In this document: in pieces, positions 1 through 64,000 of the stretch
How the letters are laid out: each line of letters begins with the position of its first letter
Numbering within the stretch: position 1 is the stretch's first letter
Origin: Candidatus Eubacterium faecigallinarum
GTDB taxonomy: Bacteria; Bacillota; Clostridia; Oscillospirales; Acutalibacteraceae
Length of the DNA: 64,000 nucleotides
Direction: 5' to 3'
NCBI GenBank assembly: GCA_019115455.1
Contig: DXDN01000006.1
Location: forward strand, 1-64,000
The notes under the pieces: model-generated
Seen by the model: the letters and a program-made list of their open reading frames with translations, nothing else
The model's database searches: none
Told to the model about the DNA's origin: nothing
Made by a program: the position numbers and the translations under genes

Positions 1-330
1 ATTAATATTATACCGCTGGTAATAGGCATTTCCGTGGGAATTCGAGCCGCATATCTGTTTATAAATTATTCGTCAAAAGGCGTCGGTTACGCACTGATTA
101 TGCTAGTGCCGTACACAGCGCTGTTTTTGACCGTAATTTCATTTGCGGTTAACGAAAGTGCTGCGCTTTCAAAAAAGCTTATTATGCTTACAAAAAATAA
201 GAGCAGTGTATCAGAATTTTCATTAATGCCGCACATAAAAAAATATATAATTCTTGCTGTGGGTGTTGCGCTTACCGCAATTACAGATGCGGGTCTGACA
301 TGCCTTTTGTTCAGCGTTGTCACCATTTAG
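1..330 (+). CDS. C-terminal part of a multi-pass membrane protein (possibly SpoIIM-like)
   Basis: The reading frame is open from the first base of the window to a TAG at 328-330, so the 5' part of the gene lies outside. The visible 109 residues hold about three hydrophobic stretches (residues 1-20, 30-52 and 82-107 of the fragment) joined by a basic, polar linker. There is no catalytic motif. SpoIIM-type sporulation membrane proteins are often next to xerD in Firmicutes, and the convergent neighbour here is a XerC/D-type recombinase, so a SpoIIM-like identity is an inference from context. Its stop overlaps the end of the recombinase gene by 11 bases on opposite strands. The coding call is fairly sure; the function is not. 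Confidence 0.5.
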   Translation: MNIIPLVIGISVGIRAAYLFINYSSKGVGYALIMLVPYTALFLTVISFAVNESAALSKKLIMLTKNKSSVSEFSLMPHIKKYIILAVGVALTAITDAGLTCLLFSVVTI

Positions 331-1294
331 GTTTTTCGTTTGAAAGGGGATTCGACTGAATGGCTTTTCGTGCCGCGTCGTCACTAATATGAGTGTATAT
401 TTCAGTCGTTCCAAGATTTTCGTGTCCCAGTATTTCTTTTAGTAAGAGCAAATCCACATTGCCATGCTGGTACATAAGTGTTGCGGCAGTATGGCGAAGC
501 TTGTGAACAGAAAGATTCCTGTCGCCAAGTCCGGCTTTATCAAGATATGTATATACCAAATGCTGTACCGTCTTAGGGCTTATGCGCTGATTCCTTGAGC
601 TGAGAAACAGCGCTCTGTCTTTAACTTTATCATTAGGACGGACTTTCATATAGCTGACTATTGCATCAACACATGCCTTGTTTAGATAAATAGTTCTTTC
701 CTTATTTCCTTTTCCGGTAATAACAAGTGATCCGTCGTCCTTAATGTCGTTATAATTTATTGATACAAGCTCACTAAGACGCATTCCGCAGTTTAAAAAC
801 AGCGTTATAATGGCATAATCACGCTCTTTATACTTACCGTCTATTACAGATAGTAATTTTTCTGCCTCTTCAAGAGTAAGATATTTCGGGAGCGATTTCT
901 TTGTTTTAGGAGTATCAAGCGCTTTCATGGGATTTTTCTCAATCAGTCCGAGATTTTCGGATAAATAGCTGTAAAAACGTCTTATAGAAATAACCCTGCG
1001 AGCCCTCGTTGACTCATTGTTTTTCCTGATATCTTTGCAGTAAATCAAAAAACGGTACGCATCAGTAAGATTTACACTCTGTATAAACTTTAAATCAATA
1101 GGGGACAAATCAATTTTTTCGTCGGGTGTGTCTTTTTCACATAAACCTTTTTCACGTGCAAGATATCTAAAGAAAGTTCTAAGATCAGAAGCATACTCAA
1201 TTACTGATAGTTGGCTGTGACCTTTGATTGCTTCAATATATATAAGATACTGCTGTACAAGCTGCGGCAGGTATTGAAATTCTTCCTTACGCAA
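320..1294 (-). CDS. Site-specific tyrosine recombinase, XerC/XerD family
   Basis: Tyrosine recombinase with an N-terminal SAM-like core-binding domain (about residues 10-120) and a C-terminal catalytic domain. The full catalytic set is visible, numbered from a GTG at 1303: R175 in NCGMRLSEL, K198, H267 and R270 in HKLRHTA, H294 in ILGHEN and the nucleophile Y303 in EIYTH. Family members resolve chromosome dimers at dif or act as general Xer-type recombinases. I prefer the TTG at 1294 (324 residues) because AAGGAG lies eight bases upstream; the GTG at 1303 overlaps that ribosome binding site. XerC and XerD cannot be told apart from sequence alone. It is the nearest full-length recombinase to the element at 1540-4295 and could act on its ends. 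Confidence 0.92.
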   Translation of the reverse strand: MRKEEFQYLPQLVQQYLIYIEAIKGHSQLSVIEYASDLRTFFRYLAREKGLCEKDTPDEKIDLSPIDLKFIQSVNLTDAYRFLIYCKDIRKNNESTRARRVISIRRFYSYLSENLGLIEKNPMKALDTPKTKKSLPKYLTLEEAEKLLSVIDGKYKERDYAIITLFLNCGMRLSELVSINYNDIKDDGSLVITGKGNKERTIYLNKACVDAIVSYMKVRPNDKVKDRALFLSSRNQRISPKTVQHLVYTYLDKAGLGDRNLSVHKLRHTAATLMYQHGNVDLLLLKEILGHENLGTTEIYTHISDDAARKAIQSNPLSNEKPKW

Positions 1295-1303
1295 AATTAT
1301 CAC

Positions 1304-1539
1304 TCCTTATTTTGATAACATTTTTGCTGTGTTAAATACAAGTCTTTGATAATTATAACAGAATAGATAAACAAGATAGATGTTAAAAGCTGCTTAACTG
1401 TATCCAATTACAACATAAACATAACAAACATAAATAATATATCATATATCATACTGTTTACAATTAATTATTATAATAGCATTTAGAAATATTAAAGAAA
1501 CTTAGTGATTTAATTGCTTTTCTTTTTTTACTCCCCTAT
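1304..1539. other. AT-rich intergenic spacer
   Basis: This stretch lies between the recombinase start and the left end of the mobile element. It is strongly AT-rich, with short ATATATCAT-type near-repeats around 1436-1452. I see no open frame with a ribosome binding site, no clear terminator and no promoter with correct spacing. With the element removed, it would join the sequence upstream of the radA terminator. Confidence 0.6.
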
Positions 1540-1569
1540 ATTAAACAAAACATTTATTTTGTATAATTG
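1540..1569 (+). repeat. Left attachment-like site (attL)
   Basis: Contains the 19-base direct repeat CATTTATTTTGTATAATTG at 1551-1569. The site has an 11-6-11 plan: arm ATTAAACAAAA (1540-1550), centre CATTTA (1551-1556), arm TTTTGTATAAT (1557-1567). The two arms are inverted copies with 10 of 11 positions matching. This is the layout of a tyrosine recombinase core site, and the right arm resembles the XerD half of Firmicute dif sites at about 8 of 11 positions. Confidence 0.72.
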
Positions 1570-1613
1570 CTAAAGCAATTAGTTAGGCTTTGCCCCTCAC
1601 GACTGCAAAGCCT
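1565..1613. repeat. Two small inverted repeats inside the left end
   Basis: AATTGC/GCAATT (1565-1570 and 1575-1580, loop TAAA) is followed by AGGCTTTGC/GCAAAGCCT (1585-1593 and 1605-1613, loop of 11). Both lie just inside the left attachment-like site, where recombinase arm sites or a replication structure could sit. No function is shown by the sequence. Confidence 0.5.
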
Positions 1614-1668
1614 TACAAAATAAATTTTTTGTACAAAGCGTTTTACTACTCCTTTTCCAAAAAAATTA

Positions 1669-1698
1669 TTGACAAACAAGAACCCCACATGATATTAT
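1669..1698 (+). promoter_or_regulatory. Sigma-A-type promoter of the putative small RNA
   Basis: TTGACA at 1669-1674 and TATTAT at 1693-1698 with an 18-base spacer. The start point would be near 1705. No start codon with a ribosome binding site follows before the terminator at 1781-1812, so the product would be a short RNA. Confidence 0.55.
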
Positions 1699-1704
1699 AA
1701 AAGC

Positions 1705-1814
1705 ACAGGCGAAGCGATTAGCTTCAAACAATAGCCCATATGCCCGTGTAGATCTCTTCGAACGTCTACGGCTATTGTATCAAAAAAGCCCTTGATCAGT
1801 CAAGGGCTTTTTTT
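1705..1814 (+). ncRNA. Putative structured small RNA of the mobile element
   Basis: A segment of about 110 nt with its own promoter and an intrinsic terminator. Three structures can be drawn: GAAGC/GCTTC (1711-1715, 1721-1725); a long stem ACAATAGCC/GGCTATTGT (1728-1736, 1770-1778) continued by GTAGA/TCTAC (1748-1752, 1765-1769) with an 11-base bulge on one side; and the terminator hairpin. No open frame of note is inside. It ends at the stop codon of the convergent recombinase frame. I do not recognise it as a known family. It could be a replication-control or regulatory RNA, or the structure could act as DNA. Confidence 0.5.
1779..1812. terminator. Bidirectional intrinsic terminator
   Basis: AAAAAAGCCCTTGA, loop TCAG, then TCAAGGGCTTTTTTT. 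It has a T run in both directions, so it can end the small RNA (+) and the rep/recombinase transcript (-). The GCCCTTGA/TCAAGGGC module recurs in two other hairpins of the element. Confidence 0.85.
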
Positions 1815-2334
1815 ATTTGTACTTTTCCGTCAGCTCATCAGACAGCGCATAAATTATAGTAGTTGTGATATTATCGTGATTCATAGCGGCGCCAATCTCT
1901 TCGAGAGTGCGGCCGCTGTTTTTCAAATAGACCGCATAATTTTTTCTCAGACTGTGAGGGCTCAAATTGATTTTAATATTAAACCGCTTTGCCACTCGTT
2001 TTAAATCAGCAAAAACGGCTTGCCGTGTTCTGTGCTTTCTGTAGTCGTCACGCCCTTCAAATACGTATATGCGCCCAGCTTGTTCGAGTAAGCCGTCAAT
2101 CAGATGAAGCGGTAGCACCCGAGTGCTCCGCTTCCCTGTTTTTGACTCTGTAATTGTTAGGCTGTGCCGTTTTTTCATTCGGCACTTTTTCAGCTCGTCG
2201 GTCTTTAATGATAATATATCATCAATGCGCCACCCTGTTTCAAGTGCCAGCTTGCAAGCTAAAGAGTTCGCAGGCTGTAAAGCCCACAGTAAGGCGCTTA
2301 TTGTATCTGTTTTTACGTAGTCACTCCGAATTTT
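1813..2334 (-). CDS. Tyrosine recombinase catalytic domain, no own start codon (rep-linked frame)
   Basis: The frame is open for 173 sense codons from an in-frame TAA at 2335-2337 to the stop at 1813. It encodes a whole tyrosine recombinase catalytic domain: box I arginine in LETGWRIDD, HSLRK (H..R motif), NHDN in place of the usual GH, and the tyrosine in TTTIIYAL. The N-terminal DNA-binding domain is missing. The first ATG in frame (2178) lies downstream of the box I arginine, and no ATG, GTG or TTG occurs before it, so a protein started there (121 residues) would lack a catalytic residue. The frame begins inside the 3' end of rep, offset +1, beside a run of six A (2331-2336 on the + strand as T). 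Loss of one A would fuse it to Rep. It may be a slippage-made fusion, a remnant, or a sequencing error. Confidence 0.6.
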   Translation of the reverse strand, partial: KIRSDYVKTDTISALLWALQPANSLACKLALETGWRIDDILSLKTDELKKCRMKKRHSLTITESKTGKRSTRVLPLHLIDGLLEQAGRIYVFEGRDDYRKHRTRQAVFADLKRVAKRFNIKINLSPHSLRKNYAVYLKNSGRTLEEIGAAMNHDNITTTIIYALSDELTEKYK

Positions 2335-3238
2335 TTACACCTCTTTCTTTATACCTGTGTTCTCGATAATCCCATACGTAGTCGTACATTTGTTTGATTA
2401 TTTCCGCCCTTTCGTTCTGCTCCTTTATTTCTGCCAGCTCAGTTTTAATTACTCCGTAGCTCTGCTGAAATCTCGTTCCCTTGAGCGTGTATGCCAATGT
2501 GTAAAGCACATAGGCATTTTGAACCGTTGTGCCTTTGGTAAAGTCCAACGGCTTCAAGCAGTATTTGCTGACCTCAGCAAATCCGATATTATCGTCCCCT
2601 TTAATTGTGGATATAGATATCTGCAAAGGCTCTTTGCTTTTATATGCCTTGCTCCAAAGTTCTCGCAGTCGGTCATATTTTATGTACTGCCTGTTGTTTG
2701 TAAAATAGCTTTTTTTAACAGCAACAAGACAATGAAAATGAGGGTGAAAGCTGAAGCTGTCATAATTATACGATAGTTCCAAGCAACGCAATATGCCTTT
2801 AAATGCTCTTTTGATTTCCTTGTTTTTGATGAACAAGCCGAACGCCTTGTTCATATTCTTTATTGTTTTAACAAGTTCCGCACCGCCTTTACAGTTCGGC
2901 ACAGTCAAAACCAAATGCAAAAAGCGGTAACCCTGAGCACTCAGCCGCTCGGAAAGCTTCAAGCAATTTGAAAATTGCTTTTCGCTTTTCCTCCACTGGC
3001 ACATCATACAAAAACGCTTGCGGCAAAAGTGCGCTTCATGCACTCTTATTTGTTCATCCTCTGTAATTCCAAAAGTCACAAATTCGCCGCACTCAGCGCA
3101 AGCCGCTCTGTCCTTGTCAGTAAACATATCATTGTAATTCATAAGGTCATAAACCTTGTATGAAAGTTCTTGGAATTTCTCAAACTTTTCAATATACTTT
3201 TTCTTAAGTAATAATTCCGTAAAATCCACGTTGTTCAC
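2321..3238 (-). CDS. rep: Rolling-circle replication initiator, Rep_1 family (pC194/pUB110 type)
   Basis: A 305-residue initiator that nicks the plus-strand origin and starts rolling-circle replication. Visible motifs: a Cys-rich metal-binding part (C47, C50, then C72, C77 and C80 in FCRKRFCMMCQWRKS), the FLHLVLTVPN strand (106-115), the HUH metal-binding motif HPHFH at 165-169, and the active-site tyrosine Y226 in AEVSKYCLKP. These are the standard Rep_1 motifs of pC194/pUB110-like plasmids. The start is a GTG at 3238 without a good ribosome binding site. A nick-site-like sequence lies 40-60 bases upstream on the same strand. The 3' end overlaps the recombinase-domain frame by 14 bases. Length and motifs look intact, so it may still be active. 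Confidence 0.92.
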   Translation of the reverse strand: MNNVDFTELLLKKKYIEKFEKFQELSYKVYDLMNYNDMFTDKDRAACAECGEFVTFGITEDEQIRVHEAHFCRKRFCMMCQWRKSEKQFSNCLKLSERLSAQGYRFLHLVLTVPNCKGGAELVKTIKNMNKAFGLFIKNKEIKRAFKGILRCLELSYNYDSFSFHPHFHCLVAVKKSYFTNNRQYIKYDRLRELWSKAYKSKEPLQISISTIKGDDNIGFAEVSKYCLKPLDFTKGTTVQNAYVLYTLAYTLKGTRFQQSYGVIKTELAEIKEQNERAEIIKQMYDYVWDYREHRYKERGVKNSE

Positions 3239-3277
3239 GTGTAAAACGCCAGTTTTTTAATAGCTTGAGATGTTTCT

Positions 3278-3296
3278 ATATTATCAAGATAAGAAT
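3278..3296 (-). promoter_or_regulatory. Double-strand-origin nick-site-like sequence
   Basis: On the minus strand this reads ATTCTTATCTTGATAATAT. From memory, the origin nick region of pC194 and pUB110 contains CTTATCTTGATA, cleaved after TCTTG. The bases that follow here, ATATAGAAA, also resemble pUB110. It lies upstream of rep on the rep strand, as in those plasmids. Seen: the match. Inferred: that Rep nicks here. Confidence 0.7.
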
Positions 3297-3519
3297 CAAA
3301 AGGCAATGCCTTTTGAAGCTCGCCGCCCCCCGCCCTTGTCCGCTTGGGGCTGGCTCGCTTTCTCGCTCGGCACTCGGGCACTTAAACGCGCCCGTGTTGC
3401 CTCGCTCAGAGCTTGCCGCATTCGTCGACGGAGCTCCGAAGCGGCTTCGCTCAATTTAAAACGCAGCATTACTAAAAAACAAACGCGGTCGGCAAAACAT
3501 TTGTTAACAAGGTATCTCA

Positions 3520-3570
3520 CAAAAAGGGCAATAGCCACTTTGTTCTTGGCATACGGCCTTGCCCTTTTTG
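3520..3570. repeat. 12-base perfect inverted repeat
   Basis: CAAAAAGGGCAA (3520-3531) and TTGCCCTTTTTG (3559-3570), with an inner GCCA/TGGC pair. The left side continues as CAATAGCC, the same string as in the small RNA stem at 1729-1736. It is terminator-like but its T run is short, so a single-strand-origin hairpin is an equal possibility. Confidence 0.6.
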
Positions 3571-3708
3571 CTTCGGTCAATTGTGGTGTGCTCGGCTCTC
3601 TGCCGCTTCCCAACGCTTCGCTTGGTCGCTTACGTTCGCCTGCGCGCACCCAGCCGCCTCCGCAGAAAACAGAAAGCCGCGAAGCACAGCCCTCGCCAAA
3701 AGTAAAGC

Positions 3709-3747
3709 AAGGGCTCCGCAAGCAGGCTCTTCGAGCCTGCCCTTGAC
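3709..3747. repeat. AAGGGC...GCCCTTGAC hairpin, copy 1
   Basis: The inner stem is CAGGCTC/GAGCCTG with loop TTC (3723-3739) and the outer arms are CAAGGGC/GCCCTTG (3708-3714, 3739-3745). It shares GCAAGCAGGC and GCCTGCCCTTGAC with copy 2 at 4195-4233. Confidence 0.65.
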
Positions 3748-3868
3748 TTTTGGCTTCGGTCTGTGCACTGCTTCTGTGCCGCCCTTTGCCACTGTTTAGT
3801 TAGTCGGCGGCACAAATGGCGTTACTGCTCCCCGAGCGTTCGAGAACGGGAAAGACGCCGCCGACATA

Positions 3869-3907
3869 GCCGGGGATAAATCCCCGGCATAACGGCACAG
3901 TGTGCCG
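3869..3907. repeat. Two adjacent perfect hairpins
   Basis: GCCGGGGA/TCCCCGGC with loop TAAA (3869-3888), then CGGCACA/TGTGCCG around a single G (3893-3907). They are very stable and lie in non-coding DNA of the element. Confidence 0.65.
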
Positions 3908-4104
3908 CATGGATTGTCGGCGCTTCGGTCGCTTCGCTCCGCGCTTTCCCTTTTCCGACCGCATGGCTTGCGCCATTTGCTTGGCGGCTTTGCCGCTGAG
4001 CGCCTTGCGGCGCTCGTTTTAGCCGCAACGTAAAGTATTAAGTTGACAATATAGAAAAAGTCAAATATTTCCGCTCTGAGCGCTCCTGCGCTCCACTCTC
4101 CCCC

Positions 4105-4129
4105 CCCCCCTCGCTCGAAGCGAGGGGGG
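4105..4129. repeat. 11-bp C-rich hairpin with three-base loop
   Basis: CCCCCCTCGCT, loop CGA, AGCGAGGGGGG: an 11-bp perfect stem. It overlaps the run of 11 C at 4100-4110. It is a strong candidate for a replication-related secondary structure. Confidence 0.65.
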
Positions 4130-4194
4130 CACAGGCTCAGCGATTAAGCGGCGGCGGTGCCGCTCCTTTTAATGCTGAACATCAAGCGGACATT

Positions 4195-4233
4195 GTCAAG
4201 GGCTGAGCAAGCAGGCCCAGGCCTGCCCTTGAC
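4195..4233. repeat. GTCAAGGGC...GCCCTTGAC hairpin, copy 2
   Basis: Outer arms GTCAAGGGC (4195-4203) and GCCCTTGAC (4225-4233), inner GCAGGC/GCCTGC (4211-4216, 4221-4226). It is the second copy of the module seen at 3709-3747, and its arms match the terminator at 1785-1807. Confidence 0.65.
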
Positions 4234-4265
4234 AATTAAATAAAGCGATTGCAACCGCAACCGCT

Positions 4266-4297
4266 TTAAACAAAAAATCATTTATTTTGTATAATTG
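4266..4297 (+). repeat. Right attachment-like site (attR)
   Basis: Perfect copy of the 19-base repeat (4279-4297). It is preceded by TTAAACAAAA (4266-4275), which also precedes the left copy but is separated here by three extra bases (AAT). Crossover bases CATTTA and the right arm are identical to attL. The left arm differs, as expected for a product of recombination between two non-identical partner sites. Confidence 0.72.
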
Positions 4298-4322
4298 TAT
4301 TACAAAAAATCCCTATTGTCAA

Positions 4323-4366
4323 GAAATAAAAAAATAACGGATACCCTGCTGATTTAGGATATCCGT
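4323..4366 (-). terminator. Terminator of the cwlD-radA operon
   Basis: Inverted arms ACGGATACC (4337-4345) and GGATATCCGT (4357-4366). Read leftwards, the hairpin is followed by a T-rich run (A-rich at 4323-4335 on +). It starts six bases after the radA stop codon. Confidence 0.75.
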
Positions 4367-4371
4367 ATTTT

Positions 4372-5733
4372 TTATTCTTCAGTCAAAGCGCTGAAAGCAT
4401 CGCGTATATTTCTCACCGGAACTATATCCAAGCTGGTTTTCAGTTCCTTGGGCAGCGGTTTGTAATTATGAAATGGAATAATACATTTTTCAAAACCGAG
4501 CCTATATGCTTCGTTTATTCGCTGTTCGCAGTTATTTACTGCTCTTATCTCTCCGCCGAGTCCTACTTCACCAAATGCAAGAACTTTGTCCCCCACCGGT
4601 TTATCTTTCAGTGACGACACAAGCGCCATTGCCACCGTAAGATCTGCCGCCGGTTCGTCAAGCTTCAGTCCGCCGATGACATTAACGTAAGCATCCATAT
4701 TACTGAAAATAAATCCGGCTCTTTTTTCAAGCACAGCAAGAAGCATGCTCATTCTGTTATAGTCAAAGCCTGTGCTCATACGTCTTGGCGTTCCGAAGCC
4801 TGTGGCGCATACAAGTCCCTGAACCTCAGCAAGAAGCGGTCTTGTACCCTCCATAACGCAGGCCACGCAGGTTCCTGACGTATTTGCAGGTCTGCCGGAA
4901 ATCATCATTAAAGACGGATTCAGCACCTCTTTAAGCCCGTCGGATGTCATTTCAAATACGCCTATCTCGTTAGTTGAGCCAAATCTGTTTTTTACTCCGC
5001 GTAATATTCTGTATGAGTAATTTTTCTCACCCTCAAAGTACAGCACCGTATCAACTATATGCTCAAGAACCTTAGGTCCCGCTATTGCGCCGTCCTTGTT
5101 AACATGACCGACTATGATTATTGGAATTCCGAGACCCTTTGCCGTATGCATATAAATATTTGTACATTCTCTGACCTGTGTTACTGAGCCTGCAGATGAC
5201 GCCACCTCGTCGTAGACCATTGTTTGAATTGAATCAACAATTACAAGATCAGGCTTTTCTGTTTTTATCGTTTCGATAATTATTGAAACATTTGTTTGGG
5301 TGAGGATATAAAGATTATCAGTTGTTACACCGAGCCTGTTGGCACGCATTTTTATCTGATTTGCCGATTCCTCGCCGCTGACATACAATATTTTACGTTT
5401 TTCACCAAGATGCTGACAGATCTGAAGAAGAATTGTTGATTTACCGATACCCGGGTCGCCGCTCAGAAGCACAAGACTGCCAATAACGATACCGCCGCCC
5501 AGAACTCGGTCAAATTCATTGTTTCCTGTAGAAATTCTTCTTTCTACGTCCTCAGTGATATCGTCAAGAGCCATAACGTGACCCGGCGACGTAATAACCT
5601 TTGCTGAATTTGCCGTTTCTGAAATTTTTTCGTCCATAGTGTTCCACTGATTACAGCCCGGGCATTTGCCGTACCATTTAGGTGACTCATAGCCGCATTC
5701 GCTGCAAACATACACTGATTTTATTTTTGCCAT
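4372..5733 (-). CDS. radA: DNA repair protein RadA (Sms)
   Basis: RecA-like ATPase that drives branch migration of recombination intermediates. It has 453 residues, the usual length. The N-terminal zinc finger is visible (C10, C13, C24, C27), followed by the Walker A motif GDPGIGKST (92-100), the RadA-specific KNRFGSTNE motif (about 247-255) and a C-terminal Lon-protease-like domain that is probably structural. The start ATG at 5733 directly abuts the stop of the upstream amidase gene, so the two are one operon. It is the first host gene right of the integrated element, and its terminator separates the two. Confidence 0.97.
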   Translation of the reverse strand: MAKIKSVYVCSECGYESPKWYGKCPGCNQWNTMDEKISETANSAKVITSPGHVMALDDITEDVERRISTGNNEFDRVLGGGIVIGSLVLLSGDPGIGKSTILLQICQHLGEKRKILYVSGEESANQIKMRANRLGVTTDNLYILTQTNVSIIIETIKTEKPDLVIVDSIQTMVYDEVASSAGSVTQVRECTNIYMHTAKGLGIPIIIVGHVNKDGAIAGPKVLEHIVDTVLYFEGEKNYSYRILRGVKNRFGSTNEIGVFEMTSDGLKEVLNPSLMMISGRPANTSGTCVACVMEGTRPLLAEVQGLVCATGFGTPRRMSTGFDYNRMSMLLAVLEKRAGFIFSNMDAYVNVIGGLKLDEPAADLTVAMALVSSLKDKPVGDKVLAFGEVGLGGEIRAVNNCEQRINEAYRLGFEKCIIPFHNYKPLPKELKTSLDIVPVRNIRDAFSALTEE

Positions 5734-6429
5734 TTATAACTCCTCTGTCAGAAATTCAGAAAATCCAAGCATTATTGAATACGCAAGCTGCATTTGATAA
5801 ACATTCTCCTGCAATTTTTTGTTTTCTTCATTATTGCTCATAAACCCACATTCCACCATAACGGACGGCACCTGTGATTTATAAAGAAGATAATAACTGT
5901 TATCAGACCTTTTGTTGAGCCTGGTATTTTCCTGTTGTATATTTAGCTTATCTATTTTTAAAATATTGTCGGCAAGTATTTTGCTTAAATCATCGTTTGG
6001 CGAATACCACACCTGCATCCCCCACTCTTTTTCATCGTCAAAATGATTTTGATGTATGGAGATAAGCACACTGTTTTCGATACTGTTTATGTAATCCATG
6101 CGATTATAAAGGTCAGATCTGGTTTTATCGTCGTTTTCACCGTAGACGAGATAATCCCCGTCTCTTGTAAGAAAAGCACTTATTCCGCTTACCATGGCAA
6201 AATCATAGAGAATCAGGGCGATGCTGAGATTAATATCCTTTTCTTTTGCGCCGTCTGTACCGATTGTTCCGGCGTCTATCCCTCCGTGACCGGGGTCAAT
6301 GACCAGATTTACACGGCTGTTGTCCGCCGTCATGCTTATCAGCGAGGTTTTACGCATAATATAGTTTATAGAGAAGCATGAGGCAAAAGTAAAACAAAAA
6401 ACAAGGATAATAACAAATGCTTTTTTCAA
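5734..6429 (-). CDS. cwlD: N-acetylmuramoyl-L-alanine amidase, CwlD-like
   Basis: Amidase_3 family zinc hydrolase, 231 residues. One N-terminal hydrophobic segment (about residues 3-25) serves as signal or anchor. Catalytic features: VIDPGHGGIDAG (zinc His), the Glu in KEKDINL, SIHQNHFD (second zinc His region) and VMVECGF (catalytic Glu). This size and layout match CwlD, which removes stem peptides to form muramic lactam in spore cortex; the sporulation genes elsewhere in the window fit. A TTG at 6429 is preferred because GGTGA lies just upstream; a GTG at 6438 overlaps it. A general wall amidase cannot be excluded. Confidence 0.85.
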   Translation of the reverse strand: MKKAFVIILVFCFTFASCFSINYIMRKTSLISMTADNSRVNLVIDPGHGGIDAGTIGTDGAKEKDINLSIALILYDFAMVSGISAFLTRDGDYLVYGENDDKTRSDLYNRMDYINSIENSVLISIHQNHFDDEKEWGMQVWYSPNDDLSKILADNILKIDKLNIQQENTRLNKRSDNSYYLLYKSQVPSVMVECGFMSNNEENKKLQENVYQMQLAYSIMLGFSEFLTEEL

Positions 6430-6457
6430 AATTATCACCGTTAATATCTATGTTTTG

Positions 6458-6486
6458 ATTATAACTTATTATACTAAAACTATCAA
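6458..6486 (-). promoter_or_regulatory. Sigma-A-type promoter for cwlD-radA
   Basis: On the minus strand TTGATA (6486-6481) and TATAAT (6463-6458) are 17 bases apart. It lies back to back with the rightward promoter at 6494-6522. Confidence 0.6.
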
Positions 6487-6493
6487 GGTAATA

Positions 6494-6522
6494 TTGATTT
6501 TTAGCCATAAAAAGGATATAAT
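6494..6522 (+). promoter_or_regulatory. Sigma-A-type promoter for the hydroxyacid dehydrogenase
   Basis: TTGATT (6494-6499), 17-base spacer, TATAAT (6517-6522). The start would be near 6529, giving a leader of about 22 bases with AGGAAGTG before the ATG at 6552. Confidence 0.65.
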
Positions 6523-6551
6523 CTCATTATAATAGCTTAGGAAGTGATAAT

Positions 6552-7511
6552 ATGAAAATTGTTAATCTGGACGGTTATACAACCAATCCCGGCGACCTTA
6601 GCTGGGACGGTATAAAACGATTCGGAGATTATACAGTATATGACAGAACGCCTGCTGACAAGGTTATTGAAAGAGCAAAGGGTGCAAATATTCTTATAAT
6701 TAACAAAACTGTAGTTACCAGGGAAATTCTTGATGCCCTTTCCCCTGAGCTGGAATATATCGGTTTGCAGTCCACAGGGTATAATGTCGTTGACTGCGAT
6801 TACGCGAGAAAACTGGGTATCACAGTATGCAACATACCTGCTTACTCCACAAAAGCAGTGGCGCAGCTTGTGTTTGCGTTTATTTTGCAGGTGACAAACG
6901 AAGTCGCCCTTCATTCTGATGCAGTTAAAAACGGCGAATGGTGTACTTGCCCAGATTTCTGCTTTTGGAAAACTCCCCTTACCGAGCTTGACTCAAAGAT
7001 TATCGGAATCATTGGTTTCGGCTCTATAGGTCGTAGAGTTGCTAAACTTGCTGAGGCGTTTGACATGAAAGTTTTGGCATATGCTCCCAGACCTAAGGAT
7101 AAAGGAGAACTCAAAACGGTTGAATTTGTAGACCTTGGTACTCTTTTTAAAAACAGTGACATCATAACCTGCCATTGTCCTTTGACTGAGGAAACAAAGG
7201 GAATGATCAATGAAGAAAATATAAGCAAAATGAAGAAGAACGCTATATTTATCAATACTTCCAGGGGTCCCGTTGTTGACGAAAAGGCGCTGGCTGACGC
7301 TCTTAACAGCGAAAAAATTAAAGCGGCATGCCTTGACGTTCTTGAAACAGAGCCTGCCCTTGAAAGCAATCCCCTGCTGAAAGCAAAAAACTGTTATATA
7401 ACCCCTCATATTGCCTGGGCTGCGCACGAAACTCGTGCAAGGCTTCTTAAAATACTTGAAGAAAATATTGAGGCATATCTTAGCGGAAAACCTCAGAATG
7501 TAGTAAATTGA
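6552..7511 (+). CDS. D-2-hydroxyacid dehydrogenase (NAD-dependent)
   Basis: A 319-residue member of the D-isomer-specific 2-hydroxyacid dehydrogenase family, reducing 2-keto acids with NAD(P)H. The Rossmann motif GFGSIGRR lies near residue 155. The catalytic Arg is in NTSRGPVVDE, the Glu in CLDVLETEP and the His in TPHIAWAA. The closest relatives by feel are glycerate/hydroxypyruvate reductases, but substrate cannot be read from sequence. It stands alone, with its own promoter, and is followed by tRNA genes transcribed from another promoter. No terminator hairpin is obvious between it and the tRNAs. Confidence 0.92.
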   Translation: MKIVNLDGYTTNPGDLSWDGIKRFGDYTVYDRTPADKVIERAKGANILIINKTVVTREILDALSPELEYIGLQSTGYNVVDCDYARKLGITVCNIPAYSTKAVAQLVFAFILQVTNEVALHSDAVKNGEWCTCPDFCFWKTPLTELDSKIIGIIGFGSIGRRVAKLAEAFDMKVLAYAPRPKDKGELKTVEFVDLGTLFKNSDIITCHCPLTEETKGMINEENISKMKKNAIFINTSRGPVVDEKALADALNSEKIKAACLDVLETEPALESNPLLKAKNCYITPHIAWAAHETRARLLKILEENIEAYLSGKPQNVVN

Positions 7512-7522
7512 TTAAATAAGTA

Positions 7523-7551
7523 TTGACTTTATTAAAAAAATCAATTATTAT
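7523..7551 (+). promoter_or_regulatory. Sigma-A-type promoter of the tRNA-Leu pair
   Basis: TTGACT (7523-7528), 17-base spacer, TATTAT (7546-7551). The start would be near 7558, five bases before the first tRNA. Confidence 0.65.
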
Positions 7552-7562
7552 ATTTTGTGCAC

Positions 7563-7649
7563 GCTGGTGTGGCGAAATCGGCAGACGCAAGGGACTTAAA
7601 ATCCCTCGGTAGCAATACCGTACCGGTTCAAGTCCGGTCACCAGCACCA
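7563..7649 (+). tRNA. tRNA-Leu (anticodon TAA)
   Basis: Acceptor arms GCTGGTG/CACCAGC, anticodon loop CTTAAAA giving TAA, a long variable arm as in class II tRNAs, GGTTCAAGTCC T-arm, and an encoded CCA end at 7647-7649. Confidence 0.97.
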
Positions 7650-7693
7650 TTTAAGGCATAGTACAAATATTAATAGCTATGCCTTAAATATTT

Positions 7694-7780
7694 GCCGGCG
7701 TGATGGAATTGGCAGACGTGCCGGACTCAAAATCCGGTCCTGGCGACAGGGTGCGGGTTCGACCCCCGCCGCCGGCACCA
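7694..7780 (+). tRNA. tRNA-Leu (anticodon CAA)
   Basis: Acceptor arms GCCGGCG/CGCCGGC, anticodon loop CTCAAAA giving CAA, long variable arm, GGTTCGACC T-arm, encoded CCA at 7778-7780. It lies 44 bases after the first tRNA-Leu and is likely on the same transcript. Confidence 0.97.
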
Positions 7781-7795
7781 AAAACACACTTAAAT

Positions 7796-7836
7796 AGGGC
7801 ACCCTCTTTGTTGAGGGTGCCCTAAAACTTTTTTAT
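7796..7836 (+). terminator. Intrinsic terminator after the tRNA-Leu pair
   Basis: AGGGCACCCTC (7796-7806) and GAGGGTGCCCT (7813-7823), an 11-bp perfect stem, followed by AAAACTTTTTTA. Confidence 0.88.
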
Positions 7837-7944
7837 AGCCTAAAAGATTCGCCGGTAATAAAATATGTATTTATTGAGTTCTAATCAATAAACAGAAAAA
7901 TATACTATTTGTTACTACGGCTGATAAAGTGAATATTTATGTAA
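7837..7944. other. Short spacer between tRNA terminator and adh
   Basis: AT-rich. A weak inverted repeat TTTATTGA/TCAATAAA (about 7870-7895) could be a weak terminator for the leftward alcohol dehydrogenase operon, but there is no proper T run. Nothing else is seen. Confidence 0.4.
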
Positions 7945-9114
7945 TTAAAGGCTTTGTTTAAGGATTTGTACGATTTCTTCATGATTCAAAGATTTATATC
8001 CGCCATTGAGAATCAGCGTTGAATTTGCAATACCCTCAATCATATCTTCTGATGCGCCTAAATCTGTTATATTCATAACAAGTCCGAGCTCTTTCATCCA
8101 GCTTTCCATTGCATCTAAGCCTTCAAGTGCAACTTGTTCATCGGTTTTTCCCGCCGCGTCTACATCCCAAACGTTAACTGCAAATCTTTTAAACTTTGCC
8201 AGTCCGTAAGGCATAATAAATCTATAATAAGGCAAAGATACCGCTGAAAGCGTCATACCATGAGTAGCATCTGTGTAAGCACCGACTGCCTGTCCAATCA
8301 TATGAACCATCCAGTCAGTTGACTTGCCTTTGGCAACGAGTGTGTTAAGCGCCCAAGTAGCTGTCCACATAATATTACTGCGAGCCTCATAATTCTGGCT
8401 GTCCCTGTTAGCAATACGGCTTGAATTAATAAGCGACTTCATAAGTCCTTCACTAATGTAATCGCTTGTGTTATCATCCTCGCCTGAAAAATACTGCTCG
8501 CAAATATGATTGAAAATATCATAAATCCCGGAAACCATTTGATAATGTGGCAGCGTCAGCGTATATTTTGGATTTAAAATCGAAAATCTCGGCATGATTT
8601 TCTCATCTGCAAAAACGTGACCGATTTTAAGTTTGCTTTTGTGATTTGTGATAACAGACCCAGTGTTCATTTCAGAACCCGTACCTACCATTGTAAGTAC
8701 GCAGCCGACAGGGATTATTTCACATGTTGGCTCTTCAAAATTAATGTAATATTTTTCCCATGGGTCTTCATCACAATTTACAGAAACAGAGACAGCTTTG
8801 CAATAGTCGCAAACGGAGCCGCCGCCGACAGCCAAAAGCAAATCGACATTGTGATTTCTTGCAATTTCTATACCCTCGTATAATTTTTCAACAGTCGGGT
8901 TTGGCATAACGCCGGAGATTTCTGCAATATTCTTACCGCTTTTTCTTAAGATTTCGACAACTTCGTCGTAAATACCGTTTTTCTTTGCAGAACCGCCGCC
9001 GTAAACAAGCACAACATTCTTGCCGTACTTTTTAAGTTCACTGTTTAAATACTCAAGGGAGTTATCCCCGAAATATAATCTTGTTGGATTACAATAGCTA
9101 AAATTTCCTAACAT
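7945..9114 (-). CDS. Iron-containing alcohol dehydrogenase (BdhA/YqhD type)
   Basis: A 389-residue group III metal-dependent alcohol dehydrogenase, expected to interconvert aldehydes and alcohols with NADP(H) or NAD(H). Nucleotide-binding glycine-rich motifs are GGGSAKKNG (near 39) and AVGGGSVCD (near 97). Metal-ligand positions lie in YDIFNHICE (Asp and His) and in the two His of MVHMIGQAVGAYTDATHG. The GGGS-x-KKNG signature is typical of the YqhD/BdhA branch, which is NADPH-preferring. A good AAGGAG lies before the ATG at 9114. It is last in a three-gene leftward operon with a lipoprotein and an acetyltransferase, divergent from a LysR regulator. Confidence 0.93.
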   Translation of the reverse strand: MLGNFSYCNPTRLYFGDNSLEYLNSELKKYGKNVVLVYGGGSAKKNGIYDEVVEILRKSGKNIAEISGVMPNPTVEKLYEGIEIARNHNVDLLLAVGGGSVCDYCKAVSVSVNCDEDPWEKYYINFEEPTCEIIPVGCVLTMVGTGSEMNTGSVITNHKSKLKIGHVFADEKIMPRFSILNPKYTLTLPHYQMVSGIYDIFNHICEQYFSGEDDNTSDYISEGLMKSLINSSRIANRDSQNYEARSNIMWTATWALNTLVAKGKSTDWMVHMIGQAVGAYTDATHGMTLSAVSLPYYRFIMPYGLAKFKRFAVNVWDVDAAGKTDEQVALEGLDAMESWMKELGLVMNITDLGASEDMIEGIANSTLILNGGYKSLNHEEIVQILKQSL

Positions 9115-9126
9115 AAAATTCTCTCC

Positions 9127-9615
9127 TTATTTTTCAAATGTTATTGTAACACTGCCGGATCCCACAGCGTCTTTCAAACCGGCTGTGTCAGTGATGTAGC
9201 CTATACGAGTATATGAATACGAAGTATTAAATGTATCGTAAAACAAAACAAGGCAGTCAGTGCCGTAAAGCATTATATCGCCCGTATTAATTTCACCGAT
9301 ATTTGAGGAATCGGTCGGAAGTGAATTGTCAAGATAATAATATTTTTCATTACCGTGCAGTTCTTCCATATTAATTGTTAGAGGAAGTATATCCGCAAAT
9401 GCCTGCGCTGTTTTGTTGTCATAAAATTCGGCAGTAAAATTTTCGCCGTTAATTTTAATATTCATAGTTGTTTTTGATTTTTGTGTTGTAATTATATTTT
9501 CTGTTATTGTTGATTCTTCTGTTGAGGTTGTGTCAATTTCTGCTTCTCTTTTACTGCAAGCGCAAAAAGCAGATATTAATATTAGTGTCAATATCAAAGC
9601 AATTGCCTTTTTCAT
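9127..9615 (-). CDS. Cyclophilin-like-fold lipoprotein
   Basis: A 162-residue secreted protein. Residues 1-18 form a lipoprotein signal ending near the lipobox-like SAFCAC. A Thr/Ser-rich linker follows, then a domain (about 50-160) matching the bacterial cyclophilin_like family: a strand-rich start MKIKING, then DNKTAQAF, TINMEELHGNEKYYYL, GDIMLYGTDCLVLFY and YTRIGYI. No peptidyl-prolyl isomerase activity is established for this family. Genes of this family commonly travel with alcohol/aldo-keto reductases and flavodoxins under LysR control, which is the context here. It lies 12 bases upstream of the dehydrogenase gene. Confidence 0.82.
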   Translation of the reverse strand: MKKAIALILTLILISAFCACSKREAEIDTTSTEESTITENIITTQKSKTTMNIKINGENFTAEFYDNKTAQAFADILPLTINMEELHGNEKYYYLDNSLPTDSSNIGEINTGDIMLYGTDCLVLFYDTFNTSYSYTRIGYITDTAGLKDAVGSGSVTITFEK

Positions 9616-9617
9616 AT

Positions 9618-10187
9618 TTACTCCTCAATATTTTTTATGAATTTTGCAGGAACTCCGGCAACTACCGTATATGGTGCAACATCTTTTGTAACAACCGAAC
9701 CCGCACCGACAATGGCACCGTTGCCGATTGTTACACCTTGCAAAATTGTTGAATTAGACCCAATCCAAACATCATCACCGATGTGAATTGCTTTTGGTAT
9801 CATCGATCCCCTGTCCTTTGGACTTTGCATATGGTTTAGTGTGGCTAACGTCACACCGTGACCGATCAGTACATTGTTGCCAATGTAAATTCCGCCCTGA
9901 TCCTGAAAGTGACAAGAAGAATTGATAAACACATTTTTTCCAAAATGAATGTTTTTGCCGCAGTCTGTATAAAACGGCGGAAATACTGCAAAACCTGATG
10001 GTACTTTTCTGCCCGTTAACTTTGAAAAAAGTTCTGACAATTCTTCAGGCGTGTGATAAGTGCTGTTAATAACACAGGTAATTTTCATTGCATCCTGACT
10101 AAGCCTATGCATAAGCTGATGCGCAGGAGAATTTGCCTTTATCACTTGTCCTGTTTTAACATATTCTAAATATTCTTCTAATTCCAT
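9618..10187 (-). CDS. Sugar O-acetyltransferase, maltose/galactoside type
   Basis: A 189-residue left-handed beta-helix acetyltransferase that moves acetyl from acetyl-CoA to a sugar hydroxyl. The N-terminal helical mac domain (about 1-50) is present, followed by hexapeptide repeats: [19 protein letters not shown], the catalytic His region in [26 protein letters not shown] and [16 protein letters not shown]. The C-terminus [11 protein letters not shown] is typical. It is first in the operon; the ATG at 10187 has AAAGGAG upstream. The physiological acceptor is not known for this family. Confidence 0.92.
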
Positions 10188-10314
10188 AATTACTCCTTTC
10201 TGTTACAATTTTATAACTTATCAGTTTCAATAGCAAATACTTATAATAAATGTTCTGCTATGCTTGACAGGCATAATAAAAATTAGTATATTTTTATTAA
10301 GGGAGGTAAGTATT
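10188..10314. promoter_or_regulatory. Divergent control region of the LysR gene and the adh operon
   Basis: Rightward promoter: TTGACA (10264-10269), 17 bases, TATATT (10287-10292). Between that and the leftward operon is an imperfect dyad with TTATAACTTAT (about 10211-10221) and ATACTTATAA on the other side, spaced as in LysR-type boxes. The rightward GGGAGG precedes the ATG at 10315. The operator call is inference. Confidence 0.5.
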
Positions 10315-11181
10315 ATGGAATTAAGAGTACTTCAATATTTTTTAGCCGTTGCAAGAGAACAAAGTATCTCCGGTGCTGCCGAATTTCTCCATCTTTCACA
10401 GCCTACACTTTCCAGACAGATTAAAGATATGGAAAAAGAACTCGGCAAGCAATTACTTATCCGCGGAAACAGAAGAATCACCTTGACTGAAGAAGGTATG
10501 ATTCTTTGCAAACGAGCAGAGGAAATAATGGAATTAGTTAAAAAAACAGAAAGCGAAATTACTCTTTCTGACGAATCTATCGCAGGTGATATTTATATAG
10601 GTGCCGGTGAAAGTAATTCTGTTGGCTATATTGCAAAAGTAGCAAATGCCCTTCGACGGGAATATCCTTTTGTGCATTTTCATATAGAAAGCGGTGATGC
10701 TCAAACAGTCTATGAGCAGCTTGATAAGGGACTAATTGATTTCGGCTTGCTGTTTGGCAACATTAACCTTACAAAATATAACAGTATTTCATTGCCAACA
10801 AAAGATACCTGGGGTGTATTAATGCCAAAAGACAGTGAGCTTGCTCAAAAAGACGTTATTACACCGAATGATTTGATGAAAGAACCACTTATCGTTTCCC
10901 GACAAGGAATAACAAGAGGAGAGCTTCAAAATTGGTTTAAATTACCCGAAGAAAAATTGAATGTTGTTGCAACTTATAATCTTCTTTATAATGCATCGCT
11001 ACTTGTTGAGGAAGGTGTAGGATATGCTCTTTGTCTTGATAAAATTATAAATACCAGTAATTGCAATCTATGTTTCAAACCGCTTTATCCTAAACTTGAA
11101 GTTAGTATGAGCATCGTTTGGAAAAAGCATCAAGTTTTCTCAAAAGCATCAAATAAATTTTTAGATCTCATTTTTCAGTAA
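10315..11181 (+). CDS. LysR-family transcriptional regulator
   Basis: A 288-residue LysR regulator. Residues 1-60 form the winged helix-turn-helix (SGAAEFLHLSQPTLSRQIKD); the rest is a periplasmic-binding-protein-like effector domain. The ATG at 10315 has GGGAGG seven bases upstream, so I reject longer frames starting at 10264, which would include the promoter. It is divergent from the alcohol dehydrogenase operon, so it most likely controls that operon, as YqhC does for YqhD; the effector would then be an aldehyde or related compound (inference). A terminator follows at 11252-11297. Confidence 0.93.
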   Translation: MELRVLQYFLAVAREQSISGAAEFLHLSQPTLSRQIKDMEKELGKQLLIRGNRRITLTEEGMILCKRAEEIMELVKKTESEITLSDESIAGDIYIGAGESNSVGYIAKVANALRREYPFVHFHIESGDAQTVYEQLDKGLIDFGLLFGNINLTKYNSISLPTKDTWGVLMPKDSELAQKDVITPNDLMKEPLIVSRQGITRGELQNWFKLPEEKLNVVATYNLLYNASLLVEEGVGYALCLDKIINTSNCNLCFKPLYPKLEVSMSIVWKKHQVFSKASNKFLDLIFQ

Positions 11182-11251
11182 AATCCAAGTTAGAAAATAT
11201 AAAAGCTAAAATATATCTCCCATTACGTACCTATGATGTAATCATTAAAAA

Positions 11252-11297
11252 CCCAGCGAGCACCTTTATTAATGAGGATACTCGCTGGGCTTTTTTA
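11252..11297 (+). terminator. Terminator after the LysR gene
   Basis: CCCAGCGAG (11252-11260) and CTCGCTGGG (11281-11289), a 9-bp stem with a 20-base loop, followed by CTTTTTT. Confidence 0.85.
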
Positions 11298-11378
11298 TTT
11301 TATTAAAGTATTCTGTTTAATATGCCTGTTTCTCATAATATATAAGCAATATGGCTCATATTATTCATTGGTGGTTAT

Positions 11379-12398
11379 ATGAAAAAGAAAACGGCATTGG
11401 TTTTGATAATACTGATGCTTATGGCTATGGTTTTGATAATATTTTCAAAACAGGCAAGACAGGGAGCCGCTGACGGGCTTGCATTGGCTGAAAACACGAT
11501 AATTCCGAGTCTTGCACCGCTTTTAATTATATTTTTGCTAATCATGAAAACAGGTGCCAAAGATTTATTGGCAAGAGCGTTTGGATTTATTTCGGTTCAT
11601 GTTTTCAATCTGCCGCAGATAACATTCCCTGCGATTTTTTTCGGACTCATCGGCGGTTATCCCATGGGAGCGCTTTTGACGAATGAACTTCTTAAAAGCG
11701 GTGACATTGACGAAAAACAGGCAAGAAGACTGCTTAGATTTAATTTTTGCGGCGGCTGCGGATTTATTATAACCGCTGTCGGGACAACTGTGCTCAATAA
11801 CACAAAAGCAGGCGCAGTTTTGTTTCTTTCAAATGTTATAAGCTCTGTAATAATAGGATTCGCTTTGTCTTTTACCGAAAAAAGAAGAAATGCTCCCTAT
11901 TACTCATATACAGAATACAGAAAATTGGGTGATGTGCTTTCGGAATCTGTCAGCGACGCTGTAAAATCATTGCTTAATATGACTGCGTTTATTATTCTTT
12001 TTTGTGCATTTAACGTGGTTATTGATTTTCCTGATTTCCTTGCGCCGGTTATAGAAATAACCTCAGGTATATGCACTAACAGCAGATTTGCAATTCCTAT
12101 GACGAGCGCTTACCTTGCGTTCGGGGGATTTTGCATACATTTTCAGATGCTTTTTGTCGTGGATCAGGCAAAGATGAAATATGCTGATTTTCTCCTTTTT
12201 CGGCTAATATCAGCGGTAATATCATACGGAGTATCTAAAATATTGCTGATATTTATTCCGATTGAGGAGGCGGTTTTTTCAAACGCAAGTATCAAGGTTG
12301 CTGAATTTTCAAGCGTAAACACGGTGCTTTCAGTGCTGATGGTGATAGGCTGTTTCGTTATTGTGATGGATATCCGCTCAAAGAAAAAGGTTATTTAG
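11379..12398 (+). CDS. ylbJ: Sporulation integral membrane protein YlbJ
   Basis: A 339-residue multi-pass membrane protein, about eight hydrophobic segments, of the nucleoside-recognition/Gate family. The signature FFGLIGGYPMGA and the following RRLLRFNFCGGCGFI match YlbJ, a protein needed for spore cortex formation in Bacillus and controlled by sigma-E. The ATG at 11379 follows GGTGG. It is single and convergent to spoIIR; the two coding ends overlap by eight bases. The transport role of YlbJ is not established. Confidence 0.9.
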   Translation: MKKKTALVLIILMLMAMVLIIFSKQARQGAADGLALAENTIIPSLAPLLIIFLLIMKTGAKDLLARAFGFISVHVFNLPQITFPAIFFGLIGGYPMGALLTNELLKSGDIDEKQARRLLRFNFCGGCGFIITAVGTTVLNNTKAGAVLFLSNVISSVIIGFALSFTEKRRNAPYYSYTEYRKLGDVLSESVSDAVKSLLNMTAFIILFCAFNVVIDFPDFLAPVIEITSGICTNSRFAIPMTSAYLAFGGFCIHFQMLFVVDQAKMKYADFLLFRLISAVISYGVSKILLIFIPIEEAVFSNASIKVAEFSSVNTVLSVLMVIGCFVIVMDIRSKKKVI

Positions 12399-12981
12399 AG
12401 CTAAGCTGTGATTTAATCTTCTCATATATTTCTATCGCTTTAAATTTGGGCGTGTAACCGCCCTCCACAAGCTCCATCTCTTCTTCGCTCAGGTAATCAT
12501 CCATTGATTTTGTACACGCAGAGAGGCAAACTGACGGAAAAACGATGCACCACCAGTTGTGGCCGCTCCCCTGCCCTATTGTTATTTTTATTGAATTATA
12601 TACGCCGGCTGGGAGTGTAAAATCATCGTAAACCCTTGTGTTGAAAAACTCACGGCAGACAGTAACTTTTGCTGTGCAGTCGCTACCGTTTTCAGCCAAA
12701 GCATCGTTGCAGAGCTGTTCGATGTATTCTCTGTTTTCAATAGCTATTTCAATGTTTTCCTCAAGCGTTTTACCTATAAATAAATCTGCGGTATTCTCAA
12801 GAAAATAATTTCTTACCTTAAGCTTCATATCCTGATCCTCAGTGCTGTCGGAATTAGCTACGATATGAAGCCTGAGAATTTTGTTAGTGATGCTTTCAGA
12901 TGTTGCGATTACCGGGCTGAAAAATCCTGCGCACAGCGTTATAATCATAAATAACGGTAAAAATACTTTAAAAACTTTCAT
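12391..12981 (-). CDS. spoIIR: Stage II sporulation protein R (SpoIIR)
   Basis: A 196-residue secreted signalling protein made in the forespore; it triggers SpoIIGA to process pro-sigma-E in the mother cell. A signal peptide covers about residues 1-26. The family core is clear: ILRLHIVANSDSTEDQ, LKVRNYFL and the aromatic GHNWWCIVFPSVC. Length fits the family. The ATG at 12981 sits at the foot of a hairpin (12984-13034) whose descending arm contains the only plausible ribosome binding site, CAGGT. It lies downstream of the yigZ-like gene. Confidence 0.94.
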   Translation of the reverse strand: MKVFKVFLPLFMIITLCAGFFSPVIATSESITNKILRLHIVANSDSTEDQDMKLKVRNYFLENTADLFIGKTLEENIEIAIENREYIEQLCNDALAENGSDCTAKVTVCREFFNTRVYDDFTLPAGVYNSIKITIGQGSGHNWWCIVFPSVCLSACTKSMDDYLSEEEMELVEGGYTPKFKAIEIYEKIKSQLSSK

Positions 12982-12983
12982 AA

Positions 12984-13034
12984 AAATACCTGCCGATCAT
13001 TGTGATTTGTTACCAAAATGATTGACAGGTATTT
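12984..13034 (-). promoter_or_regulatory. Hairpin before spoIIR: terminator and/or RBS-sequestering structure
   Basis: Arms AAATACCTG (12984-12992) plus ATCAT (12996-13000) pair with ATGAT (13018-13022) plus CAGGTATTT (13026-13034), as read on +. On the minus-strand mRNA the hairpin ends in TATTTTT and is followed at once by the spoIIR ATG, and its 3' arm holds CAGGT, the apparent ribosome binding site. It could end the upstream transcript, or hold back spoIIR translation on read-through mRNA. Confidence 0.6.
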
Positions 13035-13055
13035 CCAGTTTTATTCAGTTTATTT

Positions 13056-13679
13056 CTACACCTTAGCAAATTCCTCGCCGATTTCTTTAAGAGAATACTT
13101 GCCGTTGCTCTGCTGGGTCAGCTTGTCAGCTAAAACATCTTTGTTATCTGCCTTGATAGAAAATTTAATATTTACTACGTCTGAAAAATCACTCTCTATA
13201 ACGTTAGCGCCTGAATCTGCCAGAAGAATATTCATTCTGTCATAAAAGCTGTAATTTACAGATACCGTCATAATCTTGCAGGGTGCCATAGTGATTATTC
13301 CGCCTGATTCCACAGCGATCTTTGAGCCGTGAGAATATGCCCTGACAAGCCCCCCCGCTCCCAGAAGAGTGCCGCCGAAATATCGGGTTACAACCACGCA
13401 AACGTCCACGAGCTGTTCTTTCAGCAAAACATCAAGCACCGGCACGCCGGCAGTCCCGCTGGGTTCGCCGTCGTCAGAAGAGCGGCAGATGTTGTTCTCC
13501 CTGAGAACATAGGCGTAAACATTATGGGTAGCGTCCCAGTATTTGCTTTTTAACAAGTTTATAAATTCTGTTGCTTCCTGCTGAGTTTTGACAGGCTTAA
13601 CGTGTCCGATAAATCGGGATTTCTTTTCAATAAACTCGTCAACGCCCTCTTTTTCAACAGTTTTATATTCCTTCATCAT
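13056..13679 (-). CDS. YigZ/IMPACT family protein (UPF0029)
   Basis: A 207-residue protein with an N-terminal Impact domain (EFIEKKSRFIGHVKPV, then SDDGEPSGTAGVPVLDVL and VVVTRYFGGTLLGAGGLVRAY) and a C-terminal ferredoxin-like domain (DUF1949). The family is linked to translation/GCN regulation in eukaryotes; its bacterial role is unclear. ATG at 13679 is preferred, with GGTGAA six bases upstream; the longer frame begins with TTG at 13703. It lies between rpmE and spoIIR on the same strand. Confidence 0.92.
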   Translation of the reverse strand: MMKEYKTVEKEGVDEFIEKKSRFIGHVKPVKTQQEATEFINLLKSKYWDATHNVYAYVLRENNICRSSDDGEPSGTAGVPVLDVLLKEQLVDVCVVVTRYFGGTLLGAGGLVRAYSHGSKIAVESGGIITMAPCKIMTVSVNYSFYDRMNILLADSGANVIESDFSDVVNIKFSIKADNKDVLADKLTQQSNGKYSLKEIGEEFAKV

Positions 13680-13733
13680 AAAATTCACCGAGAAAAAAGG
13701 CAACGATAAAATACCGCTGCCTTTGTTTAATGA

Positions 13734-13937
13734 TTAGCCTTTTCTGCCGTATCTCTTGTTGAATCTGTCAACACGTCCGCCGGTATCAACAAGTTTCTGC
13801 TTTCCGGTAAAGAACGGATGGCATTTTGAGCAAATATCAACCTTTAATTCACTCTTTGTGCTCTTGGTCTCATAAGTAGCACCACAAGCGCACTTAACAG
13901 TGCATTTATCATAATTTGGATGAATTCCGTCTTTCAT
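13734..13937 (-). CDS. rpmE: 50S ribosomal protein L31, zinc-binding type
   Basis: A 67-residue ribosomal protein. [10 protein letters not shown] is the usual start, and Cys residues in KCTVKCACG and [10 protein letters not shown] give the zinc-binding (C+) form. [11 protein letters not shown] is the conserved C-terminus. Start at 13937 with AGAGGTG upstream; the longer frame to 14006 covers the promoter and is rejected. Confidence 0.97.
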
Positions 13938-13977
13938 TACTTTCACCTCTTTGCAAATAATGTAATTATGCTTTGAT

Positions 13978-14006
13978 ATATTACCACAAGATATAATAAA
14001 ATGCAA
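13978..14006 (-). promoter_or_regulatory. Sigma-A-type promoter of rpmE
   Basis: On the minus strand TTGCAT (14006-14001), 17 bases, TAATAT (13983-13978). Confidence 0.55.
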
Positions 14007-14019
14007 GCATTTTTTAAAA

Positions 14020-17000
14020 TTATTTATAAGAGAAACTATCCTGAAGATAAAAGGAGTATAAAAGCGCCTCTTTAACAGGCTTTTTCAGGGTTTTTGAAAT
14101 GGCTTCTTTATAAAACATAATCTGTCTGCGGTAACGCTCAAGCAGTTCGTCAGGAGTCTTTACCCTGTCGGTTTTATAATCCAGCAGTACGAGTTTGCCG
14201 TCCTCTTCAAATACACAGTCCGCTATCCCCTGCACGAGAATTTTGTCATCGTAATCTGTGTCATAAATATCCCTTGCTGAAATAAACGAGGAAATTTTAA
14301 TTTCCCTGTAGATTTTATCCGAGTTAAACAATCTTCTTGCAAGGCTGCTTGCAAAGAATGAACTGAGCTTTTCTCTGTCCAGGCTTTGTGCTTGCTGCTG
14401 AGTTATAAAATCAAGCTCTGTTAAGCGTTCAATTTCCTTTTCAATATCTTCTTTTGCCGATTCATATGAGCAAAACTGCATAAACGTGTGCATAGCAGTA
14501 CCACGCTGAGCCGCAGTCATCGCGCTTTTATTCATAAATGACGGCTTGGCAGACGTGATATAGTCAAATCCGCTTTCAACGCTGTCGAGTGATGAAGCAG
14601 TAAGCTTTGACGCCATACATTCAAGCTCTTTTCTGGGATAGCTGTAATTCAGCTTATCATCTATTGCCTGAACTATATCAGCGTCGTAAGGTATTTCTTC
14701 AATTTCATCAGCGCTCTTTTGCTCCCTTTCATCATCATTGATAATGTTAATATCCAGATGGAAATCAGATTCGCATAAATTGATGTCGGAGGTGATGAAA
14801 CTTCTCAGTTTTTCAGCGTCCTTATGCAGTAAGGCACACATAAGGAAAAGGTCGGCGTCGCAATTGATTTTTCTGCAAAGATACGGATTTATCCTGCCTT
14901 CAATGATGTTTGAGGAAAGCCGTTTTATCTTACTTTCAAGATTGTCGCAGCTGATAAACGATATAAACTGTTCTTTTGCACGGGTCATGGCAACGTACAA
15001 TACACGCAGATTTTCGCTCATTAGCTCGTATGAGTTTTTGTCCTTAATTACGGCATACGCTATCGAGCTGTACTCATACATTTTTTCCTCGTCGTGGCAT
15101 TTTAGACCAAGACCCATAGAGGTATTTAGAAGCAGTTTGTCGTTTAAATCTGATTTGTTGTAGTTTCTGTTTGTTCCTGCAAAAATACAAATCGGAAATT
15201 CAAGTCCCTTTGAATGATGAACGGACATTATTTTAACAGCGTCCTGATTTACGCTTCCGAGAGGAGCTGAATCAATGCTTTTGTCCGATTCTTCAATACG
15301 GTCAAGATAACGCAAAAAGGCTGTTAGACCTATGTTTACGCCCTTTTCAAAGCTCTCGGCAAAGGATATCAGCTTAATAATGTTCTGATACCGCTGACGG
15401 GCATTACCCATAGCGTTTATATATGATATTATACCCGTATCCTCAACAATATATCTTATAAATGCTGACACGGACATCGTTACACTTATCTTCTTAAGGT
15501 CGGAAAGTTTGGCTACAAATTCCTTAACCTTGGGTATATTTGAGTTAAAAACACCTGTGTAGAGGCTTTTGCCGTTTGCCTGTATTTTTATTTCGGCAAG
15601 CTCATCGGCTGAAAATGAATAAAACGGCGACATCATTACTGCCAGAAGCGGAATATCCTGCATAGGATTATTGACTGCACGCAGTAGTGACATAATCATT
15701 TTTATTTCATTGTTTTCAAAAAGATTTGTCGCATTATCGCACAAGACAGGTATGCCGTATTCAGTAAGCACCTTGGAATAATTGCCTATGTGACTTTTAA
15801 GGCTTCGCATAAGTATAGCAAAATCGCCATACCTCACAGGACGATAACCGTCGCCGTCTTTGATAAGCTCCTTTGACGATACCTTTTTGATAATTACTTT
15901 GGCTATTTCCTCAGCCTCTTTTTCGTCGGTTTTCTCACCTTTTACTCCTGTGATAATATTTATCTGGGCACTGCTGATGTCGCTGTCCTTATATTTTGCC
16001 TGACAGTTCAGAAATTCCTCTTCGTTATAGTCAATTTCTCCCAGTTGCTCGCTCATAAGATTAGAGAAAATAAAGTTTACGTAGGAGCAGATATCATGCC
16101 TGCTTCTGAAATTTTTATCAAGAATAATCTTTGACGAGCTTTCTCCGTCTAAGGCGTCATAATTTTTGTACGCTTTTTTGCGTGCATTAAAAATATGCGG
16201 CATAGCAAGCCTGAAACGATAGATGCTCTGTTTTATGTCCCCTACCGTAAAAAGGTTAGAACCGTTTGACAGATATGTAAATAAAAGGTCCTGTGCCTCG
16301 TTGGTGTCCTGGTACTCATCAACAAGAATTTCATAAAAATATGAGGAAAGTTCTCTGGCAAGCTCGCTTCGCTCAATCTCCCCTTTTTCGTTAAGGCTGA
16401 AAAGAAGTTCAATTGCAAAGTGCTCTATATCAGAGAATGAATAGCTGTTTTTCTCCCTTTTTTCATCCATTAGCTTTTCGTCAACGGCTTTTACAAGGCT
16501 GACAAGGGATCTAAGCTGTGAATAAAGCGTTTTCACATCCTGAGTGTATTCATTGCTGTCTTCAATAAAAAATGACGGTATATCGCTTTTTAAAAGCTTT
16601 TTATATATCTCCCTGTTTGATTTAAGCCTATCCGCCACTACAGCGTCAATTTTAGACGAGGACGGCAGACGAAGAAACGTTGCTTCTCTCTCGTTTAACA
16701 GCTCGTCCCAGGAGTTTTGAAAAGCATTTTTAAAACGTGTAAATTCGGACAAATCGTTTTCAAACACGTCCTTAAATTTAACAGTCAGCTTTTCGTCCTC
16801 AAACTCTGCGAGGGATAAATTTTCGCTGACAAGATTAATTCCGAGATCAAATAAAGTCTCAAGCTGACTGGTTATGTATGAATACCATATTGTATCAGAA
16901 AGCGGCGTTGATGGATTATATTTTTCAACAGCGTTTTCAAGCCAGTAATACGGAAACGGCTGAGCGTAGATAAATCTCAGAAGCTTTTTTACAGCCTCAA

Positions 17001-17511
17001 TAATCGGCTTGTCGTTATTGGGAGTTGTGAAGGACTCAATAAGCGACATAAAATCCTTGTTTCCCTCATTAAAGAACTGCTCTAACACTTCGTTTATTAC
17101 AGTATCTTCAAGCAGCTGCAGCTCGCTTTCGTCAAGAACGGTGAAATCCTGGTTTATTGAAAGGTCGTAAAAATGCTCCCTTACAAGATTGGCACAAAAT
17201 GCGTCAATCGTACAGATTTTTGCACCTGAAAGAGCGGAAAGCTGCTTTTTGTAAAATGTTTCGCCGGGATTTTCTTTAATACAGTTATTAAGGGATTTCG
17301 AGATCCTGTATTTCATTTCAGCGGCGGCAGCGTTAGTAAAGGTGACAATCAGCAGTCTGTCAATGTCAACGGGATTTTCGGGATCGGTTATCATTCGAAT
17401 CACACGCTCAACAAGAACGGCTGTTTTACCTGAGCCGGCGGCAGCGCTGACAAGAATATTCCTGCCTGTGGCGTTAATAGCGTCACTCTGCTGTTGAGTC
17501 CAATTCGGCAT
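14020..17511 (-). CDS. addA: ATP-dependent helicase/nuclease subunit A (AddA)
   Basis: A 1163-residue UvrD-like helicase with a C-terminal RecB-type nuclease, the partner of AddB in double-strand break resection. Walker [17 protein letters not shown] is near residue 30, the Walker B region [12 protein letters not shown] near 390, and helicase motif [12 protein letters not shown] near 760. The nuclease core is [23 protein letters not shown] near 1105. I choose the ATG at 17511, ten bases after AGGAG; an ATG at 17520 lies too close to it. The gene start overlaps the 3' end of addB by 29 bases, which suggests coupled translation. Confidence 0.96.
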
Positions 17512-20500
17512 TGTCACCATACTCCTTTCTCAAAATTTCTCTTACCTCGCTGTCTGTGAGATCCGGGGTAACACGTTCTTCAATATTTCCTACAGAAGAG
17601 CACACGTCGGAATAATCACAGAATTCACAGGTGCTTTTGTGATTTTTATTTTTCACAGGACTGCGCTGTATATTGCCGCTATGAAGCTCCATACCCATTT
17701 CAGCTATCAGCGAGTTAATTTTTTTATGAATTCTTCCGAGCTCTTCAAGTGTTGCAAGCTGACCGGTGAGCTCGCCGCCTTTTTTCACCTTAACGGGTAT
17801 GTACTTGCCCTCAAGCCCGTGTTCCATAGCCTCGGCAATTTCTCCGTCAAGGTCGGATATAACAATCCCCTTCATTTTAAATGAATCGGATTCCTGCGCA
17901 GAAATATTGCTAAGCGCCTGCTTTTTTGAATCAAAGCTGAACATATTGCGCGACGAGTGCATATAGAGCACTCCGGCAGGAATACCGTTATACTTTGATG
18001 ATTTATCTTCCGAGATAGAAAAGAGATATACGAACATTTGCAAATTCAGTCCGTACATAATATCGCTGAGACTGAAAAGCTTTTTACCGGATTTATAATC
18101 TATAACTCTGACATATTTTTCGCCGTCTTTTTCAAACGTATCAACTCTGTCAACACTGCCGCGTATCTGAATTGTGCCGCCGTCTTCAAGAGGCAGTACC
18201 TCAGGCTTTACCTGAGCGTCAAGGTCGATTGCAAGTTCAAAGGCTTTAGCTTCAAAATCGCTTTTTGAAAACTCTTGTGAAAGATGCACCGCAACACTGT
18301 AAATCAGCTTTGAAAGGCGCATATAATTGTACCTGAAGCGAACAGAAACATCTGTAACATTGCCCATTTCATTTTTAAAGTACTCGCTGACAAGCACGTC
18401 AACTGCCGTTTTAATTTCCGCTTCGCTCATCTGAGCAAGCTTTTTACTTCCGTAGCCGGAAAGCAGTTTTTCAAGCACATAGTGGATGAGAGTACCCCTC
18501 TGCATAGGGTCAATCTCTGCCTTTTTTCTGGGTCTTGCGTTTAATCCGAACTTACAGAAATATCTGAAAGGACAGTTATAAAAATCTTCAATCCTTGATG
18601 CAGAGATATACATGTTATAACCAAACAGCGAGGTTGCAAGTTTTTTGTCCTTGATTTTGACTTCTGAATTCTGAGCCATTGCTTTGACGTAGGAAAATTT
18701 AGGGTCGTTTTCAAAATATTTTTTCAGCGATGCGGAGAAAGCGGAATTAATATTAAACTGCTCGCACATAAGCTCAAACGCGTTGGTTCTCGTTTCAACC
18801 AAATCAATATTATCAATATCCGTATATGAATATTCAAATACGTTATCAAAAATATTTTTAACGGAAACAACTATTTCCGACGGAGAGACCGCCGATGAGC
18901 TGCCGGCGCTGTAAGAAATAAAGAGCTTTTCGCTGGGTGCGGCGCAAGCCATATAAGCAAAATACCTTTCCTGGAGAGTGAGAATCTCACCGTATGAGTA
19001 GAGTTTAAAATCATTTTCAAGCAGGATTTTTCTGTCGCTTTCGCTGAGAAGTCCTCCTCCGCTGACAGCCTGAGGAAATTCACCTTCGTTTGCGCCTAAT
19101 ACAAATACGGCAGCGGGATTATCAGTTCTGATTCTGTCAGCCTGACCCACCTGAACATTGTCAATTCCTGACGGAAGAACGCCCATGTCCTCGGCGGCTA
19201 CAACCAGCGAGAAACACTTGGCAAATTCTTTTAAACTTACTTTTTCATCAGCAAGCGTCTGGGGAATATCGCTTAAAATTTTCATAACGGTTTCCCACAC
19301 CGTTTTCTGCTGAATAGCAAGAGCATGGTGGTTGATTTGTGCCAGTTTTACGGCATATTCCTGTATTTTTTTGTCGGCTTTGAAATTAATTAAGGTATAA
19401 TAAATCTGCCGACAGATTGTTTCCGCGTCAGCATTTTTTACTGCTTTTTTAAATTTAAGAATCGGTGCGATGAGCTTTTCTCTGGCAGAATTTATTTTCT
19501 CCAACAGGTGCCTGTCACGATCATCTATGCTGCTGACAAAGCCTTTTGTGGAATTTTCAAAAGGTTTTGTCCATTTGGAGCCGTTGATGTTCCAGAGGTA
19601 AACATAGTTTTCAAGACTATTGATATCTTCGTCTAAAATATCCGTGAGCCCTGTTTTGGCAAGGCTGAGAATGTCGTCGCTTCTAAGTGAATAATTTACA
19701 CATCTTAAGAGATATTCAATAAAAACAACGGGCGGCTGGCATTTTACCGGCTGCCTTTCATCGTTAAAAAACGGTATATCGTATTTTTTAAAAGCGCTTA
19801 AAAGCTCTGCTCTGTATTTTTCAATATCCCTTGTAATTACAGCAATATCATTTGCTTTATAACCGCTTCTGAGAAGCTTTCTTATTTGTCGTGCCGTTTC
19901 GCAGCATTCATCGGTGACACTGTCTGCACAGTATATTTTTACGTTTTCCGTGCACTTTTCAGCCTCAGAAGTTTCAGAAAATATGTATTTTTCAACAAAA
20001 CGCATATCGCTGTTTTTGGCTCTGTAATTTATCTTAAGATATTCTGTTTGAAATTCAATTGCGGCTTTATTAGCGATTTTTTCAAGTATTTTTGCCGAAT
20101 CGTTAACATAAGCGAAAAGGTCGTATCTGTTGTCTGACGGGTATGAGTCTGTGCATAGGGTTATCGTTACGCATTTTGCCTCTTTAATTATAAGCTCGAG
20201 TATTTTATATTCCTGAGCCACAAAGCCGTTAAAGCCGTCAATAAAAATATTTTTGCCTTTAAAATAATTCTTGCCCGCCAGTTTTTCATAAAGTACAGTA
20301 AGCTCATTTGCAGGGTCAATGTATTTATTTTTTGTTATGTTTTCATAGGCGCTCATTATTACAGCTATGTCGGACATCTTTCTGCGCAGCGTCTCGGAAC
20401 TAATTGAGCAAGACAGGTCAATAATTTCCTGAGAATTTAGGTTACATGACCTCATCTCATCGTAAATTTTAATCATAGAATTTACGAAAGAAGCGGAATC

Positions 20501-20833
20501 AAGCTTTTTATTAAAAAGAGTCAGGCTTTCCTTTGACTGTTCCACGGCTTTCATCATAAGAATTGCCTTTGAGCCCTTTGACAAAATCGGCGTACCGAAT
20601 CCGCCGTAAAGTCTGCTGGCAGAATCCGAAAGTCTTGAAAACGAAGAATTTTCAACTGCCGAAATGCCTGATTCCCCAAGGTCACTGAGCAATCTTCTTT
20701 CGCACACTAAGGAGTACTGTTCAGGAGTGAGAAGCAGAATATCTTTTTCGCCGTTTTCTACAAGCTGCTTAATTTTGCTGAAAACATATTCAGTTTTACC
20801 GTAGCCGGAGCGGCCGAAAACAAGTTTAAGCAT
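17483..20833 (-). CDS. addB: ATP-dependent helicase/nuclease subunit B (AddB)
   Basis: A 1116-residue partner of AddA. It has an N-terminal Walker A (FGRSGYGKTEY, residues 6-16), degenerate helicase-like domains that in the family recognise Chi, and a C-terminal nuclease with RVIDYKSGKKLF near 930. The iron-sulfur cluster cysteines are visible as one in FYNCPFRYFC (near 790) and three in STCEFCDYSDVC (near 1070). It is first of the addB-addA pair and 10 bases after the DUF2461 gene stop, so the upstream genes are probably on the same transcript. Confidence 0.95.
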   Translation of the reverse strand: MLKLVFGRSGYGKTEYVFSKIKQLVENGEKDILLLTPEQYSLVCERRLLSDLGESGISAVENSSFSRLSDSASRLYGGFGTPILSKGSKAILMMKAVEQSKESLTLFNKKLDSASFVNSMIKIYDEMRSCNLNSQEIIDLSCSISSETLRRKMSDIAVIMSAYENITKNKYIDPANELTVLYEKLAGKNYFKGKNIFIDGFNGFVAQEYKILELIIKEAKCVTITLCTDSYPSDNRYDLFAYVNDSAKILEKIANKAAIEFQTEYLKINYRAKNSDMRFVEKYIFSETSEAEKCTENVKIYCADSVTDECCETARQIRKLLRSGYKANDIAVITRDIEKYRAELLSAFKKYDIPFFNDERQPVKCQPPVVFIEYLLRCVNYSLRSDDILSLAKTGLTDILDEDINSLENYVYLWNINGSKWTKPFENSTKGFVSSIDDRDRHLLEKINSAREKLIAPILKFKKAVKNADAETICRQIYYTLINFKADKKIQEYAVKLAQINHHALAIQQKTVWETVMKILSDIPQTLADEKVSLKEFAKCFSLVVAAEDMGVLPSGIDNVQVGQADRIRTDNPAAVFVLGANEGEFPQAVSGGGLLSESDRKILLENDFKLYSYGEILTLQERYFAYMACAAPSEKLFISYSAGSSSAVSPSEIVVSVKNIFDNVFEYSYTDIDNIDLVETRTNAFELMCEQFNINSAFSASLKKYFENDPKFSYVKAMAQNSEVKIKDKKLATSLFGYNMYISASRIEDFYNCPFRYFCKFGLNARPRKKAEIDPMQRGTLIHYVLEKLLSGYGSKKLAQMSEAEIKTAVDVLVSEYFKNEMGNVTDVSVRFRYNYMRLSKLIYSVAVHLSQEFSKSDFEAKAFELAIDLDAQVKPEVLPLEDGGTIQIRGSVDRVDTFEKDGEKYVRVIDYKSGKKLFSLSDIMYGLNLQMFVYLFSISEDKSSKYNGIPAGVLYMHSSRNMFSFDSKKQALSNISAQESDSFKMKGIVISDLDGEIAEAMEHGLEGKYIPVKVKKGGELTGQLATLEELGRIHKKINSLIAEMGMELHSGNIQRSPVKNKNHKSTCEFCDYSDVCSSVGNIEERVTPDLTDSEVREILRKEYGDNAELDSTAE

Positions 20834-20842
20834 AATTCACCG

Positions 20843-21568
20843 TTATCTTCTAAAATAATCCTCAGGTTTTATCAGTCCCTGATTCATAAGATTTTCATAT
20901 GCGTCGATAAAAAATTCATACATAGGTCTTGCAATATCGAATGCAAGTTTAAGCTCGTCTATCAGTGAGCTGTCCCCTATCCTTGCAAGGTCAAACGAAG
21001 AGTAGCTAAATGACATATTTTTTGCTTTAAGATAGGGCTTAAGCTCATCGGGAGCGTCGGGATACAGCTCTTTTTTGTATTCCTCAGCGCACTCGTACTT
21101 AAAACCGGCGTCTTCACAGGCTTTGACCGCATCAAGCCACCTATCAGGATGTTTTAATATAAGGCGGTGCACTTCTTTAAAATATGACGTTCTGTAAAGC
21201 CAGAAAACAAGCCCGTATCCATAACGGTCCGGATAAAATTCAAAATAGTAAAACGGAGCGCCTGGAAATTCATTTTTATACCGTCTGAAAAACATCCACA
21301 TATTTTCACGGTATTTGATTTTATTACGTCTGCCTCTGGTGTCACGATAAATTCTGGAAACGGATCTAACGGGATCAGTAAGCATCTGATCGTCGATATC
21401 CAGCATAAGCTCGCTTAAATCAAGCATAATCTGGCGCATAGGGACAGTGATTCCCTGCTTTAATTCTTCCTTATGCTCTTCATAAAACGCTCTTGAGTCG
21501 TTAAATCTGTTTTCACACAAAAGCTGGATGCTCTCCGGCTTTATTCCTTTAAAATTATATTCACTCAT
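20843..21568 (-). CDS. DUF2461 domain protein
   Basis: A 241-residue protein covering a full DUF2461 (TIGR02453-type) domain: FNDSRAFYEEHKEELKQ at the start, then SRIYRDTRGRRNKIKYRENMW, YFEFYPDRYGYGLVFW and a C-terminal FELAR-like helix region. The family has no settled function. Its ATGA start overlaps the stop of the preceding PLP-enzyme gene (21565), so translation is likely coupled. No signal peptide or membrane segment is present. Confidence 0.85.
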   Translation of the reverse strand: MSEYNFKGIKPESIQLLCENRFNDSRAFYEEHKEELKQGITVPMRQIMLDLSELMLDIDDQMLTDPVRSVSRIYRDTRGRRNKIKYRENMWMFFRRYKNEFPGAPFYYFEFYPDRYGYGLVFWLYRTSYFKEVHRLILKHPDRWLDAVKACEDAGFKYECAEEYKKELYPDAPDELKPYLKAKNMSFSYSSFDLARIGDSSLIDELKLAFDIARPMYEFFIDAYENLMNQGLIKPEDYFRR

Positions 21569-22827
21569 TTAAGTAAACCCTTATCCTCCATTTGCTGAGC
21601 GGCAAGAAGCGCGCATATTTTTGCGCTGTGGAAATTAAGTCCGCCCTGAATCCAGGCGTAGTAAGGCTCCCTGATAGGAGCGTCAGCAGAAAGCTCAATG
21701 GACGAGCCGAGAGTAAAGGCGCCTGCCGCCATAACAACCTTACTGTCATATCCGGGCATGTCCCACGGTTCAGGCAAAACAAAACTGTCAACCGGGCTTC
21801 CGCTTTGGATTCCCTGACAGAATGCAACAAGACTGTCGGGATTTTCAAGCCCCAGTGACTGAACAATATCATGCCTTATTTCATCATATTTTGGTGTGAC
21901 GTCGTATCCGAAGCTTTCAAACAACGCAGAAATGAAAACAGCACTCTTCAGCGCTTCACCAACTGTATGAGCGGCGAAAAACAGCCCCATAAACAGCTCC
22001 CTGTTGTGACCGAGAGTTGCCCCTACTTCCCTGCCGAGTCCCGGCGTTGTAAGTCTGTAAGCGCATTTTTCCACAAGATCCGCTCTACCGGCAATGTATC
22101 CGCCTGTTGAAGCTATGCCGCCTCCGGCATTTTTAATCATCGAGCCGGCAATTAAATCCGCACCTACCTCGGTAGGTTCTCTTTTTTCAACGAATTCTCC
22201 GTAGCAGTTGTCAACCATGACGATTACAGAGGGATTTTTCTTTTTTGCAATTGAGCTGATTTTTTCTATTTCGGCGACTGAAAGGCTGGGTCTGAGCTCA
22301 TATCCCCTGCTTCGCTGAATGTAGACCATTGTAACGGAATCGTCCACAGCGCTTTCAATTGCGTCATAATCAGGTCTTTCGTTTTTCAAAGGAACTTCGT
22401 CGTATGTAATACCAAAATCCTTAAGTGAGCCCATTCCTTCGCCGCTGATACCGATTACACCGTGAATAGTGTCATAGGGCGTACCCGTAACACAAAGCAT
22501 CTTGTCGCCAGGTCTGAGCACACCGTAAAGAGCTGTTGCGAGAGTGTGAGTACCACAGGTAAAATTATGGCGGACAAGAGCGTCCTCAGCTCCGAAAACC
22601 TTAGCCCAAACCTTGTCGAGAGTCTCGCGTCCCCTGTCGCCGTATCCATAGCCAGTGCTCGTATTAAAATGGCTCTCGGATACTCCGCATTCAATAAACG
22701 CTTTTTGTGTTTTAAGCTGATTATACTCTGTTATTTCATCAATGTAATCAAATGGTTCTTTGCATAGTTTCAGCGCTTTGTCTGAAGCCTTTTCTATTCT
22801 TTCGCTGATATTAAAAAATGGGGTCAT
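21565..22827 (-). CDS. PLP-dependent enzyme, methionine gamma-lyase/aluminium-resistance (Alum_res) family
   Basis: A 420-residue fold-type I PLP enzyme of the COG4100 family, annotated as cystathionine beta-lyase-like or involved in aluminium resistance. Signature parts: TGYGYGDRGRETLDKVWA, VRHNFTCGTHTLATALYGVLRPGD, MVDNCYGEFVE and the probable PLP-lysine in AGSMIKNAGGGIASTGGYIAG. The true substrate is uncertain. It overlaps both neighbours by four bases (GNAT upstream, DUF2461 downstream), so it sits in a tight operon. Confidence 0.9.
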   Translation of the reverse strand: MTPFFNISERIEKASDKALKLCKEPFDYIDEITEYNQLKTQKAFIECGVSESHFNTSTGYGYGDRGRETLDKVWAKVFGAEDALVRHNFTCGTHTLATALYGVLRPGDKMLCVTGTPYDTIHGVIGISGEGMGSLKDFGITYDEVPLKNERPDYDAIESAVDDSVTMVYIQRSRGYELRPSLSVAEIEKISSIAKKKNPSVIVMVDNCYGEFVEKREPTEVGADLIAGSMIKNAGGGIASTGGYIAGRADLVEKCAYRLTTPGLGREVGATLGHNRELFMGLFFAAHTVGEALKSAVFISALFESFGYDVTPKYDEIRHDIVQSLGLENPDSLVAFCQGIQSGSPVDSFVLPEPWDMPGYDSKVVMAAGAFTLGSSIELSADAPIREPYYAWIQGGLNFHSAKICALLAAQQMEDKGLLK

Positions 22828-23546
22828 TTGTACATTCTCCAGTTTCCGTTGTTTTTAAAGCCGAGCCGTTTATAAAACTGCTCGTTAAGTTCTTTTTCTC
22901 GCATAAGATAAATTTTGCCTTTGATATCGCCTGTCATTTCGCTGACAAGGGCTGAGCCGTAACCAAGTCCCCGGTATTCCTCAGATGTTCTTACGGCGCT
23001 CAATACTGCGTCATCATTGTATATTGAAGAAAAAATACCGCTGGAAATTATAACTCCGTTAATATTAAGTGTGTACGCCCTTGCACAGCCGTGCCTTATC
23101 CTGTGGCTTATATCAACGTACCAGGATTCAAAATCAGCGGTGTCATAATCAACAAAATTAAATAATTCCATAAGTTTCGGATATTTGTCGATTTCCGCCC
23201 TGGCGGCAGATATTTCCACCTTTTTGTCCGAAACCATTATAACTCCCTGTGTGTACGGTGCTGTGTGATTAAACGAAGCGTCGCAAAGAAGAGTTGAATA
23301 GCCTAAAACGCTGATTAACTCACTGATTTCATTTGTGTCGGCATTGTCATTAAAACAAAGGGTAAAATCAAAATCAAGCTTAGAGATAATTGCTGTTATG
23401 CGGTTATCTGAATCAAGCTGCCTGTAAAAAACCGCAAAATCATATGAAAAGCCGTATGCTTTTGCCAGCGAAATTATCCTGACATAAAAAAGGTCGTCAC
23501 GATAAAAGCCGCTAAGTTCTGAAATATCGTTAATTTTTTCAATCAT
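22824..23546 (-). CDS. GNAT-family N-acetyltransferase
   Basis: A 240-residue protein. The C-terminal half holds a GNAT acetyl-CoA site: VRTSEEYRGLGYGSALVSEMT (motif A, R-x-x-G-x-G) and a final FYKRLGFKNNGNWRMYK (motif B). The N-terminal half (1-120) is not clearly assigned. The acceptor is unknown. The start overlaps the M42 peptidase gene by eight bases and the end overlaps the PLP enzyme gene by four. Confidence 0.85.
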   Translation of the reverse strand: MIEKINDISELSGFYRDDLFYVRIISLAKAYGFSYDFAVFYRQLDSDNRITAIISKLDFDFTLCFNDNADTNEISELISVLGYSTLLCDASFNHTAPYTQGVIMVSDKKVEISAARAEIDKYPKLMELFNFVDYDTADFESWYVDISHRIRHGCARAYTLNINGVIISSGIFSSIYNDDAVLSAVRTSEEYRGLGYGSALVSEMTGDIKGKIYLMREKELNEQFYKRLGFKNNGNWRMYK

Positions 23547-24552
23547 TGTTATCGCAGTTAAGCTCTGGCAGCAGTGTTTTAATCAATTTTTGAGTCTCGG
23601 CAATGTCAGATTTTTTGACAACTGAGGAACCTGAATGGATATATCTGCAGGGAAGCGAAACGGCAAGCACTCTGCTTCCTCCGGCGCTTGTTTGTATAGC
23701 GCCTGCATCATTTCCGCCGGCAATTGCTGTTTTAGTCTGTGCTTTGATGTTATTATCTTTGGCAGTTTTCATTGCAAGGGAGTAAAGCATTTTGTCATAA
23801 ATAGTTCTGCCGTCCATGAATGAAACTACCGGTCCGTTTCCTAAAACGCACACCCTGTCGCCGCCCTTAACGCCGCATAAATCTGCCGCAGTTGTGGCTT
23901 CTATAACAACAGCGATATCGCTCTTAACTTGATATGACGTGCAGGCGGCTCCTCTGAGCCCTACCTCTTCCTGAACGTTAAAGCAAAACCACGTGTCATA
24001 GGCAAGGTCCGACTTGATGAGATCAATCAGAATCATACACCCAATCCTGTCGTCAAGTGCCTTAGACATAATGTATCCGTCGCCAAACTCAGCATAGTCC
24101 GAAGAAAAATATGCGTAATCGCCCAGCTGTACGAACTCAAGGGCATTTTCACGGCTTACAGCGCCGATATCAATTTTCATTGATTTAAAATCAGGGGCTT
24201 TCTTTTTTTCTTCGTCATTAAGCAGATGTATAGGTTTTAGTCCTATAACGCCGTCAATACTGTTTAATGTAACAGTTCTGTTTGCAACGACTTTAGGGTC
24301 GATTCCGCCGACGGGACTGAATGACAAATATCCGTTTTCGTCAATATCTGTGATTATGAATCCTACCTCATCCATGTGGGCACTGAGCATCACTTTTTTA
24401 TCAGGACGTGCTGCACCCTTTTTAAACGCAATTATTGAGCCGAGCCTGTCAATGCTGTAGTCGCAGCAGTCCTTGATTTGATTAATAATAAATTCACGTA
24501 CGCTGCCCTCATCACCTGAGGTGGAATTTAAAGCGCAAAGTTCCTTAAGCAT
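23539..24552 (-). CDS. M42-family metallopeptidase (copy 2 of a tandem pair)
   Basis: A 337-residue zinc/cobalt aminopeptidase of the M42 (glutamyl aminopeptidase/endoglucanase M) family. Metal-site motifs: SAHMDEVGFII, the bridging Asp in KALDDRIGC, the catalytic Glu pair in VQEEVGLRGA, the Asp/Glu in EATTAADL and the final His in CRYIHS. It overlaps its upstream paralogue by eight bases. The two copies are clearly related but diverged, so the duplication is old. Confidence 0.92.
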   Translation of the reverse strand: MLKELCALNSTSGDEGSVREFIINQIKDCCDYSIDRLGSIIAFKKGAARPDKKVMLSAHMDEVGFIITDIDENGYLSFSPVGGIDPKVVANRTVTLNSIDGVIGLKPIHLLNDEEKKKAPDFKSMKIDIGAVSRENALEFVQLGDYAYFSSDYAEFGDGYIMSKALDDRIGCMILIDLIKSDLAYDTWFCFNVQEEVGLRGAACTSYQVKSDIAVVIEATTAADLCGVKGGDRVCVLGNGPVVSFMDGRTIYDKMLYSLAMKTAKDNNIKAQTKTAIAGGNDAGAIQTSAGGSRVLAVSLPCRYIHSGSSVVKKSDIAETQKLIKTLLPELNCDNND

Positions 24553-25564
24553 TCAGATCACCCACCTTTTTTCCGATATATGCGCAGATAAGTCTGCTGA
24601 CACTTTCAATATCCGCCGTGTCCACCACCTCAACACGTTGGTGCATATATTTTTCAGGAATAGAAATCAAGGCAGTTTTAATTCCGCTTTGTGAAATGCT
24701 GATAACGTCGGCGTTTGTGCCCGTTTTACCGCTCATAATCTCACGGGTAAACGGAATATTTTCCTCCGTTGCGGCGCTTACAAGCGCATTTGACATATCT
24801 TTGTCGAGTATCGGAGAAAATCCTATCATACCGCCTTTGGATATTTCGCCGCATTCTAATTTGTCACAGCCCGGCGTGTAGGCAAAGGACACGTCAACAA
24901 CTATTGCCTCGTCGGCATATTTATCGTAAACTCCTGCCTTGGCGCCCCTTGTTCCGACTTCTTCCTGAGAAGAGAACATTACGGTGATTTTGCAGGGCAG
25001 TTTTTTCAGATAATCAAGGGACAGGAGAATTGCCGCAACTCCTGAACGGTCGTCAAGGCAGGATGCGCTGATTAGTCCGTTAAGAAGCGGCGTAAAATTT
25101 CTCTTAAATGTTACTCTGTCGCCGCAGCTTACTATATTTTCAAGCTGTTCTTTGCTCAGTCCTGTGTCCACTGAAAGCTCAGAAAGCTTTGGCACTTTTT
25201 TCTCATCGTCAGAGGTCTGCAAATGCGGAGGAAGAGTTGAGATTACTCCACGAATCTCCTCCCTGCCCCAGATGCTTACTTCCATTGCCGGCAGTGGTCT
25301 TGTGTCGATGCCGCCGCAATTTGATATTTTTAAGAATCCGTCTTCAGTAATTTCTGTTACTACGAATCCTATTTCGTCAAGATGGGCGTCAAGCAGAAAA
25401 TGATAGCCTTCTCCAAAAGTGCAGCAAACGTTGTTCATACTGTCGACCGTAACTTCGCCGTATTCTGAAAGCTTATTTTCAAGGAGTCTTACTATATTTT
25501 CTTCACAGCCTGCAACGCCTACAGTCTGTGTAAGTTCTTTTAAAAGTTTTGTTATATTTTCCAT
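24545..25564 (-). CDS. M42-family metallopeptidase (copy 1 of a tandem pair)
   Basis: A 339-residue aminopeptidase with the M42 motif set: DAHLDEIGFVV, ASCLDDRSGV, SSQEEVGTRGAKAG, the Asp in VDVSFAYTPG and the His in KYMHQRVEV. Members form large tetrahedral complexes that trim peptides. It starts at the last base of the murD stop region (one-base overlap) and overlaps the next M42 gene, so the pair probably forms as products of one mRNA; a mixed complex is possible (inference). Confidence 0.92.
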   Translation of the reverse strand: MENITKLLKELTQTVGVAGCEENIVRLLENKLSEYGEVTVDSMNNVCCTFGEGYHFLLDAHLDEIGFVVTEITEDGFLKISNCGGIDTRPLPAMEVSIWGREEIRGVISTLPPHLQTSDDEKKVPKLSELSVDTGLSKEQLENIVSCGDRVTFKRNFTPLLNGLISASCLDDRSGVAAILLSLDYLKKLPCKITVMFSSQEEVGTRGAKAGVYDKYADEAIVVDVSFAYTPGCDKLECGEISKGGMIGFSPILDKDMSNALVSAATEENIPFTREIMSGKTGTNADVISISQSGIKTALISIPEKYMHQRVEVVDTADIESVSRLICAYIGKKVGDLNA

Positions 25565-26994
25565 TATTCACCAAATCCGTTTACAAGCTCTTTGAATTTT
25601 CTTCCTCTGTATTCAAAAGTTTTAAACTGGTCAAATGCAGGGCACGCAGGGCAGAGCGATACTATGTCGCCCTTTTGAGTTCTTGCTTTAGCTTCTTTCA
25701 GAGCATTTTCAAGATTATCTGTTTTGACAATTTCAAGACCTGATTCTTTGTAGCCGTCATAATTTACTACAGTATCATAAATTTTGTCGGCAGTGGCACC
25801 GTTTAGCACAAGAATTTTTACGTACTTGAAAATATCGGGCACCATTTCGCTCATATCGTTTCCCTTGTCAGAGCCGCCCATAATGACGATGATTTTCCGT
25901 CCGAAAGCTCTTAAGCCGCTAATAACTCTTGAGGGTGATGTGGCAATGGAGTCGTTATAATATTTAACGCCGTCAAACTCACGTACAAATTCTATTCTGT
26001 GTTCAACTCCTGCAAAGTTTCTTGCAACCTTGAGCATGTTTTCCTTATCAACATATCCCCAAACGGCGCTGATAGCGGCACAGTAATTCTCGATATTGTG
26101 GCTGCCGGGTATGCGTATATCGTCCTTATTCATAACATAGGTTTCGGCATCGCCGTCTTTATAAATAATTTCGCCGTTTTCATTCATATAAGCTCCGCGT
26201 TCTACTGGGTGCTGAATCGAAAATTCGCTTAGCTTGCCCCTTACGTCGTATCTCATATCGTGATAAACACGGTTTCCGATTGAGTAATCGCAGTCAGCGT
26301 TAAGAACGGTTCTGCAATCGGAATTCTGATATATTAGCACGTTTCTTTTTGCGTCAACATATTCATCCAGGCTGATATGGTGGTCTTGATGAGTACATTC
26401 AATATTTGTTACCACTGCAACGTCGGGAGTGTCCTTCATGTTGCCCATGGTGAGAAGCTGGAATGATGAAAGCTCAACTACTGCTATATCATTTTCTGTT
26501 ATTGTTTCAAGTTCCGGCATCAGCGCCTTGCCGATGTTGCCGCCAAGGTAAACCTTGTAGCCCTGTTCACGCAGCATATTTGTGATAAGCGTGGTGGTTG
26601 TTGTTTTGCCGTTGGAGCCTGTAACGGCAAATATTTTTGACGGGCAGAGTTTAAAGAACACTTCCATTTCGGTGGTGACTTTCTGCCCTCTCTCAATGCA
26701 TTCTCCTATCCACGGATTTTGAAAAGGAAGTATTCCGTGGGATCTGAAAACTAGGTCCATATCTGGTAAAACGCTGAGATAGTCGTCTCCGAGAGAAAAA
26801 TTAACGCCCAGTGCGTCGAGCCTCTCGCAGATATCTTTTCCGATATATTCCCTGTCCCTTTTGTCGCAGGCATAGACTGTGATACCCTGTTTTGCAAGAA
26901 ATTCCGCACAGGGTACATTAGCAACACCCATGCCGACAAACGCAACTTTCTTGCCTTTTAAGCTGTCAAAATATTGTTTTGCTTTTTCGTTCAT
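25564..26994 (-). CDS. murD: UDP-N-acetylmuramoyl-L-alanine--D-glutamate ligase (MurD)
   Basis: A 476-residue Mur ligase adding D-Glu to UDP-MurNAc-L-Ala in the cytoplasm. The N-terminal UDP-binding fold includes VAFVGMGVANVPCAEFL. The ATP loop is VTGSNGKTTTTTLI (near 127), followed by VVELSSFQL and the C-terminal domain with NDSIATSPSRVISGLRAF and IMGGSDKGNDM. Length is normal. It is not in a dcw cluster; neighbours are M42 peptidases and an unknown membrane protein. Confidence 0.96.
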   Translation of the reverse strand: MNEKAKQYFDSLKGKKVAFVGMGVANVPCAEFLAKQGITVYACDKRDREYIGKDICERLDALGVNFSLGDDYLSVLPDMDLVFRSHGILPFQNPWIGECIERGQKVTTEMEVFFKLCPSKIFAVTGSNGKTTTTTLITNMLREQGYKVYLGGNIGKALMPELETITENDIAVVELSSFQLLTMGNMKDTPDVAVVTNIECTHQDHHISLDEYVDAKRNVLIYQNSDCRTVLNADCDYSIGNRVYHDMRYDVRGKLSEFSIQHPVERGAYMNENGEIIYKDGDAETYVMNKDDIRIPGSHNIENYCAAISAVWGYVDKENMLKVARNFAGVEHRIEFVREFDGVKYYNDSIATSPSRVISGLRAFGRKIIVIMGGSDKGNDMSEMVPDIFKYVKILVLNGATADKIYDTVVNYDGYKESGLEIVKTDNLENALKEAKARTQKGDIVSLCPACPAFDQFKTFEYRGRKFKELVNGFGE

Positions 26995-27009
26995 AATATC
27001 TCCTTATTC

Positions 27010-27843
27010 TCAATGAACGGTAAAAATGCCGTTTTTGTAGTCTTTAAGATTAAATGATTTCATCTTTTCTTCAAGCTCCTGCTGGAAGGGCAGTTTTTCC
27101 TTGCCAACAAACTGTTCTTTCAGCGGTACGTCGCAGTTCATAGCAAAGTTTGCTATCATCTGCTGGCATTTTGTTTTTACATTTCCGAGAAAATAGACCC
27201 TTTTGCTGCTAATTTCGCATATTGCCAGGGCTATTTTAATCTGATTTTTCTTGCCGAGATAAGTCATCATTTTACTCATAGCGACTGCGCTGTCTTCAGC
27301 GTTGTCAGTAAAAAAGCAAATTACTCCGCTTCCCTTTCGCTTGAGGTTTTGTACTGTAATGTCGTATATCGCACTGTCAAGATAAGCTAAAACATCATTT
27401 CTGTCAATGTTGTTCACGCACACGCCGTAAAAAAACTCACGGCTCTTATAAGCGCAAAAATCAAAATCCAGCTCGTTTACCTCAAAGTTTTCGTTGACAG
27501 CGTATCCGCATTTTCTAAGGTCGTCACGAACAGCATTTGAATACTCTTTAATTTCCGTTTCTGTGCGTGATGTAAAATAATAACCTGTATCCTCTATCTC
27601 ATTTTCGATTGAGGACAAAAATGCGTCTGTCTTGGAATATTTTGAATAATAAGTAAAAAGCAGCACAAGCACTGCAATTACGGCAAAATCGCAAACATAG
27701 CTGCAAACGGTTGCAGCAATACTGCTTGCCGCCCTTATATACGGTTCAGCGCCGATATAGCTGAAAAGCAGAACGGCTGCAATGATTACCATTGCTTTCA
27801 TAGCGTTATATAGTCTTTTTTGCTTTTTTCTGAATTCTCTCAT
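27010..27843 (-). CDS. Unknown protein with two N-terminal membrane segments
   Basis: I do not recognise this 277-residue protein. Residues 1-15 are strongly basic. Two hydrophobic segments lie at about 17-36 and 44-65. The remainder (66-277) is a soluble, mixed alpha/beta domain with no Walker, zinc or catalytic motif that I can name. The stretch DFDFCAYKSREFFYGVCV followed by a GVICFFTDN strand hints at an alpha/beta nuclease- or flavodoxin-like core, but that is only an impression. It lies 12 bases after ligA and 15 before murD, so it belongs to the same transcript. Confidence 0.75.
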   Translation of the reverse strand: MREFRKKQKRLYNAMKAMVIIAAVLLFSYIGAEPYIRAASSIAATVCSYVCDFAVIAVLVLLFTYYSKYSKTDAFLSSIENEIEDTGYYFTSRTETEIKEYSNAVRDDLRKCGYAVNENFEVNELDFDFCAYKSREFFYGVCVNNIDRNDVLAYLDSAIYDITVQNLKRKGSGVICFFTDNAEDSAVAMSKMMTYLGKKNQIKIALAICEISSKRVYFLGNVKTKCQQMIANFAMNCDVPLKEQFVGKEKLPFQQELEEKMKSFNLKDYKNGIFTVH

Positions 27844-27855
27844 TTTTTGTACCTG

Positions 27856-29923
<2,068 letters not shown>

Positions 29924-29942
29924 TATCTTAAAAGCTTTAATA

Positions 29943-31163
29943 TTATTTTGTAAACTTGTGGAACATTTTTTTGCCTTTTTTAACGATAACTTCGCTGTCA
30001 AAGTCCTCAGTTTTCAAGGAAGCAAAAACATTGTTTACCTTTTCGTCATTGACGCTGACGCCGCCCTGGTCGATGAGTCTTCTGCCCTCGCCCTTTGACT
30101 TGATCATTCCTGCTTTAAGCATCATATCAAGCACAGTGATTTCACCGTCTGTAAAGTCATCATCAGAAAGCTCAGTTGTGGGCATATTTGAGTTATCGCT
30201 ACCGCCTGCAAACAGCGCTTTGGCGGCTGCCTGTGCTTTAGCGGCTTCTTCTTCACCGTGAATCATTTTTGTAAGCTCGAAAGCAAGAATTTCCTTTGCT
30301 TTGTTAAGCTGAGCACCCTCGAGTTTTTCGTACTCTCTGATTTCCTCCATCGGGATAAAGGTAAGAAGCTTCATGCACTTAATAACGTCATCGTCGCCGA
30401 CATTTCTCCAGTACTGATAAAATTCGTAAGGAGTAGTTTTTTCAGCGTCAAGCCATACTGCGCCCTTTTCCGTCTTGCCCATTTTCTTGCCCTCGGAATT
30501 AGTAAGCAGTGTAATGGTCATAGCGTTGGCATTGCCGGAAAGTTTACGCCTGATAAGCTCCATTCCGCCGATCATATTTGACCACTGGTCGTCGCCGCCG
30601 AACTGAAGATTACAGCCGTATTTTTTATACAGAGTGTAGAAATCATAGCTCTGCATTATCATATAGTTAAATTCAAGGAAAGAAAGTCCTCTTTCCATTC
30701 TCTGCTTGTAGCACTCAAAGGTGAGCATTCTGTTTACGCTAAAGCAAGCGCCAACTTCTCTGAGCACGTCAATATAGTTGAGGTTGAGAAGCCAGTCTGC
30801 GTTATTTACCATAAGCGCTTTTCCGTCAGAAAAATCAATAAACTTTGACATTTGCTTTTTAAAGCAGTCGCAGTTATGCTGAATTGTCTCAGGTGTAAGC
30901 ATCTTTCTCATATCAGACTTGCCGCTGGGGTCGCCGATCATACCGGTTCCGCCGCCGATAAGTGCGATAGGCTTATTTCCTGCCATCTGCAAGCGTTTCA
31001 TAAGGCAAAGCGCCATAAAGTGACCTACGTGAAGGCTGTCGGCTGTCGGGTCAAAACCGATATAAAAAACTGCCTTGCCTGAATTTACAAGTTCTTTTAC
31101 GGCATCCTCGTCGGTTACCTGGGCAATCAAGCCCCTTTCAGTTAATTCTTCGTATACTCCCAT
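29943..31163 (-). CDS. tyrS: Tyrosyl-tRNA synthetase
   Basis: A 406-residue class I synthetase. HIGH-like motif: [16 protein letters not shown] (near 45). KMSKS-like motif: [13 protein letters not shown] (near 228). A C-terminal S4 RNA-binding domain (about 340-406) includes [21 protein letters not shown] clear GGAGG precedes the ATG. I looked for a T-box leader in the 108 bases upstream and found none. The gene lies downstream of recN on the same strand. Confidence 0.97.
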
Positions 31164-31271
31164 TTTCTGTCCTCCGAATATATTTAGGTATTTTTGCGTT
31201 TTTAAGTATTAACTAAAATTTAAGAGCAAAAACCGTTTTTTATTTTCTGTTCGAGATTAATTCCCATAATA

Positions 31272-32930
31272 TCATCCTTTGAACTGATTAAGCATCTCCT
31301 CGGCGCTTTTCAGCAGTGCGTCGGTAATCTCAATACCGCCCATAATCCTGGCAAGCTCTTTTTTCCTGCCATCAAAATCCAGGGCTGTAACCTTTGTATA
31401 AGTTCTGTCACCTGATATATCTTTGGATATCAGGAAATGCTCGTCGGCGTTAGAAGCTATTTGAGCAGAATGCGTTACGCAGATAACCTGGGTGTTTTTT
31501 GACACGGATTTAAGCTTCATTCCGATTTTTTGGCTCGCCCTGCCGCTGACGCCGGTATCAATTTCGTCAAATATCAAAGTACCGATTGTATCATTGTATG
31601 ACAAAATATTCTTAATTGCAAGCATTATTCTTGAAAGTTCACCGCCTGACGCTATTTTTGAAAGCGGTTTAGGAGGTTCGCCCGGATTTGTAGATATAAG
31701 AAATTCTATTTTATCGTAGCCTGCTGACGAAAGATTCCCTTTTTGAAAATCAACAACAAACTCAAGCTTGGGCATATCGAGAAATTCAAGCTCGGATTTA
31801 ACTTGTTTTTCAAAAATCTCTGCCGTGCTTTTACGCTTTTGAGAAAGTTTATCCGCAAGCTTTAGCGTGTCATCAAAAAGCCGGTCATACTCCTCATTGA
31901 GCTTTTCAAGCTCTCGGTCAGAATAAACTATTGAGTTGCGTGCCTCTCTCGCTTTGTCGAGAAAGTCAAGCATTTCCTCCTCGGTAGCGCCGTATTTGTT
32001 TGAAAAGCGGTACAAAAGGTCGAGCCTTTCCTCAATTTTTTCAAGTTCGCCGGGGTCGAAATCAATTTCGTTGTAAAGCTTATCTATTCCGTCTTTAACA
32101 GCCTCAAGTTTGTCATTTATATCAGCAAGTATTTCACTTATACCTTTTGCTTCATCAAATACGCATAAGCTGTTGTAACAGTCGTTTACTCCCGACTGTA
32201 TCCCCATTGTATCATCATCGCCGCTGATTGCGCTCAGCGTCCTGCCGAGAGCCTGTGACACAGCCTCGCTTTTGTTTATCAGTTCTCTGCGTGCGTTAAG
32301 CTTATCCCTCTCGCCAACTTTAATATCTGCCTGTTCAAGCTCGTTTATCTGATAATCAAGCAGCTCAAGTTTGCGCTCCTTATCGGTTTCGTCATTTGTA
32401 AGAGCTTTTAATCTTCTGCGAACGCTAATAAGCTTCTTAAATGACGCTTTGTATTCGTTTAGAACGCTATTATCGTCAAAAAGCATATCTATAAACTTAT
32501 ACTGATAATCAGGATTAAGAAGTTCCTGATTGTCATGCTGACCGTGGATATTTACAAGACTGCTTCCGATTTCTCTTAGCATGGATACGGTTGCGCTTTT
32601 GCCGTTGACACGGCAGCTGGATTTGCCGGTTGAGCTGATTTTCCTGCTTAAAATAAGTGTTCCGTCATCCTCAGCGTCAAAACCGAGCTTATCAAGAACT
32701 TTGCAAACGCTGTCGTCGATATCCTCAAAACAAGCGCTGACATAGGCGTTATCCGCCCCGTGGCGTACCAGCTCACGTGAAGTTCTCTCGCCCAGAATTG
32801 CGTTAATGGAATCTACAACAATTGATTTACCGGCTCCCGTTTCACCTGTCAAAACATTAAGTCCCCGGGAAAAATCAACGGAAGTTTTTTCAATAACTGC
32901 GATATTTTCAATTTCCAGAGTTTTTAACAT
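31272..32930 (-). CDS. recN: DNA repair protein RecN
   Basis: A 552-residue SMC-like ATPase acting early at double-strand breaks. Walker A GLNVLTGETGAGKSIVVDSI is near residue 30. Coiled-coil arms span about 150-360, rich in E, K and L. The ABC signature ASGGELSRIMLAI (near 430), Walker B TLIFDEIDTGVSG and the H-loop in CVTHSAQIA complete the site. The start overlaps argR by 23 bases, the usual argR-recN arrangement of Firmicutes. Confidence 0.96.
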   Translation of the reverse strand: MLKTLEIENIAVIEKTSVDFSRGLNVLTGETGAGKSIVVDSINAILGERTSRELVRHGADNAYVSACFEDIDDSVCKVLDKLGFDAEDDGTLILSRKISSTGKSSCRVNGKSATVSMLREIGSSLVNIHGQHDNQELLNPDYQYKFIDMLFDDNSVLNEYKASFKKLISVRRRLKALTNDETDKERKLELLDYQINELEQADIKVGERDKLNARRELINKSEAVSQALGRTLSAISGDDDTMGIQSGVNDCYNSLCVFDEAKGISEILADINDKLEAVKDGIDKLYNEIDFDPGELEKIEERLDLLYRFSNKYGATEEEMLDFLDKAREARNSIVYSDRELEKLNEEYDRLFDDTLKLADKLSQKRKSTAEIFEKQVKSELEFLDMPKLEFVVDFQKGNLSSAGYDKIEFLISTNPGEPPKPLSKIASGGELSRIMLAIKNILSYNDTIGTLIFDEIDTGVSGRASQKIGMKLKSVSKNTQVICVTHSAQIASNADEHFLISKDISGDRTYTKVTALDFDGRKKELARIMGGIEITDALLKSAEEMLNQFKG

Positions 32931-33375
32931 TTAAAATCTTCTCCATATTCATAGTGAAAATTTTCGCAAAATCCGCAGTCTTGCATAAAACAAAAATCGT
33001 GTCATCGCCGGAGATAGCGCCTACAAATCCGGCCCATTCCATTGATTCGATTGCAGTACAAACTGCCATTGCCATGCCGGGAAAGCATTTTATACAAACA
33101 GTATTTTGAGCGTGCTCAACTCTGATTATTGATTCGGAAAAAATTCCTCCTGCCCGCCTGATGGCGTCGGTAGCGGCCTTTTTACCTGTGGAATATATGT
33201 AGCGGCCTTTATCTGACAGTTCCTTAACAAGGCGCAGCTCTTTTATGTCACGTGAAATCGTTGCTTGAGTGACCTCAAATCCGCATTTAAGCAAATAGGA
33301 TTGAAGCTCTTCCTGAGTTTCAATATCATTTGAATTGATAAGCTCAAGTATTTTTGCGTGGCGTCTTTTTTTCAT
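32908..33375 (-). CDS. argR: Arginine repressor ArgR/AhrC
   Basis: A 155-residue regulator. The N-terminal winged helix (KKRRHAKILELINSNDIETQ, VTQATISRDIKELRL) binds ARG boxes. The C-terminal domain (about 80-150) forms hexamers and binds arginine; WAGFVGAISGDDTIFV is the conserved part. The start shares a base with the nadK stop (TGATG), so translation is coupled. No ARG box was recognised in the window. Confidence 0.95.
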   Translation of the reverse strand: MKKRRHAKILELINSNDIETQEELQSYLLKCGFEVTQATISRDIKELRLVKELSDKGRYIYSTGKKAATDAIRRAGGIFSESIIRVEHAQNTVCIKCFPGMAMAVCTAIESMEWAGFVGAISGDDTIFVLCKTADFAKIFTMNMEKILNVKNSGN

Positions 33376-34232
33376 CAGGCTCTCCTCTCAATTATCTTCT
33401 TATTAAGTATTTCATAAAAATTTTCGGGTTTAATCTTAATCAGTTTTGCCTTTGTGTCAGATACCCTGACTCTTACCTCGCTGTCCCTGTCAAGAGTAAT
33501 GGCGTCCTCGCCGTCAACGGTGAGTATGGGTTGGTTTAGTTTATCGTTATAAGCTCTTATGACAAGCTCCTTGTCAGTAGAAAAGATTATACTTCTGTCC
33601 ATAAGCGAATGCGGGCATATGGGAGTAATAAGAATGCAGTCTGCCTGCGGACTTACTACAGGTCCACCTGCCGCCATTGAATATGCCGTTGAGCCAGTGG
33701 GGGTTGATACAATAACTCCGTCGGCACGCATATTTGATACGTTTCTGCCCGAACATGTTATGTTTATGTCAATAAGTCTTGCAAAGTTACCCCTGGATAT
33801 TACAGCGTCGTTAAGGCACTGATGCACACTTAAAACTGAGCCGTTTTTCACTATATCCGCTTCGAGCATAAGTCTTTCGTCAATTTCATAATTGCCGTCA
33901 ACAACATTTTTTAATAGGTCAAGCTCGTCGTGCTCAAGTCCGCTCATAAATCCAAGTCTGCCGGCATTTATACCCAGCACTTTCTTTGAATATCGGGCAG
34001 CTTTTTTGGCGACGTTAAGGGTCGTTCCGTCGCCGCCTATTGCTATTGCGACATCGCAATTGCGCATAATTTCATCATCATCTGCGAACAGAACGTTGCA
34101 GCCGCTGAATTTATCTTTATATTTACTGCTGACGTAAACTTCGGTGTTAAGCTCTGACAGGACAGAAAAAACATCCCTGCTGAGGTCCTCAACGCCGTTA
34201 TTTAAAAGATTAGGAAATACTGAAATAATCAT
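33375..34232 (-). CDS. nadK: NAD kinase
   Basis: A 285-residue ATP-NAD kinase making NADP+. Hallmarks: [13 protein letters not shown] (GGDG, near 65) and [25 protein letters not shown] (near 140-165), which bind the nucleotide and NAD. Length is standard. It overlaps tlyA by four bases and argR by one. Confidence 0.96.
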
Positions 34233-35041
34233 AATAATTCCTCGTGTGATTGATTAACAATTGCCGACGGATCAATGTCATCACTTACCGCGGGCTCAGT
34301 GCTTTTGACTAAATATATGAGGTATTCTATATTGCCCTCAGGACCCCTGACAGGCGAAAAGTCAAGTCCGCAAACCGAAAAACCGTTATCCAGTGCAAGA
34401 CCGACAACCTTTTCTAGAACTTCAAGATGTGTAGTTTTGTCGCTGACAACGCCTTTTTTTCCTACTTTTTCCCTGCCTGCTTCAAACTGAGGTTTTATAA
34501 GGCACACCGCCTGACCGTCGTCACTCAAAAGCATATTCAAATTTGGAAGAATATGACTTAGAGAAATAAATGAAACGTCAACGGATGAAAAATCAATTAA
34601 ATCGGGCACCTGCTCCCGTGTTATGTATCTGAAATTTGTGCGTTCCAGATTAACTACACGACTGTCCGTCCTCAGCTTCCAGGCAAGCTGACCGTAGCCC
34701 ACGTCAATACTGAACACCTTTGCCGCTCCGTTCATAAGCATACAGTCTGTGAAACCGCCTGTGGAAGCGCCGACGTCCATGCATACCTTCCCTTTAAGGT
34801 CCAGCGGAAAGGATTTCATTGCTTTTTCAAGCTTAAGTCCGCCGCGGCTGACGTATTTGAGAGTACTGCCCCTGACTTCTATTACGTCGTCTTCCTTAAC
34901 GTCCTTGCCAGCCTTGTCCGACTTTTGATTATTAACATAGACAATACCTGACATTATTATGGCTTTTGCTTTTTCACGGCTGGGCGCCAGCCCTTTTTCC
35001 ACCAGTGCAATATCAAGTCTTGTTTTCTTTTCCTTTGCCAT
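34229..35041 (-). CDS. tlyA: TlyA-family rRNA methyltransferase
   Basis: A 270-residue protein with an N-terminal S4 RNA-binding domain ([20 protein letters not shown]) and an FtsJ-like SAM methyltransferase domain ([20 protein letters not shown], near 85). The family 2'-O-methylates cytidines in 16S/23S rRNA and is often annotated hemolysin A; no haemolytic role is implied. It lies three bases after the dxs stop. Confidence 0.94.
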
Positions 35042-35044
35042 TAT

Positions 35045-36895
35045 CTAATTACCTGCTTCAGTCAACTCTTTAATAATTGATTCACTGTCCATTTTATAGT
35101 GTTTTATTTGGCTTTCAACACTTGCCTGTTTTATAAATTCATCATCAACAGCAATGTGCTTAAACTTTGCCGCAATCCCCTGTTCTTCAAGCATTGATGC
35201 AAATATTTCGCCGACGCTGCCGCTCTTGATGCTCTCTTCATAGAAGAATATCTCTTTGCAGGCATTTAACTCATCAATAACAGCCTCGTCAATGGGCTTG
35301 ATTCTGTTAAGCTTGATAACAAAAACGTCGTCAAGCTGCTTGTATGCCTTATAACATTCAGAAAAAAGACGTCCGTAAGTTACAAGACATTTCTTGCTGT
35401 CCTTACAGCCAAATACAGTATAGCTCTGATGAACATATTTATAGTCATCGGGTTTATACCATTCGTTACCTCTCGGATATCTTATAGCCACAGCTCCGCT
35501 GCACTTATATATCGCTTCGTAGAACATAGCTTCAAGCTCTTCGTAAAATGACGGCGCATAGACTGTCAGACCTATCACAGAATTAATAAATGAAGTGTCA
35601 AACACACCCTGATGGCTTTCGCCGTCCTCGCCAACAAAGCCGGCTCTGTCTATACCGAAAATCACTTTAAGATTCTGCATAGCGACATCGTGAATAAGCT
35701 GGTCATACGACCTTTGAAGAAAAGTTGAGTACACAGCAAAAACCGGAATCATACCGTTTCTTGCAAGACCGCTGGAAAAAGTGACTGCATGCTGTTCGGC
35801 AATACCGACATCAAAGAAACGTTTTGGAAATTTATGTGAAAATTCCACAAGTCCCGTGCCCTCGGTCATTGCAGCAGTAACGCAGCAAATTCTCCCGTCA
35901 TTTTCGGCAAACTTGCACATTGTATCGCCAAAAGTAGAAGAAAAGCTTCTGCCGCTGTGTTTAGGCTCGCCAGTTTCTATATTAAACTTGCCTATACCGT
36001 GAAACTGAGTAGGATTCTTTTCAGCCGGATTGTAACCTTTTCCCTTAACTGTGTTGACGTTAATCAAGACGGAGTGATTATGCGCCTTGGCTACATTTAA
36101 AACGTCAATAAGAGCGTCAAGGTCATGACCGTCAATAGGACCGTAATAACGAAAACCCAGGTCTTCAAAAACAGTTGAATGATAAATCTTTTTTCTGATT
36201 TTAGCGTTGATGTACGTAAACGTTCTGCTTATCTGACCGCCTACTTTGGGAATTTTGGCAAGTCCTCTTTGAATCTTAGACTTAAAGGTTACGTATCTTG
36301 GCGAAGTTCTTATGGTTGTAAGATTTTTAGCCATAGAGCCGACGTTTTTACTGATTGACATATTGTTGTCGTTCAAAATAACCACAAGATTGCTGTTTTC
36401 GTTAGCGCAGTTGTTCAAAGCCTCATAAGCCATTCCGCCGGTAAGAGCGCCGTCGCCTATAACAGCAATGACTTTGCCCTTTTCTCCCTTTATCTGTTTT
36501 GCCTTAGCAAGACCGATAGCTGCCGAAATTGATGTGGAGCTGTGACCTGAAGAAAAGATATCGTGTTCACTTTCAACAGGTCTTGTAAAACCGCTGATGC
36601 CGCCCTCAGTTCTCAGCGTAGAAAAGCTTTCCTTTCTGCCGGTGAGAATTTTATGAGTATAGCACTGATGACCTACATCAAACACAATCTGGTCAACAGG
36701 GCTGTTAAATACCTTGTGGAGAGCTACAGTAAGCTCAACGACACCGAGATTTGACGCAAGATGACCCCCGTTTTTAGAAACGGTCTCTATCAGCATTTTT
36801 CTTATATCGGAGCACAGCTCGTTAAGCTCATTAATATTAAGTTTTTTAATATCCTTAGGTGAGTTCACCTTATCAAGTAAAGACATATTTTCCAT
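35045..36895 (-). CDS. dxs: 1-deoxy-D-xylulose-5-phosphate synthase
   Basis: A 616-residue thiamine-diphosphate enzyme and first step of the MEP isoprenoid pathway, joining pyruvate and glyceraldehyde 3-phosphate. ThDP-binding motif: GDGALTGGMAYEALNN (near 150). The catalytic His lies in VVFDVGHQCYTHKIL. The transketolase-type middle domain has the Glu in VGIAEQHAVTFSSGLA, and GEDGESHQGVFD follows. It is next to ispA, giving an isoprenoid pair. Confidence 0.96.
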   Translation of the reverse strand: MENMSLLDKVNSPKDIKKLNINELNELCSDIRKMLIETVSKNGGHLASNLGVVELTVALHKVFNSPVDQIVFDVGHQCYTHKILTGRKESFSTLRTEGGISGFTRPVESEHDIFSSGHSSTSISAAIGLAKAKQIKGEKGKVIAVIGDGALTGGMAYEALNNCANENSNLVVILNDNNMSISKNVGSMAKNLTTIRTSPRYVTFKSKIQRGLAKIPKVGGQISRTFTYINAKIRKKIYHSTVFEDLGFRYYGPIDGHDLDALIDVLNVAKAHNHSVLINVNTVKGKGYNPAEKNPTQFHGIGKFNIETGEPKHSGRSFSSTFGDTMCKFAENDGRICCVTAAMTEGTGLVEFSHKFPKRFFDVGIAEQHAVTFSSGLARNGMIPVFAVYSTFLQRSYDQLIHDVAMQNLKVIFGIDRAGFVGEDGESHQGVFDTSFINSVIGLTVYAPSFYEELEAMFYEAIYKCSGAVAIRYPRGNEWYKPDDYKYVHQSYTVFGCKDSKKCLVTYGRLFSECYKAYKQLDDVFVIKLNRIKPIDEAVIDELNACKEIFFYEESIKSGSVGEIFASMLEEQGIAAKFKHIAVDDEFIKQASVESQIKHYKMDSESIIKELTEAGN

Positions 36896-36917
36896 CTCTT
36901 TAACAGTTAAAAGCAGG

Positions 36918-37802
36918 TTATCTGTCCCTGTTCACAAGTTTAAGTGCAAGGAGCTTGATAAATTCTGTGTCTTCAAATGCGTCAAGCTGACTTATAGCAT
37001 TGTCAGTAAGTTTTTTAACGTCCTGCTGTGCCTTGGTCAGTCCTGCAATAGTAGCATATGTTTTCTTACTATTTGTGGCGTCTGAGCCGACCGGTTTGCC
37101 GAGCTTTTTCTCGTCACCTGTAATATCAAGAATATCGTCCTGAATTTGAAACGCAATACCGAGTGAATAAGCGAATTTTGAAGCGGCTGCCATTTGACTG
37201 CTGTCTGCGCCTGCACTTATACAGCCTAAAAGACAAGCGGCGGAAATTAAAGCGCCGGTCTTAAGTTTATAAACTGTCAAAAGCTCCTTGAGGTTAGGAC
37301 TGCCTTGTTCGAACAAAAGGTCGATTACCTGACCGCCTATCATACCGCTTACACCGGAATTCTGTGCAAGAAGGCTTACCGCAATAACTTTTTTGTCATC
37401 AGAAAGCTCAGCTTCGCTGATAATCTCAAAAGCATGGGTAAGAAGAGCGTCGCCTGCAAGCAGTGCCGTTGCCTCATCAAATTGTTTGTGACAGCTTGGC
37501 TTGCCGCGTCTTAGGTCATCATTATCCATGCACGGAAGATCGTCATGAATCAAGCTGTATGTATGCACATACTCCAGTGCGCATGCCAGCGGCAGGCAGT
37601 CATTTCTTGTTCCTCCGCAGGCTCTGGCAAATTCAAGCGCCAAAACAGGTCTTATTCTCTTTCCGCCGTTAATAAGGCTGTATTTCATAGCCTCGGCAAC
37701 CTGATACTGACCGTCCTTAGCGTCCGGCAAGTAAGACAAAAGTGAGTTGTCTACCTTTCTGATATCGTTTTTCAGAATATTTTCAAACTCAAAATCCGTC
37801 AT
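36918..37802 (-). CDS. ispA: Polyprenyl synthetase (farnesyl/geranylgeranyl diphosphate synthase)
   Basis: A 294-residue trans-prenyltransferase. The first Asp-rich motif is HDDLPCMDNDDLRRG (near 85) and the second FQIQDDILDITGD (near 222). Product length is set by residues before the first motif (YVHTYSLI), which fit a farnesyl diphosphate synthase, but this is not proof. It is seven bases after xseB and 22 before dxs. Confidence 0.94.
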   Translation of the reverse strand: MTDFEFENILKNDIRKVDNSLLSYLPDAKDGQYQVAEAMKYSLINGGKRIRPVLALEFARACGGTRNDCLPLACALEYVHTYSLIHDDLPCMDNDDLRRGKPSCHKQFDEATALLAGDALLTHAFEIISEAELSDDKKVIAVSLLAQNSGVSGMIGGQVIDLLFEQGSPNLKELLTVYKLKTGALISAACLLGCISAGADSSQMAAASKFAYSLGIAFQIQDDILDITGDEKKLGKPVGSDATNSKKTYATIAGLTKAQQDVKKLTDNAISQLDAFEDTEFIKLLALKLVNRDR

Positions 37803-37809
37803 TTATAAA

Positions 37810-38031
37810 TTACTCCTTGTTCTCCTCTTTAGTTAATACCGTTATTTTCTGCTGAGCTTCCTCAAGCTTTTTGGAACACAGAGCAGTGAGGGCGGTTCCC
37901 TCCTCAAAAAGTTTCATACTTTCATCAAGAGAAACTTCATTTCTTTCAAGTATTAAAACTATTTCCTCCAACCGTTTAACCGCTGTTTCATATGTCATAT
38001 TATTAAGCTGAGTGTTATTTTCATTGCTCAT
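37810..38031 (-). CDS. xseB: Exodeoxyribonuclease VII small subunit
   Basis: A 73-residue helical protein with the family core TYETAVKRLEEIVLILERNEVSLDESMKLFEEG. It binds XseA. The start overlaps xseA by 11 bases. Confidence 0.95.
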   Translation of the reverse strand: MSNENNTQLNNMTYETAVKRLEEIVLILERNEVSLDESMKLFEEGTALTALCSKKLEEAQQKITVLTKEENKE

Positions 38032-39232
38032 ATTCTTTCACCTCATTAACTGTACAAACTGCGCTGCCGTCACGCAAAACAATTTCCACTTTATCATCGG
38101 TTTTAATCTGTCCGACAGATTTTATAACACACTCGTCTTGCCCTTTAATAACTCCGTATCCCCTGCCTAAAACAGCCAGCGGACTGAGGGCGTCAAGTCT
38201 TCCGGCAAGCTGACCGAGCCTGAGACGTGATGTTTTTACACAATGCTCAAAAGCCTTTGATAAATCAAGATTCAGGCTCTTGATGTCATCATAAAAGGAC
38301 TCATAATATTTAATTGGGTCGGACAGTACGCTGTCATAAACAATAGAATCAAACCGCTGATATTCGCTCTCAAGCCTGTGAATAAGCAACAGTGAGAGCC
38401 TTTGCTTAGCGTTTGATAAAAAGCTTTTAAGTTCGTTGATGTCAGGCACCGCAAGCTCTGCGGCGGCACTGGGAGTAGGCGCTCTCAAATCAGAAACAAA
38501 ATCACATATTGTAAAATCGGTTTCGTGACCTACTGCTGAAATTATCGGCGTTTTACATTCATAAACAGCCCTGGCGACCTGCTGGGTGTTAAAAGCCCAG
38601 AGATCCTCGATTGAACCTCCGCCGCGGCCCACAATGATTACATCAATATCCCCCATATTATCAAGAGTTTTAATTGAATGAACAATATCTGCCGGAGCCT
38701 GGTCACCCTGAACGATAGTGGGTGAAATTATTATCTCGCAAAGGGGATAACGTCTTTGAATAATATTTTTTATATCCTCAACGGCGGCGCCCGTATTAGA
38801 GGTGGCAACGCCTATTTTTGACGGATATTTCGGTATCGGCTTTTTGTGCTCAGGGCTGAAAAGTCCCTCTTTTTCAAGCTGCTGTTTAAGCTGCTCAAAA
38901 GCCATATAAAGTGCGCCGTAGCCGTCCGGCTGCATATCGCTGACATAAAGCTGATAAACTCCGTCACGGTCATAAACGGACACGTTCCCCCTGCAAACGA
39001 CGTTCATGCCGTCTTCAGGGTTAAATTTAAGCCTCTGAGCATAGGAAGAAAACATAACCGCTTTGAGCTGGGATTTATCATCCTTAAGCGTAAAATAAAT
39101 ATGTCCGCTGCGGGCATAATATTTAAAATTACTTATTTCTCCCACAATATAAATATTTTTAAGCGGCTCGCTGGAATCAATCAGCGACTTAATATAAAAA
39201 TTTAACTGTGAAACTGTTAGTGCATTACTCAT
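38021..39232 (-). CDS. xseA: Exodeoxyribonuclease VII large subunit
   Basis: A 403-residue single-strand nuclease subunit. The N-terminal OB-fold (VSQLNFYIKSLIDSSEPLKNIYIVGEISNF) is followed by the catalytic domain with DVIIVGRGGGSIEDLWAFN, PIISAVGHETDFTICDFVSDLRAPTPSAAAE and the C-terminal VLGRGYGVI. It overlaps the M22-type protease gene by eight bases and xseB by 11. Confidence 0.96.
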   Translation of the reverse strand: MSNALTVSQLNFYIKSLIDSSEPLKNIYIVGEISNFKYYARSGHIYFTLKDDKSQLKAVMFSSYAQRLKFNPEDGMNVVCRGNVSVYDRDGVYQLYVSDMQPDGYGALYMAFEQLKQQLEKEGLFSPEHKKPIPKYPSKIGVATSNTGAAVEDIKNIIQRRYPLCEIIISPTIVQGDQAPADIVHSIKTLDNMGDIDVIIVGRGGGSIEDLWAFNTQQVARAVYECKTPIISAVGHETDFTICDFVSDLRAPTPSAAAELAVPDINELKSFLSNAKQRLSLLLIHRLESEYQRFDSIVYDSVLSDPIKYYESFYDDIKSLNLDLSKAFEHCVKTSRLRLGQLAGRLDALSPLAVLGRGYGVIKGQDECVIKSVGQIKTDDKVEIVLRDGSAVCTVNEVKEYEQ

Positions 39233-40148
39233 TATTATCCTTTAAATATGCGTATACCGCAATACCTGCGGCGTTGTCGCAGCTAAACTGCGGCTTTGCA
39301 AAATATGCGTCAAATCGGCTTGTTATATTTTTTCTGATTAAAGTATTCGACATTACTCCGCCTGCGTAAACAAGCGTAATGTCGCCGAATTCATCAAGTA
39401 TTTGAGAGGTCATTTCCTCAATAGCGGCGCTGACGCTTGACAAAACGAATTTGGATATATCACATGCGTTCTCGCCGTTTTCATACATTTTTTTAGCCTT
39501 GTTTTCTATGCCCGAAAGCGAGCAGTTTTTGCCTGTCATTGACGGTTTTATTTTAAATTTTTTGTCGCTTTGCTTTGAAAGCCTGTCCAGCTCTGCTCCG
39601 CAGGGAAAATCAAGTCCGAGCATTACTCCTGCCCTGTCAATAGCCTGTCCTGCCTTGAGGTCAAGACTTTGAGCAACAATGCTTATTTTAATTAAATTAT
39701 CCTTGTCTGGCTCAACAAGCAGCGCTTCGGTTGTGCCTCCGCTGACATGAAAAGCAATAAATTTCTGATTTATAAGGTCAAGGCGTCCTATCGAATAAAG
39801 CGCCGCCAGCACGTGCCCTGTCTGATGAGAGGTTTCGTACAAATCAGCGCCTGTGAATCTGCTCACGGCTGTGGCAGCACATTTTCCCACAAGAAAACAC
39901 GGCATATAGCTGCCGTCAACACTGCGTGGTCTTGTGCTGACTCCGACGGCTTTTATTGATTCGTTGCTGTATCCGATTTTTTCGATAAGAACAGGAAGAT
40001 TTACTGTGTGCTGAAAAACGGCGTCGCTTTGGCGCAGACCCCGCTGTCCGCTTGAAACAGTTAAAAGCTGTTTTTCCTGGCGTATTTGTTCGCCGTCAAA
40101 CAAAGCAAGTGATGTGGTGTAATTACTTGTGTCAAATCCTAAATACAT
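39225..40148 (-). CDS. TsaD/Kae1-like M22-family protein (TsaD paralogue)
   Basis: A 307-residue ASKHA-fold protein: LGFDTSNYTTSLALFD at the start, FQHTVNLPVLIEKIGY, HQTGHVLAA (metal-type His pair), FHVSGGTTEALLVE and a C-terminal VYAGGVMSNTLIRK. Canonical TsaD (t6A synthesis) is about 335 residues and has HxxxH in a different setting. This shorter paralogue is commonly found between nusB and xseA in Clostridia and has no assigned function. A true TsaD should be encoded elsewhere. Confidence 0.85.
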   Translation of the reverse strand: MYLGFDTSNYTTSLALFDGEQIRQEKQLLTVSSGQRGLRQSDAVFQHTVNLPVLIEKIGYSNESIKAVGVSTRPRSVDGSYMPCFLVGKCAATAVSRFTGADLYETSHQTGHVLAALYSIGRLDLINQKFIAFHVSGGTTEALLVEPDKDNLIKISIVAQSLDLKAGQAIDRAGVMLGLDFPCGAELDRLSKQSDKKFKIKPSMTGKNCSLSGIENKAKKMYENGENACDISKFVLSSVSAAIEEMTSQILDEFGDITLVYAGGVMSNTLIRKNITSRFDAYFAKPQFSCDNAAGIAVYAYLKDNNE

Positions 40149-40149
40149 A

Positions 40150-40542
40150 TTATTTTTCTCTTGCCACTGAACCCAAAATTCCGTTTATGTATGAAGCGTC
40201 GGATGCACCGGCATATTTTTTTGCAAGGTCAACTGCCTCGTTTATAGCAACGCTGACCGGCACATTGTCCACGTATTTCATTTCATAAAGCGCAACATAG
40301 AGTACTGCCAACGTAACTTTTGGAAGACGTGTAACCTTCCATGATTTTGAATATGTATTTATTATTTCGTTAAACTCATCAATTTTGCCACTGATGCCCG
40401 AAGACACTTCCTTGGCATAATCGCAGACTTCTTCAACATTGTCGCTGTAAAGCGCAATCAGCTCGTCCAGATTATCGTTAATTTCAAACAGGTTTTCAAA
40501 CGTAAGAAAAAACGCCTGTTCTCTCATTTCATTTCTTTTCAT
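40150..40542 (-). CDS. nusB: Transcription antitermination protein NusB
   Basis: A 130-residue all-helical protein; MKRNEMREQAFFLTFENLF at the start and VPVSVAINEAVDLAKKYAGASDASYINGILG at the end (given here as two conserved blocks) identify NusB, which acts in rRNA antitermination. It abuts the M22-type gene by one base and heads the nusB-to-recN transcript. Confidence 0.95.
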   Translation of the reverse strand: MKRNEMREQAFFLTFENLFEINDNLDELIALYSDNVEEVCDYAKEVSSGISGKIDEFNEIINTYSKSWKVTRLPKVTLAVLYVALYEMKYVDNVPVSVAINEAVDLAKKYAGASDASYINGILGSVAREK

Positions 40543-40653
40543 AGTGTTTATACTCCGTAAAATGCGGTAATTAATAGTAAAATTTACACGATAAAAATAA
40601 TTGCCGACAAAATATTAATTTGCCGGCAAACTGAGACTTACAGTCAAACTGTA

Positions 40654-41043
40654 TTAATCTTCACTTTCACAAGGTTCTTTTTCAGCCGGTGTGTCAAAAT
40701 CGATTCCGGCAACGATAACATTAACTTTTTTTACAAGTCTGCCTGTCATATTCTGAACGGAATCCTTAACAGCAGCCTGAACTTGAGTTGCTACTGTCTG
40801 AAATTTCTTACCGGGTGAAACATTGATATAAATGCTTATGCTGAAATCTTCACCGTCCGGAATAATCCTGATGGGACTCATTACCTTAAGACTACCCTGT
40901 TTTATTGTGTTCATAACATCGGCAGGGCCGTTATAAAAAGATGATACGCCGTCAACGTCCTTAGCGGCGTTTATTGCTATTGAAGAAATGACCTCGTTGG
41001 AAATAACGAGCTCACCCATTGAACTCTTAGAAATGATTTCCAT
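40654..41043 (-). CDS. Asp23/Gls24 family envelope stress protein
   Basis: A 129-residue alkaline-shock-type protein. The core GELVISNEVISSIAINAAKDVDG, then SISIYINVSPGKKFQTVATQVQ and VKDSVQNMTGRLVKKVNVIVAGI, is the Asp23 domain. In other Firmicutes such proteins are membrane-tethered through AmaP; the acidic tail here has no membrane segment. It sits between spoIIIAH and nusB, as in many Clostridia. Confidence 0.93.
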   Translation of the reverse strand: MEIISKSSMGELVISNEVISSIAINAAKDVDGVSSFYNGPADVMNTIKQGSLKVMSPIRIIPDGEDFSISIYINVSPGKKFQTVATQVQAAVKDSVQNMTGRLVKKVNVIVAGIDFDTPAEKEPCESED

Positions 41044-41097
41044 AAGCGACCTCCTTGTTTTTAAACATTATATCATAAGATGAATAAATATACAAGA

Positions 41098-41718
41098 TTA
41101 ATTTGACTGAATTATCGTAACGTCCTCATATGAGCATCCGAGCTGACCCGTGGCTATTTCTTTAATCTGAAGAATTATGGTATCCGTAAGATCTTCCACG
41201 TCGACAATAACGTCAACTTTATTGGATTCTTCATTGATTACAGCGATGCAGTTATTAACGCCCTTGGCACACACAAGTGTTTCGATTTTATTTTCAGCGT
41301 TGATTGTGTCGGATATTTCAGCAATTTTCTGAGTAGCTTCTTTCTTCGCTTCTTCACTCTCGGATGATGAGTCTACAATTGCCTGAAGTTTTTCAAGGCT
41401 TTCGTCACGGGCTTTCTGTCTGTCTACTCTGGCAGTGGAGAAATATTCGCTTTCAGTTGTCGGCTCAGTTGTTGCGTCAACATATGTTGCCTCGCCGAGT
41501 ATCTTCTCCTTTGCTTCGGAAATTGTGCTTACCTTTGATGAAAGGTCGCTGTTTTCCCAGTACCAGTTGCCCATTGCCCCTACTGCCAAAAGCAAGATAA
41601 AGCAGGAAATCGCGATTTTAGTTTTTCGTGTTTTTTTTCTGCGGATTTCATTATCGGTAAGTACGGGCTTTTCCTTATTTTCGTTGCTGATATTGTTGTT
41701 GTTTTTATTTTTGCTCAT
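41098..41718 (-). CDS. spoIIIAH: Stage III sporulation protein AH
   Basis: A 206-residue mother-cell membrane protein that pairs with SpoIIQ across the forespore membranes. A basic Asn-rich N-terminus is followed by one membrane segment (about 36-55) and an extracellular domain of the YscJ/FliF-like type near residues 90-206 (ARDESLEKLQAIVDSS, TIILQIKEIATGQLGCSYEDVTII). Start at 41718 has AAGGTG upstream; the frame to 41736 is longer by six residues. It is last in the spoIIIA operon. Confidence 0.94.
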   Translation of the reverse strand: MSKNKNNNNISNENKEKPVLTDNEIRRKKTRKTKIAISCFILLLAVGAMGNWYWENSDLSSKVSTISEAKEKILGEATYVDATTEPTTESEYFSTARVDRQKARDESLEKLQAIVDSSSESEEAKKEATQKIAEISDTINAENKIETLVCAKGVNNCIAVINEESNKVDVIVDVEDLTDTIILQIKEIATGQLGCSYEDVTIIQSN

Positions 41719-41732
41719 TTTTATCACCTTTA

Positions 41733-42260
41733 TCAATTTTTTATTTTTGCAACAGAAACTCTGTTTGCCGGTATATTAAAAAGAGAGGTTACGGATTCTA
41801 TTATTCGTTCTTTTACTGCAATGTTCTCACCACCTGTGCAGACTACCGTAACACCCTGAACTTTCGGAAGATATTCTTTTATAAGTACCGGGGTCTCGCC
41901 GTCTTGAGAATCGTATATTACATACTCGTCTTTCTGATTCGTGGAGCTGTCATCACTTTTTGTTTCCACATCTGTGGCATATACGCTTTCCGTTGAGTTT
42001 TCAAGTGTAATCATCACACGGCAATCGCCCACCCCGTCTATTGATGAAATAACATCTGTCAGTTTATTTTCCAGCTGTTGAGTGTACTGCTCGTAGCTGA
42101 TTTTTTCACTCTCGTCTGACGAACTGTTCTCGCCGCTGCCGGCAAATATATCCGATGCAAATATCAAAATAATACCGATCAGTCCGACTGCGACAATTAT
42201 TTTAATTTTTTTACTGTCCTGAGTCATAAGACCTTTTAGCGTTTCCTGAACTTTATTCAC
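41733..42260 (-). CDS. spoIIIAG: Stage III sporulation protein AG
   Basis: A 175-residue membrane protein forming a ring in the SpoIIIA-SpoIIQ channel. One membrane segment (about residues 21-42) is followed by a ring-building domain with YEQQLENKLTDVISSIDGVGDCRVMITLE-type sequence (core TDVISSIDGVGDCRVMIT) and VQGVTVVCTGGENIAVKERI. I take the GTG at 42260, which overlaps the spoIIIAF stop and has GAGGTG ten bases upstream. The TTG at 42299 would give 13 more residues deep inside spoIIIAF. Confidence 0.93.
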   Translation of the reverse strand: MNKVQETLKGLMTQDSKKIKIIVAVGLIGIILIFASDIFAGSGENSSSDESEKISYEQYTQQLENKLTDVISSIDGVGDCRVMITLENSTESVYATDVETKSDDSSTNQKDEYVIYDSQDGETPVLIKEYLPKVQGVTVVCTGGENIAVKERIIESVTSLFNIPANRVSVAKIKN

Positions 42261-42690
42261 CAAGATAATACACCTCTGCATTAATTCCCATACTGTCAAA
42301 CAAATACTGCTTTATTTCATCGGCATTATATGTTGACGGTACTGAAACTTTAAGCTCTTCTATAAAAATCTCATTATCTTTCATCACGATATCGCACTCT
42401 GCAATACAGGAACTGTATCCTCCTTCAGCAAGTTTCTGCTCAACCTGGGTTGAAACTGTTTTTTCATATGTTTGGCTCTGCTCAGACTGAGCGTCGGAAA
42501 TGTTGAATTCGGGCAAAGTGAAATCTATTTGTGCGCTCTTAAACGGATAAATAAATGAAAGAAAAATAAATGTAGCAAGTATTATTTTAAAAAATCTGCC
42601 CATATTGCCTTTAGGCGTTAATATGGAAAATATAACTGAAATAATCAGCGTTATACAAATCGTATAAGTCCATTCTTTTAAAAAATCCAT
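42253..42690 (-). CDS. spoIIIAF: Stage III sporulation protein AF
   Basis: A 145-residue protein with two N-terminal membrane segments (about 8-27 and 33-50) and a soluble ferredoxin-like C-terminal half. It is part of the mother-cell SpoIIIA complex. It starts one base after the spoIIIAE stop. Confidence 0.9.
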   Translation of the reverse strand: MDFLKEWTYTICITLIISVIFSILTPKGNMGRFFKIILATFIFLSFIYPFKSAQIDFTLPEFNISDAQSEQSQTYEKTVSTQVEQKLAEGGYSSCIAECDIVMKDNEIFIEELKVSVPSTYNADEIKQYLFDSMGINAEVYYLGE

Positions 42691-43821
42691 TTAAACTCCC
42701 GACTTTGCCGCAACAAGTATTCCTATTGAAATAATTGTGGTAACCATTGTTAGAATCAAAAGAACGTCAACTATTAACAATGCGTCACGAAAGGTCTCTA
42801 TTGCACGCACACATCCTGTGTCTCCGAAAAGATCGCCGCACATTGAAGCGCCTGACAATACAAGCCGCCACAAGTTTACTTCTATAAGTGCCGGCAGAAA
42901 CACCGAAACAACTGCAATTATGCCCACCACGCCGACGCTTGTTTTTATCAGGCTTGAATAGCTTTGTATTGAAAGCAGTCCCTCGCTGATAGAACTTCCG
43001 ATTACGGGAACCACTGAATTAATCGCAAATCTTACTGACCTGAGTCCTAGCGCGTCCGCTCTTGATGCTACTGCCGTTTTTACTGATAATATTGAAACAA
43101 ATATTGCCGAAAGCGTTGAAATTGCGGTGGTTATAACTCGTTTGAGCATCCTTATAGTAGAATTCAGATTCAGCTCCTGGCGCAATCCTGAACAGATGCC
43201 AAGTGCTAAAAAGCAGTTGGTTATAGGAATGAAAACAAGTTCTGATATGTAATTCATCGCCTGGGCAAGTACAAGAAGCGTAGTGTTGACTGAAAAAGAT
43301 GTCATCGCTGAGCCTGAGGTCGCCACAATTATGCAAAATGCAGGAAAGAACGCGAAAGAAAAATTCGCGCACAGCTCAATGGTCGAACAGCAAAGCGCAA
43401 AGCAGTCTGTAAGCGAATATACAAGAAATACTGAAACAATGAGAGTTGAAAGCGTAGAAAATACCGACGATATTTCGCTTTTGTTTATTTGAGTATTAAA
43501 TGACCTGAAAAAAGATGAGAGTAGAACAAAAACAATGACGATGATTCCCGATTTTACAGGTCCGTCGGCACTGTTGGTAATCACAGAATAAATATGTTCC
43601 AAGACGCTCTCTAAGGAAATATCCGTCAGGTTTTCATAGTCAAAATCAAGTATCCCCAGCGAGTCAAGAAAGTCCTGGGTGTCGTCGTCCAAAAGCTCAA
43701 AGGAGCTGAGGTCGAACGAATTGAGATACTCGTTATATTCATCTTGATTCACGTCTTCAGCCGCCGAGCAGTTAAAAGGAACCATAAGCAGCAAAATTAA
43801 AACTATTAACAATCTTTTCAT
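42691..43821 (-). CDS. spoIIIAE: Stage III sporulation protein AE
   Basis: A 376-residue polytopic membrane protein with an N-terminal signal peptide (about 1-20), an acidic exposed stretch (22-75) and about seven membrane segments. SpoIIIAE is a core membrane part of the SpoIIIA channel. The conserved block SVVPVIGSSISEGLLSI lies near 270. It overlaps spoIIIAD by four bases. Confidence 0.94.
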   Translation of the reverse strand: MKRLLIVLILLLMVPFNCSAAEDVNQDEYNEYLNSFDLSSFELLDDDTQDFLDSLGILDFDYENLTDISLESVLEHIYSVITNSADGPVKSGIIVIVFVLLSSFFRSFNTQINKSEISSVFSTLSTLIVSVFLVYSLTDCFALCCSTIELCANFSFAFFPAFCIIVATSGSAMTSFSVNTTLLVLAQAMNYISELVFIPITNCFLALGICSGLRQELNLNSTIRMLKRVITTAISTLSAIFVSILSVKTAVASRADALGLRSVRFAINSVVPVIGSSISEGLLSIQSYSSLIKTSVGVVGIIAVVSVFLPALIEVNLWRLVLSGASMCGDLFGDTGCVRAIETFRDALLIVDVLLILTMVTTIISIGILVAAKSGV

Positions 43822-44198
43822 TTCAACAATCCCGTAACAATATTTATGACTGTTTCAAAAAGCGGCAGAGTCATTATGAGAATAAGTACCTTAGAGGCTG
43901 TTTCCGTCTGAGATGCAAGCGCGTTTTCGCCTGAATCACGGCAGAGGTCAGCCACAAACTGGGCAATCAGTGAAATGCCGAGAATTCTCATCATAAGTGA
44001 TATATATGTATTTATATTATCCGCTTGGGTCGACAAGTCATATATTTTTGTCGCAATGTCATAAAGGTCGTCTGCAACCGTAACAAACAGTATAATTCCG
44101 CATGCCGCCGCTAAAATAATCGAAAACTCTCTTTTTGTTTCTTTAAGAAAAAGTATCAGCAAAAGAGAGATTAATACAAACCCCGCTATCTTTATCAT
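43818..44198 (-). CDS. spoIIIAD: Stage III sporulation protein AD
   Basis: A 126-residue membrane protein with four hydrophobic segments. The segment SLMMRILGISLIAQFVADLCRDSGENALAS, conserved in SpoIIIAD, carries the charged RDSGE motif inside the membrane part (core FVADLCRDSGENALA). It overlaps spoIIIAC by four bases. Confidence 0.94.
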   Translation of the reverse strand: MIKIAGFVLISLLLILFLKETKREFSIILAAACGIILFVTVADDLYDIATKIYDLSTQADNINTYISLMMRILGISLIAQFVADLCRDSGENALASQTETASKVLILIMTLPLFETVINIVTGLLK

Positions 44199-44389
44199 AG
44201 GTCAAACAGAGATTTAACGGTGGAAAAGAGGTCGCTTATTTCCGGCACGAGAATCATAAGTACAACGATAACCCCTGCAAGCGTAGTCAGCATTGCCTGC
44301 TCTTCCCTGCCGCTTCTGATAAGCACGGTATTCAGCACGGCGACAATTATTCCTATTGCCGCAATTTTAAAAATAAAATCAACTTCCAT
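44195..44389 (-). CDS. spoIIIAC: Stage III sporulation protein AC
   Basis: A 64-residue protein with two membrane segments, MEVDFIFKIAAIGIIVAVLN and AMLTTLAGVIVVLMILVP. Size and sequence match SpoIIIAC. It is eight bases after the spoIIIAB stop. Confidence 0.94.
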   Translation of the reverse strand: MEVDFIFKIAAIGIIVAVLNTVLIRSGREEQAMLTTLAGVIVVLMILVPEISDLFSTVKSLFDL

Positions 44390-44397
44390 TTATCCTC

Positions 44398-44841
44398 CTA
44401 TATCAGCAAAACCGAAACAAGAACACCTGAAAAAAGCCCAAAGACGATATACAGTTTATGATGTTTGTTATAGTAATCCTGATATTGCTTTCTAAGCATT
44501 TTAAAATATCCCAGATACTGGTTAATGTAACTTATCTGACAGTCAACGTCATATTTGCCAACAGTATTAAACAGCAGCCTTGAGCGGTCGTTTTCCTCCG
44601 GCGGAAGCGGTGAATTTTCATTTTTGAGCGTGAAGTCAAAATGTTTAAGACGAGGATCTGCTTTAAGGTCCGCCATTATGGCTTCTGTTTCAGGAGAAGT
44701 ACTGCTTAGCATCATGAGTATTTTCTCCCCTATATAAATAAGGCTGTCGATATAGCTTATCTGCCGTCGTTTAAACGCCGCTACCATCACTCCAAGGGAA
44801 GACGAAAAAAGAATTATCATTACCATTCCTGCTGCTTTCAA
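44398..44841 (-). CDS. spoIIIAB: Stage III sporulation protein AB
   Basis: A 147-residue protein, shorter than the roughly 170 residues of B. subtilis SpoIIIAB. A membrane segment at each end (about 3-22 and 130-146) flanks a helical domain (RRQISYIDSLIYIGEKILMM). The role is in the mother-cell SpoIIIA complex. The start lies 71 bases inside the 3' end of spoIIIAA, an unusually long overlap; the N-terminal membrane segment argues that this start is right. Confidence 0.9.
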   Translation of the reverse strand: MKAAGMVMIILFSSSLGVMVAAFKRRQISYIDSLIYIGEKILMMLSSTSPETEAIMADLKADPRLKHFDFTLKNENSPLPPEENDRSRLLFNTVGKYDVDCQISYINQYLGYFKMLRKQYQDYYNKHHKLYIVFGLFSGVLVSVLLI

Positions 44842-45751
44842 ATTTCTCAGACCTCAAATCAATAATTTCAAATTTATCTGTAAATGATTTAAGTAGAACT
44901 ATGTAGTCAAATTGACCGGTTTCAATCAGTCCTGAAAGTATACTGTTAGCCGGGGCATTGTCGTAATAGTTAAAATGAACCGAAACCGCAAAGCTTACGC
45001 CTGTTGAAAATCCGCTTCGTATAGCTTCAAGCTCATCAATGTTTCCTATCTCGTCGCAGACAATGATATCCGGCGAAAGAGTTCGTGTGGCAATTTCTAT
45101 TCCCCTGGATTTTTCAAATCCGCTGAGCACATCGGTATTGACACCCACGTCAAAGCCTCCTGCAATCTCGCACCTTTCATCAACAATCGCAATCTTTCTG
45201 TACTTTCCTGAAAAACCGCTTGACAGCTGCCTTGAAAAATCCCTGAGAAATGTTGTTTTACCTGATAAAACAGAACCTGCCACAATGATACTCGGAGTAT
45301 TATCTGTATATAGTTCATTTAATATCACGCGTGAGCATCCCCGGTGCTCTCCTGCAATTCTGATGTTGATTGAGTCGATATTCCTAACCGATGAGATTTT
45401 GCCGTCCTTGTAAACTGCCGATGACGCAATACCGACTCTTGAACCGTTTTTGGCAGTTATATAGCCGTCGACCATGGTGTGCATATTAGTGTGAAACGAC
45501 CTGTTGCACAGCCTGTCTGTAATAAAATCAAATTCTTCGTCACCGACAGTAAGGGATTTATCTGAACAATTAGAGGCAAGCGTACCGCTGAAAGTAATAA
45601 AATACGGCGTCTTTTTTATGTAGACTATAATTGCTTTACCCCGCCTGAGCCTTATTTCCGTTATCGCAGAAAGTATATCCGAAGAAAAGTTTCTGAATAT
45701 TCCGGCAAGGCTTTCGGGAAACAAGCTTATAAAATAAGAAATATTGTCCAA
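44771..45751 (-). CDS. spoIIIAA: Stage III sporulation protein AA (ATPase)
   Basis: A 326-residue secretion-type ATPase driving the SpoIIIA-SpoIIQ complex. Walker A reads AGSVLSGKTTFLRDFSR (near 158), with Ser-Val-Leu in place of the usual Pro-Pro-x. Walker B is DIIVCDEIG (near 230), and VDERCEIAGG precedes it. First gene of the spoIIIA operon, preceded by a sigma-E-like promoter. The C-terminal 24 residues are encoded over spoIIIAB and look like a tail. Confidence 0.94.
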   Translation of the reverse strand: MDNISYFISLFPESLAGIFRNFSSDILSAITEIRLRRGKAIIVYIKKTPYFITFSGTLASNCSDKSLTVGDEEFDFITDRLCNRSFHTNMHTMVDGYITAKNGSRVGIASSAVYKDGKISSVRNIDSINIRIAGEHRGCSRVILNELYTDNTPSIIVAGSVLSGKTTFLRDFSRQLSSGFSGKYRKIAIVDERCEIAGGFDVGVNTDVLSGFEKSRGIEIATRTLSPDIIVCDEIGNIDELEAIRSGFSTGVSFAVSVHFNYYDNAPANSILSGLIETGQFDYIVLLKSFTDKFEIIDLRSEKFESSRNGNDNSFFVFPWSDGSGV

Positions 45752-45767
45752 CTAATCACCTCGATAA

Positions 45768-45796
45768 AATCTATGCGAACAAGTAACAGTTTATTC
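45768..45796 (-). promoter_or_regulatory. Sigma-E-like promoter of the spoIIIA operon
   Basis: On the minus strand GAATAAA (45796-45790) and CATAGATT (45775-45768) are separated by 14 bases. The first fits the sigma-E -35 consensus KMATAWW fully and the second fits CATACAHT at seven of eight positions. The position, 17-45 bases upstream of spoIIIAA, agrees with known sigma-E control of this operon. Confidence 0.65.
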
Positions 45797-45808
45797 AAAA
45801 ATATTTTA

Positions 45809-45837
45809 TTGAAGAATTTAAGATGATGTGTTATTAT
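45809..45837 (+). promoter_or_regulatory. Sigma-A-type promoter of the yfhO-like gene
   Basis: TTGAAG (45809-45814), 17-base spacer, TATTAT (45832-45837). The start would be near 45844 and the coding start is at 45879. Confidence 0.55.
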
Positions 45838-45878
45838 GTTCTTGCAATAAAATAAATATATAATGATTTGGTGAAAAT

Positions 45879-48800
45879 ATGTTTTCTTCTGAGATCAGAA
45901 AAAGTATAAAAACTAATAAAATTTTAAACGGAGAGACTGTAAGCTACGCGCTTACGGCATTGTTCTCCGTTTTTTTACTTATAGCTGTTAAGCAGCTTTT
46001 AAAAGTGTTTTTCGGCGTGCCGGTAACAGCTTCGGTTATAGTCGCATTTGTTATTGCGGAGGTTGTTTCATTTCTGCTGGAAAAAAGATTTGTCTTTCGC
46101 AAAAAGGTGCTGTCCTCAAATATTAAGCAAATACTGATGTTTTTATTCAGAGGTGCGGTAAATTTCGGCTTTTACAAGCTTTCGCATGTCGCTTTCGGCG
46201 AGCTTATGTCGATGTCAGAGGCTTTTGTGTGGCTTGCCGCAATATCAGTATCGTTCTTCTTCAACTACTTTTTTGACAGGCTTTTACTCTTTGACTGCGC
46301 TTATGAGGCGCAAAGCGTCAGATTTTCAAAAATTTATATTACATTTTTTACTGACCGATATGTATTTCTCAGCGCAGGCATAGCGGCTGTATGTATTGCG
46401 ATGATTTATATTGTTTATACAGTTTTCCCCTTTGGTGATTACACCGTAATGAGAATGGACTTGTATCACCAGTACGGACCGCTGTTTGCAGAGCTTTATG
46501 ACAGAGTTGTAAATCACTCGAGTTTTCTTTATTCATGGAATTCGGGAGGCGGCAGCAGTTTTCTCGGCAACTATTTTAATTATCTTTCAAGTCCCCTTTC
46601 AGCGCTTATTTTTCTGTTTGACAAGAAGGATATATCAAACGCAATTACATTTATTGTTTCAGTCAAATGCATATTAAGTGCGGCTACGTTTTCGTTTTAT
46701 CTTAAAAAATCCTTTAAAAAGCATACTCCGTTAATTGCAGTATTTGGAGTTTTCTATGCCTTTTGCGCTTATTTTCTTGCATATTACTGGAACATTATGT
46801 GGCTTGACGGAATGATACTTCTGCCCATCATTGTCCTTGGTATAGAAAAAATTATCAACGGCGAAAAGGGCTGGACGTATATCTTTTCCATGGCTCTGCT
46901 TTTCCTTTCAAGCTACTACATGGGATTTATGAGCTGTATTTTTGCAGTAATATATTTTCTGGCATATTTCGTTATCTCCTATTCCGGAAGCGGCAAAATC
47001 GACAACACGCTTGTTTTCAGAAAAAAAGAAAAATATTCCCTTAAAGCAATAATGAACAACAAGTTCATTAACAGAGGAGTAATATTTGCCGCGTCGAGCT
47101 TCACCAGCGCAGCTCTTTGCGCCTGTGTTCTTCTTCCGGTATATATGATTCTGCGTTCAAGTTCTGCAACTTCAGATGAATTCCCGGCGGTATTCTCTTC
47201 TTATTTTAATATATTTGACTTTATTACCTCGCACCTTGCAGGACTTGAAACCACAATAAGAAGCAGCGGCGAAGACGTATTGCCAAACGTTTATTCCGGT
47301 ATGCTGGCTGTCATTCTCCTGCCTCTTTTTGTGGTAAACAAGGATATCCGATTCAAGGAAAAAACCGCGTATATACTGATGATGCTCTTTTTCCTTTTCA
47401 GCTTTGACAACAACTGGATGAATTTTATTTGGCACGCATTCCATTTCCCCAATGACCTGCCTTTCAGGTTCTCTTATATGTATTCATTCCTGATACTTGT
47501 GTGCGGATACAAGTGCCTGCTTAAATTCAAATCAATTGATATTAAAGATATCGGATTTGCCGGTATGGCGTGGCTGTTTTTCATTATAATTGCGCAGAAA
47601 ATGTCCACCACCAAAATGTCCGAAACAACGATATATATAAGCATTGCATTTATTATCATTTGGACCGGTTTCCTCTTCCTGTTCAGAAAAGGAAAACTTG
47701 AAAAAACGCTTATCAGCGCAACGGCGCTGGTGCTTGTGTTCAGCGAGGTGCTTGTGGCTGATACGGGAGCTATCCTAATTACTCAAAAAAACAGCGACTA
47801 CACCGATAACTATGATGCGTATACTCAGGCAATTGAAGCAATCGAGGAATCGGATGACGGTTTTTACAGAGAAGAGCTCACCTATCTTGAAACAAGAATG
47901 GACCCCAGCTACTACGGATATGACGGCATGTCCGTGTTCTCCTCAATGGCATATGAGGATTACTCCCAGCTCCAATACAGCCTTGGTATGTTTGGCAACA
48001 GAATCAACAGCTACACATATAACACTCAAACTCCTGTTTATAATATGATGTTTAATATTAAATATCTTATTAAATCCGACGTCACTCTCGCTCCGTCTGA
48101 GAGTTTCTACAGCGAGATTTTTACTACTGACAACGGCGAGACTGAGGTTTATGAAAATAAATATTACTTGCCAATTGCGTATGCGGTTAATGAAAATGTA
48201 AATGAATGGACGACTGAAGAAGGCAATCCCTTTGCAGTTCAGGAGGATTTCTTCTCCAAAGCCACAGGATACAGCGGAGTGTTTAAAGAGATGGATTATC
48301 TCTCAACACAGTTTGACGGTATGTCCGGCGAAGAGATTGTGTCTAACGGAACGTTCTGGTTCTCAAAAAGCGACGCTGAAAGTTCTTACGGCGTTGTGGA
48401 ATTTGTAATGACGCCTCAAGAATCAGGGAACGCGTATATTTATGTAACCTCGCCTGACATTGAGAGCATTGAAATAAACAGTACTAATATGAACGGCTAT
48501 ACACAGTCCATAACTGAGCCGTATATCTTAGATCTCGGCTACTGCGAAAAAGGCGAAGAAATCAGCGTAAGAATTGACTGCTCTGCAACGGAAACAACCG
48601 ACACTTATGCTGAAATCTATGCCTACACTGTTGATGAAGATGTTTTTAAGCTTGGTTATGACAAACTCCTTTCATCAGCCATAGACGTCACAGAGCACAG
48701 CGACACCGGCTTTAGCGGCACAGTCAGTGTTGAAGAAAACAGCGTGCTTTACACTTCAATTCCGTATGATCAGGGATGGAAAGTCCTTGTAGACGGACAG

Positions 48801-48995
48801 GAAACAGAAACCTTTAAAATCGGTGGCGCTATGACAGGCGTTTCCGTAAAACCAGGTGAGCATACAGTAGAGTTTGTATATTCACCTCAGGGACTTAAAT
48901 TAGGCATTGTTATTTCTGCGGCAACTGTTGCAGGAATTTGCGGATATGTTATAGTACGAAAGAAACGTAAAAAGCAGCTGACGCAACAAAAATGA
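45879..48995 (+). CDS. GtrA-like/YfhO membrane protein
   Basis: A 1038-residue membrane protein. Residues 25-140 look like a GtrA-type four-helix flippase-related domain (SVIVAFVIAEVVSFLLEKRFVF is split by a loop; SFFFNYFFDRLLLF ends it). The rest is a YfhO domain with about ten membrane segments, starting with VMRMDLYHQYGPLFAELYD, a GT-C-like first loop. The last 350 residues are an extracellular region that ends in a beta domain (YDQGWKVLVDGQ, VKPGEHTVEFVYSP) and a final anchor segment with a Lys-rich tail. YfhO proteins act in glycosylation of lipoteichoic acid or other envelope polymers; the exact substrate here is unknown. Monocistronic. Confidence 0.88.
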   Translation: MFSSEIRKSIKTNKILNGETVSYALTALFSVFLLIAVKQLLKVFFGVPVTASVIVAFVIAEVVSFLLEKRFVFRKKVLSSNIKQILMFLFRGAVNFGFYKLSHVAFGELMSMSEAFVWLAAISVSFFFNYFFDRLLLFDCAYEAQSVRFSKIYITFFTDRYVFLSAGIAAVCIAMIYIVYTVFPFGDYTVMRMDLYHQYGPLFAELYDRVVNHSSFLYSWNSGGGSSFLGNYFNYLSSPLSALIFLFDKKDISNAITFIVSVKCILSAATFSFYLKKSFKKHTPLIAVFGVFYAFCAYFLAYYWNIMWLDGMILLPIIVLGIEKIINGEKGWTYIFSMALLFLSSYYMGFMSCIFAVIYFLAYFVISYSGSGKIDNTLVFRKKEKYSLKAIMNNKFINRGVIFAASSFTSAALCACVLLPVYMILRSSSATSDEFPAVFSSYFNIFDFITSHLAGLETTIRSSGEDVLPNVYSGMLAVILLPLFVVNKDIRFKEKTAYILMMLFFLFSFDNNWMNFIWHAFHFPNDLPFRFSYMYSFLILVCGYKCLLKFKSIDIKDIGFAGMAWLFFIIIAQKMSTTKMSETTIYISIAFIIIWTGFLFLFRKGKLEKTLISATALVLVFSEVLVADTGAILITQKNSDYTDNYDAYTQAIEAIEESDDGFYREELTYLETRMDPSYYGYDGMSVFSSMAYEDYSQLQYSLGMFGNRINSYTYNTQTPVYNMMFNIKYLIKSDVTLAPSESFYSEIFTTDNGETEVYENKYYLPIAYAVNENVNEWTTEEGNPFAVQEDFFSKATGYSGVFKEMDYLSTQFDGMSGEEIVSNGTFWFSKSDAESSYGVVEFVMTPQESGNAYIYVTSPDIESIEINSTNMNGYTQSITEPYILDLGYCEKGEEISVRIDCSATETTDTYAEIYAYTVDEDVFKLGYDKLLSSAIDVTEHSDTGFSGTVSVEENSVLYTSIPYDQGWKVLVDGQETETFKIGGAMTGVSVKPGEHTVEFVYSPQGLKLGIVISAATVAGICGYVIVRKKRKKQLTQQK

Positions 48996-49027
48996 GTCAG
49001 GCTGTTTTTAAGCAAAATTCTGCAAAT

Positions 49028-49072
49028 TTCTACAATTTAGTTATTTACATTGCAAATCTTTTGTTGTAGAAT
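49028..49072 (+). promoter_or_regulatory. Promoter of prs with an overlapping dyad
   Basis: TTTACA (49044-49049), 17 bases, TAGAAT (49067-49072). An inverted repeat TTCTACAA (49028-49035)/TTGTAGAA (49064-49071) brackets the promoter, with its right half over the -10. GCAAAT also occurs twice (49022 and 49052). This layout could be an operator; the regulator is unknown. Confidence 0.55.
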
Positions 49073-49107
49073 AAGCGTGTAAATTTTGAGAGGAGTTTCA
49101 AAAAACT

Positions 49108-50289
49108 ATGGCAAGACAAACAGCTGAAAACATTAATACTATTCCGGTAGGACCTCTTGGTATCATCGGCATGCCCGGTTGCGAGGAACTTACTGACAAG
49201 ATTGATAAATATCTTGTTAAATGGAGAAAAACACAGGCAACAGAACATCAAAATAATGTGGCGTTCTTCGGATATCAGCGTGATTCATATAAAATAAATG
49301 TCAGCATCCCCCGTTTTGGCAGCGGCGAAGGCAAGGGCGTTATAGAGGACTCTGTGCGCGGATATGACATTTACATAGTGGCTGATGTATTCAATTACAG
49401 CTGTACTTATAAAATGTACGGCAAAACAGTTAATATGTCCCCTGACGAACATTTTGCTGACCTTAAGAGAGTTATTCATGCACTTTCATCAAAGCCCAAG
49501 AGAGTTTCCGTTATTATGCCGATGCTTTATGAAGGCAGACAGCATAAGAGAAGCTCAAGAGAATCTCTTGACTGTGCCATGGCTTTGCAGGAGCTTGTCG
49601 GTCTTGGAGTTGAAAACATTATTACTTTCGACGCTCACGACCAGAGAGTTCAGAATTCAATCGCAGATAAATCATTTGAAAACGTTATGCCCACTTACCA
49701 GATGATAAAAGCGCTGGTTAATAACGTTGACGACCTTTCAATAGACCCCGATCATCTTATGATAATCTCCCCTGACGAAGGCGCTATGCAAAGATGTATT
49801 TACTTTGCTACACAGCTGGGTGTTAATCTCGGAATGTTCTATAAGAGAAGAGATTATACAAGAATTGTAAACGGCAGAAACCCGATTGTTGAGCATCAGT
49901 ACCTTGGTGATTCAGTACAGGGCAAGGATATCATTATCGTTGACGATATGATTTCTTCAGGTGAATCAATGCTTGAGGTTGCCAGCAAACTTAAAAATCT
50001 CGGAGCTAAGAGAATTTTTGTCTGCACAACATTCGGACTGTTCTGTAATGGTCTTGACGTATTTGATGACGCATATAATAATGGTGTATTTGATAAGGTG
50101 TTCACCACAAACGGCGTTTATCAGACACCCGAGCTTCTCAGCAGAGATTGGTACAGAAGCGTTGAGCTTTCCAAGTACACTGCTTACTTTATCGATACGC
50201 TCAATCATGATATGTCAGTATCATCACTGCTTGACTCTTCAGAAAGAATTAAAAACCTGCTTATTAAGAAAGGATTAAAGGAGGCTTAA
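49108..50289 (+). CDS. prs: Ribose-phosphate pyrophosphokinase
   Basis: A 393-residue PRPP synthase, longer than the usual 310-320. The type signature FDAHDQRVQNS (FDxH region) is near 172 and the PRPP loop IIVDDMISSGESMLE near 280. About 60 extra residues are present, mainly near the N-terminus (PGCEELTDKIDKYLVKWRK) and the C-terminus, a long form seen in some Clostridia. GAGAGGAG precedes the ATG. It makes PRPP for purine, pyrimidine, His, Trp and NAD synthesis. A small membrane-anchored protein gene follows after seven bases. Confidence 0.93.
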   Translation: MARQTAENINTIPVGPLGIIGMPGCEELTDKIDKYLVKWRKTQATEHQNNVAFFGYQRDSYKINVSIPRFGSGEGKGVIEDSVRGYDIYIVADVFNYSCTYKMYGKTVNMSPDEHFADLKRVIHALSSKPKRVSVIMPMLYEGRQHKRSSRESLDCAMALQELVGLGVENIITFDAHDQRVQNSIADKSFENVMPTYQMIKALVNNVDDLSIDPDHLMIISPDEGAMQRCIYFATQLGVNLGMFYKRRDYTRIVNGRNPIVEHQYLGDSVQGKDIIIVDDMISSGESMLEVASKLKNLGAKRIFVCTTFGLFCNGLDVFDDAYNNGVFDKVFTTNGVYQTPELLSRDWYRSVELSKYTAYFIDTLNHDMSVSSLLDSSERIKNLLIKKGLKEA

Positions 50290-50295
50290 TTAATA

Positions 50296-50802
50296 ATGGC
50301 CGTTAAAAGTCTTTCAAAAGTACAGAAAATAATTATTTCAACAGTGGCGGGAATTATTGCGGCAATTCTTATTGCGTGTACAGCATACTGCGTTGCTACT
50401 CAGCAAAACCCGTCTGAAGCCGCCAAGAGTATATTCACCCCCGGTGAAGAACAGATTGTCGGAAAATGGCAGAGCCAGGAAAACCCCGGTATTACTGCAT
50501 ATGTTTTCTATGACGACGGCACATATGACTCTTATATTTCAACAGTTAATTTTTCAGGCGACTATGAAGTTGACGGAAACAAGCTTTATTTAAAAAATCC
50601 AAATACCAGCAAGGAAATTGTTTATAAATACAAAGTCACTGAAAAGGTACTTACTCTGACTGTTCTTGAAGAGGACGGCGAAGAGCCTGAAGAGAACGAA
50701 GTGAGCAAGTACGACAGAGTTGATGAGATAAATCAGAAATCTTTGATGGATATTTTAGGCGAATTTAAAGAAGAAACCACTGCCGCTGAAGAAACTGAAT
50801 AA
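50296..50802 (+). CDS. Small membrane-anchored lipocalin-like protein of unknown function
   Basis: A 168-residue protein with an N-terminal membrane anchor (about 12-34). A single small beta-rich domain follows (IVGKWQSQENPG, YVFYDDGTYDSYI, NFSGDYEVDGNKLYL, YKVTEKVLTLTVL), resembling DUF5640-like lipocalin folds in surface proteins of Clostridia. The tail is acidic. Cotranscribed with prs and ended by the terminator at 50816. Function unknown. Confidence 0.8.
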   Translation: MAVKSLSKVQKIIISTVAGIIAAILIACTAYCVATQQNPSEAAKSIFTPGEEQIVGKWQSQENPGITAYVFYDDGTYDSYISTVNFSGDYEVDGNKLYLKNPNTSKEIVYKYKVTEKVLTLTVLEEDGEEPEENEVSKYDRVDEINQKSLMDILGEFKEETTAAEETE

Positions 50803-50815
50803 ATTGAGTTAATCA

Positions 50816-50850
50816 TTACCCCGTGGATAAAACACGGGGTAATATTTTTT
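50816..50850 (+). terminator. Terminator after prs and its partner gene
   Basis: TTACCCCGTG (50816-50825) and CACGGGGTAA (50833-50842), 10-bp perfect stem, then TATTTTTTAT. Confidence 0.88.
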
Positions 50851-50869
50851 ATATTAGCTCATATACATT
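50840..50869 (+). promoter_or_regulatory. Possible sigma-E promoter of spoIIID
   Basis: TAATATT (50840-50846) fits the sigma-E -35 KMATAWW, and TATACATT (50862-50869) fits CATACAHT at seven of eight positions, spacer 15. The -35 would lie inside the preceding terminator, and the leader would be short (about 13 bases), so this is tentative. Confidence 0.35.
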
Positions 50870-50889
50870 ACTGAGGAAGGTGAAAACAC

Positions 50890-51144
50890 TTGATTGGTAA
50901 TGTAGAAAAAAGATGCATTGATCTCGGACACTATATTGTTGAAACAAGAGCAACAGTTCGCCAGGCGGCGGTAGTTTTCGGAATAAGCAAATCCACAGTA
51001 CATAACGACGTTACTAAGCGGCTTTCTGTAATCAATCCCCTGCTTTGCAGCGAGGTTAAGGAAGTTCTTGAGGAAAACAAAGCTCAGCGTCACATCAGAG
51101 GCGGACTTGCCACAAAGCGTAAGTACAGCAAAAACAAATCCTAA
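50890..51144 (+). CDS. spoIIID: Sporulation transcription factor SpoIIID
   Basis: An 84-residue DNA-binding regulator of mother-cell genes. The helix-turn-helix (TVRQAAVVFGISKSTVHNDV, residues 22-41) and the basic tail (RHIRGGLATKRKYSKNK) match the family almost throughout. The start is a TTG at 50890 with GAGGAAGGTG upstream. Monocistronic. Confidence 0.96.
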   Translation: MIGNVEKRCIDLGHYIVETRATVRQAAVVFGISKSTVHNDVTKRLSVINPLLCSEVKEVLEENKAQRHIRGGLATKRKYSKNKS

Positions 51145-51265
51145 AATATAATCCGAAATCTTTTAAATAAATAATTCTGTTTGTTAATTCCCTGCTGATA
51201 AAATAATTGATTTTTATACGCCTTGGTGTTAAAATAAATTATCATATCAGTAAGGGATGATTATT

Positions 51266-52063
51266 ATGAAAATCGGATTTATCGGATGCGGAAATATGGC
51301 AAGCGCCATTATTAAAGGAATCACCGCCAAAGGCAAAGTTAACGGAAGCGATATTGTAGCTTATGATATTTACGCCGCTGCCGCTGAAAACATAAGCAAG
51401 ATGTGCGGCGCAGAAATTGCGTCAAGCGAGGAAATGGTGGCAAAAAAAGCCGACATTGTTTTTCTTGCAGTCAAGCCGAATGTTTTGTCGGACGTGCTGA
51501 AAAAAATCAGCTCTGCCGTTGCAGAAAATAAGCCTTTAGTTGTATCAATAGCTGCCGGCAAAACAATTGAATTTCTGTCACAGCCGCTTGAGAATAACAC
51601 CAGAATAATCAGAGTTATGCCAAACATAAATGCTAAAGTCGGCGAAGCGATATGCGCCTACTGCTTCAACAGCAACGTAACTGATGCTGACAAGCAAAGC
51701 GTTGAAGAATTACTGGACGGAATCGGTAAGGTTATGTGCCTTGATGAAAGTGCTTTTCCGCTGTTCGGGGTTCTTGGCGGATGCGCTCCTGCATATGCCT
51801 ATATGTTCATTGACGCACTTGCCAGAGCCGGAGTTAAAAACGGTATGAAAAAAGCTGACGCACTTAAAATTGCCGCTCAGACAGTGTACGGCAGTGCAAA
51901 GATGATTCTTGAAAGTGACGAGCATCCGTGGTCACTGATAGACAGCGTGTGCTCCCCCGGCGGTACTACAATTGAGGGTGTAGTTTCGCTTCAGTCCGAC
52001 GGTTTTGAAAAAGCTGTGTTTAATGCCGTTGACAAATCTCTCGACAAAGATAAAAAATTATAA
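51266..52063 (+). CDS. proC: Pyrroline-5-carboxylate reductase
   Basis: A 265-residue enzyme for the last step of proline synthesis. NAD(P)-binding motif KIGFIGCGNMASAII is at the start; VFLAVKPNVL and RVMPNINAKVGEA follow, and the C-terminal dimer domain has GGCAPAYAYMFIDALARAGV and VCSPGGTTIEGV. The ATG at 51266 is preferred over that at 51257, which lies only three bases after AAGGGA. Convergent to metK. Confidence 0.95.
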   Translation: MKIGFIGCGNMASAIIKGITAKGKVNGSDIVAYDIYAAAAENISKMCGAEIASSEEMVAKKADIVFLAVKPNVLSDVLKKISSAVAENKPLVVSIAAGKTIEFLSQPLENNTRIIRVMPNINAKVGEAICAYCFNSNVTDADKQSVEELLDGIGKVMCLDESAFPLFGVLGGCAPAYAYMFIDALARAGVKNGMKKADALKIAAQTVYGSAKMILESDEHPWSLIDSVCSPGGTTIEGVVSLQSDGFEKAVFNAVDKSLDKDKKL

Positions 52064-52074
52064 TAAATAAAAAC

Positions 52075-52106
52075 AAAAGGACTTGTTCGATTGAACAAGT
52101 CCTTTT
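52075..52106. terminator. Bidirectional terminator between proC and metK
   Basis: AAAAGGACTTGTTC (52075-52088), loop GATT, GAACAAGTCCTTTT (52093-52106), with T runs in both directions. Confidence 0.9.
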
Positions 52107-52123
52107 TTACTATGTTATTTTGA

Positions 52124-53302
52124 TTAAAGATATTTTTTTATCTCATCGACCATGTCAGTCTTTTCCCAGGAAACGCCCAGGTCTTCCCTACCCATATGAC
52201 CGTATGCGGCAAGTTTGCAATAAATCGGCTTTCTGAGGTCAAGCCTTTCAATTATTGCAGACGGTCTGAGGTCAAATACTTTATTGACAATTTCGCTTAT
52301 CTTCTCATCGGAAATAATTCCGGTGCCGAAAGTATCAACCAAAACAGACACCGGCTTTGCTACGCCGATTGCATAAGCAAGCTGAATTTCACATTTTTTA
52401 GCCAATCCGGCGGCTACAATATTTTTTGCAACCCATCTTGCGGCATATGCGGCGCTTCTGTCAACCTTTGTCGGGTCTTTACCGCTGAAAGCTCCTCCGC
52501 CGTGACGAGCATATCCGCCGTATGTATCAACGATAATCTTGCGTCCTGTCAGACCCGAGTCACCGTTTGGACCCCCTATTACAAATCTGCCTGTAGGATT
52601 TACAAAATATTGGGTTTCATCATCAAGCAGTTCTGCCGGAATTGTTGTCTTGATAACCTTTTCAATAATATCATTGCGAAGCTGAGAAAGTTCTACATCT
52701 GCGCTGTGCTGGCTCGAAACAACTACTGTTGCAATTCTTTTAGGCTTGTCATCTTCGTACTCAACAGTAACCTGAGTTTTGCCGTCGGCATAAAGGTACG
52801 GTAATGTTGAGTTTTCTCTAACCTCGGTAAGCTTAACTGCAAGTTTGTGTGCAAGGCTTATGGGCATCGGCATAAGTTCATCGGTCTCATCGCAGGCATA
52901 GCCGAACATCATACCCTGGTCGCCGGCGCCGTTAAGATTATATTCATCTTCATCGTCGTTCTTTAACTCATACGACTTATCTACACCGAGGGCTATATCA
53001 GCTGACTGCTTGTCAAGTGCCGTTAAGACAGCGCAGGTATTGCCGTTAAAGCCTTTAATGTCATCGTCATATCCGATGTCGCAGATTGTTTTGCGGACAA
53101 GCGCAGGGATATCTACGATAGCTTTTGTCGTGATTTCACCCATAACAAGCACCTGGCCTGTTGTGCAGGTAGTCTCACAGGCAACTCTGCTCATAGGATC
53201 CTGACGGAGCATTTCATCAAGTATAGCGTCGGAAATCTGGTCGCAGATTTTATCCGGATGTCCTTTTGTAACGGATTCACTTGTAAATAGATATTTTGAC
53301 AT
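52124..53302 (-). CDS. metK: S-adenosylmethionine synthetase
   Basis: A 392-residue methionine adenosyltransferase. [24 protein letters not shown] is the start block (core [14 protein letters not shown]); [15 protein letters not shown] and the phosphate loop [22 protein letters not shown]-type block (core [16 protein letters not shown]) are intact. AAGGAG precedes the ATG. A SAM-I riboswitch and a strong promoter lie upstream, so excess SAM should end transcription early. Confidence 0.97.
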
Positions 53303-53323
53303 AATTGTATCTCCTTAGTAAAA

Positions 53324-53450
53324 ATAAAACACATACCGAAGTATGTGTCACATCTAACCTCATCACTCGGTATACGCAGGTATTAGCACCTTACAAAAAT
53401 GCAGGTTGCTGTGGCGTCAGCGGGCCAGTCCCTCAGCCACTCTTGATAAG
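53324..53450 (-). promoter_or_regulatory. SAM-I (S-box) riboswitch with terminator, controlling metK
   Basis: Read on the minus strand: P1 strand CTTATC (53450-53445), then AAGAGTGGCTGAGGGACTGG, GCCCGCTGACGCC, ACAGCAACCTGC, AAGGTGCTAATACCTGC and the P1 partner GATGAG (53364-53359). These are the conserved S-box elements. The expression platform has hairpin ACACATAC/GTATGTGT (loop with four bases, 53329-53348) followed by TTTTATTTTTA. SAM binding is expected to favour this terminator. Confidence 0.95.
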
Positions 53451-53469
53451 CAATATTCAGTTCTAACTA

Positions 53470-53498
53470 ATAATACAACAAAGACCCTGCGTTGTCAA
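53470..53498 (-). promoter_or_regulatory. Sigma-A promoter of metK
   Basis: On the minus strand TTGACA (53498-53493), 17 bases, TATTAT (53475-53470), about 20 bases upstream of the riboswitch. Confidence 0.8.
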
Positions 53499-53577
53499 CA
53501 AAAATTTACTAATTAAACAGCTATTATAAAGTATGGTAAAAAATCTAATTAATTTATATATTATTTTGTCAATAGTG

Positions 53578-53606
53578 TTGCATTTTGTTTATAATTAGTT
53601 TATAAT
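53578..53606 (+). promoter_or_regulatory. Sigma-A promoter of the SDR/zinc-ribbon gene
   Basis: TTGCAT (53578-53583), 17 bases, perfect TATAAT (53601-53606). The leader contains a small dyad TGTAC/GTACA (about 53622-53638) and AAGGAGG before the ATG. Confidence 0.75.
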
Positions 53607-53657
53607 TTACCTGTATGCAATTGTACAAAATCAGTACATACAAGGAGGAAAAAGTTA

Positions 53658-55220
53658 ATGTCAAAGAAAACAGTATTTATTACCGGCGGAACTGGTAATA
53701 TGGGCTGGGCAGCAGTGCAGGAGATGTTAAAGCATCCGAGCGATATTAACATCAAGATGCTTGCCAGAAAAAGCGCTAAGAATGAAGAAAAATTAAAGCC
53801 TCTTATGTCCAAGCCAAACGTAAAAATTGTTTGGGGTGATCTTGGGGATTATGACTCAATTCTTGAGGGCGTAACAGGTTCTGACTATGTTCTTCACGTT
53901 GGCGGAATGGTATCACCTACTGCTGACTGGAAACCATATCTCACTCAGAAAACAAATATAGGCGCTGCACAGAACATCTGTAAAGCAGTTCTTGCTCAGC
54001 CTGATCCTGACGCTGTAAAGGTTTGCTATGTAGGCACCGTTGCTGAGACCGGCGGACGTAATTATCCTATCCACTGGGGACGTTGCGGCGATCCTATCAA
54101 AATCTCAATTTATGACCACTATGCTATTTCAAAAACAGTTGCTGAGCGTACTTTCGTTGAAAGCGGCATCAAAAACTGGGTTGTAATGCGTCAGTCCGGT
54201 ATTCTTTATCCAAACATTCTTAAGAATATGGATCCCATCATGTTCCACGTTCCGATCAACGGTGTTCTTGAGTGGTGTACAGTTGAGGACTCAGGTCGTC
54301 TTATGTGTAACCTTGTTCTTGAAGACAAGAAGGGCAACCTCGGTTCTGATTTCTGGAATCACTTCTTCAATATTGGTTCCGGTAAGGAATACAGAATTTC
54401 TAACTATGAGTTTGAGTGTCTCCTTCTCGGTACACTGGGACTTGCAGGTCCTGAAAAACTCTTCGAGCCAAACTGGTTCATCACAAAGAATTTCCACGGT
54501 CAGTTCTATGCCGACGGTGACAAGCTTGAAGATTTCCTTCATTTCCGTGAAAATCTTCCTATCAAGGATTATTTTGACAGACTTGCTACTCAGGTTGAAT
54601 TCTATTTCAAGATACCAAGATATCTTCCAAAGAATCTTGTAGCAGCTTGTGCTAAACCCTTTATGAAGAAGATTGCCGAGACTCCTGATTTCGGTACTCT
54701 TGACTGGGTTGCCAAGAACAACGAAGTTCGTCTGAGTGCTTACTACGGCTCAAAGGCTGAATGGGAAAAGATTCCGAAAAAGTGGGAAGATTTCGAAATC
54801 ATGAAATTTGACAAGGACAACAGCGCAGCCGAGCAGTTCAAACTTGACCACGGCTATGATGAAACAAAGCCTGAATCAGAGCTTGACATCGAAGACATGA
54901 AGACTGCTGCTAAATTCCGCGGCGGCGAGTGCCTGAGCGAAACCATGACAAAGGGTGACATGGCTACTAAGCTTAAGTGGAAATGCGGACTCTGCGGTGC
55001 GGAATTCGAAGCGTCCCCAGCCCTTATTCTCCTTGGCGGTCACTGGTGTCCGGAATGCTACATTCCTCAGAAGGCTTGGAATTATGACGAGATAGCTAAG
55101 ACAAATCCGTTCTTTGCTCAGGTTTGGTATCCGAGTCACAACAAGGATGAGCATAATGTTTACAAATTTGATGATCTGTTCCATATTGACGGCGTAAAAT
55201 GGGATGACATCAAGAGATAA
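53658..55220 (+). CDS. NAD-dependent epimerase/dehydratase-type SDR with C-terminal zinc ribbon
   Basis: A 520-residue protein. Residues 1-330 form an extended SDR fold: nucleotide motif ITGGTGNMG (8-16), the VGTVAETGG strand and the active-site YDHYAISK (Y-x-x-x-K). Residues 330-435 are an extra helical part. Residues 443-467 hold a four-Cys zinc ribbon (CGLC and CPEC), followed by an aromatic tail. I know no characterised enzyme with this exact domain set; substrate unknown. Codons (many CTT, GGT, CGT) look like those of a highly expressed gene, in line with its strong promoter and AAGGAGG. Monocistronic. Confidence 0.85.
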   Translation: MSKKTVFITGGTGNMGWAAVQEMLKHPSDINIKMLARKSAKNEEKLKPLMSKPNVKIVWGDLGDYDSILEGVTGSDYVLHVGGMVSPTADWKPYLTQKTNIGAAQNICKAVLAQPDPDAVKVCYVGTVAETGGRNYPIHWGRCGDPIKISIYDHYAISKTVAERTFVESGIKNWVVMRQSGILYPNILKNMDPIMFHVPINGVLEWCTVEDSGRLMCNLVLEDKKGNLGSDFWNHFFNIGSGKEYRISNYEFECLLLGTLGLAGPEKLFEPNWFITKNFHGQFYADGDKLEDFLHFRENLPIKDYFDRLATQVEFYFKIPRYLPKNLVAACAKPFMKKIAETPDFGTLDWVAKNNEVRLSAYYGSKAEWEKIPKKWEDFEIMKFDKDNSAAEQFKLDHGYDETKPESELDIEDMKTAAKFRGGECLSETMTKGDMATKLKWKCGLCGAEFEASPALILLGGHWCPECYIPQKAWNYDEIAKTNPFFAQVWYPSHNKDEHNVYKFDDLFHIDGVKWDDIKR

Positions 55221-55243
55221 TTAAAATTAAACATAAAGTTTTT

Positions 55244-55288
55244 AGACTGTCATTGCAGACTGTTGCAATGGCAGTCTGTTTTCTTTTT
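55244..55288 (+). terminator. Terminator of the SDR/zinc-ribbon gene
   Basis: AGACTGTCATTGC (55244-55256) and GCAATGGCAGTCT (55265-55277) with one mismatch, then GTTTTCTTTTT. Confidence 0.85.
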
Positions 55289-55355
55289 AATCAAATTATC
55301 ACAGCAGTATTGGCAAAATATAAAAAATACATCTCTGTAAATTATTCACCAAGCA

Positions 55356-55385
55356 AAAAAGCAGACACTTACGTGTCTGCTTTTT
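55356..55385. terminator. Terminator of the ara/VanW operon (bidirectional)
   Basis: AAAAAGCAGACAC (55356-55368), loop TTAC, GTGTCTGCTTTTT (55373-55385). The leftward operon ends 32 bases upstream of it. Confidence 0.88.
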
Positions 55386-55416
55386 ACATTAAATAAATAT
55401 TAATAAACTTCTGTAA

Positions 55417-58044
55417 TTAATATTTTGATTTGCAAGTGTAATTTACTTTGCCGTTTACGGTTCTTTGAAGAGTAAAATTATTTCCGCTCTGGGTAACCTT
55501 AAGTGAAACTTTGGCAGGCTTTACATTTGCGTTGGTATAGAAGCTGCAAGTGATTTTGCCGCCGCTTACTGTCATAACTATCTTAATAGGATAATTTGTT
55601 GTGTTCTTCCATTTGAAGTCCTGGGTTGTGCCGTAAATCGCCGCATCTCTGCCCAATGGAACATAAGTAACACGCTGGCTGTGCTGATGCCTTTCAACAA
55701 TGCCGACATTAGCGTTAAGAGCACAGTTAAACACCGTTGAAGATACCTGGCAAATACCGCCGCCGATACCGTTTTCAACTCCACTGGCGCCAAATACAGG
55801 AGCAGGCTTGTAACCCTTAGCGGCTGTTCTCGGACCGACTACCTTATTGAAGGAGAAGGTTTGACCAGGCTGTACAATCGTACCGGTAATTGATTTTGCG
55901 GCAAGCTGGAGGTTCGTGGTTCGGTTAGCGTTATTAACGTAATTTGAAGAATACGTTGCGTAAAGATTCGAATAGTTCGTTGACTGAACAGAACTGCAAA
56001 TACCCTTATGCGCCGTGCCGTTATAATTAATGAACGCTCTGACTTTTACGTAATATATAGCAGAACTTCTGACATTTCTAATTGTATACGAAGAAGTATA
56101 CGCATTATTGATTGTAATACACTTGTAGCTTGAGCTGAAGTTTTTGTCGGTGCTGTAAAAAATTTGATAACCGCTGGATTTCGTTGTGTCCCATTCAACA
56201 TTTATAGAAGTGCCGCTCTTTGAAACAGCCACATTAGATATTCTTACAGGTGCAGTAGCTATTGCAGCGTCATTACTGTAGGCGCCGTAGTAATTTGTCT
56301 TACCATCGCTGAGCTGAATGAATGCCCTAATTTCAAAATGATAAGCTGTTGACGCAGTAAGTCCGCTTACAGTATAGCTGGTTGCATTTGCACCGGGGCG
56401 AGCGATCTGAACATATTTTTCTGAATTAGGATCGTATTTAAGAAGCTGATATCCGGAAACATTGCTGAGCTTATTCCACTTAAGGGTAACGGTATCGTCC
56501 GTTGAAGATGTGGCTTTAAGTCCTGTTACCTGACCTGGACGGATAATAAACATTTCTGAATCCGTTCCGCTGTAGTTGCCCTTATATGTAATCTTAACAT
56601 TATAAGCGCCTGGATTTGTTCTGCCTGAAGCGTAAGTGAGAGTATAGTCCCTACCGTTTACAAGCACATTGTTGCAAACGTCAGTAATCTTCATAGTTGG
56701 ATTCTTCTGATAGCCGTCATAAGTGTATGATGTCTTTGAGAGAACGGGTGTGCACCTTGAAGGAATTTGCTTGATAACCTTAAAAGTAAGGTTCTTGGTG
56801 CCGCTGTAGTTGCCGATATAAGTTACTTTAACGTTATAAGTGCCTACATTCGTTCTGTCAGGGTCATAGGTTACAGTATAATCCCTTCCCTTTACAAGCA
56901 CATTCTTGCATACGTCAACAATGGAAACTACGGGATTTTTCTCATTACCGTCATAAGTATATGAGGTCTTTGAGAGTTTTGCGGTGCATCTCTCAGGAAT
57001 CTGAGGAATAATTTTTAAGCTGAGGGTATCAGAGCCGCTGTAGTTGCCTATATAATCAATTCTGACATTATAGGTGCCTACCTCTGTTCTGCCCTCGTCA
57101 TAAGTCAGGGTGTAATCCCTGCCTTTAACAAGTACATTTTTGCATACGTCTTTAATTGTGACAGTTGGATTTTTCTGATTGCCGTCATAAGTATATGAGG
57201 TTTTTGAAAGCGTTGCAGTGCATCTCTCAGGAATCTGAGGAATAATTACAAAGCTTACGGTGTCAGTACCGCCGTAATTTCCCATATATGTGATTTTTAC
57301 ATCATAAGTGCCAACTTCTGTTCTTCCTGAATCGTAGCTTAAAGTATAGTCAGTACCTTTTTTGAGTACAACACCCTGAGAATCCGTGATTTTAACAGTT
57401 GGATTTTTTTCGTTGCCGTCATAAGTGTATGAGGTTTTTGAAAGCACAGGAGTGCATACCTCGTTGGCAGGGTCAAAAATTCTGTAGCTAAGTTCATCAC
57501 TTCCGCTGTAGTTACCAATATAATTGATGCCTACATTGTACACACCTGCCTGAGTTGGGTTTTCGTCATATGTGAGGGTGTAATCCCTGCCTTCCTGAAG
57601 CAGGTTGTCGCACACGTCTGTAATTGACACCTCCGGCTTCTTTTCGCTACCGTCATACAGATACTCAGTTTCTGAAATTTCAGGGAAACAACGCTCAGGA
57701 ATCTGAGGAATAACAACAAAGCTAAGCGTGTCTATTCCAGTGTAGTCGCCAATATAATTGACTCTTACATAATACGTTCCTACGTCCGTTCTTCCCGGGT
57801 CATAATCAACAGTAAAGTCACTGTTTTTATCAAGCTTGTTGCCGGCGGCGTCAGTTACGGTGACAACGGGATTTTTTTCATTTCCGTCATATGTATATGA
57901 CACCTTGGACAGTACAGCGTCAAGCTGGGATGCGTCAGTCAAAGGACTGTCGGTATCATCAGCGTATACGCTGAATGCAAAAACAGAGCATACTGCTATC
58001 ATCAAAGCAGCAAAAAGAACTGAAAATTTCTTTAACACTTTCAT
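55417..58044 (-). CDS. Secreted protein: six tandem YTYDG repeats, two FnIII-like domains, VanW domain
   Basis: An 875-residue exported protein. Signal peptide: about 1-28, ending near VYADD. Six tandem repeats of about 78 residues (about 40-505) each carry SKTSYTYDG, an RDYTLTYD block and VGTYNVKITYIGNYSG, and most end in IPERC; these look like MBG-type beta domains. Two fibronectin III-like domains follow (about 506-700), then a VanW domain (about 715-850: GQTFSFNKVVGPRT, NGIGGGICQVSSTVFN, ERHQHS) and a short beta tail. VanW and G5/MBG proteins are cell-surface or secreted, with unclear biochemical roles. ATG 58044 is close to the GGAG; GTG at 58038 is an alternative. It lies six bases after araD. 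Confidence 0.9.
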   Translation of the reverse strand: MKVLKKFSVLFAALMIAVCSVFAFSVYADDTDSPLTDASQLDAVLSKVSYTYDGNEKNPVVTVTDAAGNKLDKNSDFTVDYDPGRTDVGTYYVRVNYIGDYTGIDTLSFVVIPQIPERCFPEISETEYLYDGSEKKPEVSITDVCDNLLQEGRDYTLTYDENPTQAGVYNVGINYIGNYSGSDELSYRIFDPANEVCTPVLSKTSYTYDGNEKNPTVKITDSQGVVLKKGTDYTLSYDSGRTEVGTYDVKITYMGNYGGTDTVSFVIIPQIPERCTATLSKTSYTYDGNQKNPTVTIKDVCKNVLVKGRDYTLTYDEGRTEVGTYNVRIDYIGNYSGSDTLSLKIIPQIPERCTAKLSKTSYTYDGNEKNPVVSIVDVCKNVLVKGRDYTVTYDPDRTNVGTYNVKVTYIGNYSGTKNLTFKVIKQIPSRCTPVLSKTSYTYDGYQKNPTMKITDVCNNVLVNGRDYTLTYASGRTNPGAYNVKITYKGNYSGTDSEMFIIRPGQVTGLKATSSTDDTVTLKWNKLSNVSGYQLLKYDPNSEKYVQIARPGANATSYTVSGLTASTAYHFEIRAFIQLSDGKTNYYGAYSNDAAIATAPVRISNVAVSKSGTSINVEWDTTKSSGYQIFYSTDKNFSSSYKCITINNAYTSSYTIRNVRSSAIYYVKVRAFINYNGTAHKGICSSVQSTNYSNLYATYSSNYVNNANRTTNLQLAAKSITGTIVQPGQTFSFNKVVGPRTAAKGYKPAPVFGASGVENGIGGGICQVSSTVFNCALNANVGIVERHQHSQRVTYVPLGRDAAIYGTTQDFKWKNTTNYPIKIVMTVSGGKITCSFYTNANVKPAKVSLKVTQSGNNFTLQRTVNGKVNYTCKSKY
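56560..57960 (-). repeat. Six tandem 234-bp coding repeats
   Basis: Direct repeats inside the VanW-protein gene, about 234 bases per unit. Units 4, 5 and 3 are the most similar at DNA level (around 56780-57440); units 1, 2 and 6 are more diverged. This suggests expansion from the middle of the array. Confidence 0.8.
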
Positions 58045-58050
58045 CACTCC

Positions 58051-58761
58051 TCAATTATTTTGACCGTAATAAGCGTTGTTGCCGTGTTTTCTGTTGTAGT
58101 GTTTATCAAGAAGGTATTGTTCAATACCGATATCCGAATTCTTGTCAAAGCAGGAAATCCTGAGCGTACGGCTTGCCATCTTGGCAACTTCTTCAAGAAT
58201 AAGGGCATTTTCAACAGCTTTGAACGGGTCCTTTCCCCATGTAAAAGGTCCGTGTCTGTGAATCAGCACCGCCGGACATTCTTCAGGTTTAAGTCCTCTT
58301 TTAGCAAATTCTTCTATTATAACCTTTCCTGTGTTAAGCTCGTACTCACCGTTTACTTCGTCTTCGGTGAGTCCTCTGGCACATGGAATTGCGCAGTTAG
58401 CAAAATCAGCGTGAGTGGTGCCGAATGCAGGTATATCACAGCCTGCCTGAGCCCAGGAGCATGCCCAGGACGAATGGGTGTGCACAATTCCGCCGATATT
58501 GTCAAAATTCCTGTAAAGCTCCAGATGCGTGGGAGTATCTGAGGATGGATTGAGATCGCCCTCAACCTTATTTCCGTCAAAGTCCATAACTACCATGTCC
58601 GAAGCTTTCATAGTATCATATGGCACGCCTGACGGCTTTATTACAAATAATTTTTTCTCCCTGTCAACGGCGGACACATTTCCCCAAGTAAGTACAACAA
58701 GCCCGTAGCTGACAAGCTGAAGATTAGCTTTTAATACTTTTTCCTTTAATTCCTCAAGCAT
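58051..58761 (-). CDS. araD: L-ribulose-5-phosphate 4-epimerase
   Basis: A 236-residue class II aldolase-like epimerase converting L-ribulose 5-phosphate to D-xylulose 5-phosphate. Features: [36 protein letters not shown], the zinc His pair in [23 protein letters not shown] and [14 protein letters not shown]. It is third gene of the arabinose operon, 11 bases after araA. Confidence 0.95.
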
Positions 58762-58772
58762 ATCTATTCTCC

Positions 58773-60248
58773 TTATAATCCAAGCTTGTAAGCAACGTCG
58801 TTATAAAACAGCTCTTTTTTAAAGGAGTCAATTTCTGTATCCTTGTTAATGTAAAGGAATTCAATGCCCATTATCTCAGCAAAATCTCTCATATGCTCAG
58901 CTGTAAGGGAATAAGAAAGCACTGAATGATGAGCGCCGCCGGCATATATCCAAGCCTCAGCTGAGGTTTGAAGACAAGGCATCGGCTTCCACAGAACTCC
59001 TGCAACAGGAAGCTTAGGCATATCGTTTACCTGTTCCATGCATTCAACATCATTTACAATCATTCTCAGCCTGTCGCCCATATCAACGAGAGTAACAACT
59101 ATTGCGTTGCCTGTCTGAGCTTTGAAAACAAGCCTTGCAGGGTCTTCCCTGTCGCCTATGCCCAGCGGATGAACCTGAATTTTCGGCTTTTCGGCAGCTA
59201 CTGTGGGGCAAACCTCAAGCATGTGTGAACCAAGAAGCATTTCATTGCCGGGTTCAAAATGGTATGTATAGTCCTCCATAAAGGCGGTGCCGCCGTCGGT
59301 CATGCCCTCAGCCATAAGTTTCATAATTCTGGTCATAGCGGCAACCTTCCAGTCACCCTCGGCACCAAAGCCGTATCCCTGACGCATAAGGTCCTGAGCC
59401 GCCAGACCTAGAAGCTGTCTAAGCTGCTGAAGATCCTCAAAATTCGTATGGAAAGCGCCAAAGCCGTTCTCATCAAGGAACTTTTTAATAGCAACTTCCT
59501 CTCTTGCCTGATAGCGAACAGAATCAATATTATCCGTATCTATATCATAATTTTTCTCGTATTCTGCCATCTGAGCGTCAATTTCAGCGTCGGTAACAGA
59601 ATCAACAAGTTTAATTATATCCCCTACTCCGTAATGGTCTACCTGCCAACCGAGTTTAATCTGTGCCTCAATCTTATCGCCGTCGGTTACGGCAACATTT
59701 CTCATGTTATCGGAAATTCTGAGAACTCTGAGCTTGCGTGACTCAGCTGCACCGACAGCCGCTCTCATCCAAACTCCGATTTTGTTTTGGAATTCCTCGT
59801 CTTTCCAATATCCTGCGGCAACCTTAACTCTTTTTCTCATACGTGCGTGGATGTATCCATGCTCTCTGTCGCCGTGAGCTGACTGGTTAAGATTCATGAA
59901 ATCCATATCAATCTCACTCCAAGGGATATCCCTGTTAAACTGAGTATTAACATGCATATAAGGCTTAGAAAGCTCGTTAAGTCCTGCTATCCACATTTTC
60001 GACGGAGAGAATGTGTGCATCCAGGTAATTACGCCGGCGCAGTTAGGATTTGTGTTTGCACTGCGCATTATATCAAGAATTTCGGCAGATGTTTTTACGC
60101 AGGGCTTGGCAACAACTTTGCATGGAAGTTTGCTGCTCCATTCCTCACACATCTGCTGTGCGTGTGAATTTATATCTGCAAAAATTTCTTCGCCGTAAAG
60201 GTGCTGAGTACCTACAATAAACCAAAATTCATAATCTTTGATTGCCAT
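58773..60248 (-). CDS. araA: L-arabinose isomerase
   Basis: A 491-residue manganese enzyme turning L-arabinose into L-ribulose. [12 protein letters not shown] at the start, [17 protein letters not shown] (near 90), [15 protein letters not shown] (near 305) and [26 protein letters not shown] (near 333, containing Glu and His metal ligands; core [19 protein letters not shown]) are intact, as is the late His in [12 protein letters not shown] 60248 with CGGTGA is preferred; the frame to 60287 only adds 13 residues. Confidence 0.96.
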
Positions 60249-60299
60249 ATAATCACCGTATCTTTCCGTTAGAACAAAGTCTAACAATAATTATTTATT

Positions 60300-61877
60300 T
60301 TATATATTTTCAGTTGCCGCTCTTTCCACCGGCAATGCTTTTTTATAAAGCTTCATATAGTCAGCAAAACCCTTAACGTCCTTTTCATCAGGCTCGGTTA
60401 TACTGCTCTTATATCTCGAGAAGACCTTTTCATCAAGATAATCCTCAAGGGGAAGGTTTGAGTTATCAACAGCATATGCCGCCAAAATAGCGATTCCCCA
60501 GGCTCCGCCCTCACCGGCAGTTTCCATAACCGCCACAGGAGTATTCATAGCGCCTGCCATAAGCTTTTGTCCTACGTATTCCGTTTTAAACAGACCGCCG
60601 TGACCTGTAAGTTTGCTGATGGTAACATTCTCATCATCAAGAATTTCCATGCCGATTTTAAGCGCCGCCATTGTTGAATAAATTTGAGCCCGCATAAAAT
60701 TCTTAAGGTTAAAAACTGCGTTTTCCGTCCTGGTAAGCAATGGTCTGCCGCTGTTAAACTTCGTTACAGGCTCGCCTGAGAAATAATTGAACGACACAAT
60801 TCCGCCGCAGTCAGGGTCAGCCTCAAGTGCGATATTATAGAGCATGTCATAAATCTCAGCCTTAGTTTGTGAATTGCCCGAGAGTTTGGAAAATTCTATA
60901 AAAAGATTTACCCAGTAATCAAGGTCAGTGCAGCAGTTGTTACAGTGCACCATGGCTACAGGTTTGCCGTGAGGAGTTGTTACCATATCAATCTCCTCAT
61001 ACACCTTTGAAAGCATCCTGTCAAGCACTACCATAGAAAATATGGATGTGCCTGCTGAAACATTACCTGTATTCAACCTTACGCTGTTAGTAGCGGTCAT
61101 ACCGGTTCCGGCGTCGCCTTCAGGCGGACAGAGTAGAGCTCCCGGTTCAAGATCGCCATCAGGGTCAATAAGAAGCGCACCCTCTTTTGTAAGCGTTCCT
61201 GCGCTCTCTCCAGCAACCAGAACTTTGGGAAGTATACTGCGTATATCCCAGTTGTAACAGCTAACCTCAGGAAGAGTTGAAAATTTATCAAGCATCTCGG
61301 AGTTGTAATCGTTAGCGTCGCTGTCAATGGGAAACATACCCGACGCTTCACCTATACCGAGCACCTTTTGCCCTGTCAGTTTCCAGTGAACATATCCGGC
61401 AAGGGTTGTAAGATAAGAAATATTCGACACGTGCGCTTCGTTATTAAGAATTGCCTGATACAGATGAGCAATACTCCAGCGCTGAGGAATGTTGAAATTA
61501 AAGAGTTGCGTCAGTCTACCTGCCGCATCCGAGGTCATTGTATTTCGCCACGTTCTAAACTCTGCAAGCTGATTCCCTTCTTCATCAAACGGCAAATAGC
61601 CGTGCATCATCGCTGAGAAGCCTAATGAAGCGAGTTTATTTATTTTAGAGCCAAATTTCTCATACACCTGCTTGTTAAGCTTTGAATAAGCATCCTGCAA
61701 GCCGCTCCATACATCATCAAGGCTGTAAGTCCAAACGCCGTTTTCAAGGCGGTTCTCCCAGTCGTGACTGCCTGTAGCCAAGGGATTAAAGTCCTTGTCA
61801 ATTAAAACAGCTTTAATTCTTGTTGAGCCGAATTCAATTCCCAGCGCCTCATTGCCGCTTAAAGTGTATCCAGACAT
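60300..61877 (-). CDS. araB: FGGY-family carbohydrate kinase, probable L-ribulokinase
   Basis: A 525-residue sugar kinase with the FGGY fold: ALGIEFGSTRIKAVLID (phosphate-1 motif), the MHGYLPFD block, EGDAGTGMTATNSVR and NVSAGTSIF, LTGHGGLFKTEYVGQ and TAGEGGAWGIAILAAYA. Position at the head of araA and araD points to ribulokinase, but its sequence type resembles the xylulokinase-like kinases of Clostridia rather than E. coli AraB. I assign AraB from context. Confidence 0.85.
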   Translation of the reverse strand: MSGYTLSGNEALGIEFGSTRIKAVLIDKDFNPLATGSHDWENRLENGVWTYSLDDVWSGLQDAYSKLNKQVYEKFGSKINKLASLGFSAMMHGYLPFDEEGNQLAEFRTWRNTMTSDAAGRLTQLFNFNIPQRWSIAHLYQAILNNEAHVSNISYLTTLAGYVHWKLTGQKVLGIGEASGMFPIDSDANDYNSEMLDKFSTLPEVSCYNWDIRSILPKVLVAGESAGTLTKEGALLIDPDGDLEPGALLCPPEGDAGTGMTATNSVRLNTGNVSAGTSIFSMVVLDRMLSKVYEEIDMVTTPHGKPVAMVHCNNCCTDLDYWVNLFIEFSKLSGNSQTKAEIYDMLYNIALEADPDCGGIVSFNYFSGEPVTKFNSGRPLLTRTENAVFNLKNFMRAQIYSTMAALKIGMEILDDENVTISKLTGHGGLFKTEYVGQKLMAGAMNTPVAVMETAGEGGAWGIAILAAYAVDNSNLPLEDYLDEKVFSRYKSSITEPDEKDVKGFADYMKLYKKALPVERAATENI

Positions 61878-61919
61878 AATAAAACCTCATACCATACGTG
61901 ATATAATTATCTATTGTTT

Positions 61920-61948
61920 ATTTTAACTTATTGCAAAATATTTTTCAA
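61920..61948 (-). promoter_or_regulatory. Promoter of the araBAD-vanW operon
   Basis: On the minus strand TTGAAA (61948-61943), 17 bases, TAAAAT (61925-61920). The 35-base leader holds only a weak imperfect dyad; no AraR-type operator or cre box was recognised with confidence. Confidence 0.55.
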
Positions 61949-61989
61949 TAGACATCATATAAATAATTTGTATATTATTATAAAGAAAA

Positions 61990-62012
61990 AAGGACCTGAA
62001 TATCAGGTCCTT
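61990..62012 (-). terminator. Terminator of the five-tRNA cluster
   Basis: AAGGACCT (61990-61997) and AGGTCCTT (62005-62012); read leftwards it is followed by TTTTTC. It lies two bases after the tRNA-Cys CCA end. Confidence 0.82.
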
Positions 62013-62014
62013 GT

Positions 62015-62089
62015 TGGAGGCACCACCCAGATTTGAACTGGGGCGTAAAGCTTTTGCAGAGCTCTGCCTTACCACTTGGCTATGGTGCC
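62015..62089 (-). tRNA. tRNA-Cys (anticodon GCA)
   Basis: Acceptor GGCACCA/TGGTGCC, anticodon loop CTGCAAA giving GCA, T-arm GTTCAAATC, encoded CCA. Last in the cluster. Confidence 0.97.
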
Positions 62090-62126
62090 GTATAACAAAA
62101 GGCTTCGTATGAAGCCTTTATACTTG

Positions 62127-62202
62127 TGGAGCGGATGACGAGGCTCGAACTCGCTACCTCAACCTTGGCAAGGTTGCGCTCTACCGGGTGAGCTACATCC
62201 GC
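62127..62202 (-). tRNA. tRNA-Gly (anticodon GCC)
   Basis: Acceptor GCGGATG/CATCCGC, anticodon loop TTGCCAA giving GCC, T-arm GTTCGAGCC, encoded CCA. Confidence 0.97.
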
Positions 62203-62207
62203 AGATA

Positions 62208-62283
62208 TGGTGCTTCCGGACGGAATCGAACCATCGACACGGGGATTTTCAGTCCCCTGCTCTACCGACTGAGCTACAGAAGC
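62208..62283 (-). tRNA. tRNA-Phe (anticodon GAA)
   Basis: Acceptor GCTTCTG/CGGAAGC with one T-G pair, anticodon loop CTGAAAA giving GAA, T-arm GTTCGATTC, encoded CCA. Confidence 0.97.
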
Positions 62284-62288
62284 ACAAA

Positions 62289-62365
62289 TGGCGACCCGGA
62301 ACGGGCTCGAACCGTCGACCTCCAGCGTGACAGGCTGGCGTTCTAACCAGCTGAACTACCGGGCC
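62289..62365 (-). tRNA. tRNA-Asp (anticodon GTC)
   Basis: Acceptor GGCCCGG/CCGGGTC, anticodon loop CTGTCAC giving GTC, T-arm GTTCGAGCC, encoded CCA. Confidence 0.97.
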
Positions 62366-62370
62366 ATTTG

Positions 62371-62446
62371 TGGTGGGAACAACAGGGCTCGAACCTGTGA
62401 CCCTCTGCTTGTAAGGCAGATGCTCTCCCAGCTGAGCTATGCTCCC
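62371..62446 (-). tRNA. tRNA-Val (anticodon TAC)
   Basis: Acceptor GGGAGCA/TGTTCCC with one mismatch-tolerant pair, anticodon loop CTTACAA giving TAC, T-arm GTTCGAGCC, encoded CCA. First in the cluster. Confidence 0.97.
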
Positions 62447-62477
62447 ACGTGCCATATCGCGTCTTGCGACGTGTTAT

Positions 62478-62506
62478 ATAATACAATAACTGAATTGAAA
62501 AGTCAA
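62478..62506 (-). promoter_or_regulatory. Promoter of the five-tRNA cluster
   Basis: On the minus strand TTGACT (62506-62501), 17 bases, TATTAT (62483-62478). A GTCTTGCGAC/GTCGCAAGAC dyad lies at 62461-62470 between promoter and tRNA-Val. Confidence 0.7.
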
Positions 62507-62533
62507 TACTTTTTTTTTAACTTTTTAAATAAA

Positions 62534-63400
62534 TCATATTAGTTTTCTGATATCGTCGGGTGTAAAGGTATATACCTTATCACAGAAATGACATTCCACG
62601 GTCGTATTTTCCCCGGAATCTGCCATTTCTTCAAGAGATTCACGTCCTGTTGATACAAGTGCGGCGGCTACTCTTTCCCGTGAGCAGTTGCACCTGTATT
62701 CGATTTCATTCTCGTCAAGCTTGTCAATTTTTATATTTTTAAGCGCTCTCTTTGCGATATCATCCGCAGTCATATCTTTGCTGAGCATCGTAGTTACCGG
62801 CTCAATATCACTGACTGAATATTCAATTTTGTCAATAATCTCATCAGGGCATCCCGGAAGAAGCTGGATTAAAAATCCGCCTGCGGCTGCAACTGTCAAA
62901 TCAGGATTAACGAGAACGCCGAGAGCGCATACAGACGGAGTCTGCTCGGAAGATGCATAGTAATTTGTGATATCCTCTGCTATTTCGCCGCTGACAATCT
63001 CTGTCTGACCCACATACGGCTCATTCATACCCAAATCCTTAAGAACATAAAGAAAACCGTTTGTACCAACAGTTCCCTTTACGTCGAGTTTGCCGGCGCT
63101 GTTAAGCGGAATCTCAACAACCGGGTTTTGAACATAGCCGCGTACATTTCCTCCGCTGTCAGATACTGCAATTATTGATCCAGCCGGTCCTCCGCCGTTT
63201 ATTCTCAGCGTTATAGAATCGTCCTTACCCTTAAGCATATCGCCCATCATTGAAGCCGCAGTCATAAGTCTGCCGAGAGCGGCAGTATTGACCGCCGAGG
63301 TTTTGTGGATCTGCTCGGCTTTAGCAACTACGTCGGTGGTATCGGCAGCAATAACAAATGCGCTGCCGTCTTCTGTGATATATCTTACAATCTTGCCCAT
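62534..63400 (-). CDS. hslO: Redox-regulated chaperone Hsp33
   Basis: A 288-residue holdase chaperone activated by oxidation. The N-terminal core domain includes GRLMTAASMMGDMLKG and LRINGGGPAGSIIAVSDSGG. The C-terminal zinc site is complete: CNCS (near 232) and CHFC (near 263), so the redox switch should work. ATG at 63400 with AGGAAATG upstream is preferred over the frame to 63421. It starts one base after the methyltransferase stop. Confidence 0.95.
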   Translation of the reverse strand: MGKIVRYITEDGSAFVIAADTTDVVAKAEQIHKTSAVNTAALGRLMTAASMMGDMLKGKDDSITLRINGGGPAGSIIAVSDSGGNVRGYVQNPVVEIPLNSAGKLDVKGTVGTNGFLYVLKDLGMNEPYVGQTEIVSGEIAEDITNYYASSEQTPSVCALGVLVNPDLTVAAAGGFLIQLLPGCPDEIIDKIEYSVSDIEPVTTMLSKDMTADDIAKRALKNIKIDKLDENEIEYRCNCSRERVAAALVSTGRESLEEMADSGENTTVECHFCDKVYTFTPDDIRKLI

Positions 63401-63401
63401 A

Positions 63402-64000
63402 TCATTTCCTCTTACATACAAAATATATTCGCTGGCTGTCGTCAGCAGGTTCAGTATATTTCAGTTCGTCATATATACCAATAATTTCAAAGTCGGATAA
63501 TGCCTTAATTAAATCTTCGGTATCATATGCCGTTTCATAAAACTCTTCGCTGAATCTGTCGTAATTTTCACCGTTGAACACAAAGAAATCCAGCAGTATT
63601 CTAACCCTGCCGCCGCCTTCATATTCATTATCCCAGCAAAGAAAAAAGTCCTCTTCATCAAAAGCAAAGGTGTTGTCACCAAGGATGAATTCATGCTTAT
63701 AAAGTGTGTTTACATCAAAAACAAAAATTCCGCCGCTGTTCAGGCACTGATATACTGACGAAAAACACGACTTTACATCATCATAATCATTAAGATGATT
63801 GATGCTGTCAAGGGAGCACAGGCAAAAATCAAATTTCTCGTCAAGGGAAAAATTGCTGATGTCCCCTTTTAACAATTTCACCTTTCCTGCGCATTTATTA
63901 TCCGCCAGCGACAGCATTTCATCAGAAAGGTCAATGCCGGTTACCTCGTACCCCTTATCACTCAGAAGCTTGCTTAAAGTGCCTGTGCCGCAGGCAAGGT
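63402..64000 (-). CDS. Class I SAM-dependent methyltransferase (partial, 5' end outside)
   Basis: The frame is open to the end of the window, so the N-terminus is missing. The visible part starts in motif I, LACGTGTLSKLLSDKGYEV, followed by GIDLSDEMLS (motif II), FCLCSLDSINHL and a late GIFVFDVNTLYKHE. This is the Methyltransf_25/11-type fold of small-molecule methyltransferases. The C-terminal part has the acidic, aromatic DEEDFFLCWDNEYEGGG typical of a Clostridia subfamily often next to hslO. Substrate unknown. Confidence 0.9.
   Translation of the reverse strand, partial: LACGTGTLSKLLSDKGYEVTGIDLSDEMLSLADNKCAGKVKLLKGDISNFSLDEKFDFCLCSLDSINHLNDYDDVKSCFSSVYQCLNSGGIFVFDVNTLYKHEFILGDNTFAFDEEDFFLCWDNEYEGGGRVRILLDFFVFNGENYDRFSEEFYETAYDTEDLIKALSDFEIIGIYDELKYTEPADDSQRIYFVCKRK

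Follow-up and report, generated by a model that had tools for sequence, protein, structure and literature searches.

The window, as we call the 64,000-nucleotide stretch of the Candidatus Eubacterium faecigallinarum contig analyzed here, contains a rolling-circle plasmid that has probably integrated at the dif site of its host through a fold-back of the CTXphi type, the host Xer exchanging the strands. The mechanism, which we infer from the sequence, would make it an Xer-exploiting element comparable to CTXphi, yet one that is a plasmid of gut Bacillota and encodes its own mini-recombinase, which consists solely of a tyrosine recombinase catalytic domain. The element belongs to a family that is widespread among gut bacteria of the Clostridia/Oscillospiraceae type. 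Relatives of its genes occur on public circular plasmids of 2.2 to 3.8 kb, and an attachment region able to fold back as in CTXphi, the cholera-toxin phage, suggests a little-known group of gut plasmids that may insert as single-stranded DNA.

Table 1. Features of the integrated element and its surroundings in the window
Feature	Position	Strand	Basis or remark
Host xer, 327 aa	320..1303	-	PF00589 and SAM-like domains
AGGGGAGT box beside dif	1530..1537	-	Exact box adjoins the palindrome in 11 of 16 relatives' empty sites
xer-proximal end, dif-like site (regenerated dif)	1539..1568	-	12-nt arms, 6-nt spacer TAAATG; matches relatives' empty-site palindrome
attP2, inverted imperfect copy of attP1, 6-nt spacer	1613..1643	-	Inverted repeats I1 and I2; folds with attP1
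Mini tyrosine recombinase, catalytic domain only	1813..2331	-	PF00589, E=3e-17; presumed ATT start; overlaps rep end by 11 nt
Rolling-circle initiator Rep_1	2321..3238	-	PF01446, E=5e-42; HPHFH and Tyr motifs by eye in translation
Presumed double-strand origin/nick region TTCTTATCTTGATAATATAGAAAC	3272..3295	-	Core identical in pRGI00891
GC-rich non-coding block with inverted repeats	3296..4260	.	Sequence and inverted repeats
radA-proximal end, attP1 hybrid site	4261..4297	-	Arm 1, 9-nt spacer TAAATGATT, plasmid arm 2
Host radA, flanking gene	4372..5733	-	Named from domains and conserved place

The integrated unit of 2,728 bp is bounded by perfect 19-nt direct repeats (1551-1569 and 4279-4297), exactly as an earlier sequence-only reading had placed them. 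With up to 3 mismatches, the repeat occurred twice in the window for 0.09 occurrences expected, and none of 100 shuffles gave two; across the entire genome (1.71 Mb), the 17-nt core of the repeat was found without mismatch at these two places only and at five further places with 2 mismatches. The idea of an ordinary promoter-like repeat, which that reading had named as its own possible undoing, was therefore rejected. Several of its other claims held on closer analysis: the Rep_1 initiator (144.5 bits against a PF01446 gathering score of 33.2), the recombinase catalytic domain, the GC-rich structured block, and a nick-site-like stretch (TATCTTGATAATATAGAAACATCTCAA) upstream of Rep, presumably pC194/pUB110-like, with the same letters in the circular plasmid pRGI00891. 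No cargo gene was evident in the unit beyond those for Rep_1 and the tyrosine recombinase, empty sites were found in the relatives examined, which lack the segment, and circular plasmids carry related genes, all in line with the proposed small integrated rolling-circle replicon devoid of mobilization and cargo genes. The surroundings, described as ordinary housekeeping DNA, proved to be more than that, since the element is inserted in a dif-like site adjoining xer, and this target led us to revise both the nature of the element and its probable route of integration.

The insertion site looks like dif by its sequence, its place beside xer, and its terminus position in one complete genome. Of 18 radA-xer intervals that are empty in relatives, 16 contained the dif-like palindrome, which lay 61 to 157 nt upstream of xer in all six finished or near-finished genomes. 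In the complete genome (G303), whose contig begins with what we take to be dnaA, it is located at 49% of the chromosome, where the GC skew flips sign; the terminus position expected of a dif site is thus documented from G303 only, and the window genome contributes the uniqueness of the core. The adjacent xer encodes the sole Xer-like recombinase found in the window genome, since, apart from the mini-recombinase, PF00589 matched just an integrase of 434 aa and a partial one at the end of a contig. It scored about 200 bits against each of the XerC, XerA, and XerD models, all under their cut-offs, and 140 bits against the XerS model (cut-off, 267). According to the available portion of PMC5357621, xer also adjoins its dif in the XerS/difSL and XerH/difH systems, from which the window site differs by its 6-nt spacer and near-perfect palindrome. 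Together, these data propose dif sites and dif-linked Xer recombinases for many gut bacteria, a large group of which most are uncultured.

Within the element, attP1 and attP2 are inverted relative to each other (alignment p=0.003), are predicted to fold as a single strand (z -7.7), and differ in spacer length, attP1 having the longer spacer; with an inverted attP2 near attP1, single-stranded element DNA could fold into a dif mimic. As far as the parts of the sources at hand describe it (PMC3089051; PMC5357621), CTXphi combines a long-spacer attP1 with an inverted short-spacer attP2, inserts at dif, and regenerates one functional dif, leaving attP1 and attP2 as dif-like sites after integration; the att layout, the insertion at dif, and the single regenerated dif are shared by our elements. 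The same partial sources document that CTXphi integrates at dif by fold-back of single-stranded DNA and suggest as much for two further Gram-negative filamentous phages. Our elements differ in belonging to another phylum, in being plasmids with a Rep (Rep_1, Rep_OBD, or G2P-type) and no virion genes seen, and in their conserved mini-recombinase, whereas CTXphi has no recombinase of its own.

We propose that integration may start from single-stranded DNA. Replication would release single-stranded circles, in which attP1 and attP2 would pair into a bulged hairpin mimicking dif; the host Xer would exchange one strand pair at the boundary of arm 1 and spacer on the Rep-coding strand, replication would convert this junction to the integrated form, and further rounds at the regenerated dif would give rise to tandem arrays. 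The junctions of the elements are those expected if a single exchange took place, on the strand that codes for Rep, and one locus (L068) is a tandem array of two 3,417-bp copies with zero mismatches and with its sites in the predicted order.

Relatives of the mini-recombinase are encoded in seven public circular plasmids and at 63 genome loci, the latter recovered with a profile built from eight mini-recombinases; a scan of genome contigs with Rep alone as the query gave no match, and PF23343 was too broad to separate the Reps of the elements from others (54 genomes in a 398-genome sample). Among the best 80 of 328 viral-contig matches kept, one was a close locus (L112) and the others were distant integrases. 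We bounded 23 elements, 20 of them from the 63 loci; one bounded element lies in NZ_LN868537.1, a record of Anaeromassilibacillus senegalensis. One end is a dif with a 6-nt spacer, a number that is partly a selection because most elements were bounded by seeking a 6-nt-spacer palindrome first, and the other end carries the same arm. The distal spacer measures 7 to 11 nt in 19 of 21 parsed elements, the first 1 to 6 nt being shared with the dif spacer, and 6 nt in L056 and L094, where a full double-strand exchange is thus possible. An inverted imperfect attP2 lies nearby in 21 of the 23 elements, downstream in six; the fold-back was sought upstream first, and the eight weakest or doubtful elements were also tried downstream and so had two tries. 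No acceptable copy was obtained in L088 and L098, only 13 of the 23 att regions exceeded the pooled 99th percentile of controls, and those of L077, L088, and L098 were not outstanding against windows of the same element. The xer-side site of L049 is poorly dif-like. Three Rep families are found at the dif place, and the same architecture, perhaps independently arisen, recurs in plasmids with at least these three families across gut Bacillota; fold-back at dif would on this view be a general route of rolling-circle replicons into chromosomes. Besides the att region, the elements hold other strong hairpins.

The other 43 loci were set aside. Fifteen have a 6-nt-spacer palindrome (at least 11 of 12 pairs) and no usable second end (L053, L054, L061, L066, L069, L075, L079, L081, L087, L091, L092, L095, L106, L107, and L111); L087 (G127) does have a second end but was left out of the 23 because its recombinase gene and Rep point in opposite directions. 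L064 has repeated arms but lacks a nearby xer within the locus, and L109 consists of tandem copies, two in number, with no recognized dif. Each of the remaining loci sits on a short or circular contig or at the end of a contig, or has no recognized site (e.g., L051, L076, L085, L093, and L100).

A close comparison for the window element is pRGI00891 (HG796394), one of seven rat-caecum circular plasmids, whose Rep and mini-recombinase are 52% and 56% identical to those of the window and which has a dif-like attP1 with a 9-nt spacer and an inverted copy. These plasmids differ in being recorded as free circles, and the accessible part of PMC3913684 holds no dif or integration analysis of them. 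The mini-recombinase frame of the window has no internal stop and no ATG, GTG, or TTG in front; an ATT codon occupies the position of the pRGI00891 ATG. The overlap of the two frames had raised the possibility of a frameshift fusion of Rep and recombinase, which was rejected because the genes are separate in pRGI00891. The domain measures 171 aa in the window and 169 to 196 aa in the seven plasmids, and none of these is a full-length integrase with a core-binding domain. Members of this family usually consist of the catalytic domain alone and are not incomplete integrases; a truncated integrase was rejected since relatives have about the same length, and the relatives encoded in seven circular plasmids and at 63 loci speak against a remnant.

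CTXphi has no recombinase of its own, whereas these elements keep one, which leaves room for a catalyst other than the host Xer. In sequence comparisons, the attachment arms track the host Xer and not the recombinase of the element. Arm 2 matches the dif of its own host at 5.1 of 7 outer nucleotides, against 3.1 for other dif types (21 elements; permutation p=0.0001); in L049, L094, and L102, it resembles the dif of other hosts at least as closely. Across 19 loci, which are related by descent, arm 2 tracks Xer (partial r=0.62, p=0.0001) and not the mini-recombinase (r=-0.09, p=0.74); arm 1 does likewise in 32 loci. Because of this common descent, the tracking is not proof of catalysis by the host Xer. 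The mini-recombinase probably joins the host Xer in one complex, where it could serve as partner, activator, or catalyst. More specifically, and tentatively, small plasmids could integrate as folded single-stranded DNA at dif via a mixed complex of a catalytic-domain-only plasmid recombinase and a full-length host Xer; we know of no description of site-specific recombination by such a complex. The role of a tyrosine recombinase without a core-binding domain beside a complete Xer thus becomes a testable question.

Alternatively, attP1 could be an ordinary double-stranded dif mimic used by Xer in the manner of VGJphi/TLCphi or LME-1, attP2 being an accessory or decoy. The arms of attP1 are dif-like as double strands in many elements, and the available portion of PMC9765430 describes for Legionella LME-1 a dif mimic on which a single recombinase of the host, XerL, acts, at a dif with symmetric arms; in that portion, however, the LME-1 att is identical to dif over 22 nt, with no fold-back copy described. 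We consider this reading unlikely, given that the distal spacer differs in length from that of dif in all but two of the 21 parsed elements, that complementarity between attP1 and attP2 extends past the palindromic arms to the flanks and spacer of attP1, and that in G303, L094, and L102, where arm 2 is unlike dif, attP2 follows arm 2. It seems still less likely that the mini-recombinase is the real integrase, which binds the dif and attP arms and catalyzes the reaction itself, the host Xer being unneeded. Its catalytic residues are invariant in eight aligned sequences and it occurs in every element found, although the searches were seeded with it; however, neither arm tracks it once Xer is accounted for, in loci related by descent, and it lacks the N-terminal domain present in the window's Xer. 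The att region might instead act like cer, with Xer and/or the mini-recombinase using it to resolve plasmid multimers and chromosomal integration being a by-product; we regard this as improbable. The sites are kept in four free circles (L005, L006, L050, and L103) of ten scanned for CAAAA-type sites, but xer lies inside the fetched stretch in 34 of the 63 loci and within 4 kb in all 10 genomes with a strong mini-recombinase match in the 398-genome sample. Finally, a vertically inherited, domesticated locus, as the constant xer neighborhood in many species might suggest, is scarcely credible and was rejected on the empty sites in relatives; the elements also occur in two orientations relative to xer, with three Rep families at the same place, as circular contigs, and in tandem copies.

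A perfect 19-nt repeat bounds a 2,728-bp unit placed between xer and radA in the window, in which a domain search revealed a Rep_1 initiator (PF01446, 144.5 bits) alongside a ~171-aa tyrosine recombinase consisting of the catalytic domain only (PF00589, 63 bits; hereafter mini-recombinase). No further gene is evident in this element, in line with the sequence-only reading of a small replicon between 19-nt direct repeats without cargo. The recombinase frame opens behind the end of rep, with an ATT at the position of the ATG of pRGI00891, a circular rat-caecum plasmid. A possible ribosome site, GAGGTG, precedes this ATT, and expression of the window mini-recombinase may be weak or tied to Rep. 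All 22 further elements that were bounded have an ATG, GTG, or TTG within 13 codons of the match start of the recombinase.

Features of the element and its surroundings in the window
Feature	Position	Remark
xer	320-1303	flank of the element
AGGGGAGT box	1530-1537	adjoins dif
Element	1551-4297 (both 19-nt repeats included)	
Apparent ATT start of the mini-recombinase	2329-2331	overlaps the end of rep
radA	4372-5733	opposite flank of the element

Among 29 radA-centred loci fetched from relatives, 18 contained both radA and xer, separated by intervals of only 122 to 753 nt, and the element is thus absent from all 18. The empty site anticipated by the sequence-only reading was therefore found, and 16 of these 18 intervals carry a palindrome AATTATACAAAA-N6-TTTTGTATAATT (varying arms, at least 9 of 12 pairs), the type of site that also forms the xer-side end of the element in the window. 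On sequence grounds, the insertion target is dif-like. Directly after the palindrome, an exact AGGGGAGT is present in 11 of the 16 empty sites (from loci L009-L034). A similar AGGGGAGT-like box sits on the dif side facing away from xer in loci L052 and L088, and the box may hence mark dif polarity rather than act as an xer ribosome site. The dif-like site lies 61 to 157 nt upstream of xer in all six finished or near-finished genomes, and no second site with these arms occurs in the 18 kb covered. In the single-contig genome G303 (3,435,529 bp, the first gene reading by eye as dnaA), the element occupies 1.6907 to 1.6950 Mb, at 49% of the contig, and GC skew is positive in 11/11 samples up to the element and negative in 7/9 beyond. 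A single Xer is encoded in the window genome, where PF00589 was otherwise matched by an integrase of 434 aa and by an incomplete one at the end of a contig. At least one other host (G127) additionally has a XerD-like protein. Most genomes compared are metagenome assemblies.

Elements of 2.0 to 4.6 kb could be bounded in 23 cases (the window, two further genomes, and 20 of 63 named-genome loci). The dif-side spacer measures 6 nt in 22/22 parsed elements, most of them located via the 6-nt palindrome first; L049, L056, L065, L077, L088, L094, and L102 were bounded from direct repeats instead. The distal end consists of the same arm and the first 1 to 6 spacer bases, followed by a differing spacer of 6 nt (2 elements), 7 (3), 8 (4), 9 (7), 10 (4), or 11 nt (1) in the 21 elements parsed, L088 and L098 being left out. 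Arms vary by host (AATTATACAAAA, AACGCAACAAAA, AACTCAACAAAA, AATTGAACAAAA, ACTTGCACAAAA, AACTACACAAAA, ATTTCGCTAAA, GTTTCACTAAA, GTGCGTTAAA, and AATTCGGCATAA). Arm 1 is common to both ends by construction, and arm 2 of the element attachment site attP1 is the plasmid's alone. Over its outer 7 nt, arm 2 showed a mean of 5.1 matches to its own host's dif versus 3.1 to other dif types (21 elements; permutation p=0.0001), the own-host match exceeding the mean of the others in 18/21 and every other type in 11/21. The exceptions were L049, L094, and L102, the xer-side site of L049 being itself poorly dif-like.

Orientation relative to xer varies and is reversed in L052, L071, L087, L088, G303, and L266. 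Locus L068 holds two 3,417-bp copies with zero mismatches, and its site order (long, long, 6-nt dif, xer) fits the prediction of repeated insertion at a regenerated dif. Extra arm-1 copies with differing continuations adjoin the L098 element (3534 and 4138, besides 3577) and may be left over from previous insertions into this dif. Partial second copies occur in L048 (8274-12325, with a 300-nt perfect repeat) and in L059 (2880-3452, with an additional fragment of the recombinase). The recombinase gene of L048 runs opposite to Rep, and its att sites keep to the Rep orientation.

In 21/23 rebuilt circles, attP1 has an imperfect copy in inverse orientation (p=0.003, the smallest attainable with 300 shuffles), 28 to 125 nt upstream of attP1 in 15 elements and 5 to 33 nt downstream in 6; it was not counted in L088, where the match abuts attP1, or in L098 (p=0.02 upstream). 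The inverted match outscored the direct one in all 15 upstream cases, to which this comparison was confined, although narrowly in L068 (22.4 versus 21.7); palindromic arms alone are therefore insufficient to explain the copy in these cases. By eye, part of the attP1 spacer is absent from the copy in 18/21 alignments (exceptions L056, L071, and L094), so that pairing would leave a bulge and bring the spacer back to ~6 nt. Where arm 2 departed from the dif sequence (G303, L094, and L102), the copy changed along with it.

The single-stranded attP of the window folds at -32.5 kcal/mol (z -7.7), and z ranges from -3.7 to -10.9 across the 23 elements, with both halves paired by eye in 21/23 structures (one half in L098, none in L088). 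Against a harder control of 60 windows inside the same element, 18/23 att regions beat all 60, L065 and L084 ranked at 0.03 and 0.05, and L077, L088, and L098 (0.12 to 0.16) were not outstanding; 13/23 exceeded the pooled 99th percentile of control windows. With fixed 130-nt windows, mean z was -6.5 for att versus -1.9 for 138 internal windows, although folding of att-like strength was also seen among the latter (minimum z -11.2). The free attP of pRGI00891 folds likewise (z -4.8).

In the cholera-toxin phage CTXphi, as described in parts of PMC3089051, (i) attP1 (12-nt spacer) and attP2 (6 to 7 nt) lie in opposite orientation ~90 bp apart, (ii) the plus strand forms a forked hairpin and XerC exchanges one strand pair, (iii) base pairing between the exchanged strands sets the rules, and (iv) the integrated phage leaves one functional dif, attP2, and attP1. 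The sequence-level features of this scheme are shared by the present elements. We propose that the single strand would come from rolling-circle replication and that one exchange of the Rep-coding strand would occur at the arm-1/spacer boundary, which predicts both observed ends. Arm-1 distance followed Xer distance with the mini-recombinase removed (r=0.59, p=0.0001) and not the mini-recombinase with Xer removed (r=-0.11, p=0.85; 32 loci), as did arm 2 (r=0.62, p=0.0001 versus r=-0.09, p=0.74; 19 loci). This argues for Xer as the acting enzyme, as support rather than proof since the loci are related by descent.

The mini-recombinase matched 41 plasmid-collection records, the best seven being small circular plasmids (38 to 57% identity) with pRGI or pRGF names from the rat-caecum study, labelled uncultured bacterium. 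The top match, pRGI00891 (2,606 bp), has a Rep 52% identical to that of the window, and both the same nick-like stretch and gene order. Residues R34, K63, K66, H125, R128, H151, and Y160 (window numbering), which we take to be those with a catalytic role in tyrosine recombinases, are invariant among the window and seven plasmid proteins, and this conserved active site suggests a catalytic protein. That the window copy is a remnant was rejected, its relatives forming a family of plasmids and genome loci. A profile of eight mini-recombinases matched the 63 named-genome loci, most of which carry the label Clostridia, Oscillospiraceae, or a genus belonging there, among them records of Anaeromassilibacillus senegalensis and of two Flavonifractor strains; four are labelled otherwise (Bacteroidales, Gastranaerophilales, Alistipes, and Paludibacteraceae). 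In the Alistipes metagenome assembly (L090, 5050 and 7458), a mini-recombinase of 39% identity lies between repeated half-palindromes, and the family may reach Bacteroidota. Exact terminal repeats of 77 to 141 nt were present in 7/12 short contigs tested, the pattern that circular molecules give in such assemblies.

A strong mini-recombinase match (at least 84 bits) occurred in 10/398 genomes sampled from the family, the next reaching 68 bits, and xer lay within 4 kb in 10/10, a consistent targeting of the xer neighbourhood. An xer of this type is included in 34 of the 63 loci, a XerD-like gene only in 3, and radA only in 3; none of these was found in the other 23, a group with some short or circular contigs. 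Of the 398 genomes, 5 have Rep_1, in four of them within this element. Integrated elements encode Rep_1 (window), REP_ORF2-G2P, or Rep_OBD: of ten further Reps tested, eight matched REP_ORF2-G2P (L068, L070, L071, L072, L084, L097, L098, and L104), L077 matched Rep_OBD, and L065 gave no domain match. Because the mini-recombinase served as the search seed, elements lacking it would go unseen.

Xer-exploiting elements are listed for Vibrio, Neisseria, and Enterobacter, along with single-recombinase systems having xer beside dif, in review sections (PMC5357621), and Legionella LME-1 is another case (PMC9765430). A broad classification gives simple tyrosine recombinases usually core-binding and catalytic domains (PMC8138268, in part). 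The available rat-caecum text counted 83 phage-integrase domains without analysis of them (PMC3913684), and that of a dif-site prediction survey mentions neither Ruminococcus nor Faecalibacterium (PMC3025954). Among the open PMC titles and abstract openings listed, mostly outside subscription papers and preprints, none reports a dif-integrated plasmid from these bacteria. Small recombinases of ~181 aa and 30% identity (L043, 3220-3765) are likewise found on C. difficile plasmids of 12.5 kb. Finally, L109 (4331-9556), in which no dif or xer was recognised, holds a tandem element pair 2,544 bp apart with a ~37% identical recombinase.
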